DNA of 61,431 nucleotides from Spirochaetota bacterium (GTDB taxonomy: Bacteria; Spirochaetota; UBA4802; UBA5368), in the NCBI GenBank assembly GCA_004297825.1, contig SCSX01000055.1:1-61431 (forward strand). Reading direction: 5' to 3'. The notes below the pieces were generated by a model that worked only from the letters and a program-made list of their open reading frames with translations, was not told where the DNA came from and did not search any database. This document shows, piece by piece, positions 1-61,431 of the stretch (position 1 is the first letter of the stretch; every line of letters begins with the position of its first letter). The position numbers and the translations under genes were made by a program.

Positions 1-375
1 CCTCTGGCCGATGGCATAGTGAGCAAATTTTGCATAGTTATGCCTGCTTTTCTTATCTTGCAACATTTCTTCCAGATATCGGTCCGTTGCCATCGCCACC
101 AGGTAGGAGACGGAAAACCTGCCCAGCTTCCTGAAATCCGCAACAAGCTCATTTTCCGCCTCCCTGAAGCGAATCGGAAAACAATGCCAACGCTTCCGGG
201 GATCGCGCGGCTGATACCTCACCAGGGTAAAGCCCCCCTGGAAGTGATTGAAATCGCCCCGTATGCGATTAAGCAGCATGATCACGACCTCGCGCTGGGA
301 TTTTCGAAGCCGGACGGCGGCGATGCCTATCCTAATAAAGATATCGTTTCTCATGTTGATGCTTGTTCGCAACAT
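1..375 (-). CDS. Unrecognised protein, 3' end cut by window edge
   Basis: The minus strand is open for 125 codons from an ATG at 375 to the first base of the window, so the C-terminus is missing. A GGAG lies 8 nt upstream of this ATG; a second in-frame ATG at 354 lacks such a site. The protein is basic and starts with a mixed helix (MRNDIFIRIGIAAVRL from the internal Met), then has an aromatic-rich segment (KRWHCFPIRF) and a helical stretch ending YLEEML. I do not recognise the family. The small basic layout would suit a DNA-binding protein, but no diagnostic motif is visible. It is divergent from the iron-regulator gene, with about 185 bp between the two starts. Confidence 0.6.
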   Translation of the reverse strand, partial: MLRTSINMRNDIFIRIGIAAVRLRKSQREVVIMLLNRIRGDFNHFQGGFTLVRYQPRDPRKRWHCFPIRFREAENELVADFRKLGRFSVSYLVAMATDRYLEEMLQDKKSRHNYAKFAHYAIGQR

Positions 376-500
376 TCCGTATACTCCGGGGATAATGTGG
401 AGCGTCTGAAATGGATACTAAGGAGAGGATGAAAATCGGAACATTTTCCGGCGTTTCCAGCGCGAAACGTCCGGGATTTTAATTCACACCCCAAAAATAA

Positions 501-514
501 TTAGACACTTCTAA
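501..514. promoter_or_regulatory. Candidate operator palindrome upstream of the DtxR-FeoA gene
   Basis: The arms TTAGA and TCTAA are perfect inverted repeats separated by four bases. The site lies 10 bp upstream of the -35 element of the iron-regulator promoter. DtxR-family proteins bind AT-rich palindromes and often regulate their own operon, so autoregulation is a reasonable inference. It does not match the classical 19-bp DtxR box closely. Confidence 0.4.
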
Positions 515-524
515 CAATATTTAA

Positions 525-553
525 TTGTCACAAATTTGTTCCCTCGCTATAAT
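525..553 (+). promoter_or_regulatory. Sigma-70-type promoter for DtxR-FeoA/feoB
   Basis: TTGTCA at 525-530 and a perfect TATAAT at 548-553 are separated by exactly 17 bp. The expected transcription start is about 559-561, which coincides with the ATG at 560. The message may therefore be leaderless or nearly so. Confidence 0.75.
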
Positions 554-559
554 GGCTGT

Positions 560-1270
560 ATGAAACGTGACAAGCGGCAGGAACCGGAGGAGTTCGGCAG
601 CACCGAGCTCTCTCCGAACATGGAGGACTACCTCGAGCGTATCGCCCTGTTGGCCACCCGCCAGCGGGTGGTCCGCGTGAAGGACATCGCGAAGAGCCTG
701 GAGATCACCATGCCCTCGGTGAGCGCGGCCCTCGCCCGGCTCCGCGAGAAGGGACTCATCGAGAGCGAGAAATACGAGTATATCGAGCTCACGCCGCAGG
801 GCAAGGAGCTGGCCGACCGGGTGTATCGGAAACACAGCTTCCTCGCCGATTTTTTCCACACCGTGCTGCGCATGGATCGCAACGCCGCCGACAGCGAGGC
901 CTGCAAACTGGAGCATCATCTGTCCCCCGAGGCCTGCAGGCAGATCTTCCGGCTGGTTGAATTTCATCGCGACCAGGCGGGGTCCGAATCCGGATGGACC
1001 GGCGACCTCAGGAATATCCTGGACGAGAAACCCCTCTCGGAGCTCAAGGAGGGCGACCGCGCCGTGATCCGCCGCGTGAGCGTGGAGGGAGAGTTGCGCA
1101 AGCGCCTCGTGGAAATGGGTTTCCGGAAGGGCGAGCGAATCCGCGTAGTGCGCTACGCGCCCCTGCGCAATCCCCTGGAGCTCGAGCTCAAGGGCTATCA
1201 CCTCTCCCTGCGCGTCGAAGAGGCACGCGGCATCATGGTGAAGCAGGTCCGGGAGTCCGATGAAGCATAA
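560..1270 (+). CDS. DtxR/MntR-family metal-dependent repressor with FeoA-type C-terminal domain
   Basis: The product is 236 residues. The N-terminal half is a DtxR-type winged helix (MEDYLERIALL, then a recognition region with SVSAALARLREKGLI), followed by the metal-binding/dimerisation region with the typical H-S-F-L-x-D-F-F and CKLEHHLS patterns. The last 75 or so residues form an SH3-like FeoA domain (KRLVEMGFRKGERIRVV). Proteins of this kind sense Fe(II) or Mn(II) in the cytoplasm and repress uptake genes. FeoB overlaps by 11 bp, so the repressor, FeoA function and transporter are one transcription unit. I chose the ATG at 560 rather than an upstream in-frame codon at 536 because 536 lies inside the promoter. 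No Shine-Dalgarno sequence precedes 560. The family is certain; the metal is inferred from the neighbour. Confidence 0.9.
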   Translation: MKRDKRQEPEEFGSTELSPNMEDYLERIALLATRQRVVRVKDIAKSLEITMPSVSAALARLREKGLIESEKYEYIELTPQGKELADRVYRKHSFLADFFHTVLRMDRNAADSEACKLEHHLSPEACRQIFRLVEFHRDQAGSESGWTGDLRNILDEKPLSELKEGDRAVIRRVSVEGELRKRLVEMGFRKGERIRVVRYAPLRNPLELELKGYHLSLRVEEARGIMVKQVRESDEA

Positions 1271-3452
1271 CGAGATCGTTATCGGCCTGGTGGGAAATCC
1301 CAACTGCGGGAAGACCACCATTTTCAACGCGCTCACGGGCGCCCGGCAGAAGGTCGCCAACTGGAGCGGGGTCACCGTCGAGAAGCGCGAGGGACATCTT
1401 CGCCGCGGCCCCTACCGCATTCGCGTGGTGGACCTCCCGGGAACCTACAGTCTCACCACCTACACCATCGAGGAGATCATCACGCGCGGCTTCATACTGG
1501 ACGGGAAGCCCGACGTGATCGTCAACGTCGTCGACGCGGGCAATCTCGAACGCAACCTCTTCCTGACCACCCAGCTCGTGAGCATCGGGGCGCGCACGGT
1601 CATCGCGCTCAACATGCACGACGAGGCGCGCTCCAAGGGGATGCGTATCGACGAGGAGAAGCTGGGCGCGCTCCTGGGGATGCCGGTGATCCCCACCGTG
1701 GGCACGCGGGGCGAGGGGATCGACGAGCTTATCGACGCCGTCATCCGTGTCTACGAGGGAACCGAAAAAATCGCCCGGCAGATATACATACCGTTCGGCC
1801 ACGACGCGGAAGCGGAGATCGAAAAGCTGAGGGAGCTCATAGGCGAACCGCCGGGGATCGAACAGCGCTACAGGACGCGGTGGCTCGCGCTCAGGCTCCT
1901 TGAAAACGACGCGGACGTGCGCACCAGGCTGAACGAACACCCGAAGCGGGAAGCGATCGAATCGCAGGCCACAGGCGGACGCACCCGGCTCGAGCGCGCC
2001 TTCGGGGAGCCCATCGACGTCATTTTTTCCGACGCGCGCTACGGCTTCATCTCGGGCGCGGTTCACGAAACGGTGAAGAAAACCGCGGTGACCCGCGCGG
2101 ACATGTCGGACTCCATCGACATGGTGCTTACCAACAGGTACCTGGGCTTTCCCATACTCTTTGTGTTCCTCTGGCTTCTCTTTCACCTGACCTTTACGCT
2201 GGGGGAATACCCCATGACCCTGATCGAGGGCATGGTCGCGTCGCTCGCCGGCGCCGCCGACTCGGTGCTCTCACCGGGCCCGCTCAAGGACCTGCTCGTC
2301 GAGGGCGTCATAGGCGGCGTGGGAGGGGTGATCGTTTTCCTCCCGAACATACTCATCCTCTTCGCGGGCATCAGCTTCATGGAGGACACGGGCTACATGG
2401 CGCGCGCGGCGTTCATCATGGACCGGATCATGCATACCATAGGACTTCACGGAAAGTCCTTCATCCCGCTCGTGATGGGTTTCGGGTGCAACGTCCCCGC
2501 GATCATGGCGACGCGCGCGCTCGAGAACAGGCAGGACCGGATCCTCACCATACTCATCAACCCGTTCATGAGCTGTTCCGCCAGGCTCCCCCTGTACATC
2601 CTGTTTGCCGGGGTCTTTTTCCGGGGTCGCGCGGGAACGGTCATCCTCTCGCTCTACGCGATCGGGATCGCATTCGCCTTTCTTTCCGCGCGCCTTCACC
2701 GGAGATTGTTTTTCAAGCGCGCATCGACGCCCTTCGTGATGGAGCTTCCGCCCTACCGCATACCCACGCTCAAGTCCACCGCGCTGCACATGTGGGACCG
2801 CTCCTCGCAATATTTACGAAAGATGGGCGGGATCATCCTGGCCTTCTCGATCATCATCTGGGCGATGGGGGCATATCCGAAATCCCCGGAAATCGAGGAG
2901 CACTACAGGGCGCGCGAGGCGGGCGTGACTGCGGAATTCGAAAAGCGAATGGCGCACACGGCCGATACCGGGGAACTGGCCCGCATACGCAGCGCGTACG
3001 ATACCGAACACGATGAGCTCGCCAGGGACAGGGCCGCCGCGCTCAAGGAGCACAGCGCGATCGGGAGGGTGGGAAAGGCGGTGCACGTCGTCCTTGAGCC
3101 CCTGGGCTTCACCTGGCAGATGGGGGTATCGCTGATCACCGGTTTCGTGGCCAAGGAGATCGTGGTGAGCACCATGGGCGTGCTCTACCATGCGCCGGCG
3201 GGCGCGGACCACGACGCCATGGATCGCTCGCTCCAGGAATCCCTCGCGCGGCCCGAGTACCGTATAACGCCGCTCGCGGCGTACGTATTCATGCTCTTCG
3301 TGCTCATGTACGTCCCCTGCCTGGCGACCATCGCGGCGATCGGCCGGGAGGCGGGCTGGCGTTGGGCCGCGTTCTCGGTGTTTTACCAGCTTGCCGTCGC
3401 CTGGACGACGAGCTTCATCGTGTACCAGGCCGGGATTCTCCTGGGGGCCTGA
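1260..3452 (+). CDS. feoB: Ferrous iron transporter FeoB
   Basis: FeoB imports Fe(II) across the inner membrane using a cytosolic G-protein domain. The 730-residue product has the full G domain near the N-terminus: P-loop GNPNCGKTT (residues 12-20), DLPGTYSL for G3, and NMHD for G4. A helical spacer follows, then about eight membrane segments in two Gate-type halves, each with the usual cysteine-containing motifs (GFGCNVPA; YVPCLAT). A charged segment of roughly 70 residues separates the halves, as in other long FeoB proteins. The start ATG overlaps the end of the DtxR-FeoA gene, which indicates translational coupling. The length is normal for the family. Confidence 0.96.
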   Translation: MKHNEIVIGLVGNPNCGKTTIFNALTGARQKVANWSGVTVEKREGHLRRGPYRIRVVDLPGTYSLTTYTIEEIITRGFILDGKPDVIVNVVDAGNLERNLFLTTQLVSIGARTVIALNMHDEARSKGMRIDEEKLGALLGMPVIPTVGTRGEGIDELIDAVIRVYEGTEKIARQIYIPFGHDAEAEIEKLRELIGEPPGIEQRYRTRWLALRLLENDADVRTRLNEHPKREAIESQATGGRTRLERAFGEPIDVIFSDARYGFISGAVHETVKKTAVTRADMSDSIDMVLTNRYLGFPILFVFLWLLFHLTFTLGEYPMTLIEGMVASLAGAADSVLSPGPLKDLLVEGVIGGVGGVIVFLPNILILFAGISFMEDTGYMARAAFIMDRIMHTIGLHGKSFIPLVMGFGCNVPAIMATRALENRQDRILTILINPFMSCSARLPLYILFAGVFFRGRAGTVILSLYAIGIAFAFLSARLHRRLFFKRASTPFVMELPPYRIPTLKSTALHMWDRSSQYLRKMGGIILAFSIIIWAMGAYPKSPEIEEHYRAREAGVTAEFEKRMAHTADTGELARIRSAYDTEHDELARDRAAALKEHSAIGRVGKAVHVVLEPLGFTWQMGVSLITGFVAKEIVVSTMGVLYHAPAGADHDAMDRSLQESLARPEYRITPLAAYVFMLFVLMYVPCLATIAAIGREAGWRWAAFSVFYQLAVAWTTSFIVYQAGILLGA

Positions 3453-3495
3453 TACACTTACGCCGCGCGATACCGCCAATTTTCTCCGAAACTCC

Positions 3496-3524
3496 TTGAA
3501 GTTCCCGCCGTAATCCGGTATGTA
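3496..3524 (+). promoter_or_regulatory. Promoter for methyltransferase-Nudix pair
   Basis: TTGAAG (3496-3501), a 17-bp spacer and TATGTA (3519-3524). The -35 is preceded by a block, TCCGAAACTCCTTGA (3485-3499), which recurs exactly in front of the acyl-CoA dehydrogenase promoter at 16069-16083. Confidence 0.5.
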
Positions 3525-3540
3525 TAAACAGGCGGGCCCC

Positions 3541-4428
3541 ATGAAGGAGGCGATCTACACACCCGGGGAAATCCGGAAAACGTACGAGAACGTGCACGAC
3601 CTGCTCGTGACCAAGCATATTATCAAGAGCTACTCCACCAACCGGCGCGATATCCGCGACCTCGCGATTCGGCGCCTGGATCTCTCCGGGATGCGCAGGG
3701 TGCTCGACCTGGGATCCGGGTACGGATTTTTCGTCGAAAAGCTGAAGGGACTCCTCGCCCCCGACGCGACGATCACGGGGATCGACCTGGTGGAGCACAA
3801 CGAGCACGCCTACCTGGACACGGTGGCGTCGATTCACTATCGCGGCGAATTCATACACGGTCCGGTCGACCTGGTGCGCTCCATGAAGGACGGAAGCTTC
3901 GACCTGATAATTTCAAGCTATTCTCTTTACTTCTTCCCGTACATCGTGCCCCAGGTCGCCCGGCTCCTCGCGGGGGACGGCGCGTTCATCGCGATCACGC
4001 ACAGTGAACGCTCGCTCGAGGAGGCCCTGGGCTTCGTGCAGGGATGCATGAAGACGCTCGGCCTTCGCGCGCCCGAAAAGACGGCGCTCGGCAGGCTCTT
4101 CGCCGCGTTCTCCGCCGAAAACGGGGTGCGCCTGCTGGAGCCCTTTTTCGACCGGGTCGAAAGGATCACTTACCGGAACTCCATGGTGTTCAAATCCGGC
4201 CACATCGAGGATTGCGTTTATTACCTTGAAAAAAAGAAGAGCCTCATCTATAAGGAGATCATCGACGGTTACCCGGACCGGGTGCTGGATCTGGAAAGGT
4301 GTATCGGCGCGCGCGTGTACGATCATGCGAAGCGGCACGGCCTGGTCTCCTTTAACAAGGACGACGGCATATTCATCTGCCGCAAATCCGCCGTAACGCG
4401 CGCGGGCGCGCTCGAAGAGAACGAATGA
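3541..4428 (+). CDS. SAM-dependent methyltransferase, class I fold
   Basis: The product of about 295 residues contains the SAM-binding motif I VLDLGSGYGFF, an acidic residue at the end of the second strand (ITGIDLVEH), and a later strand with FDLIISSYSLYFFP, which fits motif IV of class I methyltransferases. The substrate cannot be told from the sequence. I prefer the ATG at 3541 over the one at 3520 because the latter overlaps the predicted -10 element. Its stop overlaps the next gene's start (ATGA type, 4425-4428), so it is co-transcribed with the Nudix gene. The C-terminal 100 residues are helical and charged and carry no motif I know. Confidence 0.75.
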   Translation: MKEAIYTPGEIRKTYENVHDLLVTKHIIKSYSTNRRDIRDLAIRRLDLSGMRRVLDLGSGYGFFVEKLKGLLAPDATITGIDLVEHNEHAYLDTVASIHYRGEFIHGPVDLVRSMKDGSFDLIISSYSLYFFPYIVPQVARLLAGDGAFIAITHSERSLEEALGFVQGCMKTLGLRAPEKTALGRLFAAFSAENGVRLLEPFFDRVERITYRNSMVFKSGHIEDCVYYLEKKKSLIYKEIIDGYPDRVLDLERCIGARVYDHAKRHGLVSFNKDDGIFICRKSAVTRAGALEENE

Positions 4429-5444
4429 AGAAACCGAAATTATTCTGCTGCTATTGCGGCAAGGAGATCGCCCGCGGCGAAATGGACGGGAAGATGCGCG
4501 ATTACTGTCCGCACTGCGGCAGCGTATTCTACGAGAACCCCCTTCCGGTCGCGAGCACCATTGTCGTGAACGAAAATCGCGAGGTGCTCCTCGTGAAGAG
4601 GAAGAAGGACCCGTACCGCGACATGTGGTGCCTTCCCATAGGCTTTGCGGAGAGCGGCGAGGAGATTCACGACGCGGCGCTCAGGGAGCTCGAAGAGGAG
4701 GCCGGGGTCAGGGGCGAGATCACGCGGCTCATCGACGTGGACACGGTGGAAAACTACTTTTACGGGAGTCTGGCGATCGTCACCTACGAGGCGCGGATAA
4801 CCGGGGGGAGCGTGCGCCCCGGCGACGACGCGTCGGACGCGGGTTTCTTCCCGATCCTGGACCTGCCGCCGCTCGCGTGGTCCTCCAACGAGAAGGCGGT
4901 GAAACTCTATATCGAGATGAATACCGACACCTGGACCATGGTGGACTCGTTTCGCCATCTCTTTCCGGATATAGACTCTCCGGATGGTATCAAACCGAGG
5001 GATGATGAGCACTACGCCTTTCTCTCCAACGTGCTCGTGAAGTTCATAGACAGGAGCATAATTCCGGTAACCGACGGCTGGGCGGCGGAAATCGCGCGGA
5101 AATTGCCCGCCCTGGCGGCCCACCTCGACGTGCTGTACCGGCTCAACCTGGCGGCACTCCGCGGCATCCAGTACTGGCTGACCCGGGGCACCGATACGCT
5201 GGGGATCGAGGAGTTCATCGAATCGGGCGCGCGCCTGGAGGAGCTCGGCATCCCGCTGCCGGAGGCGATCACGGCCATGGCCCTTTCCCGCAAATCGCTC
5301 TGGATGCTGCTGGTGAAGGAAAAGATTTTCCTCACCCCCATCGAGATATACACGACCCTGGAGCTCAACAACCGGATCATTTTCTTCTACGACAAGATTA
5401 ATTACTTCCTCGCCCTGGGGTACGTGAAAACAAAAAAGCCGTGA
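4425..5444 (+). CDS. Zinc-ribbon Nudix hydrolase with extra C-terminal helical domain
   Basis: Residues 1-35 hold a zinc ribbon (CYCG...CPHCG) of the NudC-like type. Residues about 40-165 are a Nudix domain with the full Nudix box: a glycine, GEEIHDAALRELEEE, and the closing glycine. It should hydrolyse a nucleoside diphosphate linked to another moiety. The remaining 165 or so residues are unusual for this family. They are helical (AHLDVLYRLNLAALRG, LEELGIPLPEAITAMALSRK) and resemble in pattern the non-haem-globin-like helical sensor domains of RsbR-type proteins; this is pattern similarity only. The gene overlaps the methyltransferase by 4 bp and ends inside a strong terminator hairpin. Confidence 0.8.
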   Translation: MKKPKLFCCYCGKEIARGEMDGKMRDYCPHCGSVFYENPLPVASTIVVNENREVLLVKRKKDPYRDMWCLPIGFAESGEEIHDAALRELEEEAGVRGEITRLIDVDTVENYFYGSLAIVTYEARITGGSVRPGDDASDAGFFPILDLPPLAWSSNEKAVKLYIEMNTDTWTMVDSFRHLFPDIDSPDGIKPRDDEHYAFLSNVLVKFIDRSIIPVTDGWAAEIARKLPALAAHLDVLYRLNLAALRGIQYWLTRGTDTLGIEEFIESGARLEELGIPLPEAITAMALSRKSLWMLLVKEKIFLTPIEIYTTLELNNRIIFFYDKINYFLALGYVKTKKP

Positions 5445-5466
5445 GCGCTTTCGCGTCACGGCTTTT
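5434..5466. terminator. Bidirectional intrinsic terminator between Nudix gene and fusA
   Basis: Perfect 11-bp arms (5434-5444 and 5456-5466, core AAGCCGTGA/TCACGGCTT) flank an 11-nt loop, with A-runs on one side and T-runs on the other. It therefore works as an intrinsic terminator for both convergent genes. The Nudix stop codon lies in the left arm. Confidence 0.85.
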
Positions 5467-5492
5467 CTCCCGCGGAAACGGCCGCCCGGGGA

Positions 5493-7574
5493 TCAGGCCT
5501 TGGCCTTCTGCAGCTTCTTTTCCTGGATCTGCTTGAGCACCTTCTCCTGGACGTCTTTCTGCAGCGGCACGTAATTCGAGAACTCCATGGAATAGTTCGC
5601 GCGCCCGCTCGAAAGGCTCCTGAGCTGCGTCGCGTAGCCGAACATCTCCATGAGCGGGACGAACCCGTTCACCTTCTGGGCGCCCTTGCGGAAACGGCGC
5701 ATGGACTCCACGCGGCCGCGCCTGCGATTGAGGTCCCCGATCACCTCCCCGATATGGTCGTCGGGGGTGTTGATCTCGATCTTCATCTGGGGCTCAAGGA
5801 GGATGGGGCCCGCCTTGCGGAAAGCCTCTTTGAAGCAGATGGAGCCGCATGTCCTGAACGCTATGTCCGACGAGTCCACGTCGTGGTAGCTGCCGTCGAT
5901 AATAACGACCCGGACGTCCACGACCGGAAAGCCGGCCAGGATGCCGTCTTCCAGAACGGACTCGATGCCCTTCCGTATGGAGGGGATGAATTCCTGAGGA
6001 ATTACGCCGCCCTTGATGTGGTCCACGAACTCGAAGCCCTTGCCCTTGTTGGGCTCGATGCGCATGACCACGTGCGCGTACTGGCCGCGCCCGCCCGTCT
6101 GCTTCGCGTACTTCGTGTTGTTCTCAGATTCGGCGGTGATGGTCTCGCGGCAGGCCACGGAGGGCTCGCCCACGATCGCCTCCACGTTGAACTCGGTCTT
6201 GAGGCGGTCGACGATGATCTCGAGGTGGAGCTCGCCCATGCCCGAGATGATGGTCTCGTTGGTTTCATCGTCCACGCGCACCTTGAACGAGGGATCTTCC
6301 ATCGCGAGCTTCCGCAGCGCGATACCCAGCTTCTCCTCCTCTTTCTTAGTGGGGGGCGTGATCTTGAGGTCGATGACCGCGGGCGGTATGTAAATGGATT
6401 CGAGCACCACGGGGTGGGTCGAATCGCACAGCGTATCGCCCGTCTTGGTGTACTTCAAGCCGATGAGGGCCACGATATCGCCGGGCCCGGCGTTCGTGAT
6501 ATCCTCGCGCTCCTTCGCGCGTATCCGGAGTATCCGTCCGATACGCTCGTACTCGTTCTTGGACGCGTTATAGACCTGCATGCCGCTCGCGAGCTTTCCC
6601 GAATAGATGCGGATGAACGTCTGCTGGCCCACGTAGGGATCGTGAATGAGCTTGAAGGCGATCGCGCAGAACGGGTCGCTCGCTATGGGATGCCGGGCGT
6701 GGCTCTTCGTCTCGTCCCTGGTGTCCAGTCCGATCACCGCCCCCTTGTCGATGGGGGACGGGAGATAGTCGATAATCGCGTCCAGGAGGATCTGGATGCC
6801 TTTGTTCTTGTAGGCCGCGCCGCAGAACACGGGCGTAAAGAGCATCTTGATCGTCGCGCAGCGCGTCGCGCGCTTGATGAGCTCGGCGGAGACATCCTTC
6901 TCGCTAAGGTAGAGACTCATGATCTCCTCGTCGAAGTCGGCGAGCTTTTCCACGAGGTGCTTGCGGGCTTCCTCGCATTTCTCGCGATAGTCTTCCGGCA
7001 CCTCTTCGACGATGCGCTCCATATCCTTGAAGACGATGGCCTTGCGTTCAACGATGTCGATGACGCCCAGGAAGTTTTCCTCGGCGCCCATGGGCACCTG
7101 CATGGGGACGGGATTGGCGTCCAGGTATTTGTCCATCTGGGCGATGCACTCGCCAAAGTCGGCGCCTATGCGGTCCATCTTGTTCACGAACGCGATGCGC
7201 GGCACCTTGTAGCGGTCAGCCTGGTTCCACACGGTCTCGCTCTGGGGCTCGACGCCCGCAACCGCGCAGAAGAGGCCGATCATGCCGTCGATAACGCGCA
7301 GGGAGCGCTCCACCTCGACCGTGAAGTCCACGTGGCCGGGGGTGTCGATGATATTCACCGTGTGATTTTTCCACATGCACGAAATGGCGGCGGAGGCGAT
7401 CGTGATGCCGCGCTCCTGTTCCTGCTTCATGAAGTCCATGGTGGCGGCGCCGTCGTGAACCTCGCCCAGCTTGCGCGTGGTACCGGTGAAATAGAGCAGG
7501 CGCTCGGTCACCGTGGTCTTTCCCGCGTCGATGTGCGCCGCGATCCCGATATTTCTGACTTTCTGCAGTGGCAT
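5493..7574 (-). CDS. fusA: Translation elongation factor G, stand-alone copy
   Basis: EF-G translocates tRNA and mRNA on the ribosome using GTP. The 693-residue protein has all landmarks: P-loop AHIDAGKTT, switch region [20 protein letters not shown], then domains II-V with GGRGQYAHV in domain IV. The ATG at 7574 is preceded by AGGAG at 8 nt. It is not next to rpsL, rpsG or tuf. Together with details such as [17 protein letters not shown], this resembles the second EF-G type (spd/mitochondrial-like) found in spirochaetes, planctomycetes and deltaproteobacteria. Assignment to that subtype is an inference. The fold rules out a TetM-like protein as the better match. Confidence 0.93.
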
Positions 7575-7834
7575 GATACTACTCCTGTGTTAAGATGATG
7601 TGTTTCCCCATTCCCGGCTATCACCGTTCGTGTGCGCCGGCTTCAGCCGGGTACATACCACGACACGCGCACGCCTGAATAAAGGAAATGTTAACTATTG
7701 CACTCGAGCGGGGCACGCTGCAGATACAGGAACGCCGCGACCGAACCAGGCACGAAACTCCGCACATGCGGTTTACCCGTGCCGCAATAAAAAGCGCATG
7801 CTCAAGTATAGCATTTTTTCTGTCAAACGAAAAT

Positions 7835-8365
7835 TTATTTAGAGAATATTTTTATCATGTCGAGCTGCACCTGCGCCGGCTGCCGGCTGTTTGAATAGGG
7901 GTACTTCTGCACGATTTCGCCAAAAATGGAGCGCGCCTTCTCGTCCTCCCCCATCTTCTGGTAGCACAGCCCCGCATGGTACCAGGCGTCGATACCGTCC
8001 TCGGACGCGCTGGCCTCCTCGTAGATCGCGCCATAGGCGCGGGCGGAGCGCTCGTAATCGTAGCGCTCGAAATAGATTTTCGCGATGCCCCGGTAGGCCT
8101 CGCCGCGGTGCGCGCCCCGGATATATATCTCCAGGTATTCCTTGAACTCCACGAGCGCACGGTCGCCGTCTTTCATCCGGAAAAACTGCATGGCGTTCTC
8201 GAACTTCATGTCGTCGGCGAATCGGCGAAGGTCCACGGGCACCTCGACCGCCTTCTTGTCCCCTTCCGCGTCCCCCGCGTCCTGGGCCCGGAGGCTTTCT
8301 TCCCACGGGATACAGAGCATCGCAAGGACCGCCCCCGCAAGGATACCGCGCACCACGCTTCTCAT
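7835..8365 (-). CDS. Exported TPR-repeat protein
   Basis: The 176-residue product has a signal peptide (MRSVVRGILAGAVLAMLC...) with likely cleavage near LRAQ-DA. Tetratricopeptide repeats follow (FFRMKDGDRALVEFKEYLEIY; GEAYRGIAKIYFERYDYERSARAYGAIYEE; AWYHAGLCYQKMGEDEKARSIFGEIVQKYP). The layout resembles BamD or CpoB-like periplasmic proteins, but there is no lipobox and no conserved partner nearby. I chose the ATG at 8365 because GGAG sits 7 nt upstream; an in-frame ATG 15 bp earlier overlaps this site. Confidence 0.75.
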   Translation of the reverse strand: MRSVVRGILAGAVLAMLCIPWEESLRAQDAGDAEGDKKAVEVPVDLRRFADDMKFENAMQFFRMKDGDRALVEFKEYLEIYIRGAHRGEAYRGIAKIYFERYDYERSARAYGAIYEEASASEDGIDAWYHAGLCYQKMGEDEKARSIFGEIVQKYPYSNSRQPAQVQLDMIKIFSK

Positions 8366-8528
8366 ATTATGTCTCCTCATGGGAAAATAATCGGCGCCCG
8401 GGCCCTCCCTTATTAGTATTTTTTTAAGGGGCGTCCCGGACGGCACCGGGCATATTCTGGTTGCTCCCCACGCGGGGATGTGCTACAAGGTACCGCGCCT
8501 GCCCATACGGCGCGCAAGGAGCGATGGC

Positions 8529-9536
8529 ATGCCCACGAACCAGCAGATACGACAGCTCTACGCGAGCATTGGAAAACTCATCACCTCGTCGCTCAAGCTC
8601 GATGATATCCAGAACGGCATCATGGAAGAGGTGCGGGCGTACTTCGACCCCGAGAACTGGAGCCTCATGCGCCTGGATCCCAACACCCGCGAGCTCTTCT
8701 TCGTGATTATCAAGGGCGTCGACAAGCTGGCGGTTGAAAACATTCGCCTGGGCCTGGGCGAGGGGATCGCGGGACACGTCGCCAAGACCGGCGAGGCCGT
8801 GTTCGTTCCGGACGCGAAAAACGACGCCCGGTTCACCGACAGGGTCGATCGTGTCACCGGGTTCGTAACGCGCTCGGTCATGGCGGTGCCCGTCATATTC
8901 AAGGGAACGATCTATGGCGTGATCGAGCTGGTGAACAAGTCCTCCGGGGAGGCCTACACCGACGACGAGATGTTCGTGCTCCAGACCATCGCCGATTTCT
9001 CCGCGATCGCGTTCGCGAACGAGGCCCTCTTCCAGCAGGTACTCCTCCTGGGCCACACCGATCCCCTCACCGGCCTCTACAACCGCCTGCGCCTGAACCA
9101 GATCGTCGCCGAATCCGAGAAGGAAGAGGCGCCGCACAGAAGACGGAGCGACCAGCCCCGCTTCGCGCTCGTGATGGTCGTGGACCTGGACGCCTTCAAG
9201 GATCTCAACGACACCCTGGGGCACCGCGAGGGCGACGCGGCCCTCGTCGCCACGGCCGCCCTGCTCAGGTCGCGCCTGCGCTCGAACGACCAGATATTCC
9301 GCATTGGGGGCGACGAGTTCCTCTCGCTCGTGCGCGAGGACGATGCGGACACCCTCGCCCGGATAGAAACACGCCTTCGGGCCGGGATGGAACAATCGTG
9401 CTGCTTCACGATCGCGGACGGATGGGAGGTGCGGTTTTCCTACGGGATCGCATCCGGTCCCATGCACACCCTGCGCGAACTCATGCACAGGGCCGACATG
9501 GAAATGTATCACCAGAAAAGAAAGGCGGCGCGCTGA
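8529..9536 (+). CDS. GAF-GGDEF diguanylate cyclase
   Basis: The 335-residue cytosolic protein makes cyclic di-GMP. Residues about 10-165 are a GAF sensor domain (GLGEGIAGHVAKTGEAVFVPDA, AVPVIFKGTIYGVIEL). Residues about 175-335 are a GGDEF domain with an intact GGDEF active site and, five residues before it, RSND, which matches the RxxD inhibitory site. It should therefore be active and product-inhibited. Between DPLTGLYNR and the catalytic core there is a charged insertion (EKEEAPHRRRSDQPR). The start at 8529 follows AAGGAG at 7 nt; upstream in-frame codons lack a ribosome-binding site. The GAF ligand is unknown. An EAL-HDOD protein is encoded at 22.4 kb. Confidence 0.9.
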   Translation: MPTNQQIRQLYASIGKLITSSLKLDDIQNGIMEEVRAYFDPENWSLMRLDPNTRELFFVIIKGVDKLAVENIRLGLGEGIAGHVAKTGEAVFVPDAKNDARFTDRVDRVTGFVTRSVMAVPVIFKGTIYGVIELVNKSSGEAYTDDEMFVLQTIADFSAIAFANEALFQQVLLLGHTDPLTGLYNRLRLNQIVAESEKEEAPHRRRSDQPRFALVMVVDLDAFKDLNDTLGHREGDAALVATAALLRSRLRSNDQIFRIGGDEFLSLVREDDADTLARIETRLRAGMEQSCCFTIADGWEVRFSYGIASGPMHTLRELMHRADMEMYHQKRKAAR

Positions 9537-9563
9537 CCGTCGCGCAACCGGATAGAACCGGCA

Positions 9564-10439
9564 TTAAAGCACGAACATGATCCCCGCCTCCGGCGCTATG
9601 TCGGTCGCCGCGGGGGTGATCCCGAACCCGCAATTCAGTTTAAGATAAATATTCTCCCTGAGGTACACCTGTATCTCGGGGATGACGGATACCTCATCCT
9701 GCGAGCCCTCTACCCCGAGGAACACGCGTACGGTGTTCGATATTTTTTTCAGGTACTCCACCGCGTACTCGCCGGATTCGAATTTATTCGTTTCCTTCAG
9801 GTATTCGAAGGAGGCCCTGAGCGTGAGCGTGCCGAACCCGAATCCCTTGATCACCCCCGCCCCGAATTTGAACTCCCAGTCGGGGGTGCCTATGAGCACG
9901 TCGCCGCTCTTTTGCGTGGGGCCCACCGTCTCGACGTAGCTGAAGAGCTCCGGCCTCACGTCCGTCTCCCCAAACCACCGCCAGCGGACCTGTCCCTCGA
10001 CGTCGCCGATACCCGACTCCCTGATAGAATCCGGCATGGCGGAGATATCGCGGTCGGACTTGTACTGCCGCTGGGATATCACCGCGGCCTCCATCTCGAC
10101 CATGAGCCAGTCCGTGAACCCATACGCGACATAGATGAGGCCCTCGTGGGCCCATGATTTCGCCTTGTAGGTTTTACTTCCCGTGTAGCCGAAATCCTCG
10201 GGCGCGTATTCCGTCTTTTTATCGTAATAATACTCATAGAACGGATAGAACAGGAAGTCGCCCCTCCGAATATAGCTTCCGAACATCGACGTGGGAATGC
10301 CCGTGCCCCTGTCTGCAAGGTACGAAGCGTCTTCCCCGGCCGCGAACCCGCGGGCCTGAAAGACCACCGGGAACAACACCAGGGCCAGCAGGCACAGGAC
10401 GACGCGCGTCCGGGTGGTTATAGATGGAGCAATTCCCAT
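9564..10439 (-). CDS. Probable outer-membrane beta-barrel protein
   Basis: The 291-residue product starts with a signal peptide (hydrophobic run VVLCLLALVLFPVVF, cleavage near GFAAGE). The rest is a series of short alternating amphipathic strands rich in Tyr, Phe and Gly, ending in a hydrophobic strand with terminal Leu (EAGIMFVL), as in outer-membrane barrels. Function unknown. The ATG at 10439 follows GGAGG at 5 nt; the GTG four codons earlier overlaps that site. A short basic open frame (10418-10555) overlaps its start and may couple translation. Confidence 0.75.
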   Translation of the reverse strand: MGIAPSITTRTRVVLCLLALVLFPVVFQARGFAAGEDASYLADRGTGIPTSMFGSYIRRGDFLFYPFYEYYYDKKTEYAPEDFGYTGSKTYKAKSWAHEGLIYVAYGFTDWLMVEMEAAVISQRQYKSDRDISAMPDSIRESGIGDVEGQVRWRWFGETDVRPELFSYVETVGPTQKSGDVLIGTPDWEFKFGAGVIKGFGFGTLTLRASFEYLKETNKFESGEYAVEYLKKISNTVRVFLGVEGSQDEVSVIPEIQVYLRENIYLKLNCGFGITPAATDIAPEAGIMFVL

Positions 10440-10555
10440 GGCTTCCTCCACGCGATGCGTTTTTTGGGTTTGGCGATCTCTTTTACTTTTTTAGGGAAAG
10501 CCCATACCTGTATCAGCAGATTGATGGGTCTTCTTCTCAAATTTCGGCTTTTCAT
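10418..10555 (-). CDS. Possible small basic peptide (45 aa) overlapping the outer-membrane gene start
   Basis: An ATG at 10555 with AAAGGAG 8 nt upstream opens a 45-codon frame. It ends at 10418, which is 22 bp inside the next gene. The peptide is strongly basic (begins MKSRNLRRRP, includes FPKKVKEIAKPKKR) with a short hydrophobic part INLLIQVWAF. No family is recognised. The good ribosome-binding site and the overlap suggest a leader peptide or a coupled small protein, but a frame this short can arise by chance. Confidence 0.3.
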   Translation of the reverse strand: MKSRNLRRRPINLLIQVWAFPKKVKEIAKPKKRIAWRKPWELLHL

Positions 10556-10579
10556 GGGCACTTTCTCCTTTTTCCGACA

Positions 10580-10666
10580 TTATTCGCTGCGTCCTTCTCC
10601 CCGGTGCGGTAACCGAATCCGGGTCTTCATTAGATGGGGTCCGATATACTCCTTCCGGAACGCCAT
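10580..10666 (-). CDS. Possible small peptide (28 aa) with strong ribosome-binding site
   Basis: An AAAGGAGG sequence precedes an ATG at 10666 and opens a 28-codon frame (begins MAFRKEYIGP). It stops at TAATG, where another short frame begins. A possible promoter (TTGATT, 17 bp, TACTTT, just upstream on the minus strand) would place this in the leader of the outer-membrane protein message. Only the ribosome-binding site supports it. Confidence 0.25.
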   Translation of the reverse strand: MAFRKEYIGPHLMKTRIRLPHRGEGRSE

Positions 10667-10706
10667 TCCACCTCCTTTGATAAAGTACTCCCGATTGCAT
10701 CCGGAA

Positions 10707-11552
10707 TCAATTCCTCAATTTCTCTTTAAACCACCTGCGCGAGACATCAATCGTCCGGGAAATTTTTTCCAGCGGCAGCGCATGTCCGCCTTTGAGCACT
10801 TCGACCGGCGCCCCACTCATCCCGATCCTTTCCGCAATTTTTTTGCAGTGCACGGGGGTGAACAATAGGTCGCGATCCCCCACAATGATCTTTAGCGGCA
10901 CGGAAATGCGGCCAAGCTCGCCCGACGGCCGATACGCAAGGAAAGAATTCCAGCTTCCAAGCGAATAGTACCATACCATATTCTTGTCTTGAATTATGGA
11001 ATCCAGCATGAGCGGGCTCTCCACGACGTGGCTCCAGTTGACGAGGAGCCTGAGCGGCACGGGCAGCCGCGGCATTAGATCCGCGAGAAAGCGTAGTCGT
11101 GTCAGGAAACGGATTACGCGGGGAAATCGTGCCGGCACAGGGAGGTCGCGCGAGATGTCCATGGCGTCATGGCAAAGGACAGCTTTTAATCTTTTTTCAT
11201 GCATCGCCGCGTAGAGCGCGAAGGTTCCGCCCAGGCTCGAACCCATGAGTCCGACTCTTTCATGATAACGGTCGATAGAATACGATACGATGTCCGAAAT
11301 GGCTGTCATTATTTCATCGAAGGTGAATACGCCGCGCGCGCCGGAGCTTCTTCCGTGTCCCGGAAGATCGACGCCGATCACCGTGAAGCCTTCCCCGGCA
11401 AGCCCGCTCAGGAATTCTTCATAGATGCCTGCGTAGCATCCCATGCCGGGAATGAATATTATGACCGGATTTGCGGTATCTGCCTCGTAAACATCGATGT
11501 GCAGTGTCTTTCCATTTGATTGAACCGTTTCAAATCGTTTTTGCTGGCTCAT
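10707..11552 (-). CDS. Alpha/beta hydrolase
   Basis: The 281-residue protein has the full alpha/beta hydrolase signature: oxyanion region FIPGMGCYAG, GVDLPGHGRSSG, nucleophile elbow GSSLGG (Ser), catalytic Asp in VGDRDLLF, and catalytic His in KGGHALPLE. The architecture resembles monoglyceride lipase or lysophospholipase types, but the substrate is unknown. The ATG at 11552 is preceded by GGAGG. It is the last gene of a three-gene minus-strand unit (12997 to 10707) whose promoter region holds a MarR-type operator. Confidence 0.85.
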   Translation of the reverse strand: MSQQKRFETVQSNGKTLHIDVYEADTANPVIIFIPGMGCYAGIYEEFLSGLAGEGFTVIGVDLPGHGRSSGARGVFTFDEIMTAISDIVSYSIDRYHERVGLMGSSLGGTFALYAAMHEKRLKAVLCHDAMDISRDLPVPARFPRVIRFLTRLRFLADLMPRLPVPLRLLVNWSHVVESPLMLDSIIQDKNMVWYYSLGSWNSFLAYRPSGELGRISVPLKIIVGDRDLLFTPVHCKKIAERIGMSGAPVEVLKGGHALPLEKISRTIDVSRRWFKEKLRN

Positions 11553-11609
11553 GAGTGCGCCCTCCAAGCGCCGGTAATACCCGGACGCCCCGATTATCCC
11601 GAATAGTAT

Positions 11610-12281
11610 TTATTTTTCTTCCTTTTCATGTCGCAAAAAAAATCTTACGGAAATCCACATATGCCACCATGGTCCGAATATTACGGCGACAAGCACAATA
11701 CCCGCGACAAGCAGCAGTTTCTCATTTAAGAGAAACGCACAAAATGCAAACCAGAAGCTGGTCGCCTTGGCGATACTGACAAGACCGAAATTCCTTGATA
11801 GAATGCCGTGCCTGAAAACGACATACGCGATGATCCAGACCCATGCGCCTACGAAAAAAAGCTCGAACATGATTCCCCATTTGATCGGGACAAGCACGGT
11901 GGCCAGGCTCACATCCGCCTGGTTGTGATTCAGGTTCGCGAAAATGATCCACCAGGAAAAAAACGCGATCGTGCCCATATGCCCCAGGTAGGCCAGATTG
12001 CTTCCCCACGTAGCCAGGCCGTTATCCGCTTCCGCAAGAAGCTCCTTTTCAGCCGGCGTGATGGCTATGCCCAGGATTGCAATTAACACAAATGTTCCGC
12101 AGAGCGATGAAAAAAGCCACGGGCTTTCCCGGTAGAGATCACCGAAACCCTTCATGATAAAATTATCTATCCCGAGACCCAGTGCGTATAAAGCAATAGT
12201 TACGAAGAGAATGCTCTGAATAATCGAAACAACTCCGCCGAGTCCATATACGTCCCGTTTTTGCAACGAATCATTCGACAT
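11610..12281 (-). CDS. Membrane protein of unknown function, about six helices
   Basis: The 223-residue protein consists largely of hydrophobic helices (IIQSILFVTIALYALGLGI; LFSSLCGTFVLIAILGIAI; MGTIAFFSWWIIFA; WGIMFELFFVGAWVWIIAYVVF; FWFAFCAFLLNEKLLLVAGIVLVAVIF) with charged ends. I do not recognise the family. It lies 20 bp downstream of the preceding gene and 57 bp upstream of the hydrolase, so it is probably co-transcribed with both under MarR control. Confidence 0.7.
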   Translation of the reverse strand: MSNDSLQKRDVYGLGGVVSIIQSILFVTIALYALGLGIDNFIMKGFGDLYRESPWLFSSLCGTFVLIAILGIAITPAEKELLAEADNGLATWGSNLAYLGHMGTIAFFSWWIIFANLNHNQADVSLATVLVPIKWGIMFELFFVGAWVWIIAYVVFRHGILSRNFGLVSIAKATSFWFAFCAFLLNEKLLLVAGIVLVAVIFGPWWHMWISVRFFLRHEKEEK

Positions 12282-12301
12282 GGCACCGCCTCCTTGAGAT
12301 T

Positions 12302-12997
12302 TTATGATTCAGTATGATACAGATTCAGCTCTTTCGAGATTCTTTCAGCTTCGGCCCCCTGGTCGGCCCACGGGTCAAACCCGATAATTTTTACCTGGAC
12401 GGCCTTTTTCTTCAGGCGGGCCTTCAGCGTACGCATGAATATACCCTCACCCCGTTCACATAGCGCCGGCAGTATCTCCTTCATCAACGAAATATCAGCG
12501 GAAAGCACTTTTCCGGCATCAAAAGTGCCGGATCGTATTTTCGCCGAGGATCGAAGGAGATCAATGGTGTGCGTCACGCCGTCGGTGGGGCTGTCATCGA
12601 CCGAAATAATCCCATCGATGACGTATCCCTGCCGGAGGTAATCCTCCATGCAAGACACGATTTTCGCCGCCTCCCTTCCGCATCGCCGGCCATAGTTCCA
12701 CAGCCATAGTCGCGCAAATAAAGTGATTATCCGGGAAACCGGCGCGCGGTGACGCGCGAGGAGATAGGGCTGATATTTAATAAAGCCCGTTCTCGCTATT
12801 CCGCCCCAGCCGATCCGCTCCAGGCAGGGAATGGTCTCTATTCCCGCGCCGCCGGCCGCAAGCATTTCCACAAGCTCCCGGCATACCCCGGCGGTGACGG
12901 CGATCCCGGGAAATCTCAGGTTCTGGTTCGCGATACACTGGCTGATGAACACTACCCTGCCGCTCCGGTGATCCTTGTATTTTACGACACCGCTCAT
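12302..12997 (-). CDS. DUF523-like protein of unknown function
   Basis: The 231-residue product begins with VVFISQCIANQNLRFPG and, further on, GIETIPCLERIGWGG. This resembles the DUF523 / 2-thiouracil-desulfurase-like group, where an N-terminal S-x-C-[IL]-x-N-x-N-x-R and a downstream PC[PL]E are conserved. A later DGIISVDDSPTDGV fits the conserved region IGVDGSPTC of such proteins, but its usual Cys is replaced, so activity is uncertain. The ATG at 12997 follows GGAGG. It is the first gene of an operon with the membrane protein and hydrolase, with a palindromic operator 34 bp upstream. Confidence 0.6.
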   Translation of the reverse strand: MSGVVKYKDHRSGRVVFISQCIANQNLRFPGIAVTAGVCRELVEMLAAGGAGIETIPCLERIGWGGIARTGFIKYQPYLLARHRAPVSRIITLFARLWLWNYGRRCGREAAKIVSCMEDYLRQGYVIDGIISVDDSPTDGVTHTIDLLRSSAKIRSGTFDAGKVLSADISLMKEILPALCERGEGIFMRTLKARLKKKAVQVKIIGFDPWADQGAEAERISKELNLYHTES

Positions 12998-13030
12998 TGC
13001 GCCTCCATAATATTGTAGAGTATCTATATA

Positions 13031-13043
13031 TTAGACTATCTAA
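13031..13043. promoter_or_regulatory. MarR-type operator in front of the 12302-12997 operon
   Basis: TTAGACTATCTAA is a near-perfect palindrome and the exact reverse complement of the site at 13505-13517; the identity extends over 16 bp. It sits between a weak -35 and TATATA/TATAGA sequences on the minus strand, that is, in the promoter spacer of the downstream operon. Confidence 0.65.
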
Positions 13044-13059
13044 CTATACGATAAATTTT

Positions 13060-13500
13060 TTACCCTCTCATGTGCCGGGATATCTTTTCCATGATTTTAA
13101 GCAGATCGTCCCTCTCTTTTCCATCCAGTATCTCAAGCCAGAGCTTCGTGATATTTTGATGGACCTTATTGTGCTCCGCGTGCGCCGTTTCACCGTTTTT
13201 AGTCAGCCGCACCATCACCAGGCGCCGGTCGTCCTTGCGCTGATATCGTCTCACCAGGCCCTTCCGGATGAGCTTGTCGATCATGACGGTCATGGTGCTT
13301 TGCTTCACATTCGCCTTCTGTGCCAGCTCCCTCATGGACGTCTCGCCGGAATGACCTATGATTTCAATGGTGTGAATCTCATGAAAGGTGATATCCCGCA
13401 TGAGGCCTTTCTTCAAATGCTCTATTTCGAAAAGCATCAGATTGGAATAGAGCTCGTGAATGAGTATGTAATACCGGTCGAGGGTTTTATCCAGTTTCAT
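13060..13500 (-). CDS. MarR-family transcriptional regulator
   Basis: The 146-residue protein has a winged helix-turn-helix (TSMRELAQKANVKQSTMTVMIDKLIRKGLVRRYQRKDDRRLVMVRLTKNG, read in parts) flanked by dimerisation helices, the typical MarR layout. It has no Cys suited to redox sensing in the core, so it probably binds a small ligand. It is transcribed from its own promoter with two operator copies over the -10 and the start region, and a third copy precedes the next operon. This points to autorepression and control of the hydrolase operon. No Shine-Dalgarno sequence precedes the ATG. Confidence 0.9.
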   Translation of the reverse strand: MKLDKTLDRYYILIHELYSNLMLFEIEHLKKGLMRDITFHEIHTIEIIGHSGETSMRELAQKANVKQSTMTVMIDKLIRKGLVRRYQRKDDRRLVMVRLTKNGETAHAEHNKVHQNITKLWLEILDGKERDDLLKIMEKISRHMRG

Positions 13501-13504
13501 ATTG

Positions 13505-13533
13505 TTAGATAGTCTAATAATTATACTGTCTAA
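13505..13533. promoter_or_regulatory. Two operator copies in the marR promoter
   Basis: Copy one (13505-13517) is TTAGATAGTCTAA. Copy two (13521-13533) matches it at 10 of 13 positions (TTATACTGTCTAA). Copy two overlaps the predicted -10 element and copy one lies at the start of the transcript, the classical arrangement for steric repression. Confidence 0.65.
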
Positions 13534-13558
13534 TATATAGTGCCGCCGGTTTTGTCAA
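13530..13558 (-). promoter_or_regulatory. marR promoter
   Basis: On the minus strand, a perfect TTGACA (13558-13553) is followed after 17 bp by TATTAG (13535-13530). The -10 overlaps the second operator copy. Confidence 0.65.
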
Positions 13559-13638
13559 TAAAAAAATCATCTCCCTTTCCTTTGACGTGTTAGAACGCCG
13601 GCGGCGCCCCGGTTCTTGCACGAGGGAATGTGCGCGGC

Positions 13639-14832
13639 TTATTTCCGCGCGGGCTGCCCCTGGCGCGCGATCTTTTCCGCGATGATGATGCTCGATCTAT
13701 CCGGGTTAAACCCGTAACCGAACGCGAAGGGGAGCGGCCCGGTGGATTTTTCCTTCATGGCCTTCTGGAGATCGGGCTGCAGCTGGTTGGCGAACATCTG
13801 CAGCAGGGTGTAGGTGCCGTGGAACGTGAGCTTCCATTCCTTTTCGCCGAAATACTTCATGGGGCAGCCCGAATCGTCCTGGACGATGTAATCGCTCACG
13901 CCGAGCACGACCCCCCTCATCGTCGTGAAGTTGTCCCAGGACAGGAGGTACGACGCCGATTTCATGAAGGTCGTCACCCCGGTCTGCTTTTTCAGGTAGA
14001 CCACGAAATGCGGGGTCTTTTTAAGCGCGTTGTCCGAAACGTCTATCTTGAAAAACCGCGCGCGCCTGAGCGGCTGGCCCTTCCCTTTCCGGAACACGAT
14101 CTCGATCCCGGGAACGTCGCCGTTCTTTCCCTTGGTTTCGTTTTCGACCAGCTTCCCCTCGCCGTTCACGTATACCTTGTGCACGTCCAGTATCTCGTAC
14201 TTGAAGCGCGCGAGGAAACACATCATGAGCCCGGTTATGCTCGAGAATGACTCCGCCTTGACGTCGCCCATCATCTCCGAGGTCCGGAAGAAATTCAGGT
14301 TGAGGAGCGTCCTCAGGGCGTGCATGACACCGTTGAGATTCGCCGCCACCTTGTCGGCGGGCATGTTGCGGGGGTCCGGGACCTCGCCGAACGACTCGAG
14401 CCCGATCATGGTGAAATCCTCGCCGTCGGGAAAGAAGTTGAGCGCGTTAAGGATATCCGGACCGCTGAAGGGGTAAAACACCGTCGTGCTGATATCGGAG
14501 CGGATGTATTTATCCCGCCAGGCGACGATCTTCTGGAATTTGACCTGGTCGTACTGGGTCCATGCCTTGTCGGCCTGCTCCTTGTAAGAGGCATACTGTT
14601 TGTTCTGTGACTGTGCGTAAAACGGGGAATCGGGCGCCACGGCGAGGCCCGAAATGAAGGCCGCAACCTGGTTGAGATAGGCGGCGTTCGCATACTTCGA
14701 CTGGATGTGCTTTTCGTCGTCGAAGCTCTCCCTGCCGCAGGAGACAAAGCCGGATAGCCCCAAGAGCATGAGGACGGCGAGCGTAATAACGGTGCGCGGA
14801 ACTGAACGACCGGAAGTCCTTTCGATTTTCAT
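13639..14832 (-). CDS. Lipoprotein of unknown function
   Basis: The 397-residue product has a basic start, a hydrophobic segment and a lipobox (LSGFVSCG), so it should be lipidated on Cys-32 and anchored to a membrane. The rest is soluble, with conserved-looking segments TTVFYPFSGPDILNALNFFPD and FTMIGLESFGEVPDP. I do not recognise the family. The phrase VFYPFSGPDxLN, followed by a region predicted to report on a later event, is reminiscent of a group of uncharacterised bacterial lipoproteins. It is transcribed alone. Confidence 0.7.
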   Translation of the reverse strand: MKIERTSGRSVPRTVITLAVLMLLGLSGFVSCGRESFDDEKHIQSKYANAAYLNQVAAFISGLAVAPDSPFYAQSQNKQYASYKEQADKAWTQYDQVKFQKIVAWRDKYIRSDISTTVFYPFSGPDILNALNFFPDGEDFTMIGLESFGEVPDPRNMPADKVAANLNGVMHALRTLLNLNFFRTSEMMGDVKAESFSSITGLMMCFLARFKYEILDVHKVYVNGEGKLVENETKGKNGDVPGIEIVFRKGKGQPLRRARFFKIDVSDNALKKTPHFVVYLKKQTGVTTFMKSASYLLSWDNFTTMRGVVLGVSDYIVQDDSGCPMKYFGEKEWKLTFHGTYTLLQMFANQLQPDLQKAMKEKSTGPLPFAFGYGFNPDRSSIIIAEKIARQGQPARK

Positions 14833-15105
14833 ACTGGTACCTGAATTAAAATTTCGCGGGACGGGCGATCCCGGGAGCCCCGTTCATCGCCGCAGGGCCA
14901 TTCATTATCCCTGCGCCGCCCCCGAGTCAAGAGAATTTTCGGGGCCGGCGTATGCGTGACGGGCATCATCTAACGTTGTTCCTTGCCCCCTCCGGGGGTG
15001 CGGCGGCGCCTCCACCGGGGCGTCAAAGGGACATAAAAGTCCTGTTTTTTATTTTGTCCTGAGCCTGCCGTGCTAAGATTTATCCTTGATGCCGGGAAAT
15101 CCAGA

Positions 15106-15972
15106 ATGAGCACACAGTCAAGAACATCCAGAGTGCCGGGGTATACGCCTATGAGCGAGGGGAAGAGAGTAAGCGGCGCGGTCCAGGTCTACAGCACCCA
15201 GGCGCGGGACCAGATCCATGCGATCGGCCAGCGATTCTTCCGTGAAATGGGCATCTCCAATTTCATGGATGACGTGTTCTGCTGCGTCGACGAGCTCATC
15301 AAGAACGCGGTGAAGGCCAACTATAAGCTCCTTCTCATCATGGAACACATGTACGGCATGAACGCGCGCATGAACCCGGGGGCCTCCCCCCAGGAGATCA
15401 GGAACGCGATCCTCGATACCCTGAGCGATCGGAACGCGTACGACAACATCGCCGCCGAGATCATACGACGCGACAACATTTCCGGCATGGTGCGCGAGGT
15501 GTTGAACGAAGAGGCGCGCCATCTCGCCGTCAAGAACAGGGTCTACCAGGAAAACAGGGCCTACTCGCCCGACGAGAGGGAGGTGCTTTCACGGCTTAAA
15601 AATCTCCAGAAAATCCGCGCCGGCATGAAGGAGCGGGATTTCAAGATCGTACTTACCATGGAGGCGAACGAGGGTGTCATATACATTTCGGTTACGAACA
15701 CCGCCCCCATTCTATCGAACGACCTCGCGCGCATTCTCGAGAAGAGGCGGGAGCACCGCCAGTGCCGCGAGGAGGGGCGCGAGTACGAATTTTTCGTCAA
15801 CAATATCGACACGAGCGAATCCGGCTTCGGGCTGGGATACGCCACCATCGACTGCCATTTATTGAACATGGGCATCAACCCGGAACACGCGATTGATATC
15901 GACTCGAACCGCGACACCACGGTACGCCTCGCGCTCCCGATCGAGGCGCTTATGAAAAAATGCGATCCGTGA
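15106..15972 (+). CDS. Degenerate HATPase-domain protein (histidine-kinase-like ATPase)
   Basis: The 288-residue protein keeps two hallmarks of GHKL ATPases: an N-box VDELIKNAVKANYK (from residue 61) and a glycine-lid motif SGFGLGYATID near residue 245. Between them is a long helical insertion of about 100 residues (a segment with many Arg, Asn and Glu) where a kinase would have none. There is no phosphorylated-His domain. It could act like an anti-sigma-factor kinase or a scaffold. The start is uncertain: I chose the ATG at 15106; a GTG at 15070 would add 12 residues. No partner gene is adjacent. Confidence 0.6.
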   Translation: MSTQSRTSRVPGYTPMSEGKRVSGAVQVYSTQARDQIHAIGQRFFREMGISNFMDDVFCCVDELIKNAVKANYKLLLIMEHMYGMNARMNPGASPQEIRNAILDTLSDRNAYDNIAAEIIRRDNISGMVREVLNEEARHLAVKNRVYQENRAYSPDEREVLSRLKNLQKIRAGMKERDFKIVLTMEANEGVIYISVTNTAPILSNDLARILEKRREHRQCREEGREYEFFVNNIDTSESGFGLGYATIDCHLLNMGINPEHAIDIDSNRDTTVRLALPIEALMKKCDP

Positions 15973-16079
15973 CCCGTCCGCGTTTCCCGCACGTCCGGTG
16001 ATCCCGCGCATTCGCGCCGGCACCAGGGCCCCGCATGGACACTTTATCCGAACACTGTTCGACTTTTTTCCGAAACTCC

Positions 16080-16107
16080 TTGACACGAGCCTGTTGACCC
16101 TTAGGCT
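16080..16107 (+). promoter_or_regulatory. Promoter for acyl-CoA dehydrogenase gene
   Basis: Perfect TTGACA (16080-16085), 16 bp, then TAGGCT (16102-16107). The -35 is part of TCCGAAACTCCTTGA (16069-16083), identical to the block at 3485-3499. A second TTGACC lies at 16094. Confidence 0.45.
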
Positions 16108-16152
16108 GTGATCATATACCCGACGTCAATCCATCCATGCAGGAGGCATACC

Positions 16153-17400
16153 ATGTTCGATTTTCTCTACACCAAAGAACAGCTCAAGCTCCGCGACGAG
16201 GCCCGCGCGTTCACCAAGTGGGTCCCCCGGCAGATGATACTGGACATGGACGCGGAAAAGATCCAGTTCCCCCACGAGTACCTTAAAGAGGCCGGCAGGA
16301 GGAACCTGCTGGGCATCCGGATCGACAAGAAATACGGCGGCCGCGGGCTCGGATGGGTCGAGGACGGACTCGTCGCCGAGGAGGCGGGTGTGGCAAGCTA
16401 CAGCCTTGCCTGCCTGTGGGGCGTGGGGGCCGATATCGTCTGCGAAGCGGTATGCGCATTCGGCAACGAGGAGCTCAAGCAGGCCATCGTGGTGCCCCTC
16501 CTCAAGGGCGATGTGTACGCCGCCGAGTGCCTGACAGAACCGCGCGGCGGTTCCGACTTTTTCGGCGCGGCGACGACCGCGCGCAAGGACGGCGACGACT
16601 GGATCATCACCGGGCAGAAACGCTTCATCGTGGGCGCGGAGGGCGCCGACTGGTTCCTGGTCTATGCCGTCACGGACCCGGGGGCGCCCCCCCACAAGCG
16701 CATGACCTGCTTCATGGTCCCGCGCACCAAGGGCGTCGAGAGCAAGTACATCTACGGCCTCATGGGCGTGCGCGGGGGCGGCGCGGGCAGGCTCATCATG
16801 ACCGACGTGCGCGTGCCCGAACGTTATGCGCTCAACGGCATCAACGAGGGCTTCGACGTGTTCCAGCGCATGATGATCCCCGAACGCCTTGGAACCGCGA
16901 CCATGACTATCGGCTCAGTACGCCCCGCGATTGAGATCGCCACCAGGTATACCTCGATGAGGAAGGCGTTCGGCTTTCCCATCATGAACTTCCAGGCGGT
17001 CGGATTCAAGGTCGCCGACTGCGTGATGCTCCTTGACGCCTGCCGCTCTCTCGCCTACACGACCGCCCGCGCGGCTGACTCCGGGACGGTCCACGCGGGA
17101 AGGCTGCGCCGCATGGTGTCCGAATCCAAGAAGTTCATCACCGAGTCATGCTGGCAGATCGCGAACAATTGCATGCAGGTCATGGGCGGAATCGGCTACA
17201 CCAGCGTGTACCCGATCGAGCGCATCGTCCGCGATATCAGGCTTTCCATGATCTGGGTGGGCACGAACGAGATCATGCAGTACATCATTCAAAACGAATG
17301 GTACAAGGAATACCAGAAGGTGCTTTCAAAAGAGGACGTGCGCGACGTGGAAATGGACGCGTTGGGAGCGGACCTCGCCGAAGAGAAGGTGTACGAGTAA
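16153..17400 (+). CDS. Acyl-CoA dehydrogenase
   Basis: The 415-residue FAD enzyme oxidises an acyl-CoA to the 2-enoyl-CoA and passes electrons to ETF. Signatures include ECLTEPRGGSD, DWIITGQKRFIVGAEGADWF, and the C-terminal VMGGIGYTSVYPIERIVRDIR. The position that holds the catalytic Glu in medium-chain enzymes (E-G-T) is Val here (MIWVGTNEIM). A Glu in PERLG (residue 244) matches the base of the isovaleryl/long-chain type, so I infer that this residue is catalytic. AGGAGG precedes the ATG at 16153. Chain length is not readable from sequence. It is monocistronic. Confidence 0.9.
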   Translation: MFDFLYTKEQLKLRDEARAFTKWVPRQMILDMDAEKIQFPHEYLKEAGRRNLLGIRIDKKYGGRGLGWVEDGLVAEEAGVASYSLACLWGVGADIVCEAVCAFGNEELKQAIVVPLLKGDVYAAECLTEPRGGSDFFGAATTARKDGDDWIITGQKRFIVGAEGADWFLVYAVTDPGAPPHKRMTCFMVPRTKGVESKYIYGLMGVRGGGAGRLIMTDVRVPERYALNGINEGFDVFQRMMIPERLGTATMTIGSVRPAIEIATRYTSMRKAFGFPIMNFQAVGFKVADCVMLLDACRSLAYTTARAADSGTVHAGRLRRMVSESKKFITESCWQIANNCMQVMGGIGYTSVYPIERIVRDIRLSMIWVGTNEIMQYIIQNEWYKEYQKVLSKEDVRDVEMDALGADLAEEKVYE

Positions 17401-17408
17401 TCCCCGTT

Positions 17409-17433
17409 CCGCGTGCCGCATGACGGCGCGCGG
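17409..17433. other. Hairpin between convergent genes
   Basis: CCGCGTGCCG and CGGCGCGCGG form a 10-bp stem with one G-T wobble and a 5-nt loop, between the convergent dehydrogenase and GT-C genes. There is no T-run, so termination here is only a possibility. Confidence 0.4.
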
Positions 17434-17459
17434 ATAATCGCATCCCCCCTCGCGGGCCG

Positions 17460-19250
17460 TCAGCCGCGGGGCGGAATTTTTTTATCCACCTTGTAAATCT
17501 TTATATCGAACGACTGAACCTTGAAGGCGTATATGACGTTCTCCGGCTTGATGAGCCCGGGGACGTATGAATTGTACGCCTCCTCCTCCCTGGAACCCGA
17601 GTTAGCGACCACGTAGTCCGGATCGAGCTTGGGAATATTATTCATATTCTTGCGCTCGCGCGGGTTGGAATAAATTATTTTCAAATCGCTCTCGAGCGCG
17701 AGCATGGGCGCCCAGTCCCCGATGATTACCCGTTCCGCGGGAAGCGTGTTCACGAAATTCATCGCCTCCCTGATCGAGGAGGTCTTGTTGAATTCCCATG
17801 AGAGCAGGTAGATAAGCTGTATCTGGATGAGCAGAAAGACCATGACGCGGCTGGATGCGCGTTTCTTTATAAAATGCACCACCTCGTCGTAATGACGCGC
17901 GAAATAGTATGCGACCGGGAGGAGCATGAGTATCAGGATAAGAACCATCTGAACATGCTTGTCCGCGAAATTTCCCTGTATGATATTCAGGTAGAAATTG
18001 TCCATGATGAGTCTTCGGTTCTCGAAATCCACAAGAAGCATCATAAAAAAAATCACGGCCTGTACGGCGATGTAGAATACCAGAAGGAAAATAAAAAATG
18101 AACCTGCCGCGCCCCTTTTCTTCAGGGGGCGCTGCGTCAGGATCCTCATTTCGCTGTCGTAGTTTCCCGCGAATCTCGCCGCAAGGTAGACTATTGAAAT
18201 CTCCGAGAACAGAAAGTAGCGGAGCGGACTGTAGGCCGCGAGGTACACGAGCATGAACGAGAAAAAGAGCTGCATCGTGAAAAAGAGATCGATCTGGTAT
18301 TCGAGCAGTTCGGCGCGGGAATAATGCAGGTATCTTTTATTAAAGAACACCTTCATCATCGCGATACACGAAAGCACCGCGAGCAGGAAGGTGTTGGGCT
18401 GCAGGTAGATGACCTCGAGAAACCATATCTTGCCCACGAGCATGAGCGGCTTGTTCACGTAGCGGTTCCCGCCCCACAGGTAGAGCACGACTGCCACTGC
18501 CCCTATGAGCGCCATGAGATACAGGAAGATGCGGTCCGGCTGAAGCGCGGGCGAGAAGCGGTTTCTCTTCCTGAAATAGGGAAGGATGGACGCGAAAAAA
18601 AACGCTGCAAGGATAGAGCACAGGTATATCAGGAATGATTCCTTGATGTTCATGCCGGCCCCGGTGAACAGGCCGATCAGCACGATTATGAGCGCGATAT
18701 ATCCCACCCTGAGCGCCGTGTGCTTTATCACCCTGTGGCTCAGGAACACGAACAGCAGCGGCATAAGCGCCGTCCCCAGGAGCAGCATAGGAAGTTCGTA
18801 GAGCGCGACCTTGGAATGGAAATAATATACCACGTTTATCGACAGCGCGAGACCCGTGAAAAAGACCATGCGCCCCTTGAAGAAAAAAGCGAGGGTGACG
18901 AGCAGGATCGCGATAATCAGTTCCGAGATCCATACCGTCATGTATCGCAGATTAATCACTTTCATCCCGAAGTTTTCGAAGATGAAGAGCTGCATTTCGT
19001 ACATGAGGCGCGAATCGTTCACGTGCCCGCGATACTGGTCGTAAGGACTCCAGAAATTGGTACCGAATTTTACGACGTTACGCGCATCCAGGGATTTGTA
19101 CCCCTCGTCGATATACGTCGCAGCGCTCCATGAAAGAAAATCGGGCGGGTCACTGTCCAGGCTGTAGAGCCTGAACAGCGTGCTGAACACCAGTATCCCG
19201 ACGATGATGAGGGTCTTGCTGATGATGTCTTCGATCCTCGGGTTCATCAT
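17460..19250 (-). CDS. Polytopic membrane protein, probable GT-C glycosyltransferase
   Basis: The 596-residue protein has about 11-13 transmembrane helices. The first extracytoplasmic loop carries acidic residues (AATYIDEGYKSLDARN) in the position of the D/E motif of GT-C transferases (ArnT/PMT type), which move sugars from a polyprenyl phosphate. After the last helix there is a soluble tail of about 110 residues (VNTLPAERVIIGDWAPMLALES...), also typical of this class. The donor and acceptor are unknown. It overlaps the ABC ATPase gene by 4 bp, so it is translated with the exporter. That suggests a joint role in cell-envelope glycan or lipid modification. Confidence 0.7.
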   Translation of the reverse strand: MMNPRIEDIISKTLIIVGILVFSTLFRLYSLDSDPPDFLSWSAATYIDEGYKSLDARNVVKFGTNFWSPYDQYRGHVNDSRLMYEMQLFIFENFGMKVINLRYMTVWISELIIAILLVTLAFFFKGRMVFFTGLALSINVVYYFHSKVALYELPMLLLGTALMPLLFVFLSHRVIKHTALRVGYIALIIVLIGLFTGAGMNIKESFLIYLCSILAAFFFASILPYFRKRNRFSPALQPDRIFLYLMALIGAVAVVLYLWGGNRYVNKPLMLVGKIWFLEVIYLQPNTFLLAVLSCIAMMKVFFNKRYLHYSRAELLEYQIDLFFTMQLFFSFMLVYLAAYSPLRYFLFSEISIVYLAARFAGNYDSEMRILTQRPLKKRGAAGSFFIFLLVFYIAVQAVIFFMMLLVDFENRRLIMDNFYLNIIQGNFADKHVQMVLILILMLLPVAYYFARHYDEVVHFIKKRASSRVMVFLLIQIQLIYLLSWEFNKTSSIREAMNFVNTLPAERVIIGDWAPMLALESDLKIIYSNPRERKNMNNIPKLDPDYVVANSGSREEEAYNSYVPGLIKPENVIYAFKVQSFDIKIYKVDKKIPPRG

Positions 19251-19975
19251 GCCTTCCTTTTTCCCGGCGCGCGGGTTCCCCGTTCGCGGGATTTCCTGAC
19301 GGTCGCGGGCTTGAGCCGTCCGTCCTCGAGATGGTACCAGGAGTCCGCGCGCTCCACGATGCCGTGATCGTGGGTCACGATCACCCAGGAGACGCCCTCG
19401 GTTTCCCTGAGCCCCATGAACAGGTCTATCATTCCCCGCGATGTCGCATCGTCAAGGTTGCCGGTGGGCTCGTCGGCAAGCACGAGCCTGGGGCTGTTCA
19501 CAACCGCGCGCGCCAGGGCAACCCGCTGTTTCTCCCCTCCGGAAAGGGTCCCGGGACGCTGCGTTACTATATCCCCGAGACCGAGATAATCAATCATATA
19601 TTCGATACGCGTCGCGATATTTTCCGCGTGCGGATTGAGGAGCGCGGGATAGAGTATGTTCCGGCGCGCGGATAAATCGGGAAGCAGGTTGAAGAACTGG
19701 AACACGAACCCGATTTCCCTGTTCCGGAACCGGGAGCGTGCACGATCCCCCCAGCGGTAGATGTCCCTGCCGCCGAAAATCACGTTCCCGGCGTCCGGGC
19801 GCAGCATGCCCGCGCAAATTCCCAGGAGCGTTGATTTTCCGGAACCGGATTTTCCCGTGATGCATACCAGCTCCCCTTCCCCTACCTCCAGGTCGACGCC
19901 GGAGAGAATCGCACGCCGGCCGAATGACTTGTACACTCCTTCGATTTTCAGGAGAGGGGCGCGCCCGCCTGTCAT
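19247..19975 (-). CDS. ABC transporter ATPase of LolD/MacB type
   Basis: The 242-residue protein has Walker A GKSGSGKST, signature LSGGEKQRVALARAV, Walker B RLVLADEPTGNLDDATS and the H-loop VTHDH. The Walker B and D-loop spelling is typical for the LolD/MacB/FtsE family (mechanotransmission transporters). The C-terminal 25 residues are basic. It overlaps the FtsX-like permease gene upstream and the GT-C gene downstream by 4 bp each, so the three are one unit. Confidence 0.92.
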   Translation of the reverse strand: MTGGRAPLLKIEGVYKSFGRRAILSGVDLEVGEGELVCITGKSGSGKSTLLGICAGMLRPDAGNVIFGGRDIYRWGDRARSRFRNREIGFVFQFFNLLPDLSARRNILYPALLNPHAENIATRIEYMIDYLGLGDIVTQRPGTLSGGEKQRVALARAVVNSPRLVLADEPTGNLDDATSRGMIDLFMGLRETEGVSWVIVTHDHGIVERADSWYHLEDGRLKPATVRKSRERGTRAPGKRKA

Positions 19976-21252
19976 TTCTGCACCGCCTGAAAAAGGTTCA
20001 TGTTCGCGGCCGCGACGGCGGGCACGAGCGCGGATGCCGAGGAGACCGCCGCCGACAGGGCGACGGCCAGGGGCAGGTAGCGCGCGCCGTCGTCCGCCAT
20101 GATGAGGCCGCGCAGGACGGGAAGCCAGTTGCCGAGCAGGTCCGTTGCGTGCACGGTGAGCGCCCTTCCCAGGAAATAACCCGCAATTCCGTACAACGCA
20201 CCCACGGCGGCCGCCTCGAGGACGAAGACCGTCACGATCCTGAATTTCGACATGCCGATCACGCGCAGGAGCGAGAAATGCCGGCTCCGGTGGTACACGG
20301 TCGAAAGGTAGGCGTTGAAGATCGCGACCACCGTGAGCAGGAGGAATATCCCCACGACCACCAGCGAGGAGGTGTCGATAATGGTGAGCGCCCTGTTCGT
20401 GCGTCCGGCCACGTCCTTCATCGAATCGACGCGCAGGCCCAGCGCCTGCACGGCCCGTGCGACCTCGGGTATGTCCTTGACGCCGTTCACCGTGATGAAC
20501 AGGCGGATGAAGGAATACCCTTCCGCCCGCGCCGCGCGTTCGCCCCGGTGCTCCGCGCAGAATGCCATTATGAAATCGGCGGGGACCATGAGGCCGGAAA
20601 GGGAGACCGCCCCCAGGAAATCGTAGACCTCGGCGTCGAAGCGCACGAAGGTCCTGCGTGCGTCCGTTCGCCCGGAGGTTTGAATTTTCAGATCCAGGGG
20701 GAATCCCCGGAGTGCCTTCTCGCCGAACTGGGGGAGACCCCGCGCATCGGTCATATTATTGAAGATTTCGAGAACGAAGGCGGGCACGATCACCGGTACA
20801 CTGTCCCCCGCGGAGAAATCCTGCCACCGTTTCCCAAGCTTCCTGAGATATTCGCGGTAAATCCCGAAGATGGGGACGTACTCGTCCACGTAAATGCCCA
20901 GGCGGTCGATCTCGATCCTCACCGGGTAATCGAGCCGCAGGATTGAATAGTACTCGGAGATTCCCGGGATCGCGAGCACCCTGCGCACCGTGTCCGCGGG
21001 AATGGCGGCCTGCCCCCCCTTGAGATTGAAGATGTCGATATCGGCCCCCGGGGGGGAGATTACCATTTCGTTGATCTTCATCCCCTCGAAAAGCGTGCCC
21101 CCGATATATTCGCGCACCCCCTGCCGCAGCGAGAGATACAGCATAAGGAAGGCCATTAGAAAAATTATCCCCAGGCTGGACAGCAGGGACTTGGGAATAT
21201 TCCTGGCGAAGTCCCGGGCGATGAATGCGGCGTTCTGGAGCAGGTAGCGCAT
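19972..21252 (-). CDS. FtsX/LolE-type ABC permease
   Basis: The 426-residue permease has one N-terminal helix (SLLSSLGIIFLMAFLMLYL), a large periplasmic domain of about 220 residues, and three C-terminal helices (VVVGIFLLLTVVAIFNAYL; AAAVGALYGIAGYFLG; LPLAVALSAAVSSASALVPAVAAA). This is the MacB/LolCE topology, and one gene implies a homodimer. The family moves lipoproteins, peptides or signals rather than importing solutes. I chose the ATG at 21252; a TTG at 21312 would add 20 polar residues before the first helix. It shares its operon with the LolD-like ATPase. Confidence 0.82.
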   Translation of the reverse strand: MRYLLQNAAFIARDFARNIPKSLLSSLGIIFLMAFLMLYLSLRQGVREYIGGTLFEGMKINEMVISPPGADIDIFNLKGGQAAIPADTVRRVLAIPGISEYYSILRLDYPVRIEIDRLGIYVDEYVPIFGIYREYLRKLGKRWQDFSAGDSVPVIVPAFVLEIFNNMTDARGLPQFGEKALRGFPLDLKIQTSGRTDARRTFVRFDAEVYDFLGAVSLSGLMVPADFIMAFCAEHRGERAARAEGYSFIRLFITVNGVKDIPEVARAVQALGLRVDSMKDVAGRTNRALTIIDTSSLVVVGIFLLLTVVAIFNAYLSTVYHRSRHFSLLRVIGMSKFRIVTVFVLEAAAVGALYGIAGYFLGRALTVHATDLLGNWLPVLRGLIMADDGARYLPLAVALSAAVSSASALVPAVAAANMNLFQAVQK

Positions 21253-21350
21253 AGGGTCGTTCAATGGCGGCGATTCGGCCGTGAGGATAACGGCGCCGCG
21301 TTTCAACGTCAAGTTAAATTAAGCGCGGCGCCCGGCGCGATGAATTGTAT

Positions 21351-21379
21351 TTGACGAATGTGCCGTCCTGGACTATTCT
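21351..21379 (+). promoter_or_regulatory. Promoter for the FN3-domain protein gene
   Basis: TTGACG (21351-21356), 17 bp, TATTCT (21374-21379). The gene starts at 21429, giving a leader of about 43 nt. Confidence 0.6.
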
Positions 21380-21428
21380 TATATATGGGATTTTTACATC
21401 CCGCTGTTGGTGCCTACAGACATATATT

Positions 21429-22334
21429 ATGAGAAAACCACTATTTAAGAGGGCGCTCCTGCCCGCCTGTATGATACTCTGCCTGGCCCGTGTCGCGCCC
21501 ACGGGGGCGGACGATTCATCGGGCATCGCTTTCATGACTGCCGGGGACGGGACATCGACGTCCGCGGTATCGCTGTCGTGGTCCGCGGAGCGTCGCTTTG
21601 ATCGTTTCCATGTTTACCGGGCTCTTTCCCAGGACGGCCCCTTCACTGAGATCGACCTGACGGAATCGGATTCTTATACGGACACGGCCGCGCAGCCCGG
21701 CATCAAGTACTGGTACGCGGTTCGGGGCTACGTGTACTGGACGCTGGGGCCCCCGTGCCGTCCCGACAGCGGCTACCGGAAAATCCCTCAGCCGTCCGGG
21801 TCCGATTTCAACGGCATTCTCGGGGAGCGGAACGAGTCCCCCGAGAAAAGCGAAATGGCCGAGTACCTGAAATTCGAGTCACTGGATCCCGTCCTGCGCC
21901 CCTACTATCTTCATCCGCTGAAACTGAATCTCGCCCTCTACCTGGGGCGCGCGTATATCGCCAGGGGAGCCATCACGGTCCTCCGCGGCTGGGACTCGTA
22001 CATTCTGGACCCCGACGAGCGCAGGATTATACTGAACGTCTCCCCGGGCCCCTGCGTCATCGGTTTTAAATCCGGAAAACTTTTTAAAATCTATGCCGCG
22101 GGCGGACAGGATCTCATGGATCGTCTTCTCGCAAACGCGGTATTCTACTGTATCTACGAGGGCGATAAAGAGATTGACGGACCCGACGGGGTCACCACCA
22201 TAGTGCCCAGGTTCGAGGCCCTGGGCTTGTCGACCAGTTACTTCCGGAACGACCGGGACTGGAAAGATCGCACGATACTCCTGGGCACCGATGACAGGGA
22301 ATACCGCGAAAAAATAAAAAGCGCGGGCGGATAA
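21429..22334 (+). CDS. Exported protein with fibronectin type III-like domain
   Basis: The 301-residue product begins with a basic signal sequence (MRKPLFKRALLPACMILCLA) with cleavage near PTGA-DD. Residues about 40-105 resemble an FN3 repeat: AVSLSWSAERRFDRFHVYRAL followed by YTDTAAQPGIKYWYAVRGYVY. The C-terminal 170 residues include a segment ITVLRGWDSYILDPDERRIIL and are not recognised. The start at 21429 leaves the promoter outside the gene. It may be co-transcribed with the EAL-HDOD gene 38 bp downstream. Confidence 0.65.
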   Translation: MRKPLFKRALLPACMILCLARVAPTGADDSSGIAFMTAGDGTSTSAVSLSWSAERRFDRFHVYRALSQDGPFTEIDLTESDSYTDTAAQPGIKYWYAVRGYVYWTLGPPCRPDSGYRKIPQPSGSDFNGILGERNESPEKSEMAEYLKFESLDPVLRPYYLHPLKLNLALYLGRAYIARGAITVLRGWDSYILDPDERRIILNVSPGPCVIGFKSGKLFKIYAAGGQDLMDRLLANAVFYCIYEGDKEIDGPDGVTTIVPRFEALGLSTSYFRNDRDWKDRTILLGTDDREYREKIKSAGG

Positions 22335-22372
22335 ACCCCCCGGAGGACCCGGCGGGGGCGTACGAGGAACCC

Positions 22373-23626
22373 TTGGAAGGAAAAACAAATAACCAGGTAC
22401 CAGGCGGCTTGATAAGAAACATCTACGTCGCCCGCCAGCCGATATTCGACCGGCACAAGAACATCTTCGCGTACGAGCTCCTCTTCCGCTCCGGGTTTGA
22501 CAATTTCTACGACAGTCTGGACGGCGACTACGCCTCCACGCGCACGATGCTCAACAGCTTTTTCCTGCTCGGGATGGACACAATAACGGGCGGCAAGATG
22601 GCCTTCGTGAACTTCACCCGCAACCTGCTCCTGAACGAGGTGGCGACCATTTTTCCTAAAGAGCTCCTCGCGGTCGAAGTGCTCGAGAACGTCACCGCCG
22701 ACGACGCCGTGGTCGCGTCGTGCAAAAAACTCAGCAAGTCGGGTTACCTGATCATCCTCGACGACTTCATGCTGAAGCCGGATTATGAACCGCTCATCGA
22801 AGTGGCCGATATCATAAAGGTCGATTTCAAGCTGGCCAACCACGGGGAGCGCAAGAAAATCCTCGATTCGATCGGACGGAACAAGCATAAGTTTCTCGCC
22901 GAAAAGGTCGAGACGCTCGACGAGTTCAACCAGGCCAAGGACCAGGGTTTCGCCTACTTCCAGGGCTATTTTTTCAGCAAACCACATATCGTCGCGGGCG
23001 CGTCCATACCGCCGCGCAAGCTCACCTACATGCAGATAATCCAGGAGATGAACAGCCCCGACATGGAGTTCGACCTGTTGGAGCACATCGTGAAGCGCGA
23101 CATGGCGATCACCTACAAGCTCCTCAAGCTGATCAACTCCGCGGCATTCGGGCTTCGTACAAGGGTCCAGTCCATTCGGCATGCCCTGACCCTTTTAGGC
23201 ATCAACGAGATCAGGAAATGGATCACCTTCCTGGCGATGAGCGAGATGGGAAGCGACAAGCCCGACGAGCTCCTGATACTGGCGATGACGAGGGCGAAGT
23301 TCGGCGAGATCATGGCTTCGAAAATCGGCATGCTGGAGAGGGAGGCGGATTTCTTCCTCTTGGGAATGTTTTCCATGCTCGACGCATTCATCGACCGGCC
23401 CATCGCCGATATACTGGAAGAGCTTCCGATCTCCGACGAGATCAGGGACGCGCTCACGGGCAAGGACAACCGGTTCCGCGACGCCTTCGAGCTTATCGTC
23501 GCCTATGAAAGGGCCGACTGGACGCGGTTTTCGATTTATGCGAAACGGCTTGGACTGAACGAGCGTCTCGCCCCCGACATCTACTACAACGCACTGCAGT
23601 GGGCGCTGTACATCTTCAAGGTCTGA
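22373..23626 (+). CDS. EAL-HDOD signalling protein (YuxH family)
   Basis: The 417-residue protein has an N-terminal EAL-like domain (YVARQPIFDRHKNIFAYELLFRS), where the E-A-L triplet is E-L-L, and a C-terminal HDOD domain (MAITYKLLKLINSAAFGLRTRVQSIRHALTLLGINEIRKWI). In the EAL part several metal ligands are replaced (ILDDFMLKPD in place of a canonical DDFG motif), as is usual for YuxH proteins, so c-di-GMP hydrolysis is doubtful and binding or regulation is more likely. The start is probably a TTG at 22373 with GAGGAA upstream; a TTG at 22409 is an alternative. Confidence 0.85.
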   Translation: MEGKTNNQVPGGLIRNIYVARQPIFDRHKNIFAYELLFRSGFDNFYDSLDGDYASTRTMLNSFFLLGMDTITGGKMAFVNFTRNLLLNEVATIFPKELLAVEVLENVTADDAVVASCKKLSKSGYLIILDDFMLKPDYEPLIEVADIIKVDFKLANHGERKKILDSIGRNKHKFLAEKVETLDEFNQAKDQGFAYFQGYFFSKPHIVAGASIPPRKLTYMQIIQEMNSPDMEFDLLEHIVKRDMAITYKLLKLINSAAFGLRTRVQSIRHALTLLGINEIRKWITFLAMSEMGSDKPDELLILAMTRAKFGEIMASKIGMLEREADFFLLGMFSMLDAFIDRPIADILEELPISDEIRDALTGKDNRFRDAFELIVAYERADWTRFSIYAKRLGLNERLAPDIYYNALQWALYIFKV

Positions 23627-23656
23627 TTTCGCAACGCACGAATCGCGCAGGGGCAT

Positions 23657-24463
23657 TCAGAACAGCGGGTGTTCGAAAGAGAGGTACACGAAAACGTTAT
23701 ACTCTCTGCCCGCGCTGCTGAAAATCACCGGGAATGCCGCACCCGGCACAATCTGCAGTCCCGACTCGAAATTAATGGCGAACCGCATTCCGGGATTCAC
23801 GATAAAGCTCCCCTCCCTGGTCGTCCCCCCTCCGGGTACGACCGTCTGAACCGACCCGTATACCATTTCGAGCATGAGGTTGAAGTTATCGTTCACGAGG
23901 CAGATCACGCCCGCGCCCGCGCTGTAGTCGAGGATGTCCGATTCGTCCCCTCCCGGCTCCCGTGCCCCGCGTACGAAGGTAAGCCCGGCGTTCAGGTGGG
24001 TAACCCATCGGTCCGAAAGTTCGATGCTCAAGGGTAAATTGGCCTGGAGTCCCGGCGCCCCCCGGCCCAGTCCCTTTTTATAGTCTCCGGTCGGCAGGAC
24101 GGCAGAAAGCCGCGGAGCGAACGCGAGGTGCTCCCGCGCCACCGCCTGGTAGCGGTAATTTACCAATATGTCCCCCACGCCGGTCACGTCATCTCCGGCG
24201 GTATACCGATAGACGGGTATGGAATAGGACAATTGATGGGCCTGCCCCGGGACCGGCCATTCCTGGGTGAATCCGTACGCCCATTCCCGGTTGTCCATAT
24301 ATTGAAACGTCTGGATGTGCTGGACGACCCCGGCTTCCTGGTTGTAGGCTTCCTCAATTAGAAATGAATTGTCCTGGATTTTCCCTGCCCGCACATCACG
24401 CGCGGACAGGCTTAAAGCGGCAATCGATATGGCTATCGCGGACACGACTCGCAGCTGATTCAT
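23657..24463 (-). CDS. Probable outer-membrane protein
   Basis: The 268-residue product has a signal peptide (MNQLRVVSAIAISIAALSLS, cleavage near VRAG-KI) and then many short amphipathic strands (HQLSYSIPVYRY, GDILVNYRYQAV, FAPRLSAVLPTGDYKKGLG). It ends in a Phe (YLSFEHPLF), the classic C-terminal residue for barrel insertion. It resembles the transporter-like or MetA-pathway-of-phenol-degradation-like barrel proteins. The function is unknown. The ATG at 24463 follows GAGGGG. Confidence 0.7.
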   Translation of the reverse strand: MNQLRVVSAIAISIAALSLSARDVRAGKIQDNSFLIEEAYNQEAGVVQHIQTFQYMDNREWAYGFTQEWPVPGQAHQLSYSIPVYRYTAGDDVTGVGDILVNYRYQAVAREHLAFAPRLSAVLPTGDYKKGLGRGAPGLQANLPLSIELSDRWVTHLNAGLTFVRGAREPGGDESDILDYSAGAGVICLVNDNFNLMLEMVYGSVQTVVPGGGTTREGSFIVNPGMRFAINFESGLQIVPGAAFPVIFSSAGREYNVFVYLSFEHPLF

Positions 24464-24596
24464 GTATGACACCCCCTCGTAACAAAACACATTTAAATAT
24501 AAAACGCTTCACCTGGCACAGCAAGAGGCGGCATATATGTTTATGTCAACTATTTTTATTAGTTTTATCTAACATTTACCGGCGGGTCAACGCCGG

Positions 24597-25079
24597 TTAT
24601 TCAGCCATCTGCCGGAGCTCATCCGCGGTAAAAATCTTCTCTACGTCCAGAATGATGATGAGTTTCGAGTTCTTCTCCGCGATTCCGCGGATATAATCCG
24701 TGTCGATGTTCACGCTGAAGTGCACAGTATCCTGGATCGCGTCGACGGCCAGGTTCACGACGTCGGATACCGCATCGACGATTATCCCGATCATCGTGCC
24801 CCGGGACTGCACCACCATGATCACGTTAATCTTGTCATACCCCTTGGCCGGAAGCCCGAATTTTATCCTCAGGTCCACGAGTGGCACGACGATGCCGCGC
24901 AGGTTTATCACCCCCTTCATGAAAGGCATCGAATGGGGTACGTGGGTGATCCGCTGCATACCCACGATCTCCTGGACCTCCAGCACCTGGATACCGTAAC
25001 TCTCACCCATGAGATCGAACGTGATATACTGGCGTTCGTCGATCGCGGCTTTTTTTTCTTCGCGTGTGGTCATTCCCAT
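24597..25079 (-). CDS. cheW: Chemotaxis adaptor CheW (second copy)
   Basis: The 160-residue adaptor couples receptors to CheA. It has the CheW fold: YITFDLMGESYGIQVLEVQEIVG, then FMKGVINLRGIVVPLVDLRIKFGLP and DAVSDVVNLAVDAIQDTV. The conserved N-L-R-G is intact. It is the last gene of the chemotaxis operon, 9 bp after the soluble receptor-like gene, so the two may form a pair. It differs clearly from the other CheW at 29.3 kb. Confidence 0.93.
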   Translation of the reverse strand: MGMTTREEKKAAIDERQYITFDLMGESYGIQVLEVQEIVGMQRITHVPHSMPFMKGVINLRGIVVPLVDLRIKFGLPAKGYDKINVIMVVQSRGTMIGIIVDAVSDVVNLAVDAIQDTVHFSVNIDTDYIRGIAEKNSKLIIILDVEKIFTADELRQMAE

Positions 25080-25088
25080 AACAGGCTC

Positions 25089-26897
25089 CTAAAAGAATAT
25101 TGTCTCGGATTCCCGTGCCGAACCCTCATGAATTTCATTGAGAAGGGATATGAGCATCATCACCCGGTAATCCCCCTCCTCCGCGTTCTCCCTTAAAATA
25201 TCCCGCACGCGGGCCGCCTGCAGTACCTGGCCCTTGAGCTCCTCGCGCTCGTCGCCGTTCGGGTCGCCCAGGGAGGCCCCCGCCTTCTCGCGCATCATGC
25301 TGAGCGTGTCAACGACGCGCGCAAGCGCGTCGCGCCGGGAACCGTAGTCTTCGACGAAACGAAGGATCCCGTCCCTGCTCTCGGCCACCTTTTCCGATAT
25401 GGTATCGTAATATTTACGCGACTCGAAGAGCTCGACGGAAACCTTCTTGATCGCATCGACGCCGTTTCGCAGGCTCCCCTCCTCCCGGCGCGAATTGTCG
25501 AAATAGCGCTCCACCGACATCTCCATGGCCGCACTCACCTCCTCGTAGATCACCGCGAGCGCCGCGACGACCTGTTTGATCTTGGCGGGGAGGGAGCTTA
25601 CATCCTCCAGCGCGCCCCGAAGCTCGCGCTGGAGGGTTGTGTGCCGGGAGAGCTCGATGCGCGTGATCATGGTTATGATCTCCAGCCTGCGCGTCACCCC
25701 GTCGATACCGTCGAAGAACTGGCCGAAGCTCCGCATCGTTTCCAGGATTCTCTTCGATATCGCGTACACGGCGTCCTTGTCTGCAATGATCTTCTCGATG
25801 AAATCGACATAAAGCAATTTCACCTGCTCTATGCCGCCGTAGATTTGGTCTATCCCCTCGCCGCGTGTATCGCCGGCGCCCGATCCGAAACGCGCGGATA
25901 TCTGCGAAGTTACCTCGTTTATCCGCGCAAAATTGGAAGCGATTTCCATAGACAGCGCCTGGATATTCCTGCTTATCTGGCCGCTCTTCTGCCTGAGCAT
26001 GAGCATACTGAGCCGCTCCATTATTGGGCCGCCCAGCTCCGCGCGGCTTCGTTCGAACAGACCACCGTTTTCGGCAAGGACCTCTTCCGCGAGGTAAAGC
26101 ATCTTCTCGAAATCCTGCCGGATTACGTCCTCGATGCTCATGCCCGCGATAACGGAGCGGAGCGACGTCTCCACCTGCCGCATGCCCCCTATCATCTCCA
26201 CAACCTCCATGCTTATCTCCGCGAGCCGCTCGGTGATCTTCCGAAAGATCATCTTGTTTTCGATCTTGATACGGGTCAGGTAATTCTGGTGGGTAATATC
26301 GTTGTCGTTGCGCAGCGCGGTGAAGGTTTTATAATCGCCGCCAAGCTCCGCGAGTCTCGCGGAAAGCCCCGTCGATATCGAGCCCGCGTCGTGCGAGAGC
26401 GCCCCCATCTCGGTCGCGATTCTCGCCAGGGCGTCTCCCTGGCTCCCGGTCTTCTTGGAAAAGATCATGGTATTCAGGGCGTGAATCTCGATTTCCTCGA
26501 ATATCTCGAGGAGCCCGGTAATGCCGCCGTGAAGCTCGAAGCTTTTTCGGATCGCCTCCGCAACCTCGCTTGAAATTTCAAGGTCCGCTTCCATAACCCT
26601 GACGGCTTCATCGATGGCATAATCGATGTTATCGCGCTGGGAGAGCACCACGTCGTTGAGGAAGCACTCGGCGGCGCGGACCTCGGAGATCGTGTAGAAA
26701 TAGCGCACGTACGGTTCGATCATGCCCAGGAACTCGTCCAGCCCCTGCACCGTGCTGATGAGAAATTCCCTTACCCCTCCAAAGACGTCCTGGATGGATT
26801 GCCTGAACGGGGTGCATGTCGTCCGCACTTCCCTCATGAAGGCCATGATGGCTTCCTGATCGTGCGCTGCTACGGGTGCCGTCCGGCTCTCGATCAT
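25089..26897 (-). CDS. Soluble receptor-like protein of the chemotaxis operon, unknown function
   Basis: The 602-residue protein is almost entirely helical, with no transmembrane segment and no known sensor domain. Residues about 133-175 (IEIHALNTMIFSKKTGSQGDA and the segment after it) look like a worn version of the receptor hairpin tip, which in canonical receptors reads T-N-L-L-A-L-N-A-x-I-E-A-A-R-A-G-E. Residues 257-261 are DVIRQ, matching the D-x3-Q of the CheZ phosphatase active site; a related helix near residue 570 has DILRE. The ATG at 26897 follows GAGGAG, just after the cheB stop. It is flanked by cheB and cheW. Possible roles are cytosolic signalling scaffold or CheY-P phosphatase; both are inference. 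Confidence 0.6.
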   Translation of the reverse strand: MIESRTAPVAAHDQEAIMAFMREVRTTCTPFRQSIQDVFGGVREFLISTVQGLDEFLGMIEPYVRYFYTISEVRAAECFLNDVVLSQRDNIDYAIDEAVRVMEADLEISSEVAEAIRKSFELHGGITGLLEIFEEIEIHALNTMIFSKKTGSQGDALARIATEMGALSHDAGSISTGLSARLAELGGDYKTFTALRNDNDITHQNYLTRIKIENKMIFRKITERLAEISMEVVEMIGGMRQVETSLRSVIAGMSIEDVIRQDFEKMLYLAEEVLAENGGLFERSRAELGGPIMERLSMLMLRQKSGQISRNIQALSMEIASNFARINEVTSQISARFGSGAGDTRGEGIDQIYGGIEQVKLLYVDFIEKIIADKDAVYAISKRILETMRSFGQFFDGIDGVTRRLEIITMITRIELSRHTTLQRELRGALEDVSSLPAKIKQVVAALAVIYEEVSAAMEMSVERYFDNSRREEGSLRNGVDAIKKVSVELFESRKYYDTISEKVAESRDGILRFVEDYGSRRDALARVVDTLSMMREKAGASLGDPNGDEREELKGQVLQAARVRDILRENAEEGDYRVMMLISLLNEIHEGSARESETIFF

Positions 26898-26905
26898 TGT
26901 TCTCC

Positions 26906-27979
26906 TCACCGGGCCATGTACTTTAATATCATTCCCGCGACCTGGTCAAGGGGGAGCACCTCGTCTACGCCTCCCCTGCGAATCGCCTCCTTCGGCATAC
27001 CGAATACGACGCATGAACGCTCGTCCTGGGCGACCGTGCGGGCCCCCGCACCGTGCATCTCGAGCATCCCGGCGGCGCCGTCGTCCCCCATCCCGGTAAG
27101 GATGATTCCCAGGGCGTTCCTGCCCGCGCTCTTCGCTGCCGAGCGGAAGAGCACGTCAACCGAGGGCCTGTGCCTGCTGACCAGCGGGCCTCCGTTCACC
27201 CCGACGAAGTATTCGTCCCCCCTCCGGTTCAACAGCATGTGGAGGTTTCCCGGCGCGATGAGCGCGAGCCCCCTGTGCACCTTGTCGCCGTGCGATGCCT
27301 CCTTCACCTCCATGGAACACACGTCATTGAGCCTGTCCGCGAAGGCCGTGGTGAACTTTTCGGGCATATGCTGGACTATCACGAAGGGCGGCGAATCCTT
27401 GGGCATGGCCGAGAGCACCTCTTCTATCGCCTGTGTGCCCCCCGTCGAGGCCCCGAGCACGACCACCCGATCGGCGGTGGCGTCCACCTGTTTCCCGTCC
27501 CAGGGCCGGAGCACGCTGTCGGCGCTGAGCTTCGGGGCGACCTTCACAGCCTGGACGCTCCTGGAAAGCACCTTTTTCAAATCCGCCTGTGCCGCGGACT
27601 TCACGGTGTCGATGAGCATGGTCTCGGAATCGAAAAGAAATTTTTTAAGCTCCAACCCGGGCTTGGAAAGCACCTCGACCGCGCCCGCGGCGAACGCCTG
27701 CATGGCCACCTTTCCATGCGTCGTGAACATGATGACCGGTGTGGGTCGGCGTGCCATGATCTCGGCAAGAAAGGTGAGGCCGTCTTTCTGCGGCATCTCG
27801 TAATCCAGGATTATTACGTCGGGCCATTCCCTGTTGAAATGGTTTTCGGCGAACACGGGGTTGGCGCTCGCCCCGATCACCTGGATCCCGGGATCGGCGT
27901 TCAGGATATCGGAAAGGGTCTGCCGGAGGAGCGCAGAGTCGTCCACGATATGCACTTTTATTGTATCAGTTTTACCCAT
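26906..27979 (-). CDS. cheB: Chemotaxis protein-glutamate methylesterase/deamidase CheB
   Basis: CheB removes methyl groups from receptors and deamidates them. Residues 5-125 form a receiver with acidic pair DD (13-14) and phospho-acceptor Asp-59 (IILDYEMP). The C-terminal catalytic domain has the Ser-His-Asp triad: GASTGG, QHMP and GMGDDGA. A linker of about 40 residues joins them. The ATG at 27979 overlaps the end of cheD by 22 bp, so the two are coupled. A TTG five codons earlier is possible. Confidence 0.95.
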   Translation of the reverse strand: MGKTDTIKVHIVDDSALLRQTLSDILNADPGIQVIGASANPVFAENHFNREWPDVIILDYEMPQKDGLTFLAEIMARRPTPVIMFTTHGKVAMQAFAAGAVEVLSKPGLELKKFLFDSETMLIDTVKSAAQADLKKVLSRSVQAVKVAPKLSADSVLRPWDGKQVDATADRVVVLGASTGGTQAIEEVLSAMPKDSPPFVIVQHMPEKFTTAFADRLNDVCSMEVKEASHGDKVHRGLALIAPGNLHMLLNRRGDEYFVGVNGGPLVSRHRPSVDVLFRSAAKSAGRNALGIILTGMGDDGAAGMLEMHGAGARTVAQDERSCVVFGMPKEAIRRGGVDEVLPLDQVAGMILKYMAR

Positions 27980-28437
27980 ACGTTCCCGGTCCAAAGGTCA
28001 AAAATAATGCTATGGTGCCTCAAGCCCCCGAGCTTCGCCGCCCGTATCGAAAACCCGTACCGCGCGAGATGTTCCTTCCCATGCATTATGTTCTCCCGGC
28101 CTATGTCGCTTCCCCATATCCCGGGAAACATGTTGGCCCCGCCGAACATCTTCACATGGTACTCCGCCGGCTCGGTGCGCGCCTTCCTTATCTCCCTGAG
28201 TATCAGCGCTATCGCGTCGCCGCCGTAGCGCGGGTCCATCTCCATGCTCTCCTCGCTCGGGTTATTCGAGAGCAGGTAGTGGCACATCCCCCCGATCATC
28301 TTCCCGGGGTGCCACACCGTGATGGCCACGCACGAGCCCAGAATGGTCCGAATGCGCGTCCCCTCGTCCCCCCAGTAGAATTCCCCGGGCTGAAGGAATA
28401 CCTCTACCGTGTACGGAGGTGTGGGCTCGAGCTTCAT
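27958..28437 (-). CDS. cheD: Chemoreceptor glutamine deamidase CheD
   Basis: CheD converts receptor Gln to Glu. The 159-residue protein has the family's catalytic Cys in TILGSCVAI (Cys-36) and His-53 in MCHYLLSN, plus the usual KMFGGANMF segment and a terminal strand TGNVWVKL. The spacing Cys to His is 17 residues, as in Thermotoga CheD. In Bacillus-type systems CheD also binds CheC; no cheC is present here. It overlaps cheR by 4 bp and cheB by 22 bp. Confidence 0.95.
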   Translation of the reverse strand: MKLEPTPPYTVEVFLQPGEFYWGDEGTRIRTILGSCVAITVWHPGKMIGGMCHYLLSNNPSEESMEMDPRYGGDAIALILREIRKARTEPAEYHVKMFGGANMFPGIWGSDIGRENIMHGKEHLARYGFSIRAAKLGGLRHHSIIFDLWTGNVWVKLIQ

Positions 28438-29288
28438 GGCACCCGGTATACGGAGGGCGCTGCCTTGCGGAGCTCCACGCCTATCCCCATGAGGCTCTCC
28501 ATGTGCCCCACGAAAAGATAGCCCCCGGGCTTCAGGCTGGGGATAATCCGCTCCAGAACCTCCCGCTTCGTCTTCCGGTTGAAGTATATCATCACGTTCC
28601 GCAAAAACACAACATCAAAAAGCCCGATCACGGGAAGCGGCTTCACCAGGTTTATCTGCAGAAACCGTATCCCCGCCGCGAACGCCGGGTCGATGAGCAG
28701 CGTCCCCTCCTGGGAGCGAACGCCCTTGAGACAGTACTTCTTAAGATACGGTTCCGGAATTTCTTCGCGTGCCGATATCGGGTAGACTCCGCTGCGCGCC
28801 TGCGAGAGCACGTCGTCGTTCGCATCGGAGCCCATCACTTCCCAGGAGGATGCCGGAATGTGTTCGGCGAGGACCATCGCGATCGTATAGGCTTCCTCTC
28901 CCGTCGAGCAGGCGGCGCTCCATGCCCGGAATACCGCGGACGGCGACCGCGCGGGGATCACCGTTTTTGCGAGGAAGCCGAAATGCTCGTCCTCGCGGAA
29001 AAAATGCGTTTCGTTCGTCGTGAGCAGGTTGAGCAGGACCCTGCGCTCGTCCTCGTTTTTTTCGTCCAGCGCAAGCGCCAGGTAATCCTGGTAGCTCGTG
29101 AGGCCGAAGTGCCGCAGGCGCTTCATCAGGCGTCCCGCCACGAGGGCGCGTTTTTCAGCCGAGAGCGAGATTCCCATGTCCCTGAGCACCATGGCCCTGA
29201 AGGTTTCGAATTCCCGGTCTCCCAGGCGGTACCCCGCGGGAGACGCCGCATCCGTTGCGGCAGGGGATGGCGTATCACGGGAAGTCAT
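28434..29288 (-). CDS. cheR: Chemotaxis methyltransferase CheR
   Basis: CheR methylates receptor glutamates using SAM. The 284-residue protein has the N-terminal helical domain, then LTTNETHFFRE, the SAM-binding strand FRAWSAACSTGEEAYTIAMVL, the acidic GSDAN, and NVMIYFNRKTKREVLERI. All are canonical. A proline/alanine-rich stretch precedes the domain. I chose the ATG at 29288 (GAGGG upstream); upstream in-frame codons fall inside cheW. Confidence 0.95.
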   Translation of the reverse strand: MTSRDTPSPAATDAASPAGYRLGDREFETFRAMVLRDMGISLSAEKRALVAGRLMKRLRHFGLTSYQDYLALALDEKNEDERRVLLNLLTTNETHFFREDEHFGFLAKTVIPARSPSAVFRAWSAACSTGEEAYTIAMVLAEHIPASSWEVMGSDANDDVLSQARSGVYPISAREEIPEPYLKKYCLKGVRSQEGTLLIDPAFAAGIRFLQINLVKPLPVIGLFDVVFLRNVMIYFNRKTKREVLERIIPSLKPGGYLFVGHMESLMGIGVELRKAAPSVYRVP

Positions 29289-29298
29289 GACCCGGCCC

Positions 29299-29796
29299 TC
29301 AGGCGCCCGCCGCCGGCCGGGCATCGAACGCTGCCAGCTCCTCGATATCGAGCACGCGTTCCAGGTTCAGCATGATGACGAATTCATCGCGCACCTTGCC
29401 GATCCCCGCGATGAAATCGTTGCGGATCTTCGCCCCGAAGCCCGGCGTGGTTTCGATGTCCTCGCCCTGCACGTCCACCACCTCGCGCAGGGCGTCTATG
29501 AGGACGCCCATGGGAACGCGCTCCCCGGCGACATCGAGCTCCACGACCACGATGCAGCTGTATTTCGTGACGGCGCTCGCGTAGCCGTAGAAGCGCGCGG
29601 ACAGGTCGATGATCGGGACCACGTTCCCGCGCAGGTTCAGCACACCCCCGATATGGAGCGGCGTGCGCGGGACGGCGGTGACGCTCGTGTACTCGATGAT
29701 CTCCTTGATGGTGCCGATGTTCATGCCGTAGAGCTCCTTCCCTATCGAGAAGGTCAGGTACTTGTTGATGCGTTCCGCGTCGTGTCGCTCTTCCAT
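29299..29796 (-). CDS. cheW: Chemotaxis adaptor CheW
   Basis: The 165-residue adaptor has the CheW pattern KYLTFSIGKELYGMNIGTI, then GGVLNLRGNVVPIIDLSARF and DALREVVDVQGEDIETTP, with N-L-R-G intact. It directly follows cheA (8-bp gap) and precedes cheR, so it is probably the main CheA-receptor coupler. The second cheW at 24.6 kb has a different sequence. Confidence 0.95.
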   Translation of the reverse strand: MEERHDAERINKYLTFSIGKELYGMNIGTIKEIIEYTSVTAVPRTPLHIGGVLNLRGNVVPIIDLSARFYGYASAVTKYSCIVVVELDVAGERVPMGVLIDALREVVDVQGEDIETTPGFGAKIRNDFIAGIGKVRDEFVIMLNLERVLDIEELAAFDARPAAGA

Positions 29797-29804
29797 CGCT
29801 CACC

Positions 29805-31997
29805 TCACACCCCGGCTCCTTCTTTTACGGCGGATGACTGCACGTGCATGATGAGGCGCGGCACGTCCAGGATGAACGCAACCTCCCCCGTTCCCAGGAT
29901 GGTGGCGCCGCTGATCCAGTCGAGTCCGCCGAATATCTTTCCCATGGGCTTGATCACGGTCTGGAACTCGCCCAGGAGCCTGTCGACGACCAGCCCGGCG
30001 CTCACCCGGCCGTATTCGACGACGATGATATTTCCCCGCAGCGGGGGGACGCCCTTTTCGCCCAGGAACTCCCGCATCGGGAGAAACGGGAGTACCGATC
30101 CCCTGAGATTGATGAAGCTTCCCCCCTCCTTGCCGGCGAGATCCTCCTTCGAGACCTCGATGCATTCCACGACCATGTCGAGCGGGATCACGTAACTCAG
30201 GTTACCCACCTGCACCATGAAGCCGTCGATAATGGCTATGGTGAGGGGCAGCCGTATGCGCACGACGGTGCCGTAATCCGGGGTGCTCTCCACGTCCACG
30301 ACGCCCCTGAGCGCCTCGATGTTCCGCTTTACCACGTCCATGCCCACCCCGCGGCCGGAGATGTTCGTGACCTTTTCGGCCGTGGAGAAGCCGGGGCGGA
30401 AGATGAGCTGGAGTATCTCGGTGTCGCTCAACTGCTGGCCCGGCTGGACCAGCCCCAGGTCGAGCGCCTTCCGGTAAACCCGCTCCCTGTCCAGGCCGCT
30501 CCCGTCGTCCGAAACCTCGATGACGATGCTCCCGGTCTCGTGAAACGCGTTGAGCGAAATCGTTCCGCGCGGGTTCTTCCCGCGCGCCCTGCGCGCGTCG
30601 GGGGAGCCAATCCCGTGATCCAGGGCGTTCCGCACGATGTGCATGAGCGGGTCCCCGATTTTTTCCACGAGCGTCTTGTCGACCTCGGTCTCGGCGCCGG
30701 TGATGACGAGCTCGGCCTCCTTGCCCGATTCGCGGCAGTAATCGCGCACGATGCGCTCGAACTTGCGGAAGGACTCGCCTATCTGCACCATGCGCAGGTT
30801 CATCGAGTTCTCGCGAATCTGCTCGATGAGCCGGGACATGCGCGAGGCGGACTCGATGAGGTCGGCATCGGCCCTCTGCGCCGCGAGCTGCTTGACGTTC
30901 TCACCCGCGGACACGAGCTCCCCGACGAAATTGATGAGCTGGTCGAGCTTCTCCCCGTCCACGCGCATCGAACGCCGGTTCTTCTCTTCTATCGTGCGTA
31001 TCTGCCTCTGCTTTTCCAGGGCGGCCTCGACCACCTCGCGCGGCGCAATCTTCTCCTCGACGAGTATCTGCCCCAGGGGCGTTCTCGCCTCCGTGCCTTC
31101 ACGCACCTCGTTCTCCTTCTGCTTTTCGAGCATCCGCGTCAGCTCGCCCTGGGTGATGGATCCGCTCTGCACCAGTATCTCGCCTATGTTCACCGGCGTT
31201 TCGGGAAGCTCCCGGATCAACTGCTTGTAAACCCGGATGCTCGATCGGGGCGGGATAATCCCGATCACGCAGTCGTCCTTTACGAATTCGAACGCGCTCT
31301 CGATCATCTCCCGCGATACGCCGGACCGGAATTCGATCTCGAAACCCAGGTAGCATTTCTCGGCGTCCAGTTCCGCCGCGGGCGGAAGCGCGTTCATCAC
31401 CGTGACGCAATTTTCGATTTCACCCATTCCCCTCAGGTAATTAATGAAGGGAAACGGGTCCAGCCCGTTCATGAACACCTTCTCGTTGAACCGCAGCGAG
31501 ATGTGCCAGTTTTCATTTTTCACGCTGTCCGGCTCCGGTGCGCCCGGGGCCGTGTCGGGCGGCGGGGGCGCCGATACGACCGCCGCCGGTTCCGGGCGCG
31601 CCTCGTTTCCATAAAGCCTGATCTTCTGGGCCAGGAGCGCTCCCGTGCCGGAGGTCTCCCTGTCCAGCGGATCGTCCTCCCCGCGCTCATGGAGATCGAT
31701 AAGCATCCGGATGTGATCGTGCGCGGGCAGGAGGAGCGCCGTCATCTCCGCGTTGATGCGCAGCTCGCCCTTCCGCACCCTGTCGAGCAGGCTTTCCAGC
31801 GCGTGTGTGAATTCCTCCACGTGCCTCACGCCGAACATCCCGGACGATCCCTTGATGGTGTGCACCGCGCGGAAGAGCGCGTTCACCGCCTCCTCGTCGT
31901 CGGGGCGCTTCTCGACCTCGAGGAGCAGGTGCTCCATCTCATCGAGAATCTCCCGCGCCTCCGCCATGAATGACTGTTTCATTTTATCCATGCCCAT
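29805..31997 (-). CDS. cheA: Chemotaxis histidine kinase CheA
   Basis: CheA phosphorylates CheY and CheB in response to receptors. The 730-residue protein has an HPt domain with phospho-His-46 (AVHTIKGSSG), a middle segment with an extra region (residues about 165-330, including GEILVQSGSITQGELTRMLEKQKE, typical of the two-repeat linker seen in some CheA), the dimerisation helices, the ATPase domain (HIVRNALDHGI, DDGSGLD, GRGVGMDVV) and a C-terminal CheW-like domain. I find no separate CheY-binding P2 domain of the standard type; the segment at 165-250 could take that role. The start codon is the ATG at 31997. Confidence 0.95.
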   Translation of the reverse strand: MGMDKMKQSFMAEAREILDEMEHLLLEVEKRPDDEEAVNALFRAVHTIKGSSGMFGVRHVEEFTHALESLLDRVRKGELRINAEMTALLLPAHDHIRMLIDLHERGEDDPLDRETSGTGALLAQKIRLYGNEARPEPAAVVSAPPPPDTAPGAPEPDSVKNENWHISLRFNEKVFMNGLDPFPFINYLRGMGEIENCVTVMNALPPAAELDAEKCYLGFEIEFRSGVSREMIESAFEFVKDDCVIGIIPPRSSIRVYKQLIRELPETPVNIGEILVQSGSITQGELTRMLEKQKENEVREGTEARTPLGQILVEEKIAPREVVEAALEKQRQIRTIEEKNRRSMRVDGEKLDQLINFVGELVSAGENVKQLAAQRADADLIESASRMSRLIEQIRENSMNLRMVQIGESFRKFERIVRDYCRESGKEAELVITGAETEVDKTLVEKIGDPLMHIVRNALDHGIGSPDARRARGKNPRGTISLNAFHETGSIVIEVSDDGSGLDRERVYRKALDLGLVQPGQQLSDTEILQLIFRPGFSTAEKVTNISGRGVGMDVVKRNIEALRGVVDVESTPDYGTVVRIRLPLTIAIIDGFMVQVGNLSYVIPLDMVVECIEVSKEDLAGKEGGSFINLRGSVLPFLPMREFLGEKGVPPLRGNIIVVEYGRVSAGLVVDRLLGEFQTVIKPMGKIFGGLDWISGATILGTGEVAFILDVPRLIMHVQSSAVKEGAGV

Positions 31998-32041
31998 GGT
32001 TCACCGCCCCGCGACATGCGCGTCGTTCCGTCCTGCCGGCA

Positions 32042-34204
32042 TTAAAATTTTTCATAGTCATGCTGTGGCTGGCCCGCGGCAATCGCCGTCTTCTTCGCAT
32101 CCCCGGCATGCGCCACGTGGATCCTGTGGTGTTTCACCGGGCCGTCATCCAGCTTGTATTCCACCCCCAGTTTGAAAAACGAGATCGTCTCCTGCAACTG
32201 TTTGGATTGCGCGTACAGCGACTCGGCGCTCGCCGCCATCTCCTCCGCCGCGCCCGCGTTCTGCTGGATCACCTGGTCCAGCTGCTGGATCGCGCGGTTG
32301 ATCTGGTCGGCCCCGGACAACTGCTCGCGGCTCGCCGCGTTGATGTCCTGAACCAGCTCCGCCGTCTTCTGGATGTCGGGAACGAGTTTCTTGAGCATCT
32401 CCCCCGCGTGCTCGGCGATCTTCACGCTCTCGGAGGATATCCTCGTGATCTCGCCCGCGGCGTCCTGGCTGCGCTCCGCGAGCTTCCTCACCTCGGTCGC
32501 CACCACGGCGAAGCCCTTGCCGTGCTCGCCCGCGCGCGCCGCCTCGATCGTCGCGTTAAGCGCAAGGAGGTTGGTCTGATACGCGATGTCCTCGATGATC
32601 GTGATCTTCCCCGCGATATCCTTCATGGCCTTCACGGCCTCTTCCACCGCGCCCCCGCCGTCCTTCGCGTCCGCGGCGGCCTTGATCGCGATCGTCTCGG
32701 TCTGCTGCGCGTTTTCCACGTTCTGCTGGATGTTCGCGCTCATCTGCTCCATGGAGGACGAGACCTCCTCGGCGCTCGCGGCCTGCTCGGTGGCGCCGCT
32801 GGACATCTGCTGCGCCGTCGACTGGAATTCGTTCGCGCTCGACGACACGGCGTCTCCCGCTCCCTTCACGTCGACCACCACCTTGGCGAGACCCTCGACC
32901 ATCCTCTTGAGGGCCTGCATGAGCTTGTCCTCGGCGGAGCGGTCGCGCACGGTCACCTGGAGATTTCCCTGGGCGAGCTCGCTCGCGGAATTGGTCACCT
33001 CGTTGAGCGCGTCGATAAGCTGGTTGAGGTTGATCTTGATCGCGTTGAAATCGCCGTTGTAGCTTTCGGTGATCTTCGCGGGCACGTCGCCCTTCGCGAT
33101 CCTGTCCACGTACTCGGCAGCGACGTTCAGGGGGCCGATAACGGCGTCCAGCGTGTCGTTGACGCCCTGGACGATCTTCCGGTAGTCGCCCTGGTGCTTT
33201 CCCGCGTCGGCGCGGGTCCCCAGCCTCCCTTCAAGCGCGGACTGGACCAGCATTTTCGCGTCGGTGACAAGCTGGTTGAGGGCGTCGATGCACAGGTTGA
33301 GATTGATCTTGATCTCGTTGAAATCGCCCTTGTAGGTATCGGTGATCTTCGCGGGGATATCGCCCTTCGCGATGCGGTCCACGTATTTCGCGGCAACGTT
33401 CAGCGGACCGATAACCGCGTCCAGCGTCGCGTTCACCCCCTCGACGATGGGACGGAATTCGAAATTGATCTTCTCGATATCGGCGCGTGCGTCGAGCTTC
33501 CCGTCGATCGCGGCGTCGGTCAGGCGCTTGGTTTCCCTCATGAGGGACTTCAGTATCCGCGCGATGCCCCTGTAGAGGAAGAGACTGAGACCCAGGGCGA
33601 CGATGATGGCGGCGACCCATATCGCCACGGTCAGCGTTATCGCCGCCGACGCGGTCCTCTCGTTGTTTTTCGATCGCGCTTCGGCCTCATGTTCTTTTAG
33701 ATCGAACAGCTTCCTTATCAGCTCGCTCATTTTGTTGCCGGTCGGCGTGGCAGTCACGAGTCCCCGCGCGACCTCGTCCTTGTTCTGGGCGTTGATCGAG
33801 ACGAACAGGGCGTTGATCTGGGGGATGTACTTCTCGAACGTGCCCTTCAGCTCGTTGAACAGTATCCGGTCATCGTTCGAGCTGATCGTCTTTTCGTATT
33901 TTCTGAAGGCGTCCCCGATCTTGTTCTCGAGGTCCCTCACCACCGCTATTCGCTCCTCGATATTCTTATTGTAGAGGAGCCTATCGCTGATCGAATATAC
34001 GATAGTCAGGCGCATCGTGATCAGGTAGCTCTCGATATCGCTGACCGACACCAGGCCGATCACGTTCTCCTCGAAGAGCGCCTTGCTGTCGTTCGAAATC
34101 CGGTTGAGGCTTACCACCCCGACCGACCCGATCACCACGACGGCGGCGAGAACAACCACGAATCCCCAGGTTATCTTTGCTCCAAGTTTCATTTTACCGA
34201 ACAT
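32042..34204 (-). CDS. Methyl-accepting chemotaxis receptor with poly-HAMP and C-terminal CheR tether
   Basis: The 720-residue transmembrane receptor has an N-terminal helix, a four-helix-bundle periplasmic sensor (residues about 35-190), a second helix ([23 protein letters not shown]), then a HAMP region extended by two near-identical modules ([20 protein letters not shown] and [20 protein letters not shown]). The signalling domain has the canonical tip [21 protein letters not shown]. The last five residues are DYEKF, which fits the x-aromatic-x-x-aromatic pentapeptide that tethers CheR and CheB. The ligand is unknown. It lies between the STAS and cheA genes, so it is probably the operon's cognate receptor. 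Confidence 0.93.
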
Positions 34205-34276
34205 CGCTTCCTCCTTGAAAGCCCATGCTTGTTTATTGCGTCTGCGCCTGTATCAATTCGGCGCCATGTCGCCGCC

Positions 34277-34660
34277 TCATGTCCTTATCCTTCGCGAAAG
34301 CCCGTACCGGAACGCGTAGTTTCCCCGCTCGGACGCGCTGATGCGCACCTTGTCCCCGAAAAAACCTATCGCCCCATAGAGGTCGAATACGCGCAGCACC
34401 GCGGGACTGTGCCCCGCGAGGGAAAGCGTTTTCCCCGCGCGTTCCGATTCCCGCTTGAGCGCAAGCAGCGCCTGGAAGCCCGCCGTGTCCATCTCGGTCA
34501 CGCCCGCAAGACCCAGCTCCAGAATCTCCGCTCTTTTCAACATATCCAGGACCTCGTCCCGCAGCCGGGCCGCGGTATAGATGGTGAGCTCGCCGGATAT
34601 CTGCGCCGGAATCGCGTTTTTCCTCTTTTTCCCCGCCTTTATGACCAGTTTTTCCGCCAT
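34277..34660 (-). CDS. STAS-domain protein (anti-sigma antagonist type)
   Basis: The 127-residue protein is a single STAS domain: PAQISGELTIYTAARLRDEVLDMLK and VTEMDTAGFQALLALKRE. Anti-sigma-factor antagonists are phosphorylated at a Ser or Thr after the D in this motif; here it is D-T-A-G, so Thr is the likely site. No sigma factor or anti-sigma kinase is next to it, although the degenerate HATPase protein at 15.1 kb is a possible distant partner. I chose the ATG at 34660 behind GAGGGGG. It sits 11 bp after cheY and before the receptor, so it links a switch of the SpoIIAA type to the chemotaxis operon. Confidence 0.85.
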   Translation of the reverse strand: MAEKLVIKAGKKRKNAIPAQISGELTIYTAARLRDEVLDMLKRAEILELGLAGVTEMDTAGFQALLALKRESERAGKTLSLAGHSPAVLRVFDLYGAIGFFGDKVRISASERGNYAFRYGLSRRIRT

Positions 34661-34671
34661 CCCCGTCCCCC

Positions 34672-35046
34672 TCAGATGATGAGCTTCTCGATCGCCGATA
34701 TGAGCTTGTCCGGCGCGAACGGCTTCGTTATCCAGGCCTTCACACCCGCGTCGCGTCCCTCGATTTTCCTGTCTTCCCCCGTTTCGGTCGTGAGCATGAT
34801 CACGGGGGTGAAACGGAAATCGGAATAGGCCGCGTCCGTTTTCACGGTCTTCACGAATGTGATCCCGTCCATTTCCGGCATGTTTACGTCGCACACGATC
34901 AGGTTTATTTTTCCCCCAGCGAGTTTCGCGAGCGCCTCCTGACCGTTCCCGGCCTCCAGCACCGTGTAACCGCGCTCCTTGAGCGTAAAGCTGAGAAGCT
35001 GCCGGATGCTCGGCGAATCGTCCACCACCAGAATGGTTTTACTCAT
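34672..35046 (-). CDS. cheY: Chemotaxis response regulator CheY
   Basis: The 124-residue single receiver has DD (residues 9-10), phospho-acceptor Asp-53 (LIVCDVNMPEMDG), the switch Thr in MLTTE and Lys in ITKPF, all intact. It should be phosphorylated by CheA and act on the flagellar switch or another output. It is 15 bp downstream of the degenerate receiver gene and 11 bp before the STAS gene. Confidence 0.92.
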   Translation of the reverse strand: MSKTILVVDDSPSIRQLLSFTLKERGYTVLEAGNGQEALAKLAGGKINLIVCDVNMPEMDGITFVKTVKTDAAYSDFRFTPVIMLTTETGEDRKIEGRDAGVKAWITKPFAPDKLISAIEKLII

Positions 35047-35061
35047 TTCGTTCCCTCTTCT

Positions 35062-35508
35062 TCATGTGTTTTCAATGACTCCATCGTTATCGCCCGGACC
35101 CGCGCTCCCGCGCCGCAGCAGGGACCGGATTGTATCTATGAGCTCGTCATAGCTCACGGCAAGGATCCCCCGGTACTCGAGATCCCGTGAGAGCTTGTTT
35201 TTCAGCGCGCGGTCGTACTCCTCGGATTCCGGCGCATAAAGGATTATCCCCTGAAACTCCCGCATTACGGACTTGAGCCTCTTGAGAAGTTCGTCGGGAG
35301 GCTCCCCGAGCGTGGAATAATTCATGGCCACATAGCGCGGGAACACGGCCGCCGCCTGCCACAGCGCGTCGCGAAAATCGGCGCTCGTGAGTATGTTCTC
35401 TTTGTCGAATAATTCGGTGAGGGCGACGGCAAGCGTGTCGCACAATTCATTGTTGGGCTCGATAATCAGTATTTTTGCGTCGTGAGCGGCTTTTTCCTGC
35501 AATCTCAT
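35062..35508 (-). CDS. Degenerate receiver-like protein, first gene of the chemotaxis operon
   Basis: The 148-residue protein has the pattern of a response-regulator receiver (AKILIIEPNNELCDTLAVALTELF) but lacks the chemistry. The acidic pair is E-P, the phospho-acceptor position is Asn-63 (YVAMNYSTLG), and the K-P motif is replaced (ILAVSYDEL). It therefore cannot be phosphorylated in the usual way and may act as a binding decoy or regulator of CheA, CheY or STAS. The C-terminal tail (RRGSAGPGDNDGVIENT) is disordered and acidic. It is probably the promoter-proximal gene of the eleven-gene operon. Confidence 0.65.
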   Translation of the reverse strand: MRLQEKAAHDAKILIIEPNNELCDTLAVALTELFDKENILTSADFRDALWQAAAVFPRYVAMNYSTLGEPPDELLKRLKSVMREFQGIILYAPESEEYDRALKNKLSRDLEYRGILAVSYDELIDTIRSLLRRGSAGPGDNDGVIENT

Positions 35509-35690
35509 CGTTCCCTCGTTGCCGGATTTGGACCCGGTAACAAAGCTAGCGCGAGAAAAGCGGAAGCGGATAATTAAGCGGGACTAAATAGCGAAGGAAA
35601 AAACATTAGATATTCATTATGGGGTACTGTATTTGGGCTACTACTTATATACTATTTCTTAATATCTAGACTATACACCAAAATTTCTTT
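35509..35690. other. AT-rich intergenic region upstream of the chemotaxis operon
   Basis: The 180 bp between the chemotaxis operon and the palindromic repeat are much more AT-rich than the surroundings and probably hold the operon promoter on the minus strand. I could not find a clear -35/-10 pair. Confidence 0.4.
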
Positions 35691-35752
35691 AACCGCGAAT
35701 GCACGCGAATGTCATTTCCATAATTCGCGTGCATTCGCGTTCATTAGCGGTT
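35691..35752. repeat. REP-like inverted repeat with CGCGAATG units
   Basis: Arms of 17 bp, CGCGAATGCACGCGAAT at 35694-35710 and its exact reverse complement at 35723-35739, flank a 12-nt loop. An outer AACCGC (35691-35696) pairs with GCGGTT (35747-35752) around a bulge. Repeated GCGAAT units are typical of intergenic palindromic repeats seen in several bacterial groups. It lies 5 bp past the stop of the LuxR-type regulator. Confidence 0.75.
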
Positions 35753-35757
35753 CACTA

Positions 35758-36414
35758 TTATTCCTCAACGAGCCCATACTTGATCGCGTATTTCGCCAGG
35801 TCGACGGATTTGTGGATATCGAGCTTCTTCATGATATTGGCGCGGTGTACCTTCACCGTGTTCTCCGAGAGAAACAAGGTAGATGCGATCTGTGCGCCCG
35901 ATTTTCCCTCAGCGATGAGCTTGAGTATCTCGCGCTCCCGGTTCGACAGGATAACGCCGGGGGCGTCCGCGTCCGCGCGCCGGGGGGGTGTTCCCGCGCG
36001 CCCCGGAAGTACCCCCGCGATGAGACGGGGACTCAGGTAGACGTTTCCACGGAGCACCTCGGAAATCGCGCGCAGCAGATCGTCCCCCGCGCTGTCTTTC
36101 AGCACGTAGCCGTGAACGCCGTGGTCCAGGAGCTCGCGCACATACTCCTCGTTGTCATGCCGCGAAAGCATGATGATCTTCACGCCGGGGCAGTACTTGA
36201 GAAGCCTGCGCGCGACCTCGATCCCGGTCATGGAGGGCATCGAAATATCGAGTATCGCGACGTCCGGTTTGGTCCGCTCGATCATCTCGTACGCCTCGCG
36301 GCCGTCGCCGCTCTCCCCGACGATCTCGTAGCCCGGTATCCCGGACAGGATATACCCCAGGCCTTCGCGCATGATCGCATGGTCGTCGGCGAGGAACAGT
36401 TTAATCTTTTTCAT
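35758..36414 (-). CDS. NarL/LuxR-type response regulator
   Basis: The 218-residue protein has a receiver (DDH at residues 10-12, phospho-acceptor Asp-56 in AILDISMP) and a C-terminal LuxR helix-turn-helix (LSNREREILKLIAEGKSGAQIASTLFLSENTVKVHRANIMKKL). It controls transcription when phosphorylated, presumably by the histidine kinase whose gene overlaps it by 4 bp (36411-36414). Its target genes are unknown. A REP-like palindrome follows its stop codon. Confidence 0.93.
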   Translation of the reverse strand: MKKIKLFLADDHAIMREGLGYILSGIPGYEIVGESGDGREAYEMIERTKPDVAILDISMPSMTGIEVARRLLKYCPGVKIIMLSRHDNEEYVRELLDHGVHGYVLKDSAGDDLLRAISEVLRGNVYLSPRLIAGVLPGRAGTPPRRADADAPGVILSNREREILKLIAEGKSGAQIASTLFLSENTVKVHRANIMKKLDIHKSVDLAKYAIKYGLVEE

Positions 36415-37823
36415 GCCCCATCCACCGGTATCGTCACTGAAATTTCCGTGCCTTCCCCGCCGGACTGCACCTTCAAAATTCCCTTCATGGCCTCCGCGCG
36501 GTACCTGATATTTGCGATACCCGATCCCGATGTCGTTCCGGGGGGGGAGTCGGGATCGAATCCGCTCCCGTTGTCCTCAATGTGCAGCACGATCGCGTCC
36601 CCCGCAGGAAGAGATTTCAATTCAATTTTAGCGTGATCGGCCCCGGAATGCCGGAGGATATTGGTAAATACCTCCTGGACGATCCGGAAAATATTCACCT
36701 CCAGGTCATGGGGGAGCTTCGGGGTCAGTCCCAGCTCAAGTGACACATTCACGCCGTGAGTCTCGAGCAGATTTTTCGCGTACCACCGCACGGCCACCTC
36801 CAGGCCCAGGTCCCTGAGTATCGAGGGGTAAAGATTCGTATAGACCTCGCGCAGCTCCTCGCTCGCCTTGTCGATGAATTGCATGCCCCGCTCGAACCGG
36901 TCCCGGAATTTGCGCGGGTTTTTACGGTAGGAGCTGAAATTCAGCTTTGCCGCCAGAATCGTCTGTCCTATTCCGTCATGAAGGTCGCGTGCAACGCGCT
37001 GTCGCTCGCTCTCCTGCGAGCGCATGATTTCGACTGAAAGTCTCCTTATCTCCTCCTCGGCCGTGGTGCGCGCCGTGACATCGAGCGCAATCCCTTCCAT
37101 GCCCAGGTATTCCGCCCGGCGGTTATGCACGGGGTAAAGGTAATGCTCGGTATGAATGACCGAGCCGTCGCGCCGTATAAAGCGAATGCGGAGCGGACTC
37201 ACGAGGGCCCGCCTCCCCTCGAACGTATCCAACAGCAGCGCGCGATCGTCGGGATGCACGAGTCTCAGGGCGAGGCCGGGATCGGAATAATGTTCCTCGG
37301 CGGTGTATCCGGTGAGCATGATAACCGCCGGGCTTAGGTAATCAAATTTCCCGGGGGGCTTGACATGATACTGGTAGATTATGGCCGGAGAATTCTCCGC
37401 GAGGCGGCTGAACCTGCGCTCGCTCTCAAGAAGCCGTTTTTCCATCTCGGCGCGCGCGAGCGCGGTCTCCATACAGACCTCGAGCTCGATCGAGCGGACG
37501 GGTTTTAACAGGTATCCGTAGGAGCCGGATGCCTTGACCCTGGTGAGTGTTTTTTCATCCGAATGCGCCGTCATGAGAATAAACGGCGAGCCGCAATCTT
37601 CCCGAATGGACATGGCCGTCTCGATACCGTCACCGCCCCCGGCAAGGGCGATGTCCATGAGGACGAGATCCGGCCTGCTTTCACGCGATATCTCGACGGC
37701 CTCGGTCGCCGCGCCCACACACGCCGCCACCTCGTATCCGCTCTTAAGGCACATCCGTCGAATTTCTTCGGCGACGATCGCTTCATCTTCCACTATGAGT
37801 ATGGAGGGGGCCTGCATAATCAT
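36411..37823 (-). CDS. Receiver-PAS-histidine kinase (NarX/DesK-type HisKA_3)
   Basis: The 470-residue cytosolic kinase has an N-terminal receiver (acidic residues in VEDEAIV, Asp in LVLMDIALAG, K-P near 108), a PAS domain (residues about 135-260, YLSPAVIMLTGYT), and a HisKA_3 dimerisation domain with phospho-His in ARDLHDGIGQ. The ATPase domain follows (QEVFTNILRHSGA, DNGSGF, SGSGIANIRYR). There are no transmembrane helices, so the PAS senses an internal signal, and the receiver suggests input from another kinase. It is paired with the LuxR-type regulator. Two ATGs lie six bases apart at the start. Confidence 0.92.
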   Translation of the reverse strand: MIMQAPSILIVEDEAIVAEEIRRMCLKSGYEVAACVGAATEAVEISRESRPDLVLMDIALAGGGDGIETAMSIREDCGSPFILMTAHSDEKTLTRVKASGSYGYLLKPVRSIELEVCMETALARAEMEKRLLESERRFSRLAENSPAIIYQYHVKPPGKFDYLSPAVIMLTGYTAEEHYSDPGLALRLVHPDDRALLLDTFEGRRALVSPLRIRFIRRDGSVIHTEHYLYPVHNRRAEYLGMEGIALDVTARTTAEEEIRRLSVEIMRSQESERQRVARDLHDGIGQTILAAKLNFSSYRKNPRKFRDRFERGMQFIDKASEELREVYTNLYPSILRDLGLEVAVRWYAKNLLETHGVNVSLELGLTPKLPHDLEVNIFRIVQEVFTNILRHSGADHAKIELKSLPAGDAIVLHIEDNGSGFDPDSPPGTTSGSGIANIRYRAEAMKGILKVQSGGEGTEISVTIPVDGA

Positions 37824-38032
37824 ATTGAATTAATTATTCATGAATCCGATCCGGAGTCAACCCTAATAATGGCAAACGGCGCCGGCGATCAAAAAGGAAT
37901 TGACATGAGGTCCGGAACATCCCATTCCGTGAAGCACGTTACCCATGTCGGTGCCCGGTTAATGAAAATTAAAAAGTACTTCCCTCGGGGGGCGATGCGC
38001 CTCCCCCGCCCATCCCTCAACGGGGCTCACCG

Positions 38033-38920
38033 TTGAAATCGAGCCGGGCACTCATCGCCGTCATCGCGCCCCCGGCGCTGCTCACCCTCGCGGCCGCATT
38101 CCTGTTCGCGCTTCTCCCCGGGGAATCCCGGCCGGGGCATGTCTTTACCGGCGCCCCCCCCGCGCGCATAATCTCGCTCTCGCCCTCGGTAACGCGCATG
38201 ATCGCCGACCTCGGGCGCGCCCAATCCATTGTGGGGGTTACCGCGTTCGACCGCCCGCCCCATGCCGGGGCCCGGTTTATCGGCACCTATATTGCGCCCG
38301 ACGCGGAAAGCATCCTGGGCCTTCGGCCCGATATCATCGTCATCTCATCGTACGACGCCGCCGTGCAGAACACCGCCCGCCTGGGGCTTACCGGCGTTCC
38401 GGTCCACTCCTTTCCGCGTGTGCGCTCCCGCGCCGATATATACAGGGGCTACCGGGAACTGGCGTCCCTGATGGACCGTTCCGCCCTGGCGGAAGCGAAG
38501 CTGGCGGAGTACGACCTCTTGATCGAATCGGCGCCGCGCCCGGCGGGAAAACCGCGCGTAGGGATTTTCATCGCGCACGAACCGCTCGTCGCCGCGGGCG
38601 GGGGCTCGTTCATAGACGGAATCATCCGGGACGCGGGCTGCGAAAATTCATTCGGGCGCCTGGACGCGCCCTACCCCATCGTCTCCCGCGAATACCTGGT
38701 CGCATTGCGCATCGACGTCGTCATCTCGATCATGGAGGGCGCCCCCGAGTTTTTCCGCGGCCTGTTCGCCCAGGCCCCCGGACCCGGGCCCCTGAAAAAC
38801 GATTGCATTTATTCAATCGACCCGGACCTGATATGCTTTTACACGCCGGGCGATTACGCCCGCGCGGTGAACGATATCGCGAGGCTCAGCGCCGGGGCGT
38901 GCTCGAATGAAACCCGCTGA
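38033..38920 (+). CDS. ABC-transporter substrate-binding protein, BtuF/FecB type
   Basis: The 295-residue protein has a signal sequence or anchor (ALIAVIAPPALLTLAAAFLFALL) and the periplasmic-binding-protein helical-backbone fold: ARIISLSPSVTRMIADLG, ESILGLRPDIIVISSY, and GSFIDGIIRDAGCENSF. It binds a corrinoid, ferric siderophore or haem and hands it to the permease. Which one cannot be told: no TonB receptor is nearby and I see no cobalamin riboswitch. The start is a TTG at 38033, the only codon that gives the signal sequence. It overlaps the permease gene by 14 bp. Confidence 0.85.
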   Translation: MKSSRALIAVIAPPALLTLAAAFLFALLPGESRPGHVFTGAPPARIISLSPSVTRMIADLGRAQSIVGVTAFDRPPHAGARFIGTYIAPDAESILGLRPDIIVISSYDAAVQNTARLGLTGVPVHSFPRVRSRADIYRGYRELASLMDRSALAEAKLAEYDLLIESAPRPAGKPRVGIFIAHEPLVAAGGGSFIDGIIRDAGCENSFGRLDAPYPIVSREYLVALRIDVVISIMEGAPEFFRGLFAQAPGPGPLKNDCIYSIDPDLICFYTPGDYARAVNDIARLSAGACSNETR

Positions 38921-39893
38921 AAAAACCATCCTGACCGCCGCCCTCATCGCCGTTTCCGGGGCGGCGGTGGTGCTGTCCCTGTCACTGGGGAGCACCTTCA
39001 TCTCCCCGTACGCGCTCATCCAGGCCCTCGGGGGCGACAGGGATTCCATCGAGTTCATCATCCTCACGAAGCTCAGGCTTCCCCGGCTTTTCATGGCGCT
39101 GGCGGTGGGGGCGTCACTCGCGGTAAGCGGCGCCCTTTACCAGTCACTCCTCCGGAACCCTCTCGCGGACCCCTACACCATAGGCGTCTCGGGGGGAGCG
39201 TCGCTGGGGGCAACCGTGGCGATTGTCGCGTCGCTCTCCGCGGCGTGGGTCGTGTTCGCCGCGTTCACGGGCGCGATCGCCGTAATCGCCGCGGTGTACC
39301 TGCTCGCCCGAAGGCTTCGCATGGGCAACACGCCCCTCATCCTGGGAGGCATCGCCCTCTCCTTTATTTTTTCGTCGGCGGTGATGCTCCTGTTCTCGGT
39401 GAGCCGCGCGGAACAGGTCCACCGCGCGCTCATGTGGCTCATGGGTGACCTTGGCATCGCGCGTTATGCGATACTTCTTCCGGGATCCCTTCTCGCGCTC
39501 GCCCTGGCCGTCCTCTCCTGGGCGCACGCGCGCCAGCTCGACATCCTCTCGTTCGGCGAGTCCTTCGCGAAGGGACTGGGCGTGAGCCGCGCGGAGATCG
39601 TGCGCATCTTCTGGATAGGCTCCATGCTGGCCGCCGTTTCGGTCGCGCTCGCGGGGGTGATCGGCTTTGTGGGACTTATCGTCCCCCACGTGGTACGGCT
39701 GGTATCCGGGCCGGGACACCGGAGGCTGCTTCCCTACTCGGCGCTTGCCGGCGGCGCCTTCCTCGCCCTCGCCGACGCCGCCGGGCGCGCGATCGTGCCC
39801 CCCTACGAGATCCCCGCCGGCGTGATCACGGGGTTTTTCGGCGGAATCTTTTTCCTGGGGCTGCTCCTCGCGAGAGGGAGGGACGCGGCATGA
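38907..39893 (+). CDS. ABC-transporter permease, BtuC/FecCD family
   Basis: The 328-residue permease has about ten transmembrane helices and the family motifs RLPRLFMALAVGASLAVSGALYQ, NPLADPYTIGVSGGASLGA, and the cytoplasmic loop region VGLIVPHVVRLVSGPGHRRLLP that contacts the ATPase. Homodimers form the channel. It overlaps both the binding-protein and the ATPase genes by a few bases, so all three are translated together. Confidence 0.93.
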   Translation: MKPAEKTILTAALIAVSGAAVVLSLSLGSTFISPYALIQALGGDRDSIEFIILTKLRLPRLFMALAVGASLAVSGALYQSLLRNPLADPYTIGVSGGASLGATVAIVASLSAAWVVFAAFTGAIAVIAAVYLLARRLRMGNTPLILGGIALSFIFSSAVMLLFSVSRAEQVHRALMWLMGDLGIARYAILLPGSLLALALAVLSWAHARQLDILSFGESFAKGLGVSRAEIVRIFWIGSMLAAVSVALAGVIGFVGLIVPHVVRLVSGPGHRRLLPYSALAGGAFLALADAAGRAIVPPYEIPAGVITGFFGGIFFLGLLLARGRDAA

Positions 39894-40681
39894 AGCTTTT
39901 CGAGACTAAGGGGCTCTCCGCCTCGTACGGCACGGGCACGGTAATCAGCGCGCTCAGCCTGTCGATCGAGGAGGGAGGGTTCACGGCGCTCATCGGCCCC
40001 AACGGCGCGGGAAAAAGCACGCTGCTGAAAATGCTCTCGGGAATCCTGGCGCCCTCGGCCGGGGACCTGCTGTTTCGCGGAAAGGCGCTCTCCGCATGGG
40101 GAGCGCGCGAATTCGCGCGCGAGGTCGCGGTGGTCCACCAGTTCGTTGAAAACCTCCTTCCCTTCAGCGTCGAGGAATTTGTCCGTATGGGGCGTTTCCC
40201 CCATCGTTCCCCGTGGCTGTTAGACGATACGCAGGACAGGATCCACGCATTATCGGCGATCGAAACCTCGGGCATCGCCCATCTCGCGCGCCGCCCCATG
40301 ACCGGGCTTTCGGGCGGGGAGCGCCAGCTCGCGTTCATCGCGCGCGCCCTCGCGCAGGGCTCGCCGGTGATCCTGCTCGACGAACCGGTAACGCACCTGG
40401 ATATCCGTCACGCGGCACAGGTCATGGATCTCCTGCACGCCCGCGCCTCCCAGGGCACCACCGTGATCGCGGCGCTCCATGACATCAACATGGCGTCGGA
40501 CTATTGCGACAGGATTATCGCGCTCAGGGAGGGGGCGCTGTTCGCCCAGGGCGCCCCGCGCGAGGTGGTGCGCTACGACCTGATCGAGACATTATTCGAT
40601 ACAGTGTGCGTCGTCTTCGACAATCCCATGACGCACAAACCGTATACGTTTCCCGTGCCGGAATATTTGAAATCCAGGTAA
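39890..40681 (+). CDS. ABC-transporter ATPase, BtuD/FecE type
   Basis: The 263-residue ATPase has Walker A GPNGAGKST, Q-loop VVHQF, signature LSGGERQLAFIARAL, Walker B VILLDEPVTHLD and H-loop AALHD. The H-L-D-I sequence after Walker B is typical of the siderophore/cobalamin/haem import group. It powers the importer encoded just upstream. Confidence 0.93.
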   Translation: MKLFETKGLSASYGTGTVISALSLSIEEGGFTALIGPNGAGKSTLLKMLSGILAPSAGDLLFRGKALSAWGAREFAREVAVVHQFVENLLPFSVEEFVRMGRFPHRSPWLLDDTQDRIHALSAIETSGIAHLARRPMTGLSGGERQLAFIARALAQGSPVILLDEPVTHLDIRHAAQVMDLLHARASQGTTVIAALHDINMASDYCDRIIALREGALFAQGAPREVVRYDLIETLFDTVCVVFDNPMTHKPYTFPVPEYLKSR

Positions 40682-40719
40682 TGCAGGGGAGCGCCCGCCA
40701 TTGCGCCGGATTTTATCTC

Positions 40720-40749
40720 TTGACACGTTTTCCCCGGCCGTAGTATAAA
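40720..40749 (+). promoter_or_regulatory. Promoter for the LysE-like gene
   Basis: Perfect TTGACA (40720-40725), 18 bp, TATAAA (40744-40749). The transcript should start about 15 nt before the ATG at 40770. No Shine-Dalgarno sequence is visible. Confidence 0.65.
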
Positions 40750-40769
40750 AGCGCCATTCACCATTTGCC

Positions 40770-41465
40770 ATGGTTTTCGACAGCTATCTAATATTTAAAC
40801 TTCTCGCACTCGTCGTTTTTGGGGCAATTCTCGGCTTTCTCTCCGCCGTCCCCATAGGCGCCGTGCAGCTCGAGGTCGCCAAAAAGGCGCTTAACGGCCA
40901 TTTAAAGCCGGCGATCGCCGTCGCGTTCGGCTCCGCGACCTCCGACCTCATCTACGGCATACTTACACTGTTCGGGTTCGGACAGTTCCTCTTCCACCAG
41001 GACTTCCAGATATTCATTTATATACTGGGGATCGGCGTGCTTCTCTTCATCATCTACCGGACCTGGGAGGAATACAAGCACCACGTCCACCACAGGCACA
41101 CGTATCCGCTCGTATATAAGAAGAGGATCTCCTTTTTTACCGGGTTTACCATCGCGATCACCAATCCCGGGATTATCATCTGGTGGATCATAGGCTTCCG
41201 CATGTTTCTCGACTTCAAGTTATTCCAGGATGTGGGCCCCGTCATAAAAACGATCTTCATACTGTCGGCGTGCGGGGGGCTTGGAGGCTACCTCATCTTC
41301 CTGGCGATTCTATTGAGCAAGGTCAAAAAATTTATCCCGGATCATCTGTTCGCACGGATGCATATCGCGCTCATAATTCTACTCGTGATCGTCATCGGTT
41401 TTTTCATTTTCAAGCTCTACGGGAACATCTTTCATTTCAACGGAGATATGGTCTCCTTCCTCTAG
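40770..41465 (+). CDS. LysE/RhtB-like membrane permease
   Basis: The 231-residue protein has six or so transmembrane helices. It starts with a LysE-type first helix and loop (LGFLSAVPIGAVQLEVAKKALNG) and has a central ITNPGIIIWW segment that matches the N-P motif of this exporter family. A His-rich hydrophilic loop (YKHHVHHRHTY) follows helix 3 and could bind a metal. The family exports amino acids or cations; the substrate here is unknown. Confidence 0.7.
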   Translation: MVFDSYLIFKLLALVVFGAILGFLSAVPIGAVQLEVAKKALNGHLKPAIAVAFGSATSDLIYGILTLFGFGQFLFHQDFQIFIYILGIGVLLFIIYRTWEEYKHHVHHRHTYPLVYKKRISFFTGFTIAITNPGIIIWWIIGFRMFLDFKLFQDVGPVIKTIFILSACGGLGGYLIFLAILLSKVKKFIPDHLFARMHIALIILLVIVIGFFIFKLYGNIFHFNGDMVSFL

Positions 41466-41710
41466 GCCCATCCTGCTTCGTTTCACCTTCGTTTCAGTTC
41501 ATTAACCGTATTCTGCCACCCGGCTTTCCGACTTTCATTCCATTATCCATTCCAGTCTGCCGAACCCGTCTATCTCATCGATCCCCTCCTCTTCCGTCCC
41601 CCGTGTTTCCATGGATTTTTATGCCCCCGGAAAAAAATTTTTTATTTGCCTCATGCCGTACGTATAAAAATCAGCAGCAAGGCACTAAAAACATCGGGGG
41701 GAGGATACGC
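41466..41710. other. Pyrimidine-rich intergenic region, no gene seen
   Basis: The first 150 bp of this stretch are strikingly rich in C and T on the plus strand. A stretch of A7 followed by T6 lies near 41635. No convincing promoter or hairpin was found. Confidence 0.5.
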
Positions 41711-41998
41711 ATGGCTCGCATCAAATTCGGCGGTCTCATCCGTGAAGCGCGCGGATCGTTGGGGGATTTCATCTTTTCAAGCTGGAAGGGAAGCGCCTAT
41801 GTACGCAGGAAAGCGAGGTGGACACGCCCCGCGACGCCCGCGCAGGCCATACGGCGAATTCGGTTCTCGGGCCTGGTCCGACATTGGCAGGTCATGGGCG
41901 ACGCGGAGCGTGCACAGTGGAACGCGCGCGCGAAGAGGCGGCGCATGTCGGGCTACAACCTGTTCATCGGGGAAATGATGCGAAAGGGCGGGGAATAA
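41711..41998 (+). CDS. Small basic protein (95 aa) of a phage-type family
   Basis: The ATG at 41711 is preceded by GGGGGAGG. The product is very basic: MARIKFGGLIREARGSLGDF, then FSSWKGSAYVRRKARWTRPATPAQAIRR and a W-x(7)-aromatic region. It resembles small phage-related proteins whose pattern is 'G-x-LG-x-x-[VI]F, G-x-Y-x-R, T-P-x-Q, W-x-x-L, R-x-x-W-N'. The role of those proteins is poorly known. There are no other phage genes nearby. A 52-bp perfect palindrome starts 24 bp after the stop. Confidence 0.65.
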   Translation: MARIKFGGLIREARGSLGDFIFSSWKGSAYVRRKARWTRPATPAQAIRRIRFSGLVRHWQVMGDAERAQWNARAKRRRMSGYNLFIGEMMRKGGE

Positions 41999-42021
41999 AA
42001 ACGCCCCGGGACCGTATCGGC

Positions 42022-42073
42022 CGCCGCCGTGCCGTAGAGACGCGATTAATCGCGTCTCTACGGCACGGCGGCG
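42022..42073. repeat. 52-bp perfect palindrome
   Basis: Each arm is 26 bp with no loop and no mismatch (centre ATT|AAT at 42047/42048, core GAGACGCGATTAATCGCGTC). It lies between convergent genes. The core matches intergenic palindromes I recall from several bacterial genomes. It could also terminate both genes, but no T-run follows. Confidence 0.9.
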
Positions 42074-42134
42074 ACGATGGCATCGTCGACGACGGATACG
42101 TTCCGGGACGAATATGTGATGACTGTATGCCGGT

Positions 42135-44006
42135 CTATTCTAGCGGTGCCCCCGTAAACGCGCTCGGCGAGGCCTTTATGACGGCGGTTTCGCCGAACGT
42201 AATGGTCTCGATGCGCCCGAAGTATTTCGGGAACTCCATGCCCAGGTAGAACTGCGACGAAAGCACGCGCCCGTTGTAGAACGCCGCCTCGGCGTTGTCC
42301 TCCAGGAATTTCTCCCGCTCGGGGCCCTTGAGGTCGCCCACGAGCGCCTTCATTTTCGGGATACTCACGGTGAGGCTCTCGATATGGAGCCAGGCCAGGG
42401 CCAGCATGAACATCGCCTGCTGCAGCGGGGTCGCGTTCATGAAGAGGTGGAGGAATTTGCCCTCGCCCATCTGCTTCTTCATCATGTCGATGACCTCATC
42501 CAGCTTCGCGATGCCGCGCTCGAGAAGACCAAGATACTTGTCATCGACCGTGCCCTTCGCCTTCGCGATGGTCGCCGCCATGCGCTTTTTCAAGACGGAA
42601 TAATTATACTGCTCAGGGTTCATTAAAATCTTCCGCATGGTCAGGTCCATCGACTGGATGCCGTTGGTCCCTTCATACACCGCGGTGATTTTTGAATCGC
42701 GCATGAACTGTTCCACCGGGTAATCGGCGCAATAGCCGTAGCCGCCAAACACCTGGATGGACTCGGACGCGATGAGCGCGGACATGTCCGTGTTGCCGGC
42801 CTTCGCGATGGGTATGAGTATCTCGGCCAATCCCATCGCTTCCTTTTTAGCCTCCTCGTCGCCCACCTGGTGCGTGTTGATGACATGTCCCAGGTAGTAC
42901 ACGAGCATCCTCATGCCCTCGACGTAGGACTTCATGTAAAGGAGCATGCGCTTGACGTCAGGGTGCTGGATGATGCACACCTTGGGCGCCTCCGGGTTCA
43001 GCATCTGGGTGACGTGCACCCCCTGCGCGCGGTTGCGGGCGTAGGTGATGGCGTGCATGTAGGCGGTCGACGATACGGAGAGCCCCTGCATGGCCACCCC
43101 CAGGCGCGCCTCGTTCATCATCTGGAACATGATCTTCATACCCTGGCGCTCCTGGCCCAGGAGGTAGCCCACGCAGCTCCCGTTGTCGCCGAACGACAGC
43201 GAGCAGGTCGCCGATGCGTGAATGCCCATCTTGTGTTCCGTCCCCGTGCAGACCACATCGTTCCTGGCGCCCGGCGTGCCGTCCTTGTTCACCAGGAATT
43301 TGGGCACGATGAATATGGAAATCCCCTTCGTGCCGACCGGGTCGCCCTCGACGCGCGCGAGCACCGGGTGGATGATATTCTCGTAGACGTCGTTTTCCCC
43401 CGCGGTGATGAAAATCTTCTGCCCGGATACGCGGTACGTCCCGTCGGCCTGTTTCACGGCCTTTGTCTTGAGGTTACCCACATCGGAACCGGCCTCCGGC
43501 TCGGTGAGACACATGGTACCGCCCCATACCCCTGAAAGCATTTTTTCCAGGTAGGTATCCTTTTGCTCCGGGGTCCCGAACGTGTGAATGAGCATGGCGG
43601 CCCCGTGCGTGAGGCCGGGATACATGGTAAACGCGAGGCTCGCGGAGGTAAAGATGTCGCTCGCGGCGAGGGCAAGGCTCACGGGCATGTTCATGCCGCC
43701 CAGCTCGGGGTCTTCCGCCATGGCCATGAAACCGGCCTCGTGGTAGGCCTTGAGCCCCGGCTTGAAGGGCTCCGGCACCGTCACCTTCTTGGTCGCGGGG
43801 TCGTATTTTACCCCGATCTTATCCGCAAGGGCGTTCGCGGGATACACCTGCTCCACGGCGATTTTCTCCGCGAGCGCGAGCACCTCTTCCATGGTGCCCC
43901 TGTCCAGGTCGCCGTACTTGGGATACTTGTTGAGCTTGTCGATTTCGAGCATTTCAAAAAGGATAAATCGCACGTCCCTCGAATCGAGGAGTTTGTTGAG
44001 AGCCAT
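42135..44006 (-). CDS. Acyl-CoA dehydrogenase, long (623 aa) type
   Basis: This FAD enzyme has the standard core (TMCLTEPEAGSDVGNLKTKA, SGQKIFITAGENDV, GYGYCADYPVEQFMRDSKI) with the catalytic Glu in VYEGTNGIQ, as in short/medium-chain enzymes. An N-terminal extension (NKLLDSRDVRFILFEMLEIDKL) and a C-terminal helical domain of about 120 residues place it near the DmdC/AidB-like long acyl-CoA dehydrogenases (for example 3-methylthiopropanoyl-CoA dehydrogenase). The true substrate is unknown. AGGAGG precedes the ATG at 44006, so earlier in-frame codons are rejected. Confidence 0.88.
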   Translation of the reverse strand: MALNKLLDSRDVRFILFEMLEIDKLNKYPKYGDLDRGTMEEVLALAEKIAVEQVYPANALADKIGVKYDPATKKVTVPEPFKPGLKAYHEAGFMAMAEDPELGGMNMPVSLALAASDIFTSASLAFTMYPGLTHGAAMLIHTFGTPEQKDTYLEKMLSGVWGGTMCLTEPEAGSDVGNLKTKAVKQADGTYRVSGQKIFITAGENDVYENIIHPVLARVEGDPVGTKGISIFIVPKFLVNKDGTPGARNDVVCTGTEHKMGIHASATCSLSFGDNGSCVGYLLGQERQGMKIMFQMMNEARLGVAMQGLSVSSTAYMHAITYARNRAQGVHVTQMLNPEAPKVCIIQHPDVKRMLLYMKSYVEGMRMLVYYLGHVINTHQVGDEEAKKEAMGLAEILIPIAKAGNTDMSALIASESIQVFGGYGYCADYPVEQFMRDSKITAVYEGTNGIQSMDLTMRKILMNPEQYNYSVLKKRMAATIAKAKGTVDDKYLGLLERGIAKLDEVIDMMKKQMGEGKFLHLFMNATPLQQAMFMLALAWLHIESLTVSIPKMKALVGDLKGPEREKFLEDNAEAAFYNGRVLSSQFYLGMEFPKYFGRIETITFGETAVIKASPSAFTGAPLE

Positions 44007-44078
44007 TTGAGACCTCCTGAAGTGTGGTAGAGTATGGTAGATCGGTCCGGAGCGTACGGCAGCCATGCCTTCCGTGCC

Positions 44079-44099
44079 GTGAGGCGCGCCGCGCCTCAC
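44079..44099. other. Hairpin upstream of the acyl-CoA dehydrogenase gene
   Basis: GTGAGGCGC and GCGCCTCAC are a perfect 9-bp inverted repeat around a 3-nt loop, 72 bp upstream of the start codon, possibly in the leader. It might be regulatory or a short palindromic repeat. Confidence 0.45.
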
Positions 44100-44106
44100 C
44101 TGACAC

Positions 44107-44374
44107 CTGAGTCCAATGCGTGTAAAATTTCAACTACATTAATCCGATGTGCATATTTTCTATACAAAAATCAAGCATATATTGACAGATAGTTCCTGGT
44201 AATGGCGGGGAAACCGGGCGGGCGTTAGGTATTGCCCTTTGCCGCACCCTGAGGCGGGCTTAACGCGGCAGACGGCGCCCCTCGCGGACCGGCACACGAT
44301 GAGCGGGGCGGCAATTGGCGGCGTGATGCGCCCCCGCGCGTGCGATTGCCGCGGGGGCGGAAGCGAGAATGCCG
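44107..44374. other. Intergenic region with a GC-rich hairpin
   Basis: The left part is AT-rich and probably holds the acyl-CoA dehydrogenase promoter on the minus strand; no clear -35/-10 was found. The right part has a 10-bp perfect hairpin (arms CGCCCCCGCG at 44329-44338 and CGCGGGGGCG at 44350-44359, 11-nt loop). It lies downstream of the neighbouring minus-strand gene, so it may end that transcript, though it lacks a T-run. Confidence 0.4.
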
Positions 44375-45013
44375 TTATTTATAGAACGCCTGGATGTCCT
44401 TGAGAACCTGGAGTGTCGCCTCGTCGTTCTTTTCCATCGTGCGGCGGTACCAGAAGGTAAGCTGCTTGTAGTTTTCCCAGTTGCATATTTCGCCGGCCTT
44501 GTCGCTTACTTCCTGGCTCGGCTTGGGGCACGCCTTGACGAGCGCCGCCATGTGCGTCTTGTAATTTGCGCTCTCCCTGTAGGTGACCGCGGCGTCGACG
44601 TCGTATTTGAGCAGCTCTTCGTACTTGGCCTTGGGCAGGAGGGCCATGAGCGCGTCCTTGTTTTCGGCCCAGAGCTGCGCGATGCGGGCGCCGTCGCGGT
44701 TCGCGAACGCGCCGGCGAACTTGCCCTTGTCCTTCTTCGTGAGGCCCGCCTCTTTCGCGGCCTGGCCGCTCTTGTCGGTGACCACGTAGGAATACGAGTT
44801 ATTTTTTTCGTCGGTCACGGTATACTGGTAGGCCCGCAGCATCATCACGTAATCGGCCTGTTTCGACAGGAAAAACTTGAGGGCGTCAACGGTGGCGTCA
44901 TCCTTGGCCTCGATTTTCGCCTTGGCCTTGGCTTTCGCCTTGTCCTTGTCCTTCGCGACGGTCACGCCCGCGGCGACCGCGATAATGAGCAGAGCCAATA
45001 ATAGCTTCTTCAT
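44375..45013 (-). CDS. Exported protein with Lys-Ala repeat, unknown function
   Basis: The 212-residue product has a signal peptide (MKKLLLALLIIAVAAGVTVA) followed by a low-complexity Lys/Ala/Asp linker (DKDKAKAKAKAKIEAK) and a helical domain with two Cys (ACPKPSQ, EICNWENY) that could form a disulfide. It is probably periplasmic. The ATG at 45013 follows AAAGGAGG. A strong promoter with a perfect 17-bp spacer is 80 bp upstream. I do not recognise the family. Confidence 0.7.
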   Translation of the reverse strand: MKKLLLALLIIAVAAGVTVAKDKDKAKAKAKAKIEAKDDATVDALKFFLSKQADYVMMLRAYQYTVTDEKNNSYSYVVTDKSGQAAKEAGLTKKDKGKFAGAFANRDGARIAQLWAENKDALMALLPKAKYEELLKYDVDAAVTYRESANYKTHMAALVKACPKPSQEVSDKAGEICNWENYKQLTFWYRRTMEKNDEATLQVLKDIQAFYK

Positions 45014-45092
45014 CTTGAATCCTCCTTTCAATTGAGGGATTTTTCCCGCACCACGCGGGGAGATTTACGCACACCCTGATTCAACGGGGCGC

Positions 45093-45121
45093 AGTATACG
45101 GCCGGCGCCGATTAAAGTCAA
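45093..45121 (-). promoter_or_regulatory. Promoter for the 44375-45013 gene
   Basis: On the minus strand: TTGACT (45121-45116), 17 bp, TATACT (45098-45093). The 16 bases starting at this -10 (TATACTGCGCCCCGTT) are identical to those at the promoter of the lipoprotein at 46165-46180. Confidence 0.7.
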
Positions 45122-45146
45122 ACACTTGTGGTATCGGGGGGAAGAC

Positions 45147-45190
45147 CGCCCCGTGAAGGCGCGGAAACGCTTCCGCGCCTTCACGGGGCG
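45147..45190. repeat. Perfect inverted repeat, 20-bp arms
   Basis: Arms at 45147-45166 and 45171-45190 are perfect reverse complements (core GTGAAGGCGCGGAA) around the 4-nt loop ACGC. It sits 18 bp from a second perfect palindrome. It lies upstream of the promoter of the gene at 44375-45013. Confidence 0.9.
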
Positions 45191-45208
45191 CATTTCCGAG
45201 GGACCCTT

Positions 45209-45242
45209 GGATTCGGCCTTCCCCGCGGGGAAGGCCGAATCC
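45209..45242. repeat. 34-bp perfect palindrome
   Basis: A gapless palindrome with 17-bp arms (core TTCGGCCTTCCCCG and its reverse complement, centre at 45225/45226), 11 bp past the stop of the chalcone-isomerase-like gene on the minus strand. It could act in termination, but no T-run follows on that strand. Confidence 0.9.
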
Positions 45243-45253
45243 GCAGTTGGGCA

Positions 45254-45814
45254 CTATCGGCCGAGCATTCCGTTTTTACAGGATTCCTGGACCGGGTTGG
45301 GTCCCAGCCAGATCGCGTACAGCGCCTTTTTGAACCCAAGCCCCGGGATGGTGCCAAAGAATTTCGCCGCCCCGCCGGCGGGCTGCAGGCTCGCCGCCAG
45401 TCCGGAGGCCGGGTCGTAGCTCAGGTACACGTAATCGCCCTTTTTCATCTCGACATCCCCGAACAGGCTCAGGAACGCCTCGGCCTGGTCGGTGGCGTAT
45501 CCAGCCCCCGCGGCCTTCTCGAAGCCCTCGCGTATGGCCTTGAAAAAACGGTCGCGCGTGAGCATACCCGAATCGATGAGAAGCACCACCGACATGGGCG
45601 CGTCCGCTTCGAGTATCTCGGTCCCGTCCTTGCCCTTGAGCGTATCGGGCACGTACAGGAATGCGTAATACACCGAGCCGAGCATGAATATGCTCCTGGA
45701 GCCGGTCCCGTTCAGCACCATTTCCTTACCGCCCACCGAAAATGCGAAGGCCGCGGACACGAGGCACGCGACCGCCACCGCGATGAGGAGCGTCCTGGAT
45801 GCGAATTTCTTCAT
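45254..45814 (-). CDS. Exported chalcone-isomerase-fold protein
   Basis: The 186-residue product has a signal peptide (TLLIAVAVACLVSAAFAF) and then the bacterial chalcone-isomerase-like pattern: LNGTGSRSIFMLGSVYYAFLYVP, VVLLIDSGMLTRDRFFKAIREGF, and the terminal FKKALYAIWLGPNPVQESCKNGMLG. Bacterial members are periplasmic and do not act on flavonoids; a few bind fatty acids or act in membrane maintenance. Here the role is unknown. Two perfect palindromes lie just past its stop. Confidence 0.8.
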   Translation of the reverse strand: MKKFASRTLLIAVAVACLVSAAFAFSVGGKEMVLNGTGSRSIFMLGSVYYAFLYVPDTLKGKDGTEILEADAPMSVVLLIDSGMLTRDRFFKAIREGFEKAAGAGYATDQAEAFLSLFGDVEMKKGDYVYLSYDPASGLAASLQPAGGAAKFFGTIPGLGFKKALYAIWLGPNPVQESCKNGMLGR

Positions 45815-46142
45815 ATCGTCTTCTCCTTAAAATGAATATAGTAAGTCCCTGGAACAGCTTAGACATTGACCCTATACCCGCCCGTTCACAGAACCGCACG
45901 GGCGGAATCGGCGCGAATAGTCCATTGCACGATGCGGATGACCGGGGGTATCTTGTCGAACGCAGGGGGTCCGATATTAAAACCCGCCGCGTCGAAACCG
46001 CCGTCCGGTGTATCGGCGCCCCCCTCTTCTCCGGACAGGTCACGGATGACGCAAACGCCACGATGGAATGTTATATGACACATCGCGTATTGTCAAGCCC
46101 GCGTTTCGGCGCGCCGGCGCGCCTGACGGCCCAAAATACTCC
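45815..46142. other. Intergenic region between divergent genes
   Basis: A possible minus-strand promoter (TTGACA 46096-46091, 15-bp spacer, TATAAC 46075-46070) would transcribe the chalcone-isomerase-like gene with a leader of about 250 nt. The hairpin-forming CGCCCGTTC...GCACGGGCG lies near 45880. No gene or known RNA was recognised. Confidence 0.4.
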
Positions 46143-46170
46143 TTGTCATATTCGTCGCGGGGGCTATACT
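46143..46170 (+). promoter_or_regulatory. Promoter for the lipoprotein gene
   Basis: TTGTCA (46143-46148), 16 bp, TATACT (46165-46170). ACTCCTTG at the -35 (46138-46145) recurs at the promoters at 3496 and 16080. The -10 region TATACTGCGCCCCGTT is shared with the promoter at 45093. Confidence 0.6.
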
Positions 46171-46208
46171 GCGCCCCGTTTCGAACTCGCCGCGTCCAGG
46201 AGGCCTTC

Positions 46209-46748
46209 ATGAACACACGAACCACATGCGTATGCCGGACCGCGCGGACGATCGCGCTCGCGGCCGCGCTCCTCGCCGCGGGCCTTTCGTGCGGGAAAAA
46301 GGACCCGGGCGTGTTTTCGGGAAAGGACGGGAGCTTCGCCGTCAAATTTCCCCCGGGGTGGGAACTGCGGGAACACGAGAGCGGCGTCGCGGTCATCGCC
46401 TCGGACACGGCCTCGCAGTCCCTGTTCCGCCCCAACGCGATCGTCGCGACGGAAACCGTCCCCGAAACCCAGGGCCTCCGGGCCTACCTTAACGTCAACA
46501 TGGAGAGCATTAAATCCGTCCTGACCGGCTTCACGGTGATGGGCGAAACGGAGACCATGTCGGGCGGCGCGCACGCGATCCGGTCGGAATACACCTACAC
46601 ATTGGGGCCCGCGAAGATACACGTGACGGCGCTGTACGTGATTAAGGGCAGAAGGGCGTTCGTCCTGAACTGTTCCGGCATGGACGACGACTATGAAGTC
46701 CTGAAACCCGTGTTCGAGGGGATCGTTTCCAGCTTCGTCCCGGATTAA
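46209..46748 (+). CDS. Lipoprotein of the PsbP/DcrB-like fold
   Basis: The 179-residue product has a lipobox (LLAAGLSCG), so it is anchored by lipid, followed by a domain that begins DGSFAVKFPPGWELREHESG. This opening, with later strands and a final FEGIVSSFVPD, is typical for PsbP-like/DUF1795 domains found in many bacterial lipoproteins of unknown role. AGGAGG precedes the ATG at 46209. It is in the same direction as the enoyl-CoA hydratase-like gene 93 bp downstream, though probably a separate unit. Confidence 0.75.
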   Translation: MNTRTTCVCRTARTIALAAALLAAGLSCGKKDPGVFSGKDGSFAVKFPPGWELREHESGVAVIASDTASQSLFRPNAIVATETVPETQGLRAYLNVNMESIKSVLTGFTVMGETETMSGGAHAIRSEYTYTLGPAKIHVTALYVIKGRRAFVLNCSGMDDDYEVLKPVFEGIVSSFVPD

Positions 46749-46841
46749 AAATTCCCCACCCGCGCATTTTATTCTTGAACGGGCGGACCCCCCTCCTTAC
46801 CCTGCGGCTGGACACATTCCAGCAATTTCATGGAGGCTTTT

Positions 46842-47609
46842 ATGCTGCACCAGCGGATCGAGGACGATATCCTCATACTCACCATAGAGAACGGCAGGGA
46901 CAATTCGCTTACGCACGAATTTTTCACCGGTCTTAAAAGCGCGATCGACCAGGCGAACAACAACCCCTCGCCCAAGGGCATCATCATCACCGGTTCCGGA
47001 AAGTTCTTTTCGTCCGGGTTCAACCTCCCCCTGTTCCTTTCCTTCAAGACCCCCAAAGAGGTCGCCGACTTTTTCAGGGATATCGAGGAGCCGGGCATGC
47101 TCGACCTGTTCATGTGCAAGAAACCCGTGATCGCCGCGCTGAACGGCCACACGGTCGCGGGCGGCCTCATTATCGCGATGGCGTGCGATTACAAGATCGC
47201 CACCCCCAATCCCAAGGCGAAATACGGCATGAGTGAAATCAAGATTGGACTGCCGCTCGCGGTCACCCAGGGCGAAATCGTCCGCTTCGGGATGGACAGC
47301 GACCGCAATTACCGAGACCTCATCTACTTCGGCCAGATGCTCGACGTGAACAGGGCGAGGGAGATAGGCGTCGTGGACGAGATCGTCGAGGAGGCCGAGC
47401 TCATCAACCGCGCGAAACAGCTCGTGTCCCTGTGGATCGACAACCCGGGACGCGCCTTCTCGCGCCTCAAGTACCTTCTGCGCCGGCCCCTCCACGAGCG
47501 CATGGAAAAGATGATAAAGGAGTACGACTGGGAAGACGGCCTCAAGTGCTTCTTCCAGGATGACGTGCGCAAGACCCTGGAGTTCGTCCAGATGGCGATG
47601 TCCAAGTAA
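46842..47609 (+). CDS. Enoyl-CoA hydratase/isomerase family protein
   Basis: The 255-residue crotonase-fold protein has the CoA-binding segments GKFFSSGFNLPLFL and NGHTVAGGLIIAMACDYKIA, and GMSEIKIGLP. Hydratases use two Glu residues, one in 'G-G-x-E-L-A' and one in 'x-x-E-x-x-x-G'. The first is Ile here (GGLIIA); only the second (SEIKIG) is kept. This is the pattern of enoyl-CoA delta-isomerases rather than hydratases, so I favour an isomerase. GGAGG precedes the ATG at 46842. It is 14 bp upstream of the transporter fusion gene. Confidence 0.85.
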   Translation: MLHQRIEDDILILTIENGRDNSLTHEFFTGLKSAIDQANNNPSPKGIIITGSGKFFSSGFNLPLFLSFKTPKEVADFFRDIEEPGMLDLFMCKKPVIAALNGHTVAGGLIIAMACDYKIATPNPKAKYGMSEIKIGLPLAVTQGEIVRFGMDSDRNYRDLIYFGQMLDVNRAREIGVVDEIVEEAELINRAKQLVSLWIDNPGRAFSRLKYLLRRPLHERMEKMIKEYDWEDGLKCFFQDDVRKTLEFVQMAMSK

Positions 47610-47623
47610 GGACAGCGTCCGGA

Positions 47624-50600
47624 ATGAATCTCAGAAAGGCGGGATGGAAGCTCTTCTCTCTCCGGCAGGACGAGTACGGGTTCGCCATTCCGCTCTTCAT
47701 GCTCTATTTTTTCTCCGGCTGCTTTTATTCGCTGGGCCAGATATTCACAGAGACCCTGTTTCTTAAAACGTACGGCGCTCAGGGGCTCTCCCGCTTCTTC
47801 GTCTACAATGGCATCGCCCTCATCCTGAGCGGGACGCTGTATAACCTCCTGCTCCTCAAGATTTCCATGCGGCGCGGATATTTTCTCCTTATCGCGCTCG
47901 CCACGGGGATCATCGCCCTCGCGTCCCGGTACGCGCACACGGAATACCGGTGGTACGTCTTCTCCCTCTACCTCGCAAACTACCTGTTCACCTTTTTCCT
48001 GGACATGCACTTTTTCAATTTCATTTACCAGTACATGACCCTGCGCAATTCGAAGCGCATCCTGCCCTTCCTCATGGGCGGGGGAAAGCTGGGCGGGATA
48101 GCGGCGAGCGCCCTGTGCTTCACCATCTTCGCCAGGGACATTTCCCTGTACGGGTTCTACATGTGGGCCGCCAGCGGGGCGCTCCTGGCGATCCCCGTCC
48201 TCCTGCTCCGGAAGCGCGCCGCCGCCGCGGGCGCGGCGCCCAGGGCCGGCGGGCGCGAGCTCCTGCCCGACCTGCGCATCTTCGAACGGTTTGCGCGGAA
48301 GATAAAGCTGTCCTACTCGTCCCCGATCTTCACCTGGTCGCTCCTGGTCGTATTCGTCATGTCCATCGTGAACCAGGTTTCCGAGTACTATTTCGCGCAC
48401 ATCTTCAACGCGGTTTTTGAAACGAAGCAGGAACTCGCGCGCTTCCTGGCGGTCTATACCTTTTCCGCCGACCTGGTCACGCTGCTCCTCCAGCTCTTCC
48501 TGGTATCCCGGCTCATCAAGCGCGCCGGCGTGCAGGCCTCGAATTATTTCTACCCGGGGTCCTTCCTGGCGTTCATAACCCTCGCGATCGTCTCCCCCGG
48601 AATACTCGCGGGCGTCGCGCTCCGGTTTTTCAGGAAGAACCTGGGCCTCCTGTTCCGCGTGCCCGTGTTCAATATCATCATGGCGGCATCGCCGCGCGAC
48701 CGCATCACCGAGGTGAAGTCCTTCCTCACCGGCATCGTGAGCCCGCTGGGCATGGTCGCCGGGGGGGGAATCCTGCTTCTTATCTATAAAAAGCTTCCCG
48801 CGGAACAGGGATACGCCCTGGCGATCGTCACGGGCTGCGCGTTCGTCGCCCTCACCTTTTTCCAGAACCGGGCGTATCGGAAAACCCTGAAAAAACGCCT
48901 CTCGCTCGATCTGGCCGCGGGGGCCCGCAACCCCGAGTACGCGAGCTACGAGTCGCTCGCGCGCCACGGCGTCGCCGACGGCCGCTCCGTCAGGATTATG
49001 GAGGCGTTCTTTCACGCCGCTCCCTCCCTGGACCTGCTGAACCACCTTGCGCCGCACTTCCCGTCCCTTTCCCGGAGGAGCAAGGAGCTCATGTTCGGGC
49101 TCCTGGAAGGCAGCCGGTACGAAGGCGCGGACGCGCTCGCCGCCGCCGCCCTGGCCGACCCCGACCCCCTGGTGAGGAGCCTTGGCCTGGGTCATGCCCG
49201 CGGACTCGCTTTCACGCAACGGGAAAAGCTCCTGGCGGGGTATGCCCCGGAATCCGCCGCGGAGCGCTTTGCCCGTGCGCTCCTGCTCTCCCGTCCGGGG
49301 GATGACGGGACCGGTACCCGCGACGCGGATTCGCGCGCACTTGCCGCGCTGACCGAAATAGGGGGCGGCGTCCTTTCGGGTGCGCTGCCCCCCGAGGAAT
49401 TCGTCCTGCTCGCCCAGGCGCTCCCCCCGGTCTACGCGACCACGGGGCTCCTGGGGCTCGCGAAGGCGACGGGCGACGGCCTGTTCCTCACACAGCTCGC
49501 CGTGCGTGCGGAGCTCCTGGACCGGGCGCAGGCGCGCCGCATCCTGTACCGGTACCGCCACGCGCCGTTTGGCGAGCTCGCGGCATTCATCACGCGCGCC
49601 GACAGCCTCACCGAAATCGATCGCGCCATCCTCCTGGATTACCGGGCCGCCATACCCTTCGAGCACATGACCGCGATCTTCCGGTTCGACGAAAAGACGC
49701 GCGACCTGATCCTGAAGCGCCTCCTGGAAACGAGGAGCTTTCCGCAAAAGTCCAATTATCTCAACTACCTGACGAGCCTCGAGGTGAAGCCGGTCCGCGC
49801 GATGGAGGCCTTCCTCGATTACGAGATAGACAAGACCCTGTACCTGCACCGGCTCAGGGACGCCTTTCTCGCGGCAGTGCCGCAGGCGTACCGGGACTCC
49901 ATACCCGTCAGGTTTACCGCGGACGTGTTCGATTCCTTCAGGGATTTACACAAGCATCTCGTGCTCAAGTGCCTGGCGGTGCTCACGGGCGTCGACATGG
50001 AAGAGGTATACGATTCCAACCTGCTCCTGAAAGACAGGGACCTCAACAACTACATCCTGGAATACATCGAATCGTCGGGGAAGGTTGCGCGCCGCGCCCT
50101 GGCCTTGCTTGAAAGGGAGGAGACCGCCCCCGCCCCGGGCGAAAGCCTGAGCTGCGCGGATGCCTCCGAAATAGCCGCAGCGCTCGCTTCACTGTCGGGA
50201 TATTTCGCGCCCCACCTCGCCCGCCCCCTGCGGGCCTGCGCGGGCGCGATCAGGGCATATATATGCGACGGCCCGGCAGGGCCGGGCGGGGAGGAACAGG
50301 AAATGCTGTCACTGGTCGAGAAAATGGTCTTCCTGAAGGAGAACACCCTTTTCAGGGAGCTTCAGATGGACGAACTGTTCCACATAGCCCAGATCACGGG
50401 TGAGATGGACCTCCCCCGGGACAAGGATCTCATCCGTGAGGGAACCATGGGGGACGAGCTCTATATTCTTGCCGAGGGCGAGGTGGAAGTCTATACGAGG
50501 GGCAAATCGCTCGCCAAACTGGGGCCGGGCAGCTGTATCGGCGAGCTTTCCATCATCGATACGGAGCCAAGGAGCGCCAGCGCGCGTACCACGAAGAAAT

Positions 50601-50719
50601 CGCGGCTCCTCTTCATCCAGCGCAGGGACTTCCTCCTCACCCTTCGGGACAATCCCGCCATATCCATCAACATCATGCAGGTTATCGCCCAGCGGCTGAG
50701 AAAGATGATTGCGTCATAA
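47624..50719 (+). CDS. ADP/ATP-translocase-like transporter fused to helical repeats and a cNMP-binding domain
   Basis: The 1031-residue protein has three parts. Residues 1-420 are a 12-helix MFS-type membrane domain of the NTT/ADP-ATP-translocase-like superfamily (opening FAIPLFMLYFFSGCFYSLGQ; FLMGGGKLGGIAASAL). Residues about 430-880 are a soluble helical region with HEAT-like repeats (FGLLEGSRYEGADALAAAALADPDPLVRSLGLGHARG). Residues about 905-1020 are a cyclic-nucleotide-binding domain (IREGTMGDELYILAEGEVEV, GPGSCIGELSIIDTEPRSASARTT) with the phosphate-binding G-E-x-x and R-S-A-S-A-R elements. It is probably a cNMP-gated transporter. Start ATG at 47624; the ribosome-binding site is weak. 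Confidence 0.8.
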   Translation: MNLRKAGWKLFSLRQDEYGFAIPLFMLYFFSGCFYSLGQIFTETLFLKTYGAQGLSRFFVYNGIALILSGTLYNLLLLKISMRRGYFLLIALATGIIALASRYAHTEYRWYVFSLYLANYLFTFFLDMHFFNFIYQYMTLRNSKRILPFLMGGGKLGGIAASALCFTIFARDISLYGFYMWAASGALLAIPVLLLRKRAAAAGAAPRAGGRELLPDLRIFERFARKIKLSYSSPIFTWSLLVVFVMSIVNQVSEYYFAHIFNAVFETKQELARFLAVYTFSADLVTLLLQLFLVSRLIKRAGVQASNYFYPGSFLAFITLAIVSPGILAGVALRFFRKNLGLLFRVPVFNIIMAASPRDRITEVKSFLTGIVSPLGMVAGGGILLLIYKKLPAEQGYALAIVTGCAFVALTFFQNRAYRKTLKKRLSLDLAAGARNPEYASYESLARHGVADGRSVRIMEAFFHAAPSLDLLNHLAPHFPSLSRRSKELMFGLLEGSRYEGADALAAAALADPDPLVRSLGLGHARGLAFTQREKLLAGYAPESAAERFARALLLSRPGDDGTGTRDADSRALAALTEIGGGVLSGALPPEEFVLLAQALPPVYATTGLLGLAKATGDGLFLTQLAVRAELLDRAQARRILYRYRHAPFGELAAFITRADSLTEIDRAILLDYRAAIPFEHMTAIFRFDEKTRDLILKRLLETRSFPQKSNYLNYLTSLEVKPVRAMEAFLDYEIDKTLYLHRLRDAFLAAVPQAYRDSIPVRFTADVFDSFRDLHKHLVLKCLAVLTGVDMEEVYDSNLLLKDRDLNNYILEYIESSGKVARRALALLEREETAPAPGESLSCADASEIAAALASLSGYFAPHLARPLRACAGAIRAYICDGPAGPGGEEQEMLSLVEKMVFLKENTLFRELQMDELFHIAQITGEMDLPRDKDLIREGTMGDELYILAEGEVEVYTRGKSLAKLGPGSCIGELSIIDTEPRSASARTTKKSRLLFIQRRDFLLTLRDNPAISINIMQVIAQRLRKMIAS

Positions 50720-50831
50720 GGCCCGCGCCCTTACCATCCGATAATAAAAAAAACGCGGGAGGCGGGACGGTCCGCTCCCCGGCCGGCATCTGCGCGCCCC
50801 GGGCGCCTTTTCATGAGAAAGCGATAATGCG

Positions 50832-52154
50832 ATGAGGAATTCCAGAAATACACGTAAAATCATCATACGAGCCTGCGCGGCCCTCGCGGCACTGTGCATC
50901 TGTCTCTTGACCCCGGGGGCCGTGAGCGCCGACGAGGAGGCAAAGCCGGTCGACCCGCTCGACCAGCTCTTCGAGGTGCAGAAAAAAGCGCAGGAGGCGC
51001 AGCAAAACTTTCTTCAAGAGCTCGCCGCGCGCGAATGGTACCGGCAGAAGAAGGACGAACAGCTCGAAAAGCGCGAGGCAAGCAGCGAGGCCGATCTCTC
51101 TTCCTTCAAGAAGAGCGCGAGTGAGGAGATAGAATCCGTGCTGGTCCTCCTGGGCGAGGCTCCACTCGGGGAAAAGAAGGCGCTCTACGGCCCAGTCTTC
51201 ATCAGCGACAAGCAGGGGATTTTCGGCTCCGATACCGATTTCTCATTCAAATGGGTGGGCTATAAGCTCTCAATGGGATTCAAGCATAAAAAGACTCCCT
51301 GGAGCCGCACGACCCTGAGCGAAACCGTCGTGGGTTCGTTCCTCTACGCGAGCGGCACCAATATCGGTTTCGCGGGGGGAAAAGCCGTTGAAGAGCGCCG
51401 CTTCTACACGAACTACGGATCGGAGATCGTGTCCCTCAAGGTGCAGACGCCTTACAGGACGGCCGTCACCTTCTCGCTGGACTCGCGGCAGTACTTCTTC
51501 GTGAAGCGCGATGCGCCCGAAGATTTCAACATGCCCGACAATCACGTGAATGTCTTTCCCCGGATCGATCTCGCCCTGGAGCAGCTCAAGGAAAAGGGAA
51601 TCGACCAGCTCACCCACGGCGTGGGACTCGAGGGCTGGGCGGGCTATGGAATACGCAGCAAGTGGGAACCGTGGGGCGAGCCCGGTGAACACCAGAGCGG
51701 CTCGTTCGCGCGCACCTTCTGGATCTACTCGGGCACCCTGACCCTGGGGTGGCTGGGAGCGAGCGACCAAAACCTCGTGCTGCGCGCGCGCTACAAGGGG
51801 GGCGACGACAACGACTTTCTCACGCGGCCCCGGTTCGGCGGCTCGATCGACAACGCCAAGATCGACGTCGTCCACGGCACGACAGTGGACCAGTTCCGGG
51901 TCGAAAGCTTCGCGCTCGTGAACGGGCGGTTCAGCTTCAATATCTTCTCGCGCCTGCGGATGAACCTGTTTCTCGACTACGCGCGCATTATCGCGCCCGA
52001 CGGGCAGGACGTTGCGGGCGCGGGCTACGGGTTCCGCCTGCTCGCCTGGGGCGGGCTTCCCATCTGGATAGCCCATGGCGTTTCGAAGCGCTATTTTTCC
52101 GACAGCAAAATTCCCGAACAGGTTGTCACCTTCATGACCGCCGCGGGGTGGTAA
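50832..52154 (+). CDS. Large exported protein, probable outer-membrane barrel
   Basis: The 440-residue product has a signal peptide (IIIRACAALAALCICLLTPGAVSA, cleavage before DEE), then a coiled-coil stretch (residues about 40-100: EVQKKAQEAQQNFLQELAAREW, KKSASEEIESVLVLL), then a beta-rich domain with many aromatic strands (GSFLYASGTNIGFAGG, NLVLRARYKGGDD, AGAGYGFRLLAWGGLP). It ends in W, which is compatible with an outer-membrane barrel. Function is unknown. It lies 112 bp after the transporter fusion. Confidence 0.7.
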   Translation: MRNSRNTRKIIIRACAALAALCICLLTPGAVSADEEAKPVDPLDQLFEVQKKAQEAQQNFLQELAAREWYRQKKDEQLEKREASSEADLSSFKKSASEEIESVLVLLGEAPLGEKKALYGPVFISDKQGIFGSDTDFSFKWVGYKLSMGFKHKKTPWSRTTLSETVVGSFLYASGTNIGFAGGKAVEERRFYTNYGSEIVSLKVQTPYRTAVTFSLDSRQYFFVKRDAPEDFNMPDNHVNVFPRIDLALEQLKEKGIDQLTHGVGLEGWAGYGIRSKWEPWGEPGEHQSGSFARTFWIYSGTLTLGWLGASDQNLVLRARYKGGDDNDFLTRPRFGGSIDNAKIDVVHGTTVDQFRVESFALVNGRFSFNIFSRLRMNLFLDYARIIAPDGQDVAGAGYGFRLLAWGGLPIWIAHGVSKRYFSDSKIPEQVVTFMTAAGW

Positions 52155-52373
52155 GAAAAAGGCTTGACTATTGGCCTTCGCGGCGGCGAGCATGAGGGTC
52201 ACTACCGTGCGATTCACCGCACGGAGGAGTATCGGACCATCCCCCGTCCCGGGGCGCATTTCCGGGTCTGGATCGATCAAGAGGCATCGGGGGCCGATAC
52301 GCCGGCCGGATTTTCCGGTGACCCCCGGCACACGATACGGCGGCGCGGCGATTACAACGATAAAGGTACGGAT
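52155..52373. other. Intergenic region upstream of ribH
   Basis: I searched this 219-bp stretch for an FMN riboswitch, because ribH is often controlled by one. The conserved elements (GGGGTGAAATTCCCCACC-like and CGCGAGC) are absent. No promoter was clear. Confidence 0.5.
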
Positions 52374-52838
52374 ATGAACGTAATAGAAGGCAAACTGGAC
52401 GCGACGGGATTACGTTTCGCGATAGTCGTCTCGCGGTTCAACGAATTCATAACGCAGAAGCTCCTCGGGGGCGCGCTCGACTGCCTCAGGCGCAACAACG
52501 CCGCCGAGGACGCCATCACCCTGGTGTGGGTCCCGGGATCCTTCGAGATACCGGCCGCCGCGAAGGCGCTCGCCGAACAGAAAAAACACGACGCTGTGAT
52601 ATGCCTGGGCGCGGTGATCCGGGGCGCGACCCCGCACTTCGACTTTGTCGCCTCCGAGGTATCCAAGGGTGTGGCGCAGATAGGGCTCGCGGCGCGCATG
52701 CCCGTAATCTACGGCGTGCTCACCACGGACTCGATCGAGCAGGCCATAGAGCGCGCGGGCACCAAGTCCGGGAACAAGGGATTCGACGCCGCGATGGCCG
52801 CTATCGAAATGGCCAACCTTTTCCGACAATTAGCTTAA
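52374..52838 (+). CDS. ribH: 6,7-dimethyl-8-ribityllumazine synthase
   Basis: RibH joins the pyrimidine and butanone-phosphate halves in riboflavin synthesis. The 154-residue protein has [29 protein letters not shown], the phosphate-binding [18 protein letters not shown] with the catalytic His in HFDFV, and [15 protein letters not shown]. It is of normal length. The stop overlaps the nusB start (TAATG). AAAGG precedes the ATG. The order ribH-nusB is common in bacteria. Confidence 0.96.
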
Positions 52839-53284
52839 TGGGACACCGGCGCAAGGCACGCGAGTACGCGCTTCAGGCGCTGTACATGTATGAAACGGTG
52901 CGGACCGACGTCGAAGAGCTCGCCGATCTTAAATGGGTCGACCGGGACATCCCGGACGATATTCGCGAATTCTCCGTTTCGCTCATCCGCGGATCGCTGG
53001 AAAACCTCGAGACGATCGACGGGCTCATCATACGGCATTCGAAGAACTGGAAATTCGAGCGCCTGAGCGCGGTGGATAAATCCATTCTCAGGATCTCCAT
53101 CTACGCGCTCCTGTACGTTCCCGACATACCCGTGATCGTTACCATCGACGAGGGGATAGAGCTCGGCAAGCTGTACGGCGGGGAAAGCTCGGGGCAGTTT
53201 ATCAACGGCATTCTTGACGCGATAAAGAGAACGGAGCTGAAACGGGAGGACGCGCACGAGCGTGAGCCCAACGGGAAAAAGTAG
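52838..53284 (+). CDS. nusB: Transcription antitermination protein NusB
   Basis: NusB binds boxA RNA with NusE (S10) in rRNA antitermination. The 148-residue helical protein starts [19 protein letters not shown], a hallmark of NusB, and has the C-terminal IPVIVTIDEGIELGKLYGGESSGQFINGILD. It overlaps ribH by one base and the next gene by 23 bp. Its sequence extends a few basic residues beyond the usual end. Confidence 0.95.
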   Translation: MGHRRKAREYALQALYMYETVRTDVEELADLKWVDRDIPDDIREFSVSLIRGSLENLETIDGLIIRHSKNWKFERLSAVDKSILRISIYALLYVPDIPVIVTIDEGIELGKLYGGESSGQFINGILDAIKRTELKREDAHEREPNGKK

Positions 53285-55319
53285 GTTTACCATGGCGCCG
53301 GACGATCCCGGGGACGACCTGATCGATCCCGCCGATATCCGGAGAAACCGCATCAACCTCTCGCCGGAGGAGCGTCGGCGGAGGCTCAAACCCGCCATCA
53401 TCGTCGCGGGCGTCACGCTGCTGGCGGTGGGCGCCATTCTCCTGGTCACCGCGGTGATCAAGAAGCCCCAGCTTTTCTCTCCCAAAGACAAGGACAAGCG
53501 CGTATCCGACGACGCCGTGTTCTCGGGCGGCGATAAAGCCGAGCTGCCCGACGGGCGCTACGAGAACACGAACCTGCGCCGCGGGATCGAGAGCTATCGC
53601 AAGGGCTATTTCAAGGATGCACTCGCGGAATTCTCCGAGGCCGTTGAGTCCGACGCGAGCGACGAGGAAAAGGCCGTCGCCCTCACCTACTCCGGCATTA
53701 TCTACGACGAGAAGGGCGAGGCGGCGAAGGCGATTGAGCTTTACAACCGCGCGATCCGGTACGACCGCAAGAATCCCCTCATCTACCGGAACCTCGCGCT
53801 CGCCTACCGGCACAAGAAGGACTACGAGAAGGCGGGCGAGGCGGCCGAAAAGGCCGTGGACGCGGACTCGAAGAGCGTGAAGAACCGGATACTGCTGGGA
53901 AACATCCAGTTCGAGAAGGGCAACTTCAAGGACGCCGCGAAGGAATTCGAAACGGTACTCGACATGGAGTCGGACAACCCGGCGGCGCTGTACAACCTGG
54001 GGATGACGCTTTTCAAGAAGGGAGACGAGGCCTCCGCGATCGAGTATTTCAAGCGCGCCGGGACCGCCGACCGTATCGGCGAAATCGCGCGGCTCGCGTA
54101 TGGAAAGCTGGGCGTGATCTACACCGAGCGCCGCGACTACGACCAGGCCGAAAAGTTCCTCTCCCTCGCGACGAATATCGCCCCGAAGGACCCCGTGAAT
54201 CACTACAACCTGGGCATCGTGTACTTCAAGCAGAAGAAGGACGCCGAGGCCCTCCGCGAGTTCCTCAAGGCGGAGGAGCTGGGCAAGGACGACGCGAACG
54301 TCCTCGAGGGACTGGGAGAGGCCTATCTGTCCCTCCGCGAATACGACAAGAGCCTGGACGCGTACAACAAGCTGCTGACCACCAACCGGCGCAACGTGAA
54401 GATCCTCTCGCGCATCGCCGAGGTCTATTATGAAAAAGGCGAGCTCGACCGCGCCTACGATTTTTATCACAGGATCACGACCTACGAGCCCGCATCCGAG
54501 AACGCGCGGATCGCCTACCTAAACATGGGCAACATCCTGGACGATACGCAGCGCTACCGTGAGGCGATAGAGGCGTACCAGAGGGCGCTCGCTATCAGCC
54601 CCAAGGACGACGCGGCCCTCTTCAACCTGGGGATCGCGTACAAGCACGCCAAAAAGCCCGAGCTCGCGATCGAAACCTGGCGCAAGGCCGCCGATCTGAA
54701 CCCCGAAAACCCGCAGCCGCTGCTCGCGCTCGCCGATTACTATTATGAGAACAACCATTACGACCTCGCGATGGACGAGTACCAGCGGATACTCCGCCGA
54801 TGGCCGGATTTACAGGACGCGCATTTCACCCTCGCGACCGTGTATTACAAGCGGGGCCAGAACGAGTACGCGATCGAGGAGTACAAGCGGGTGATCGAGA
54901 TCAACGACCGGAACGACTACGCGCGCAAGGCGTATATCAACCTGGGAATCCTGGAGTCCGGTTCGCCCAAGGGCGGCGAGGCGGGCATGGAGAAGGCGCA
55001 GAACTACATCCAGAAGGCGCTCGTCATGAAGCCCAACGACGCCGAGGCGCTGCTTTCCCTGGGGATGATGTACATGAAAAAGGAGATGTACGACCGCGCG
55101 ATCGACACCTTCCTGCAGGCGCAGCGCGCGACGAACGACCCGAAGATATCCGCCGAGACCAACAACAACATAGGAAAAAGCTACTATAAGATGGGGAAGT
55201 TCAAGAAAGCGCTCCAGGCGTTCACCCGCGGGATCGAGGACGATCCCACCAATGAGGAACTGCGCATGAACCGCAGGGTCGCGATGCAGGCCTACGAAAA
55301 CGAGGTGCAGCGGCGCTGA
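53262..55319 (+). CDS. Membrane-anchored TPR-repeat protein
   Basis: The 685-residue protein has a basic N-terminus, one helix (AIIVAGVTLLAVGAILLVTAVI, residues 46-67), then about 15 TPR repeats to the end (for example ALFNLGIAYKHAKKPELAIETWRKAADLNPENP). The repeat domain should lie outside the cytoplasm. It probably scaffolds protein complexes. The GTG at 53262 overlaps nusB by 23 bp; an ATG at 53292 is an alternative. This ribH-nusB-TPR order is one reason for suggesting a spirochaete. Confidence 0.85.
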   Translation: MSPTGKSRFTMAPDDPGDDLIDPADIRRNRINLSPEERRRRLKPAIIVAGVTLLAVGAILLVTAVIKKPQLFSPKDKDKRVSDDAVFSGGDKAELPDGRYENTNLRRGIESYRKGYFKDALAEFSEAVESDASDEEKAVALTYSGIIYDEKGEAAKAIELYNRAIRYDRKNPLIYRNLALAYRHKKDYEKAGEAAEKAVDADSKSVKNRILLGNIQFEKGNFKDAAKEFETVLDMESDNPAALYNLGMTLFKKGDEASAIEYFKRAGTADRIGEIARLAYGKLGVIYTERRDYDQAEKFLSLATNIAPKDPVNHYNLGIVYFKQKKDAEALREFLKAEELGKDDANVLEGLGEAYLSLREYDKSLDAYNKLLTTNRRNVKILSRIAEVYYEKGELDRAYDFYHRITTYEPASENARIAYLNMGNILDDTQRYREAIEAYQRALAISPKDDAALFNLGIAYKHAKKPELAIETWRKAADLNPENPQPLLALADYYYENNHYDLAMDEYQRILRRWPDLQDAHFTLATVYYKRGQNEYAIEEYKRVIEINDRNDYARKAYINLGILESGSPKGGEAGMEKAQNYIQKALVMKPNDAEALLSLGMMYMKKEMYDRAIDTFLQAQRATNDPKISAETNNNIGKSYYKMGKFKKALQAFTRGIEDDPTNEELRMNRRVAMQAYENEVQRR

Positions 55320-55920
55320 CGGCGTTCACAGGACTGTAACCGCGTCCCGGAATGCATTCCCCCGGCTTTTTCGAGCATCCACCGGTACCGTGATGACTCA
55401 CTGCGCAATCTGCCAGGCTCCCCCGGCGGATAAATCCCGTCCCAGGCCCGCAGCCTGAATATCTTGTTTTTATTAACAGAATAAATGCGGATTGGCTTGA
55501 CAAACCGGGAAACAAATTTTGATATGATATAATGTTGTGATTTCGTTCGCCGTGTTTTAAAGACGCGGCGGAGGTAACTATAACTCCCTCGTTGTTTCAG
55601 CATCATCGCGCATCGCATTACAGGAAGGTCGTCCCCTGGGTCTTTCGTGTGCCCGGACCAGGAGCCGGCCGACGTATTCGATGCGCCCGCGCACCGGTCC
55701 CGGGTATTTATAACGGCATGCCCTCGACCGAAATCATGGTTTAAGGATCTGAAATTCACGTGCACAGGCCGGCAGACCTTATCGTTTCCCGCTACCCGGC
55801 GTGCGTGTCATGGATTTCGTTCGGACGGCAGATTTGCGTGTCCCCTGTTCCGCCCATAGTCACACGCCGACACCGCGTATTCCAGCGGCTTCGGAGAAAA
55901 TTACATAGAGGAGCACCTAC
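55320..55920. other. 600-bp region upstream of the formate dehydrogenase operon
   Basis: No coding gene is supported. A promoter with a perfect TTGACA (55497-55502), 17 bp and TGATAT (55520-55525) would give a leader of about 390 nt before fdhA. I could not identify a known riboswitch, but the length suggests regulation at RNA level. A small ribosome-binding-like GGAGG at 55570 has no long frame after it. Confidence 0.5.
55497..55525 (+). promoter_or_regulatory. Promoter upstream of the formate dehydrogenase operon
   Basis: TTGACA at 55497-55502 and TGATAT at 55520-55525 with a 17-bp spacer. A TATAAT lies 3 bp further on (55528-55533) but with too long a spacer. Confidence 0.5.
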
Positions 55921-58623
55921 ATGGAGACTATTCAGCTTACCATTGACGGCAGGGAGGTGACCGGAAAGCGCGGACAAACAATCCTGGAAATTGCGCGGGC
56001 GAATAGCATCGATATCCCTCACCTGTGCTATCATCCCCGGGTCAGTAAGACCGGAGCGTGCAGGGTGTGTCTCGTTCGCGTAAACGATTCCATGCTCAAG
56101 GCGTCCTGCACCGAGCCGGCGACGAACGGACTCAAGGTCGACACCGACGACGCCGAAATCACCGAAATACGCAGGGGCATACTCGGGCTCCTTCTCGCCG
56201 AAGGGGACCACAACTGCCTTTACTGCGAAGCCAACGGGGACTGCGCGCTCCAGGGGCTCTGCTTCCGATACGACGTCGCCCCGCCGCAGCGGGAATTCCC
56301 CCGAAACGACCGGGTGACCGATACGACCTCGAGCCAGGGACTGCGGCGCGACGAGAATCGCTGCATCCTGTGCGGCCGGTGCGTCAAGGCATGCGGCGAG
56401 ATACAAATGAGTAACATCTGGAATTTCGCCGGACGAGGCTCACATGCGCACCTCACCTCCGGAATGTTCGATACGCTGGGCGATTCCGGCTGTGTCCAGT
56501 GCGGTAACTGCGTCCAGCTCTGTCCCACCGGCGCGCTGTCGTTCCAGACGGTGCTGGGACGCGGGCAGGCGTGGGAGCTGCAGAAGGAATCGAGTATCTG
56601 CATCTACTGCGGCGTGGGATGCAAGATCGATTTCTATACCAACCGCGAGGGAACGCTGGTCAAGGCGATGGGCAATGAAACCGGGCCCAACGAAGGACAC
56701 CTGTGCGTGAAGGGCCGCTTCGGGTTCGATTTTGTGCAGGGCGACAAACGCCTCACGAAACCGCTCATAAAGAAAAACGGGAAGCTGGAAGAAGCCGAAT
56801 GGGACGAAGCGCTCGACCTGGTCGCATCCAGGTTCTCCGGCATCAAGGCGGAAAGCGGCCCCGATTCGATCATGGCCTTCTCGTCCGCGAAATGCACCAA
56901 CGAGGAAAACTACCTGCTTCAGAAATTCATGCGCGCGGTGATCGGTACGAACAACGTCGACCACTGCGCGCGGCTTTGACACAGCTCCACGGTCGCCGGT
57001 CTGGCGGCAACACTCGGTTCCGGAGCGATGACGAACTCGATCAGGGAGATACCCCTCACGGAGGCCTTCCTGGTAATAGGATCGAACACCACGGAAAACC
57101 ATCCCGTGATAGGATCCATGATAAAGCAGCAGGTGATCAGCCACGGCAAGAAGCTCGTGGTTGCGGACCCCAGGGAGATCGATCTCGCGAAATACGCGGA
57201 CGTCTTTCTCCAGATCAAGCCGGGAACCAATATCGCCATCCTGAACGGGCTCGCCCACGTGGCGCTGAAGGAAGGCCTTTACGATAAGGAATACGTCCAA
57301 TCCCGCTGCGAGGGATTCGATGAGCTTTCCAAAACGCTCGAGAAATACACGCCCGAGCACGTCGCCTCGATCTGCGGACTTGAAGATCCTTCGCTCATCG
57401 TGAAGGCGGCGCGGATCCTCGCGCAGGCGAAGCCCATGGCGCTGTACTACTGCATGGGCGTTACGCAGTTCAAGTCGGGGGTCAACGGGGTCAAGTGCTG
57501 CGCGAACCTCCAGATGCTTCTGGGTAATATCGGTGTCCCGGGCGGCGGGGTCAATCCGCTCCGCGGGCAGAACAATGTACAGGGCGCCTGCGACATGGGG
57601 GCGCTCAACGCCGTGTATCCCGCCTACCAGCCGGTCGCGAACGAGGCCAACAGGGAGAAGTTCCAGAAGGCCTGGCAGGCCGCGTTCGATCTTTCCCTGA
57701 AGCCGGGCCTCACCATCGTGGAATCGCTCAATGCGGCCATCGCCGGCAGCGTCAAGGCGCTCTACGTGATGGGGGAGAACCCGGTCGTATCGGACCCCAA
57801 TCAACACCACGTCATCGAGGCGCTTGAAAAACTGGACTTCCTCGTGGTGCAGGACATCGTGCTGACCGAAACGGCCCGCTATGCGGACGTGGTGCTTCCC
57901 GGACTCGCCTTTCTCGAAAAGGAGGGAACGATAAGCAATACCGAGCGCCGCGTACAGCTCATGCACAAGGTCGTCCGGCCCGCGGGCGACAGCAGGGACG
58001 ACTGGTGGATCATTACACAGATCGCGAATCGCATGGGGGCGACCTGGAACTACGGGAGCGCACGCGAGATATTCGAGGAGGTTCGCGCGGTCACCCCGTC
58101 GTACGCCGGGATAACCTATGAACGCATCGACAGGGAGCTCATTCAGTGGCCCTGCCCCACCGAGGGCCATCCCGGGACCCAGTTCCTTCATAAAGATAAG
58201 TTCACGCGGGGTCTGGGACTCCTTTCCGCGATCGATTTTGCGCCCCCGGCCGAGGATGTGGACCCGGAATACCCGGTCATCCTCACCACCGGGCGCATCC
58301 TCGAGCATTTCCACACCGGCACCATGAGCCGTAATTCCGTCGTGCTCACGGGTATCGTGAACGAGGCCTTCGTCGAGGTGCATCCCATTGACGCGAGCAA
58401 TTACAATATCGTCGACGGGGAGGTCATCTCGGTCTCTACGCGGCGCGGGAGCCTGCGTATCAAAGCGAAGGTGAGCACGCGCCCGAAGCCGAACGTGGTG
58501 TTCGTGCCGTTCCATTTCGCAGAGGCGGCGGCCAACGCGCTGACCATAGACGCACTGGACCCAACCTGCAAGATCCCGGAGTTCAAGGTGTGCGCCTGCA
58601 AAATTGAAAAGGTCAACGCATAG
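55921..58623 (+). CDS. fdhA: Selenocysteine-containing formate dehydrogenase, catalytic subunit (in-frame UGA at 56977)
   Basis: The full product is 900 residues, with selenocysteine at 353. The frame before the TGA (to 56979) and the frame after it are the same, and the residues around it read [27 protein letters not shown], as in known Mo/W formate dehydrogenases. Order: 2Fe-2S domain (Cys 36, 47, 50, 63), His-Cys 4Fe-4S (His 97, Cys 99, 102, 108), two 4Fe-4S motifs (CILCGRCVKAC, CVQCGNCVQLC), then the Mop domain (CIYCGVGC cluster) and bis-MGD binding. This layout is that of NAD- or ferredoxin-linked soluble enzymes. AGAGGAG precedes the ATG. It needs SelABCD elsewhere. Confidence 0.95.
56977..57008 (+). 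promoter_or_regulatory. Selenocysteine UGA codon and SECIS-like hairpin
   Basis: The TGA at 56977-56979 is followed 12 nt later by a hairpin: arms GTCGCC (56992-56997) and GGCGGC (57003-57008), five pairs plus a wobble, loop GGTCT (56998-57002). E. coli fdhF has the same GGUCU loop at nearly the same spacing. Such elements recruit SelB with Sec-tRNA. Confidence 0.88.
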
Positions 58624-58631
58624 GGGGACGA

Positions 58632-60461
58632 ATGAAAACCGATACGATTAAAACGGCCGTTGAAAAATACGGGAACGCCAGGGAGCACCTGATGCTCATC
58701 CTTCGCGAACTGGAAACGAAATCGGGCAAAAACATGCTCGAACCCGCGGTACTCAGGCAGGTCGCGGAACTCATGAGGCTTCCCGAGAGCAGTATGGCGG
58801 GATTCGTGGATTTTTATACAATGTTCAAGACGAAGCCCCGCGCGAAATTTGTGATCCGCGCGTGCAAATCGGGACCGTGCCACGTGATGGGCTCCATGAA
58901 CGTCTTCGACGCGGTGAAGAAGAAGCTCGGGATCGGTCCGGGCGAGGCGACGAAGGACGGGCTATTCTTCATGGAGGCATGCGAGTGCCTGGGGGTGTGT
59001 TCGGTAGCGCCGGCCATGATGGTGAACTACGACATCCACGGCAACCTGACCCCGAAACGGATCTCGTCCCTACTTGATTCGTACAAAAAAAAGAAACCAT
59101 CTCTTTCCGAGGAGTGCGGTCCGGAGGTCGAAGGCAAAGCCTGCATCATCGCGGAACCGAAACAGACAAAGCGGCTTCTGGAAAATGTGGGAGTAATCAA
59201 TCCACGAAAGATAGAGAGCTATATCGAGCACGGCGGCTACCAGGCGCTTAAGAAAACGCTCGCCATGCCGCCGTCAGGCGTTATCGACGCGGTCAAGGAC
59301 TCGGGCCTGCGCGGCCGCGGCGGGGCGGGCTTCCCGGCCGGGATGAAGTGGTCGTTCGTGGCGAAAGGCCCCATGCAGAAATATGTGATCTGCAACGCGG
59401 ACGAAGGCGAGCCCGGGACGTTCAAGGACCGCATCCTCATGGAAGAAAACCCGCAGGCGCTCCTGGAGGGGATGGCGATATGCGGTTACGCGATTGATGC
59501 CTCGATTGGCTATATCTACGTGCGCGGGGAATACCGGCGCTCCATCGAGAGGCTCCAGGGGGCGATAGACCAGGCCAGGGCGAAGGGATACCTTGGCACG
59601 GGAATTCTGGGATCCCCGTTCGCGTTCGACGTGTTCATCAAGGAGGGGGGCGGCGCCTACGTGTGCGGCGAGGAGACATCCCTTATCAATTCAATGGGAG
59701 GCGAGCGAGGGTATCCGCGCTTCAAACCCCCGTTCCCGGGAGGCGCCGGCTTCATGAACCTTCCCTCGAACGTGAACAACGTCGAGACGCTCATGAGCGT
59801 CCCCCTTATAATCGAAAAGGGCGCCGACTGGTACAAGTCTGCGGGACCATCCAACTGCAGCGGGACCAAGCTCTACTGCCTTTCCGGAAAAATGAACCGG
59901 ACGGGACTGGTGGAGCTTCCCATGGGGGCCACGCTCAGGGAGCTCATCACGGTGCACGGCAAGGGCATGCCGAAAGGCAGCACGTTCAAATTCGCACAGG
60001 TGGGCGGCAGCGCCGGAGGCATCCTGGGAAAAGACCTGATGGACCTTCCGCTGGACATAGACCAGCCCATAAAGAGCGGCGTAACACTGGGCTCCGGGGT
60101 CGTGCTCGTGTGCGACCAGGACACCTGCGCGGTAGATTTCCTGCTCCAGATTCTTTCGTTCTTCGAGCATGAATCCTGCGGGCAGTGCGTCCCCTGCCGC
60201 GTGGGCGCATCGCACATTCACACACTGGCGAAGAAATTTTCGGAGCGCAGGGCACGCGTTGAGGATATCGACCTTATGCTCGACAAGGCTTCGCTCATGA
60301 AGAAGGCGTCGCTGTGCGCCCTGGGACAATCGCCCATTATGCCCATTACCACGATACTCAAATACTTCCGCAGGGAATTCGAGAAGCACTGTGATCCCGG
60401 ATTCGCCTGCGGCGCGTGCGACCGCTCCCTGAAAACCTACTACGGGACCGCGTCGCATTGA
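58632..60461 (+). CDS. NuoE-NuoF fusion subunit of NAD-linked formate dehydrogenase
   Basis: The 609-residue protein is a natural fusion. Residues 1-135 are a NuoE-type thioredoxin-like 2Fe-2S domain (Cys 77, 82, 118, 122). Residues about 180-609 are NuoF: SGLRGRGGAGFPAGMKW (FMN), CNADEGEPGTFKDR, the NADH region, and a 4Fe-4S motif ESCGQCVPCR. The C-terminus has extra Cys (CDPGFACGACD). It should pass electrons between FdhA and NAD(H), perhaps with bifurcation to ferredoxin. AGGGGG precedes the ATG, 8 bp after the fdhA stop. Related fusions are HydB- and FdhB-like subunits. Confidence 0.92.
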   Translation: MKTDTIKTAVEKYGNAREHLMLILRELETKSGKNMLEPAVLRQVAELMRLPESSMAGFVDFYTMFKTKPRAKFVIRACKSGPCHVMGSMNVFDAVKKKLGIGPGEATKDGLFFMEACECLGVCSVAPAMMVNYDIHGNLTPKRISSLLDSYKKKKPSLSEECGPEVEGKACIIAEPKQTKRLLENVGVINPRKIESYIEHGGYQALKKTLAMPPSGVIDAVKDSGLRGRGGAGFPAGMKWSFVAKGPMQKYVICNADEGEPGTFKDRILMEENPQALLEGMAICGYAIDASIGYIYVRGEYRRSIERLQGAIDQARAKGYLGTGILGSPFAFDVFIKEGGGAYVCGEETSLINSMGGERGYPRFKPPFPGGAGFMNLPSNVNNVETLMSVPLIIEKGADWYKSAGPSNCSGTKLYCLSGKMNRTGLVELPMGATLRELITVHGKGMPKGSTFKFAQVGGSAGGILGKDLMDLPLDIDQPIKSGVTLGSGVVLVCDQDTCAVDFLLQILSFFEHESCGQCVPCRVGASHIHTLAKKFSERRARVEDIDLMLDKASLMKKASLCALGQSPIMPITTILKYFRREFEKHCDPGFACGACDRSLKTYYGTASH

Positions 60462-60519
60462 TGATTAACACTGCGTTCGCTCGATGTAAATCGACGCTAT
60501 AAACTTTTTTGGAGGAAGT

Positions 60520-61431
60520 ATGAGCAACGAAAATCTGGAATCAAAGAGGTGGTGGATCGCCGCCGCCGCGGTGATCATCCAGCTTTGCCTGGGCACCGTC
60601 TACGCATGGTCGGTTTTCAAGAAGCCTCTCATGACCACCCATGGCTGGGGGGAAACCGCCACCCAGCTGACGTTCATCCTGCTGATGGGCATTATCGGGT
60701 GCGCTGCCGCGTTCGGCGGCACGCTGGTCGATAAAAAAGGCCCCCGTTTCGTCGCGACGATTGGCGGTCTGCTTTTCGGCACGGGCACCCTCATCGCGGG
60801 ACTGGGAGACCAGATGGGCAACATCTATGTGCTCTATCTTGGTTTCGGCGTCGTGGCGGCGCTGGGCAACGGCTTCGGCTATGTGACCCCGATCGCGACC
60901 CTGATCCGCTGGTTTCCCGATAAACGCGGCCTCGTGACCGGCCTTGCCGTCATGGGCTTCGGAGCGGGAGCGTTCTTCATGGGCCAGATAGCCCCGGCCA
61001 TGATCAACAGCTTCAAGGTGGTTCAGACCATCGATGGAGTCGAGAAGATCACGAGCTCCGGCGTGGCGACCACGTTCTATATTTGGGGCGTGATTTTCCT
61101 GGTGCTGGTGTCCGCCGCCGCACAGATGTTCAAGAATCCCCCGCAGGGATGGCTCCCCGCAGGCTTTACCCCGTCGGCTTCGACGGTATCCGCGGCGGAT
61201 TCGTTCAAGTTTGGCGAAGCCGTGAAGCGGCCCCAGTGGTGGATGCTCTGGGCGATGCTGTGCCTCAACGTATCCGCGGGACTCGGGCTTATTTCCCAGC
61301 TTTCGCCCATCGCGCAGGACCTTTACAAACCCCTGGTGGATGCCTCGATCACCGGCAACGATCTCGTGAAGACGCTGGCGCTCGCCGGCGGCAGCGTGGT
61401 CGCCATCTCGGCCATTTTCAACGGATTGGGA
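60520..61431 (+). CDS. OFA-family major facilitator transporter, C-terminus cut by window edge
   Basis: The ATG at 60520 follows GGAGG. The frame is open to the window end (304 codons) and covers about eight transmembrane helices. The opening RWWIAAAAVIIQLCLGTVYAWSVFKKPL and GNGFGYVTPIATLIRWFPDKRGLVTGLAVMGFGAG are typical of the oxalate/formate antiporter (OFA) family. Given its place directly behind the formate dehydrogenase genes, formate or a related monocarboxylate is the likely substrate; this is inferred from context. Confidence 0.88.
   Translation, partial: MSNENLESKRWWIAAAAVIIQLCLGTVYAWSVFKKPLMTTHGWGETATQLTFILLMGIIGCAAAFGGTLVDKKGPRFVATIGGLLFGTGTLIAGLGDQMGNIYVLYLGFGVVAALGNGFGYVTPIATLIRWFPDKRGLVTGLAVMGFGAGAFFMGQIAPAMINSFKVVQTIDGVEKITSSGVATTFYIWGVIFLVLVSAAAQMFKNPPQGWLPAGFTPSASTVSAADSFKFGEAVKRPQWWMLWAMLCLNVSAGLGLISQLSPIAQDLYKPLVDASITGNDLVKTLALAGGSVVAISAIFNGLG

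Follow-up and report, generated by a model that had tools for sequence, protein, structure and literature searches.

A soluble receptor-like relative of Borrelia BB0569 carries a conserved Asp-Gln pair with the spacing of the CheZ catalytic residues

The window analysed here, a 61,431-nucleotide stretch of DNA from a Spirochaetota bacterium, holds a chemotaxis (che) cluster in which a gene for a receptor-like protein of 602 residues lies between cheB and cheW. What such a protein does is the question raised by this locus; an earlier note, made from the sequence alone, had proposed an undescribed class of chemotaxis component that would supply a missing CheY-P phosphatase through a CheZ-type D-x3-Q motif. 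The open reading frame was verified on the minus strand (26897..25089, start codon ATG), the strand being absent from that note. The cluster is collinear, with cheB 8 nt upstream of the gene and cheW 9 nt downstream, and is read in the order cheY, STAS-domain ORF, chemoreceptor, cheA, cheW, cheR, cheD, cheB, 602-aa gene, cheW. Its features, with the evidence for each, are as follows:

24597..25079, minus strand: cheW (ORF, similarity to neighbours in relatives)
25089..26897, minus strand: 602-aa soluble helical receptor-like protein of a BB0569-related family (ORF and profile comparison)
25092..25118, minus strand: predicted disordered C-terminal tail, residues 594-602, ending near the conserved F601 (alignment, structure model)
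25638..25700, minus strand: second tip-like segment, residues 400-420 (...MITRIELSRH), with I414 and E415 near-invariant (alignment)
26115..26129, minus strand: D257-V-I-R-Q261, a CheZ-type D-x3-Q with its Asp 115 residues past the tip Asn (alignment, with the genome's receptors as control)
26373..26501, minus strand: degenerate MCP tip, residues 133-175, with N142, G151 and G154 near-invariant (profiles, alignment)
26906..27994, minus strand: cheB (ORF, Pfam)
27958..28437, minus strand: cheD (ORF, similarity to neighbours in relatives)
28434..29324, minus strand: cheR (ORF, similarity to neighbours in relatives)
29299..29796, minus strand: second cheW (ORF, similarity to neighbours in relatives)
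29805..31997, minus strand: cheA with Hpt, H-kinase_dim, HATPase_c and CheW domains (Pfam)
32042..34204, minus strand: ordinary membrane chemoreceptor with 4HB, HAMP and MCPsignal domains (Pfam)
34672..35046, minus strand: cheY, a single receiver domain (Pfam)

Two further genes lie at the edges of the cluster. An EAL-HDOD protein is encoded on the plus strand at 22373-23626, and since the same gene also neighbours the family gene in L002, L003 and L044 this synteny is conserved in the family; a 148-aa ORF without a Pfam match (35062-35508) adjoins cheY. An Rfam scan of the window gave no match, and sites found in a promoter and terminator scan were no commoner than chance.

The 602-aa protein lacks a membrane segment (best 19-residue Kyte-Doolittle mean 1.31), and every Pfam model scored below its cut-off, with no sensor domain found and no match to the CheX and CheC models (PF13690/PF04509); on the membrane segment and the sensor domain the earlier note was right. 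Soluble MCPs exist, and missing transmembrane segments and a missing ligand-binding domain do not by themselves exclude an MCP. The worn receptor tip reported at residues 133-175 was likewise confirmed, and profile comparison identifies it as genuine MCP homology. A profile of 17 relatives matched the cytoplasmic domains of solved MCPs over the tip with E ∼4e-6, and a profile of the N-terminal half matched the 24 receptors of the same genome in profile-profile comparison (97.5% probability, E 7e-12), placing N142, G151 and G154 on the receptor-tip motif. The MCPsignal model itself gave 12.2 bits over residues 129-250 (cut-off 34.6), and reached 35.6 bits in the relative L087. A second tip-like segment (IITMITRIELSRH) is found at residues ∼407-419; it is called only tip-like because the C-terminal half does not match MCPs. 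Internal duplication was considered and rejected: the two half profiles are weakly similar (E 1.7e-5, to which helix bias may contribute), and the C-terminal half is without a match to MCPs.

Relatives of the protein were sought in several searches. A first single-protein scan of genome contigs gave no match, and a single-protein search found matches in 26 of 98 genomes (its own and related ones), some of them weak and to other receptor-like proteins. When 393 genomes of the phylum were searched with a profile, relatives matching over their full length appeared in all parts of the same order, and remoter ones in many other families; the weak matches of this search included ordinary MCPs. The named contigs that carry relatives come from Spirochaetota, Spirochaetes or Spirochaetia MAGs and one uncultured bacterium. 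In a distant family with genomes of 0.9–1.9 Mb the gene order is cheW, a 103-aa ORF, cheA, cheB, the family gene (591 aa) and cheY, which matches the published order cheW2-bb0566-cheA1-cheB2-bb0569-cheY2 (PMC10703414). At 1156 bits the Borrelia-type protein L081 passes the NCBIfam equivalog model NF052273, 'BB0569 family chemotaxis protein'. The 602-aa protein itself did not match this model, and its best relative within the order (L002) scored 25.7 bits against a cut-off of 1000, which was evidently set for close orthologues. The gap is bridged by profiles: that of the in-order relatives aligns with L081 collinearly and at full length (positions 12-577, E 1.4e-10), and L084 matches both the in-order profile (E 8.5e-42) and NF052273 (E 1.6e-41). 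'Borrelia-type', as well as 'Brachyspira-like' below, are labels that we infer from sequence and gene order. These comparisons relate the 602-aa protein distantly to Borrelia burgdorferi BB0569 and make it a member of a phylum-wide spirochaete family. The suggestion of an undescribed class thus has to be withdrawn, BB0569 being covered by an NCBIfam model and having been studied through a mutant: the protein belongs to a known family, functionally unexplained, and not to a new class. The sister genome was seen to carry a divergent second paralogue (L094:14700-16034, G001:C44), truncated by the contig edge, with VEDLMRQ and a C-terminal VVFF.

The motif DVIRQ was found at residues 257-261, as had been noted. 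A further D-x3-Q (DITHQ) occurs by chance at residue 200, so that the pattern in one sequence means little and conservation is what counts. In an alignment of 28 sequences from across the phylum, N142, G151, G154, D257, Q261, I414, E415 and F601 are the eight columns without any substitution; when the alignment is widened to 61 sequences, whose median pairwise identity is 16%, I160 and F395 join those eight as columns conserved at 90% or more. D257 is kept in 61/61 and Q261 in 60/61, the one exception being a stray ordinary MCP whose Asp is a coincidence of alignment. Both residues are thus kept in all 60 relatives that carry the motif, a count that includes L093, which is a shorter soluble MCP and not a full family member. 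The flanking positions vary (256 E/Q/H; 260 R/K/T/Q/S; 264 E/D/Q and others). A protein of some 600 fast-changing residues is in this way reduced to about ten conserved ones, two of them spaced like a known catalytic pair. That the motif is a chance feature of a decaying receptor without specific function could appeal to the degenerate tip, the scores below Pfam cut-offs and the chance D-x3-Q at residue 200; conservation across the phylum contradicts it, as intact ORFs keep the Asp, the Gln, the tip residues and a C-terminal Phe, and the genes sit inside che clusters, so that we regard decay as very improbable.

The position of the pair is as constant as its identity. In 36 of the 38 family sequences measured the Asp lies exactly 115 residues past the tip Asn, and in the other two 111 or 112 residues. 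None of the same genome's 24 receptors with a recognisable tip has D-x3-Q at this register, where they carry the EQ-type sequence of methylation helix 2. Conservation in all 60 relatives with the motif is strong evidence that the D257/Q261 pair matters. The pattern LQF[QE]D-x3-Q also picks out the Borrelia-type protein in ∼30 genomes, and the literature searched, apart from the primary BB0569 study, was found to hold no description of D-x3-Q conservation in this family. Outside the family, soluble MCP-like proteins (L119, L120, L121, L124 (= L090), L129, L130 and L093) were observed with LQ[FS][QE]D-x3-Q at 115-116 residues past the tip Asn, which suggests that the pair occurs more widely among receptors.

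The structure model (11 sequences; mean pLDDT 82, pTM 0.60) is all-helical, with disordered ends at residues 1-6 and 594-602. In it D257 and Q261 belong to a helix modelled with confidence (residues 255-274, pLDDT 86-89), which follows immediately on a break at 253-254. DSSP placed no break at the tip, and no hairpin is claimed there for that reason. A search of PDB structures with the model was uninformative, yielding SMC proteins and toxins, matched through long helices with poor TM-scores. An invariant polar pair could, instead of a catalytic site, be a structural or a binding site. The protein would then be a non-enzymatic component of the array, a soluble homologue of receptors with a scaffolding or tuning role for CheA/CheW, in which the two residues serve packing, a hinge after the 253-254 break, or non-catalytic binding of CheD, CheY or CheB. 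True tip homology and the helix break just ahead of the motif are consistent with this, as are the cheD-adjacent genes and the genomic CheX described below. BB0569, moreover, is described in two reports as an atypical, polar MCP that is important or essential for chemotaxis in B. burgdorferi, the Lyme disease spirochaete (PMC10703414, PMC5318424). A purely structural role is nevertheless hard to square with an Asp and a Gln alone being kept at i and i+4 while their neighbours vary, and does not easily explain the exact CheZ spacing; we hold a non-enzymatic role to be distinctly possible, if short of probable.

The C-terminal end offers a second point of resemblance to CheZ. Phe is the last residue in all family members (penultimate in two), usually within [DE]-[VIF]-x-[LFMVI]-F, on an end that is predicted to be disordered. 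In E. coli CheZ, too, the last residue is a Phe, and the flexible tail that it closes binds CheY. The tail sequences differ apart from this Phe, and the resemblance is treated here as an analogy. The idea that a Phe tail marks every D-x3-Q receptor was rejected because it is missing from the majority of the other soluble MCPs, and a tblastn search of plasmids with one MCP tail gave no match.

Gene order around the family gene varies between lineages. Within the same order the genes usually run cheA-gene-cheY-cheW-cheD-cheR-cheD-cheB; cheB-gene-cheW is retained in the window's own family, and Brachyspira-like genomes have gene-cheY-cheA-cheW-cheR-cheD-cheB. The gene adjoins cheY in eight relatives of the order, in a Borrelia-type genome (cheB-gene-cheY) and in the Brachyspira-like genomes, and in six other lineages its neighbour is cheD or cheR-cheD. 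The Borrelia CheX phosphatase works with CheD (PMC5318424). The cheB, cheD and cheR neighbours in the window, and cheD or cheR-cheD in those six lineages, would also suit a regulator or decoy of adaptation, that is, a receptor mimic that CheD, CheB or CheR would use as a substrate or tether, with the C-terminal Phe motif acting like the pentapeptide by which receptors tether CheR and CheB. The universal Phe and the methylation helix 2 register of the D-x3-Q segment fit this idea. The tail, however, conforms to an aromatic-x2-aromatic tether only in Brachyspira-like members and a few others, and the conserved Asp and Gln are not a Glu/Gln methylation site; a role of this kind seems unlikely to us.

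Homology to CheZ lends no support to a phosphatase activity. The full CheZ profile gave no match in hhalign, and the best E to the Pfam CheZ model among 17 relatives was 0.017, in a single member. A restricted alignment did pair the two Asp residues with each other, and likewise the two Gln residues, at a score that 35 of 150 block-shuffled controls also reach. CheZ homology was therefore rejected as not significant. Sinorhizobium meliloti CheT, reported as a DXXXQ phosphatase outside the recognised CheZ proteins that dephosphorylates one CheY-P, provides a precedent for convergence on this motif (PMC12654446).

Neither does a gap in the pathway argue for the activity. The reported absence of cheZ, cheC and cheX is true of the window's contig, and no CheZ was found in the genome; CheX and CheC-like domains are encoded elsewhere, with five CheX and three CheC matches above cut-off. 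One CheX of 156 aa (L133:6410-7352, G000:C33) has an intact E-x2-N (GELVN), adjoins a CheY-like receiver and lies near a CheA-similar kinase ORF. A second chemosensory cluster (L137, G000:C19:68000-80000) encodes cheW, a CheA of more than 1,070 aa, cheB and cheY, and the open frame of this CheA also holds CheX/CheC-type matches; in all, the genome has three CheA genes and 43 MCPsignal matches. The argument from a vacant phosphatase role fails on these genes. The earlier note had counted a canonical CheX or CheZ elsewhere in the genome, and lack of conservation of D257/Q261 among homologues, against its own reading: such a CheX is present and CheZ absent, and the pair is kept in 60/60 relatives carrying the motif. 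Its interpretation as a whole is partly supported.

Our preferred reading is an array-bound, receptor-derived protein that may act on CheY-P via a CheZ-like site. The protein would probably dock at the CheA/CheW array through its degenerate tip. The D-x3-Q at the methylation helix 2 register would act on CheY-P, most likely that of its own cluster, whose cheY (34672..35046) encodes the proposed substrate. As CheZ does with its own pair, the protein would use Q261 to position the attacking water and D257 to contact the active site of CheY. The disordered, Phe-ended tail would serve as a tether, comparable to the CheY-binding peptide at the C-terminus of CheZ. Borrelia genetics tempers this proposal. 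CheX is the CheY-P phosphatase there, and its mutant flexes constantly (PMC4013479). BB0569 consequently does not replace CheX for CheY3. A bb0569 mutant is said to run without reversing, the opposite of what is expected from loss of a CheY3-P phosphatase; CheY2, encoded beside BB0569, would still be a possible substrate. For BB0569 no phosphatase role was found in the literature searched, the primary BB0569 study excepted. In view of these genetics we place CheY-P phosphatase activity of the 602-aa protein, judged from sequence, at very nearly an even chance. The broader proposition, a phylum-wide class of receptor-derived CheY-P phosphatases, BB0569 included, with D-x3-Q in place of a methylation helix and a Phe tether, is put forward tentatively, as somewhat less than evenly balanced. 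If true, the receptor arrays of spirochaetes would hold an enzyme of their own, in the form of a receptor, for ending the signal, and with the same motif and register in other soluble MCPs, CheZ-like catalysis would be more widespread among receptors. Conservation of D257/Q261 in any case gives a concrete idea of what the family may do, BB0569 itself being reported essential for chemotaxis yet functionally unexplained.

The protein can be compared with several known systems. Functionally analogous CheX, CheC and FliY belong to the same pathway and are present elsewhere in this genome, but have another fold and use E-x2-N rather than D-x3-Q. CheZ (PF04344) resembles the 602-aa protein in its helical make-up, with D-x3-Q placed on a helix, in its flexible Phe-ended tail and, when many relatives are considered, in a gene near cheY; it differs in its length of 214 aa and in lacking a receptor tip, from which the Asp of the 602-aa protein is 115 residues distant. 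CheT is similarly a DXXXQ protein outside recognised CheZ; by its description it has a CheZ-like predicted structure, binds CheR and is not receptor-like. The soluble MCPs outside the family share D-x3-Q at tip +115/116, but are shorter, have tips nearer to those of ordinary MCPs and are mostly without the C-terminal Phe tail. With BB0569 the likeness extends to solubility, the degenerate MCP tip, the C-terminal Phe, a place after cheB in a che cluster and the D-x3-Q itself (QDRLTQ in the Borrelia-type protein, DVIRQ here); the two differ in the next gene, which is cheW here and cheY2 in Borrelia, and in sequence, the 602-aa protein being too divergent for the NF052273 cut-off.
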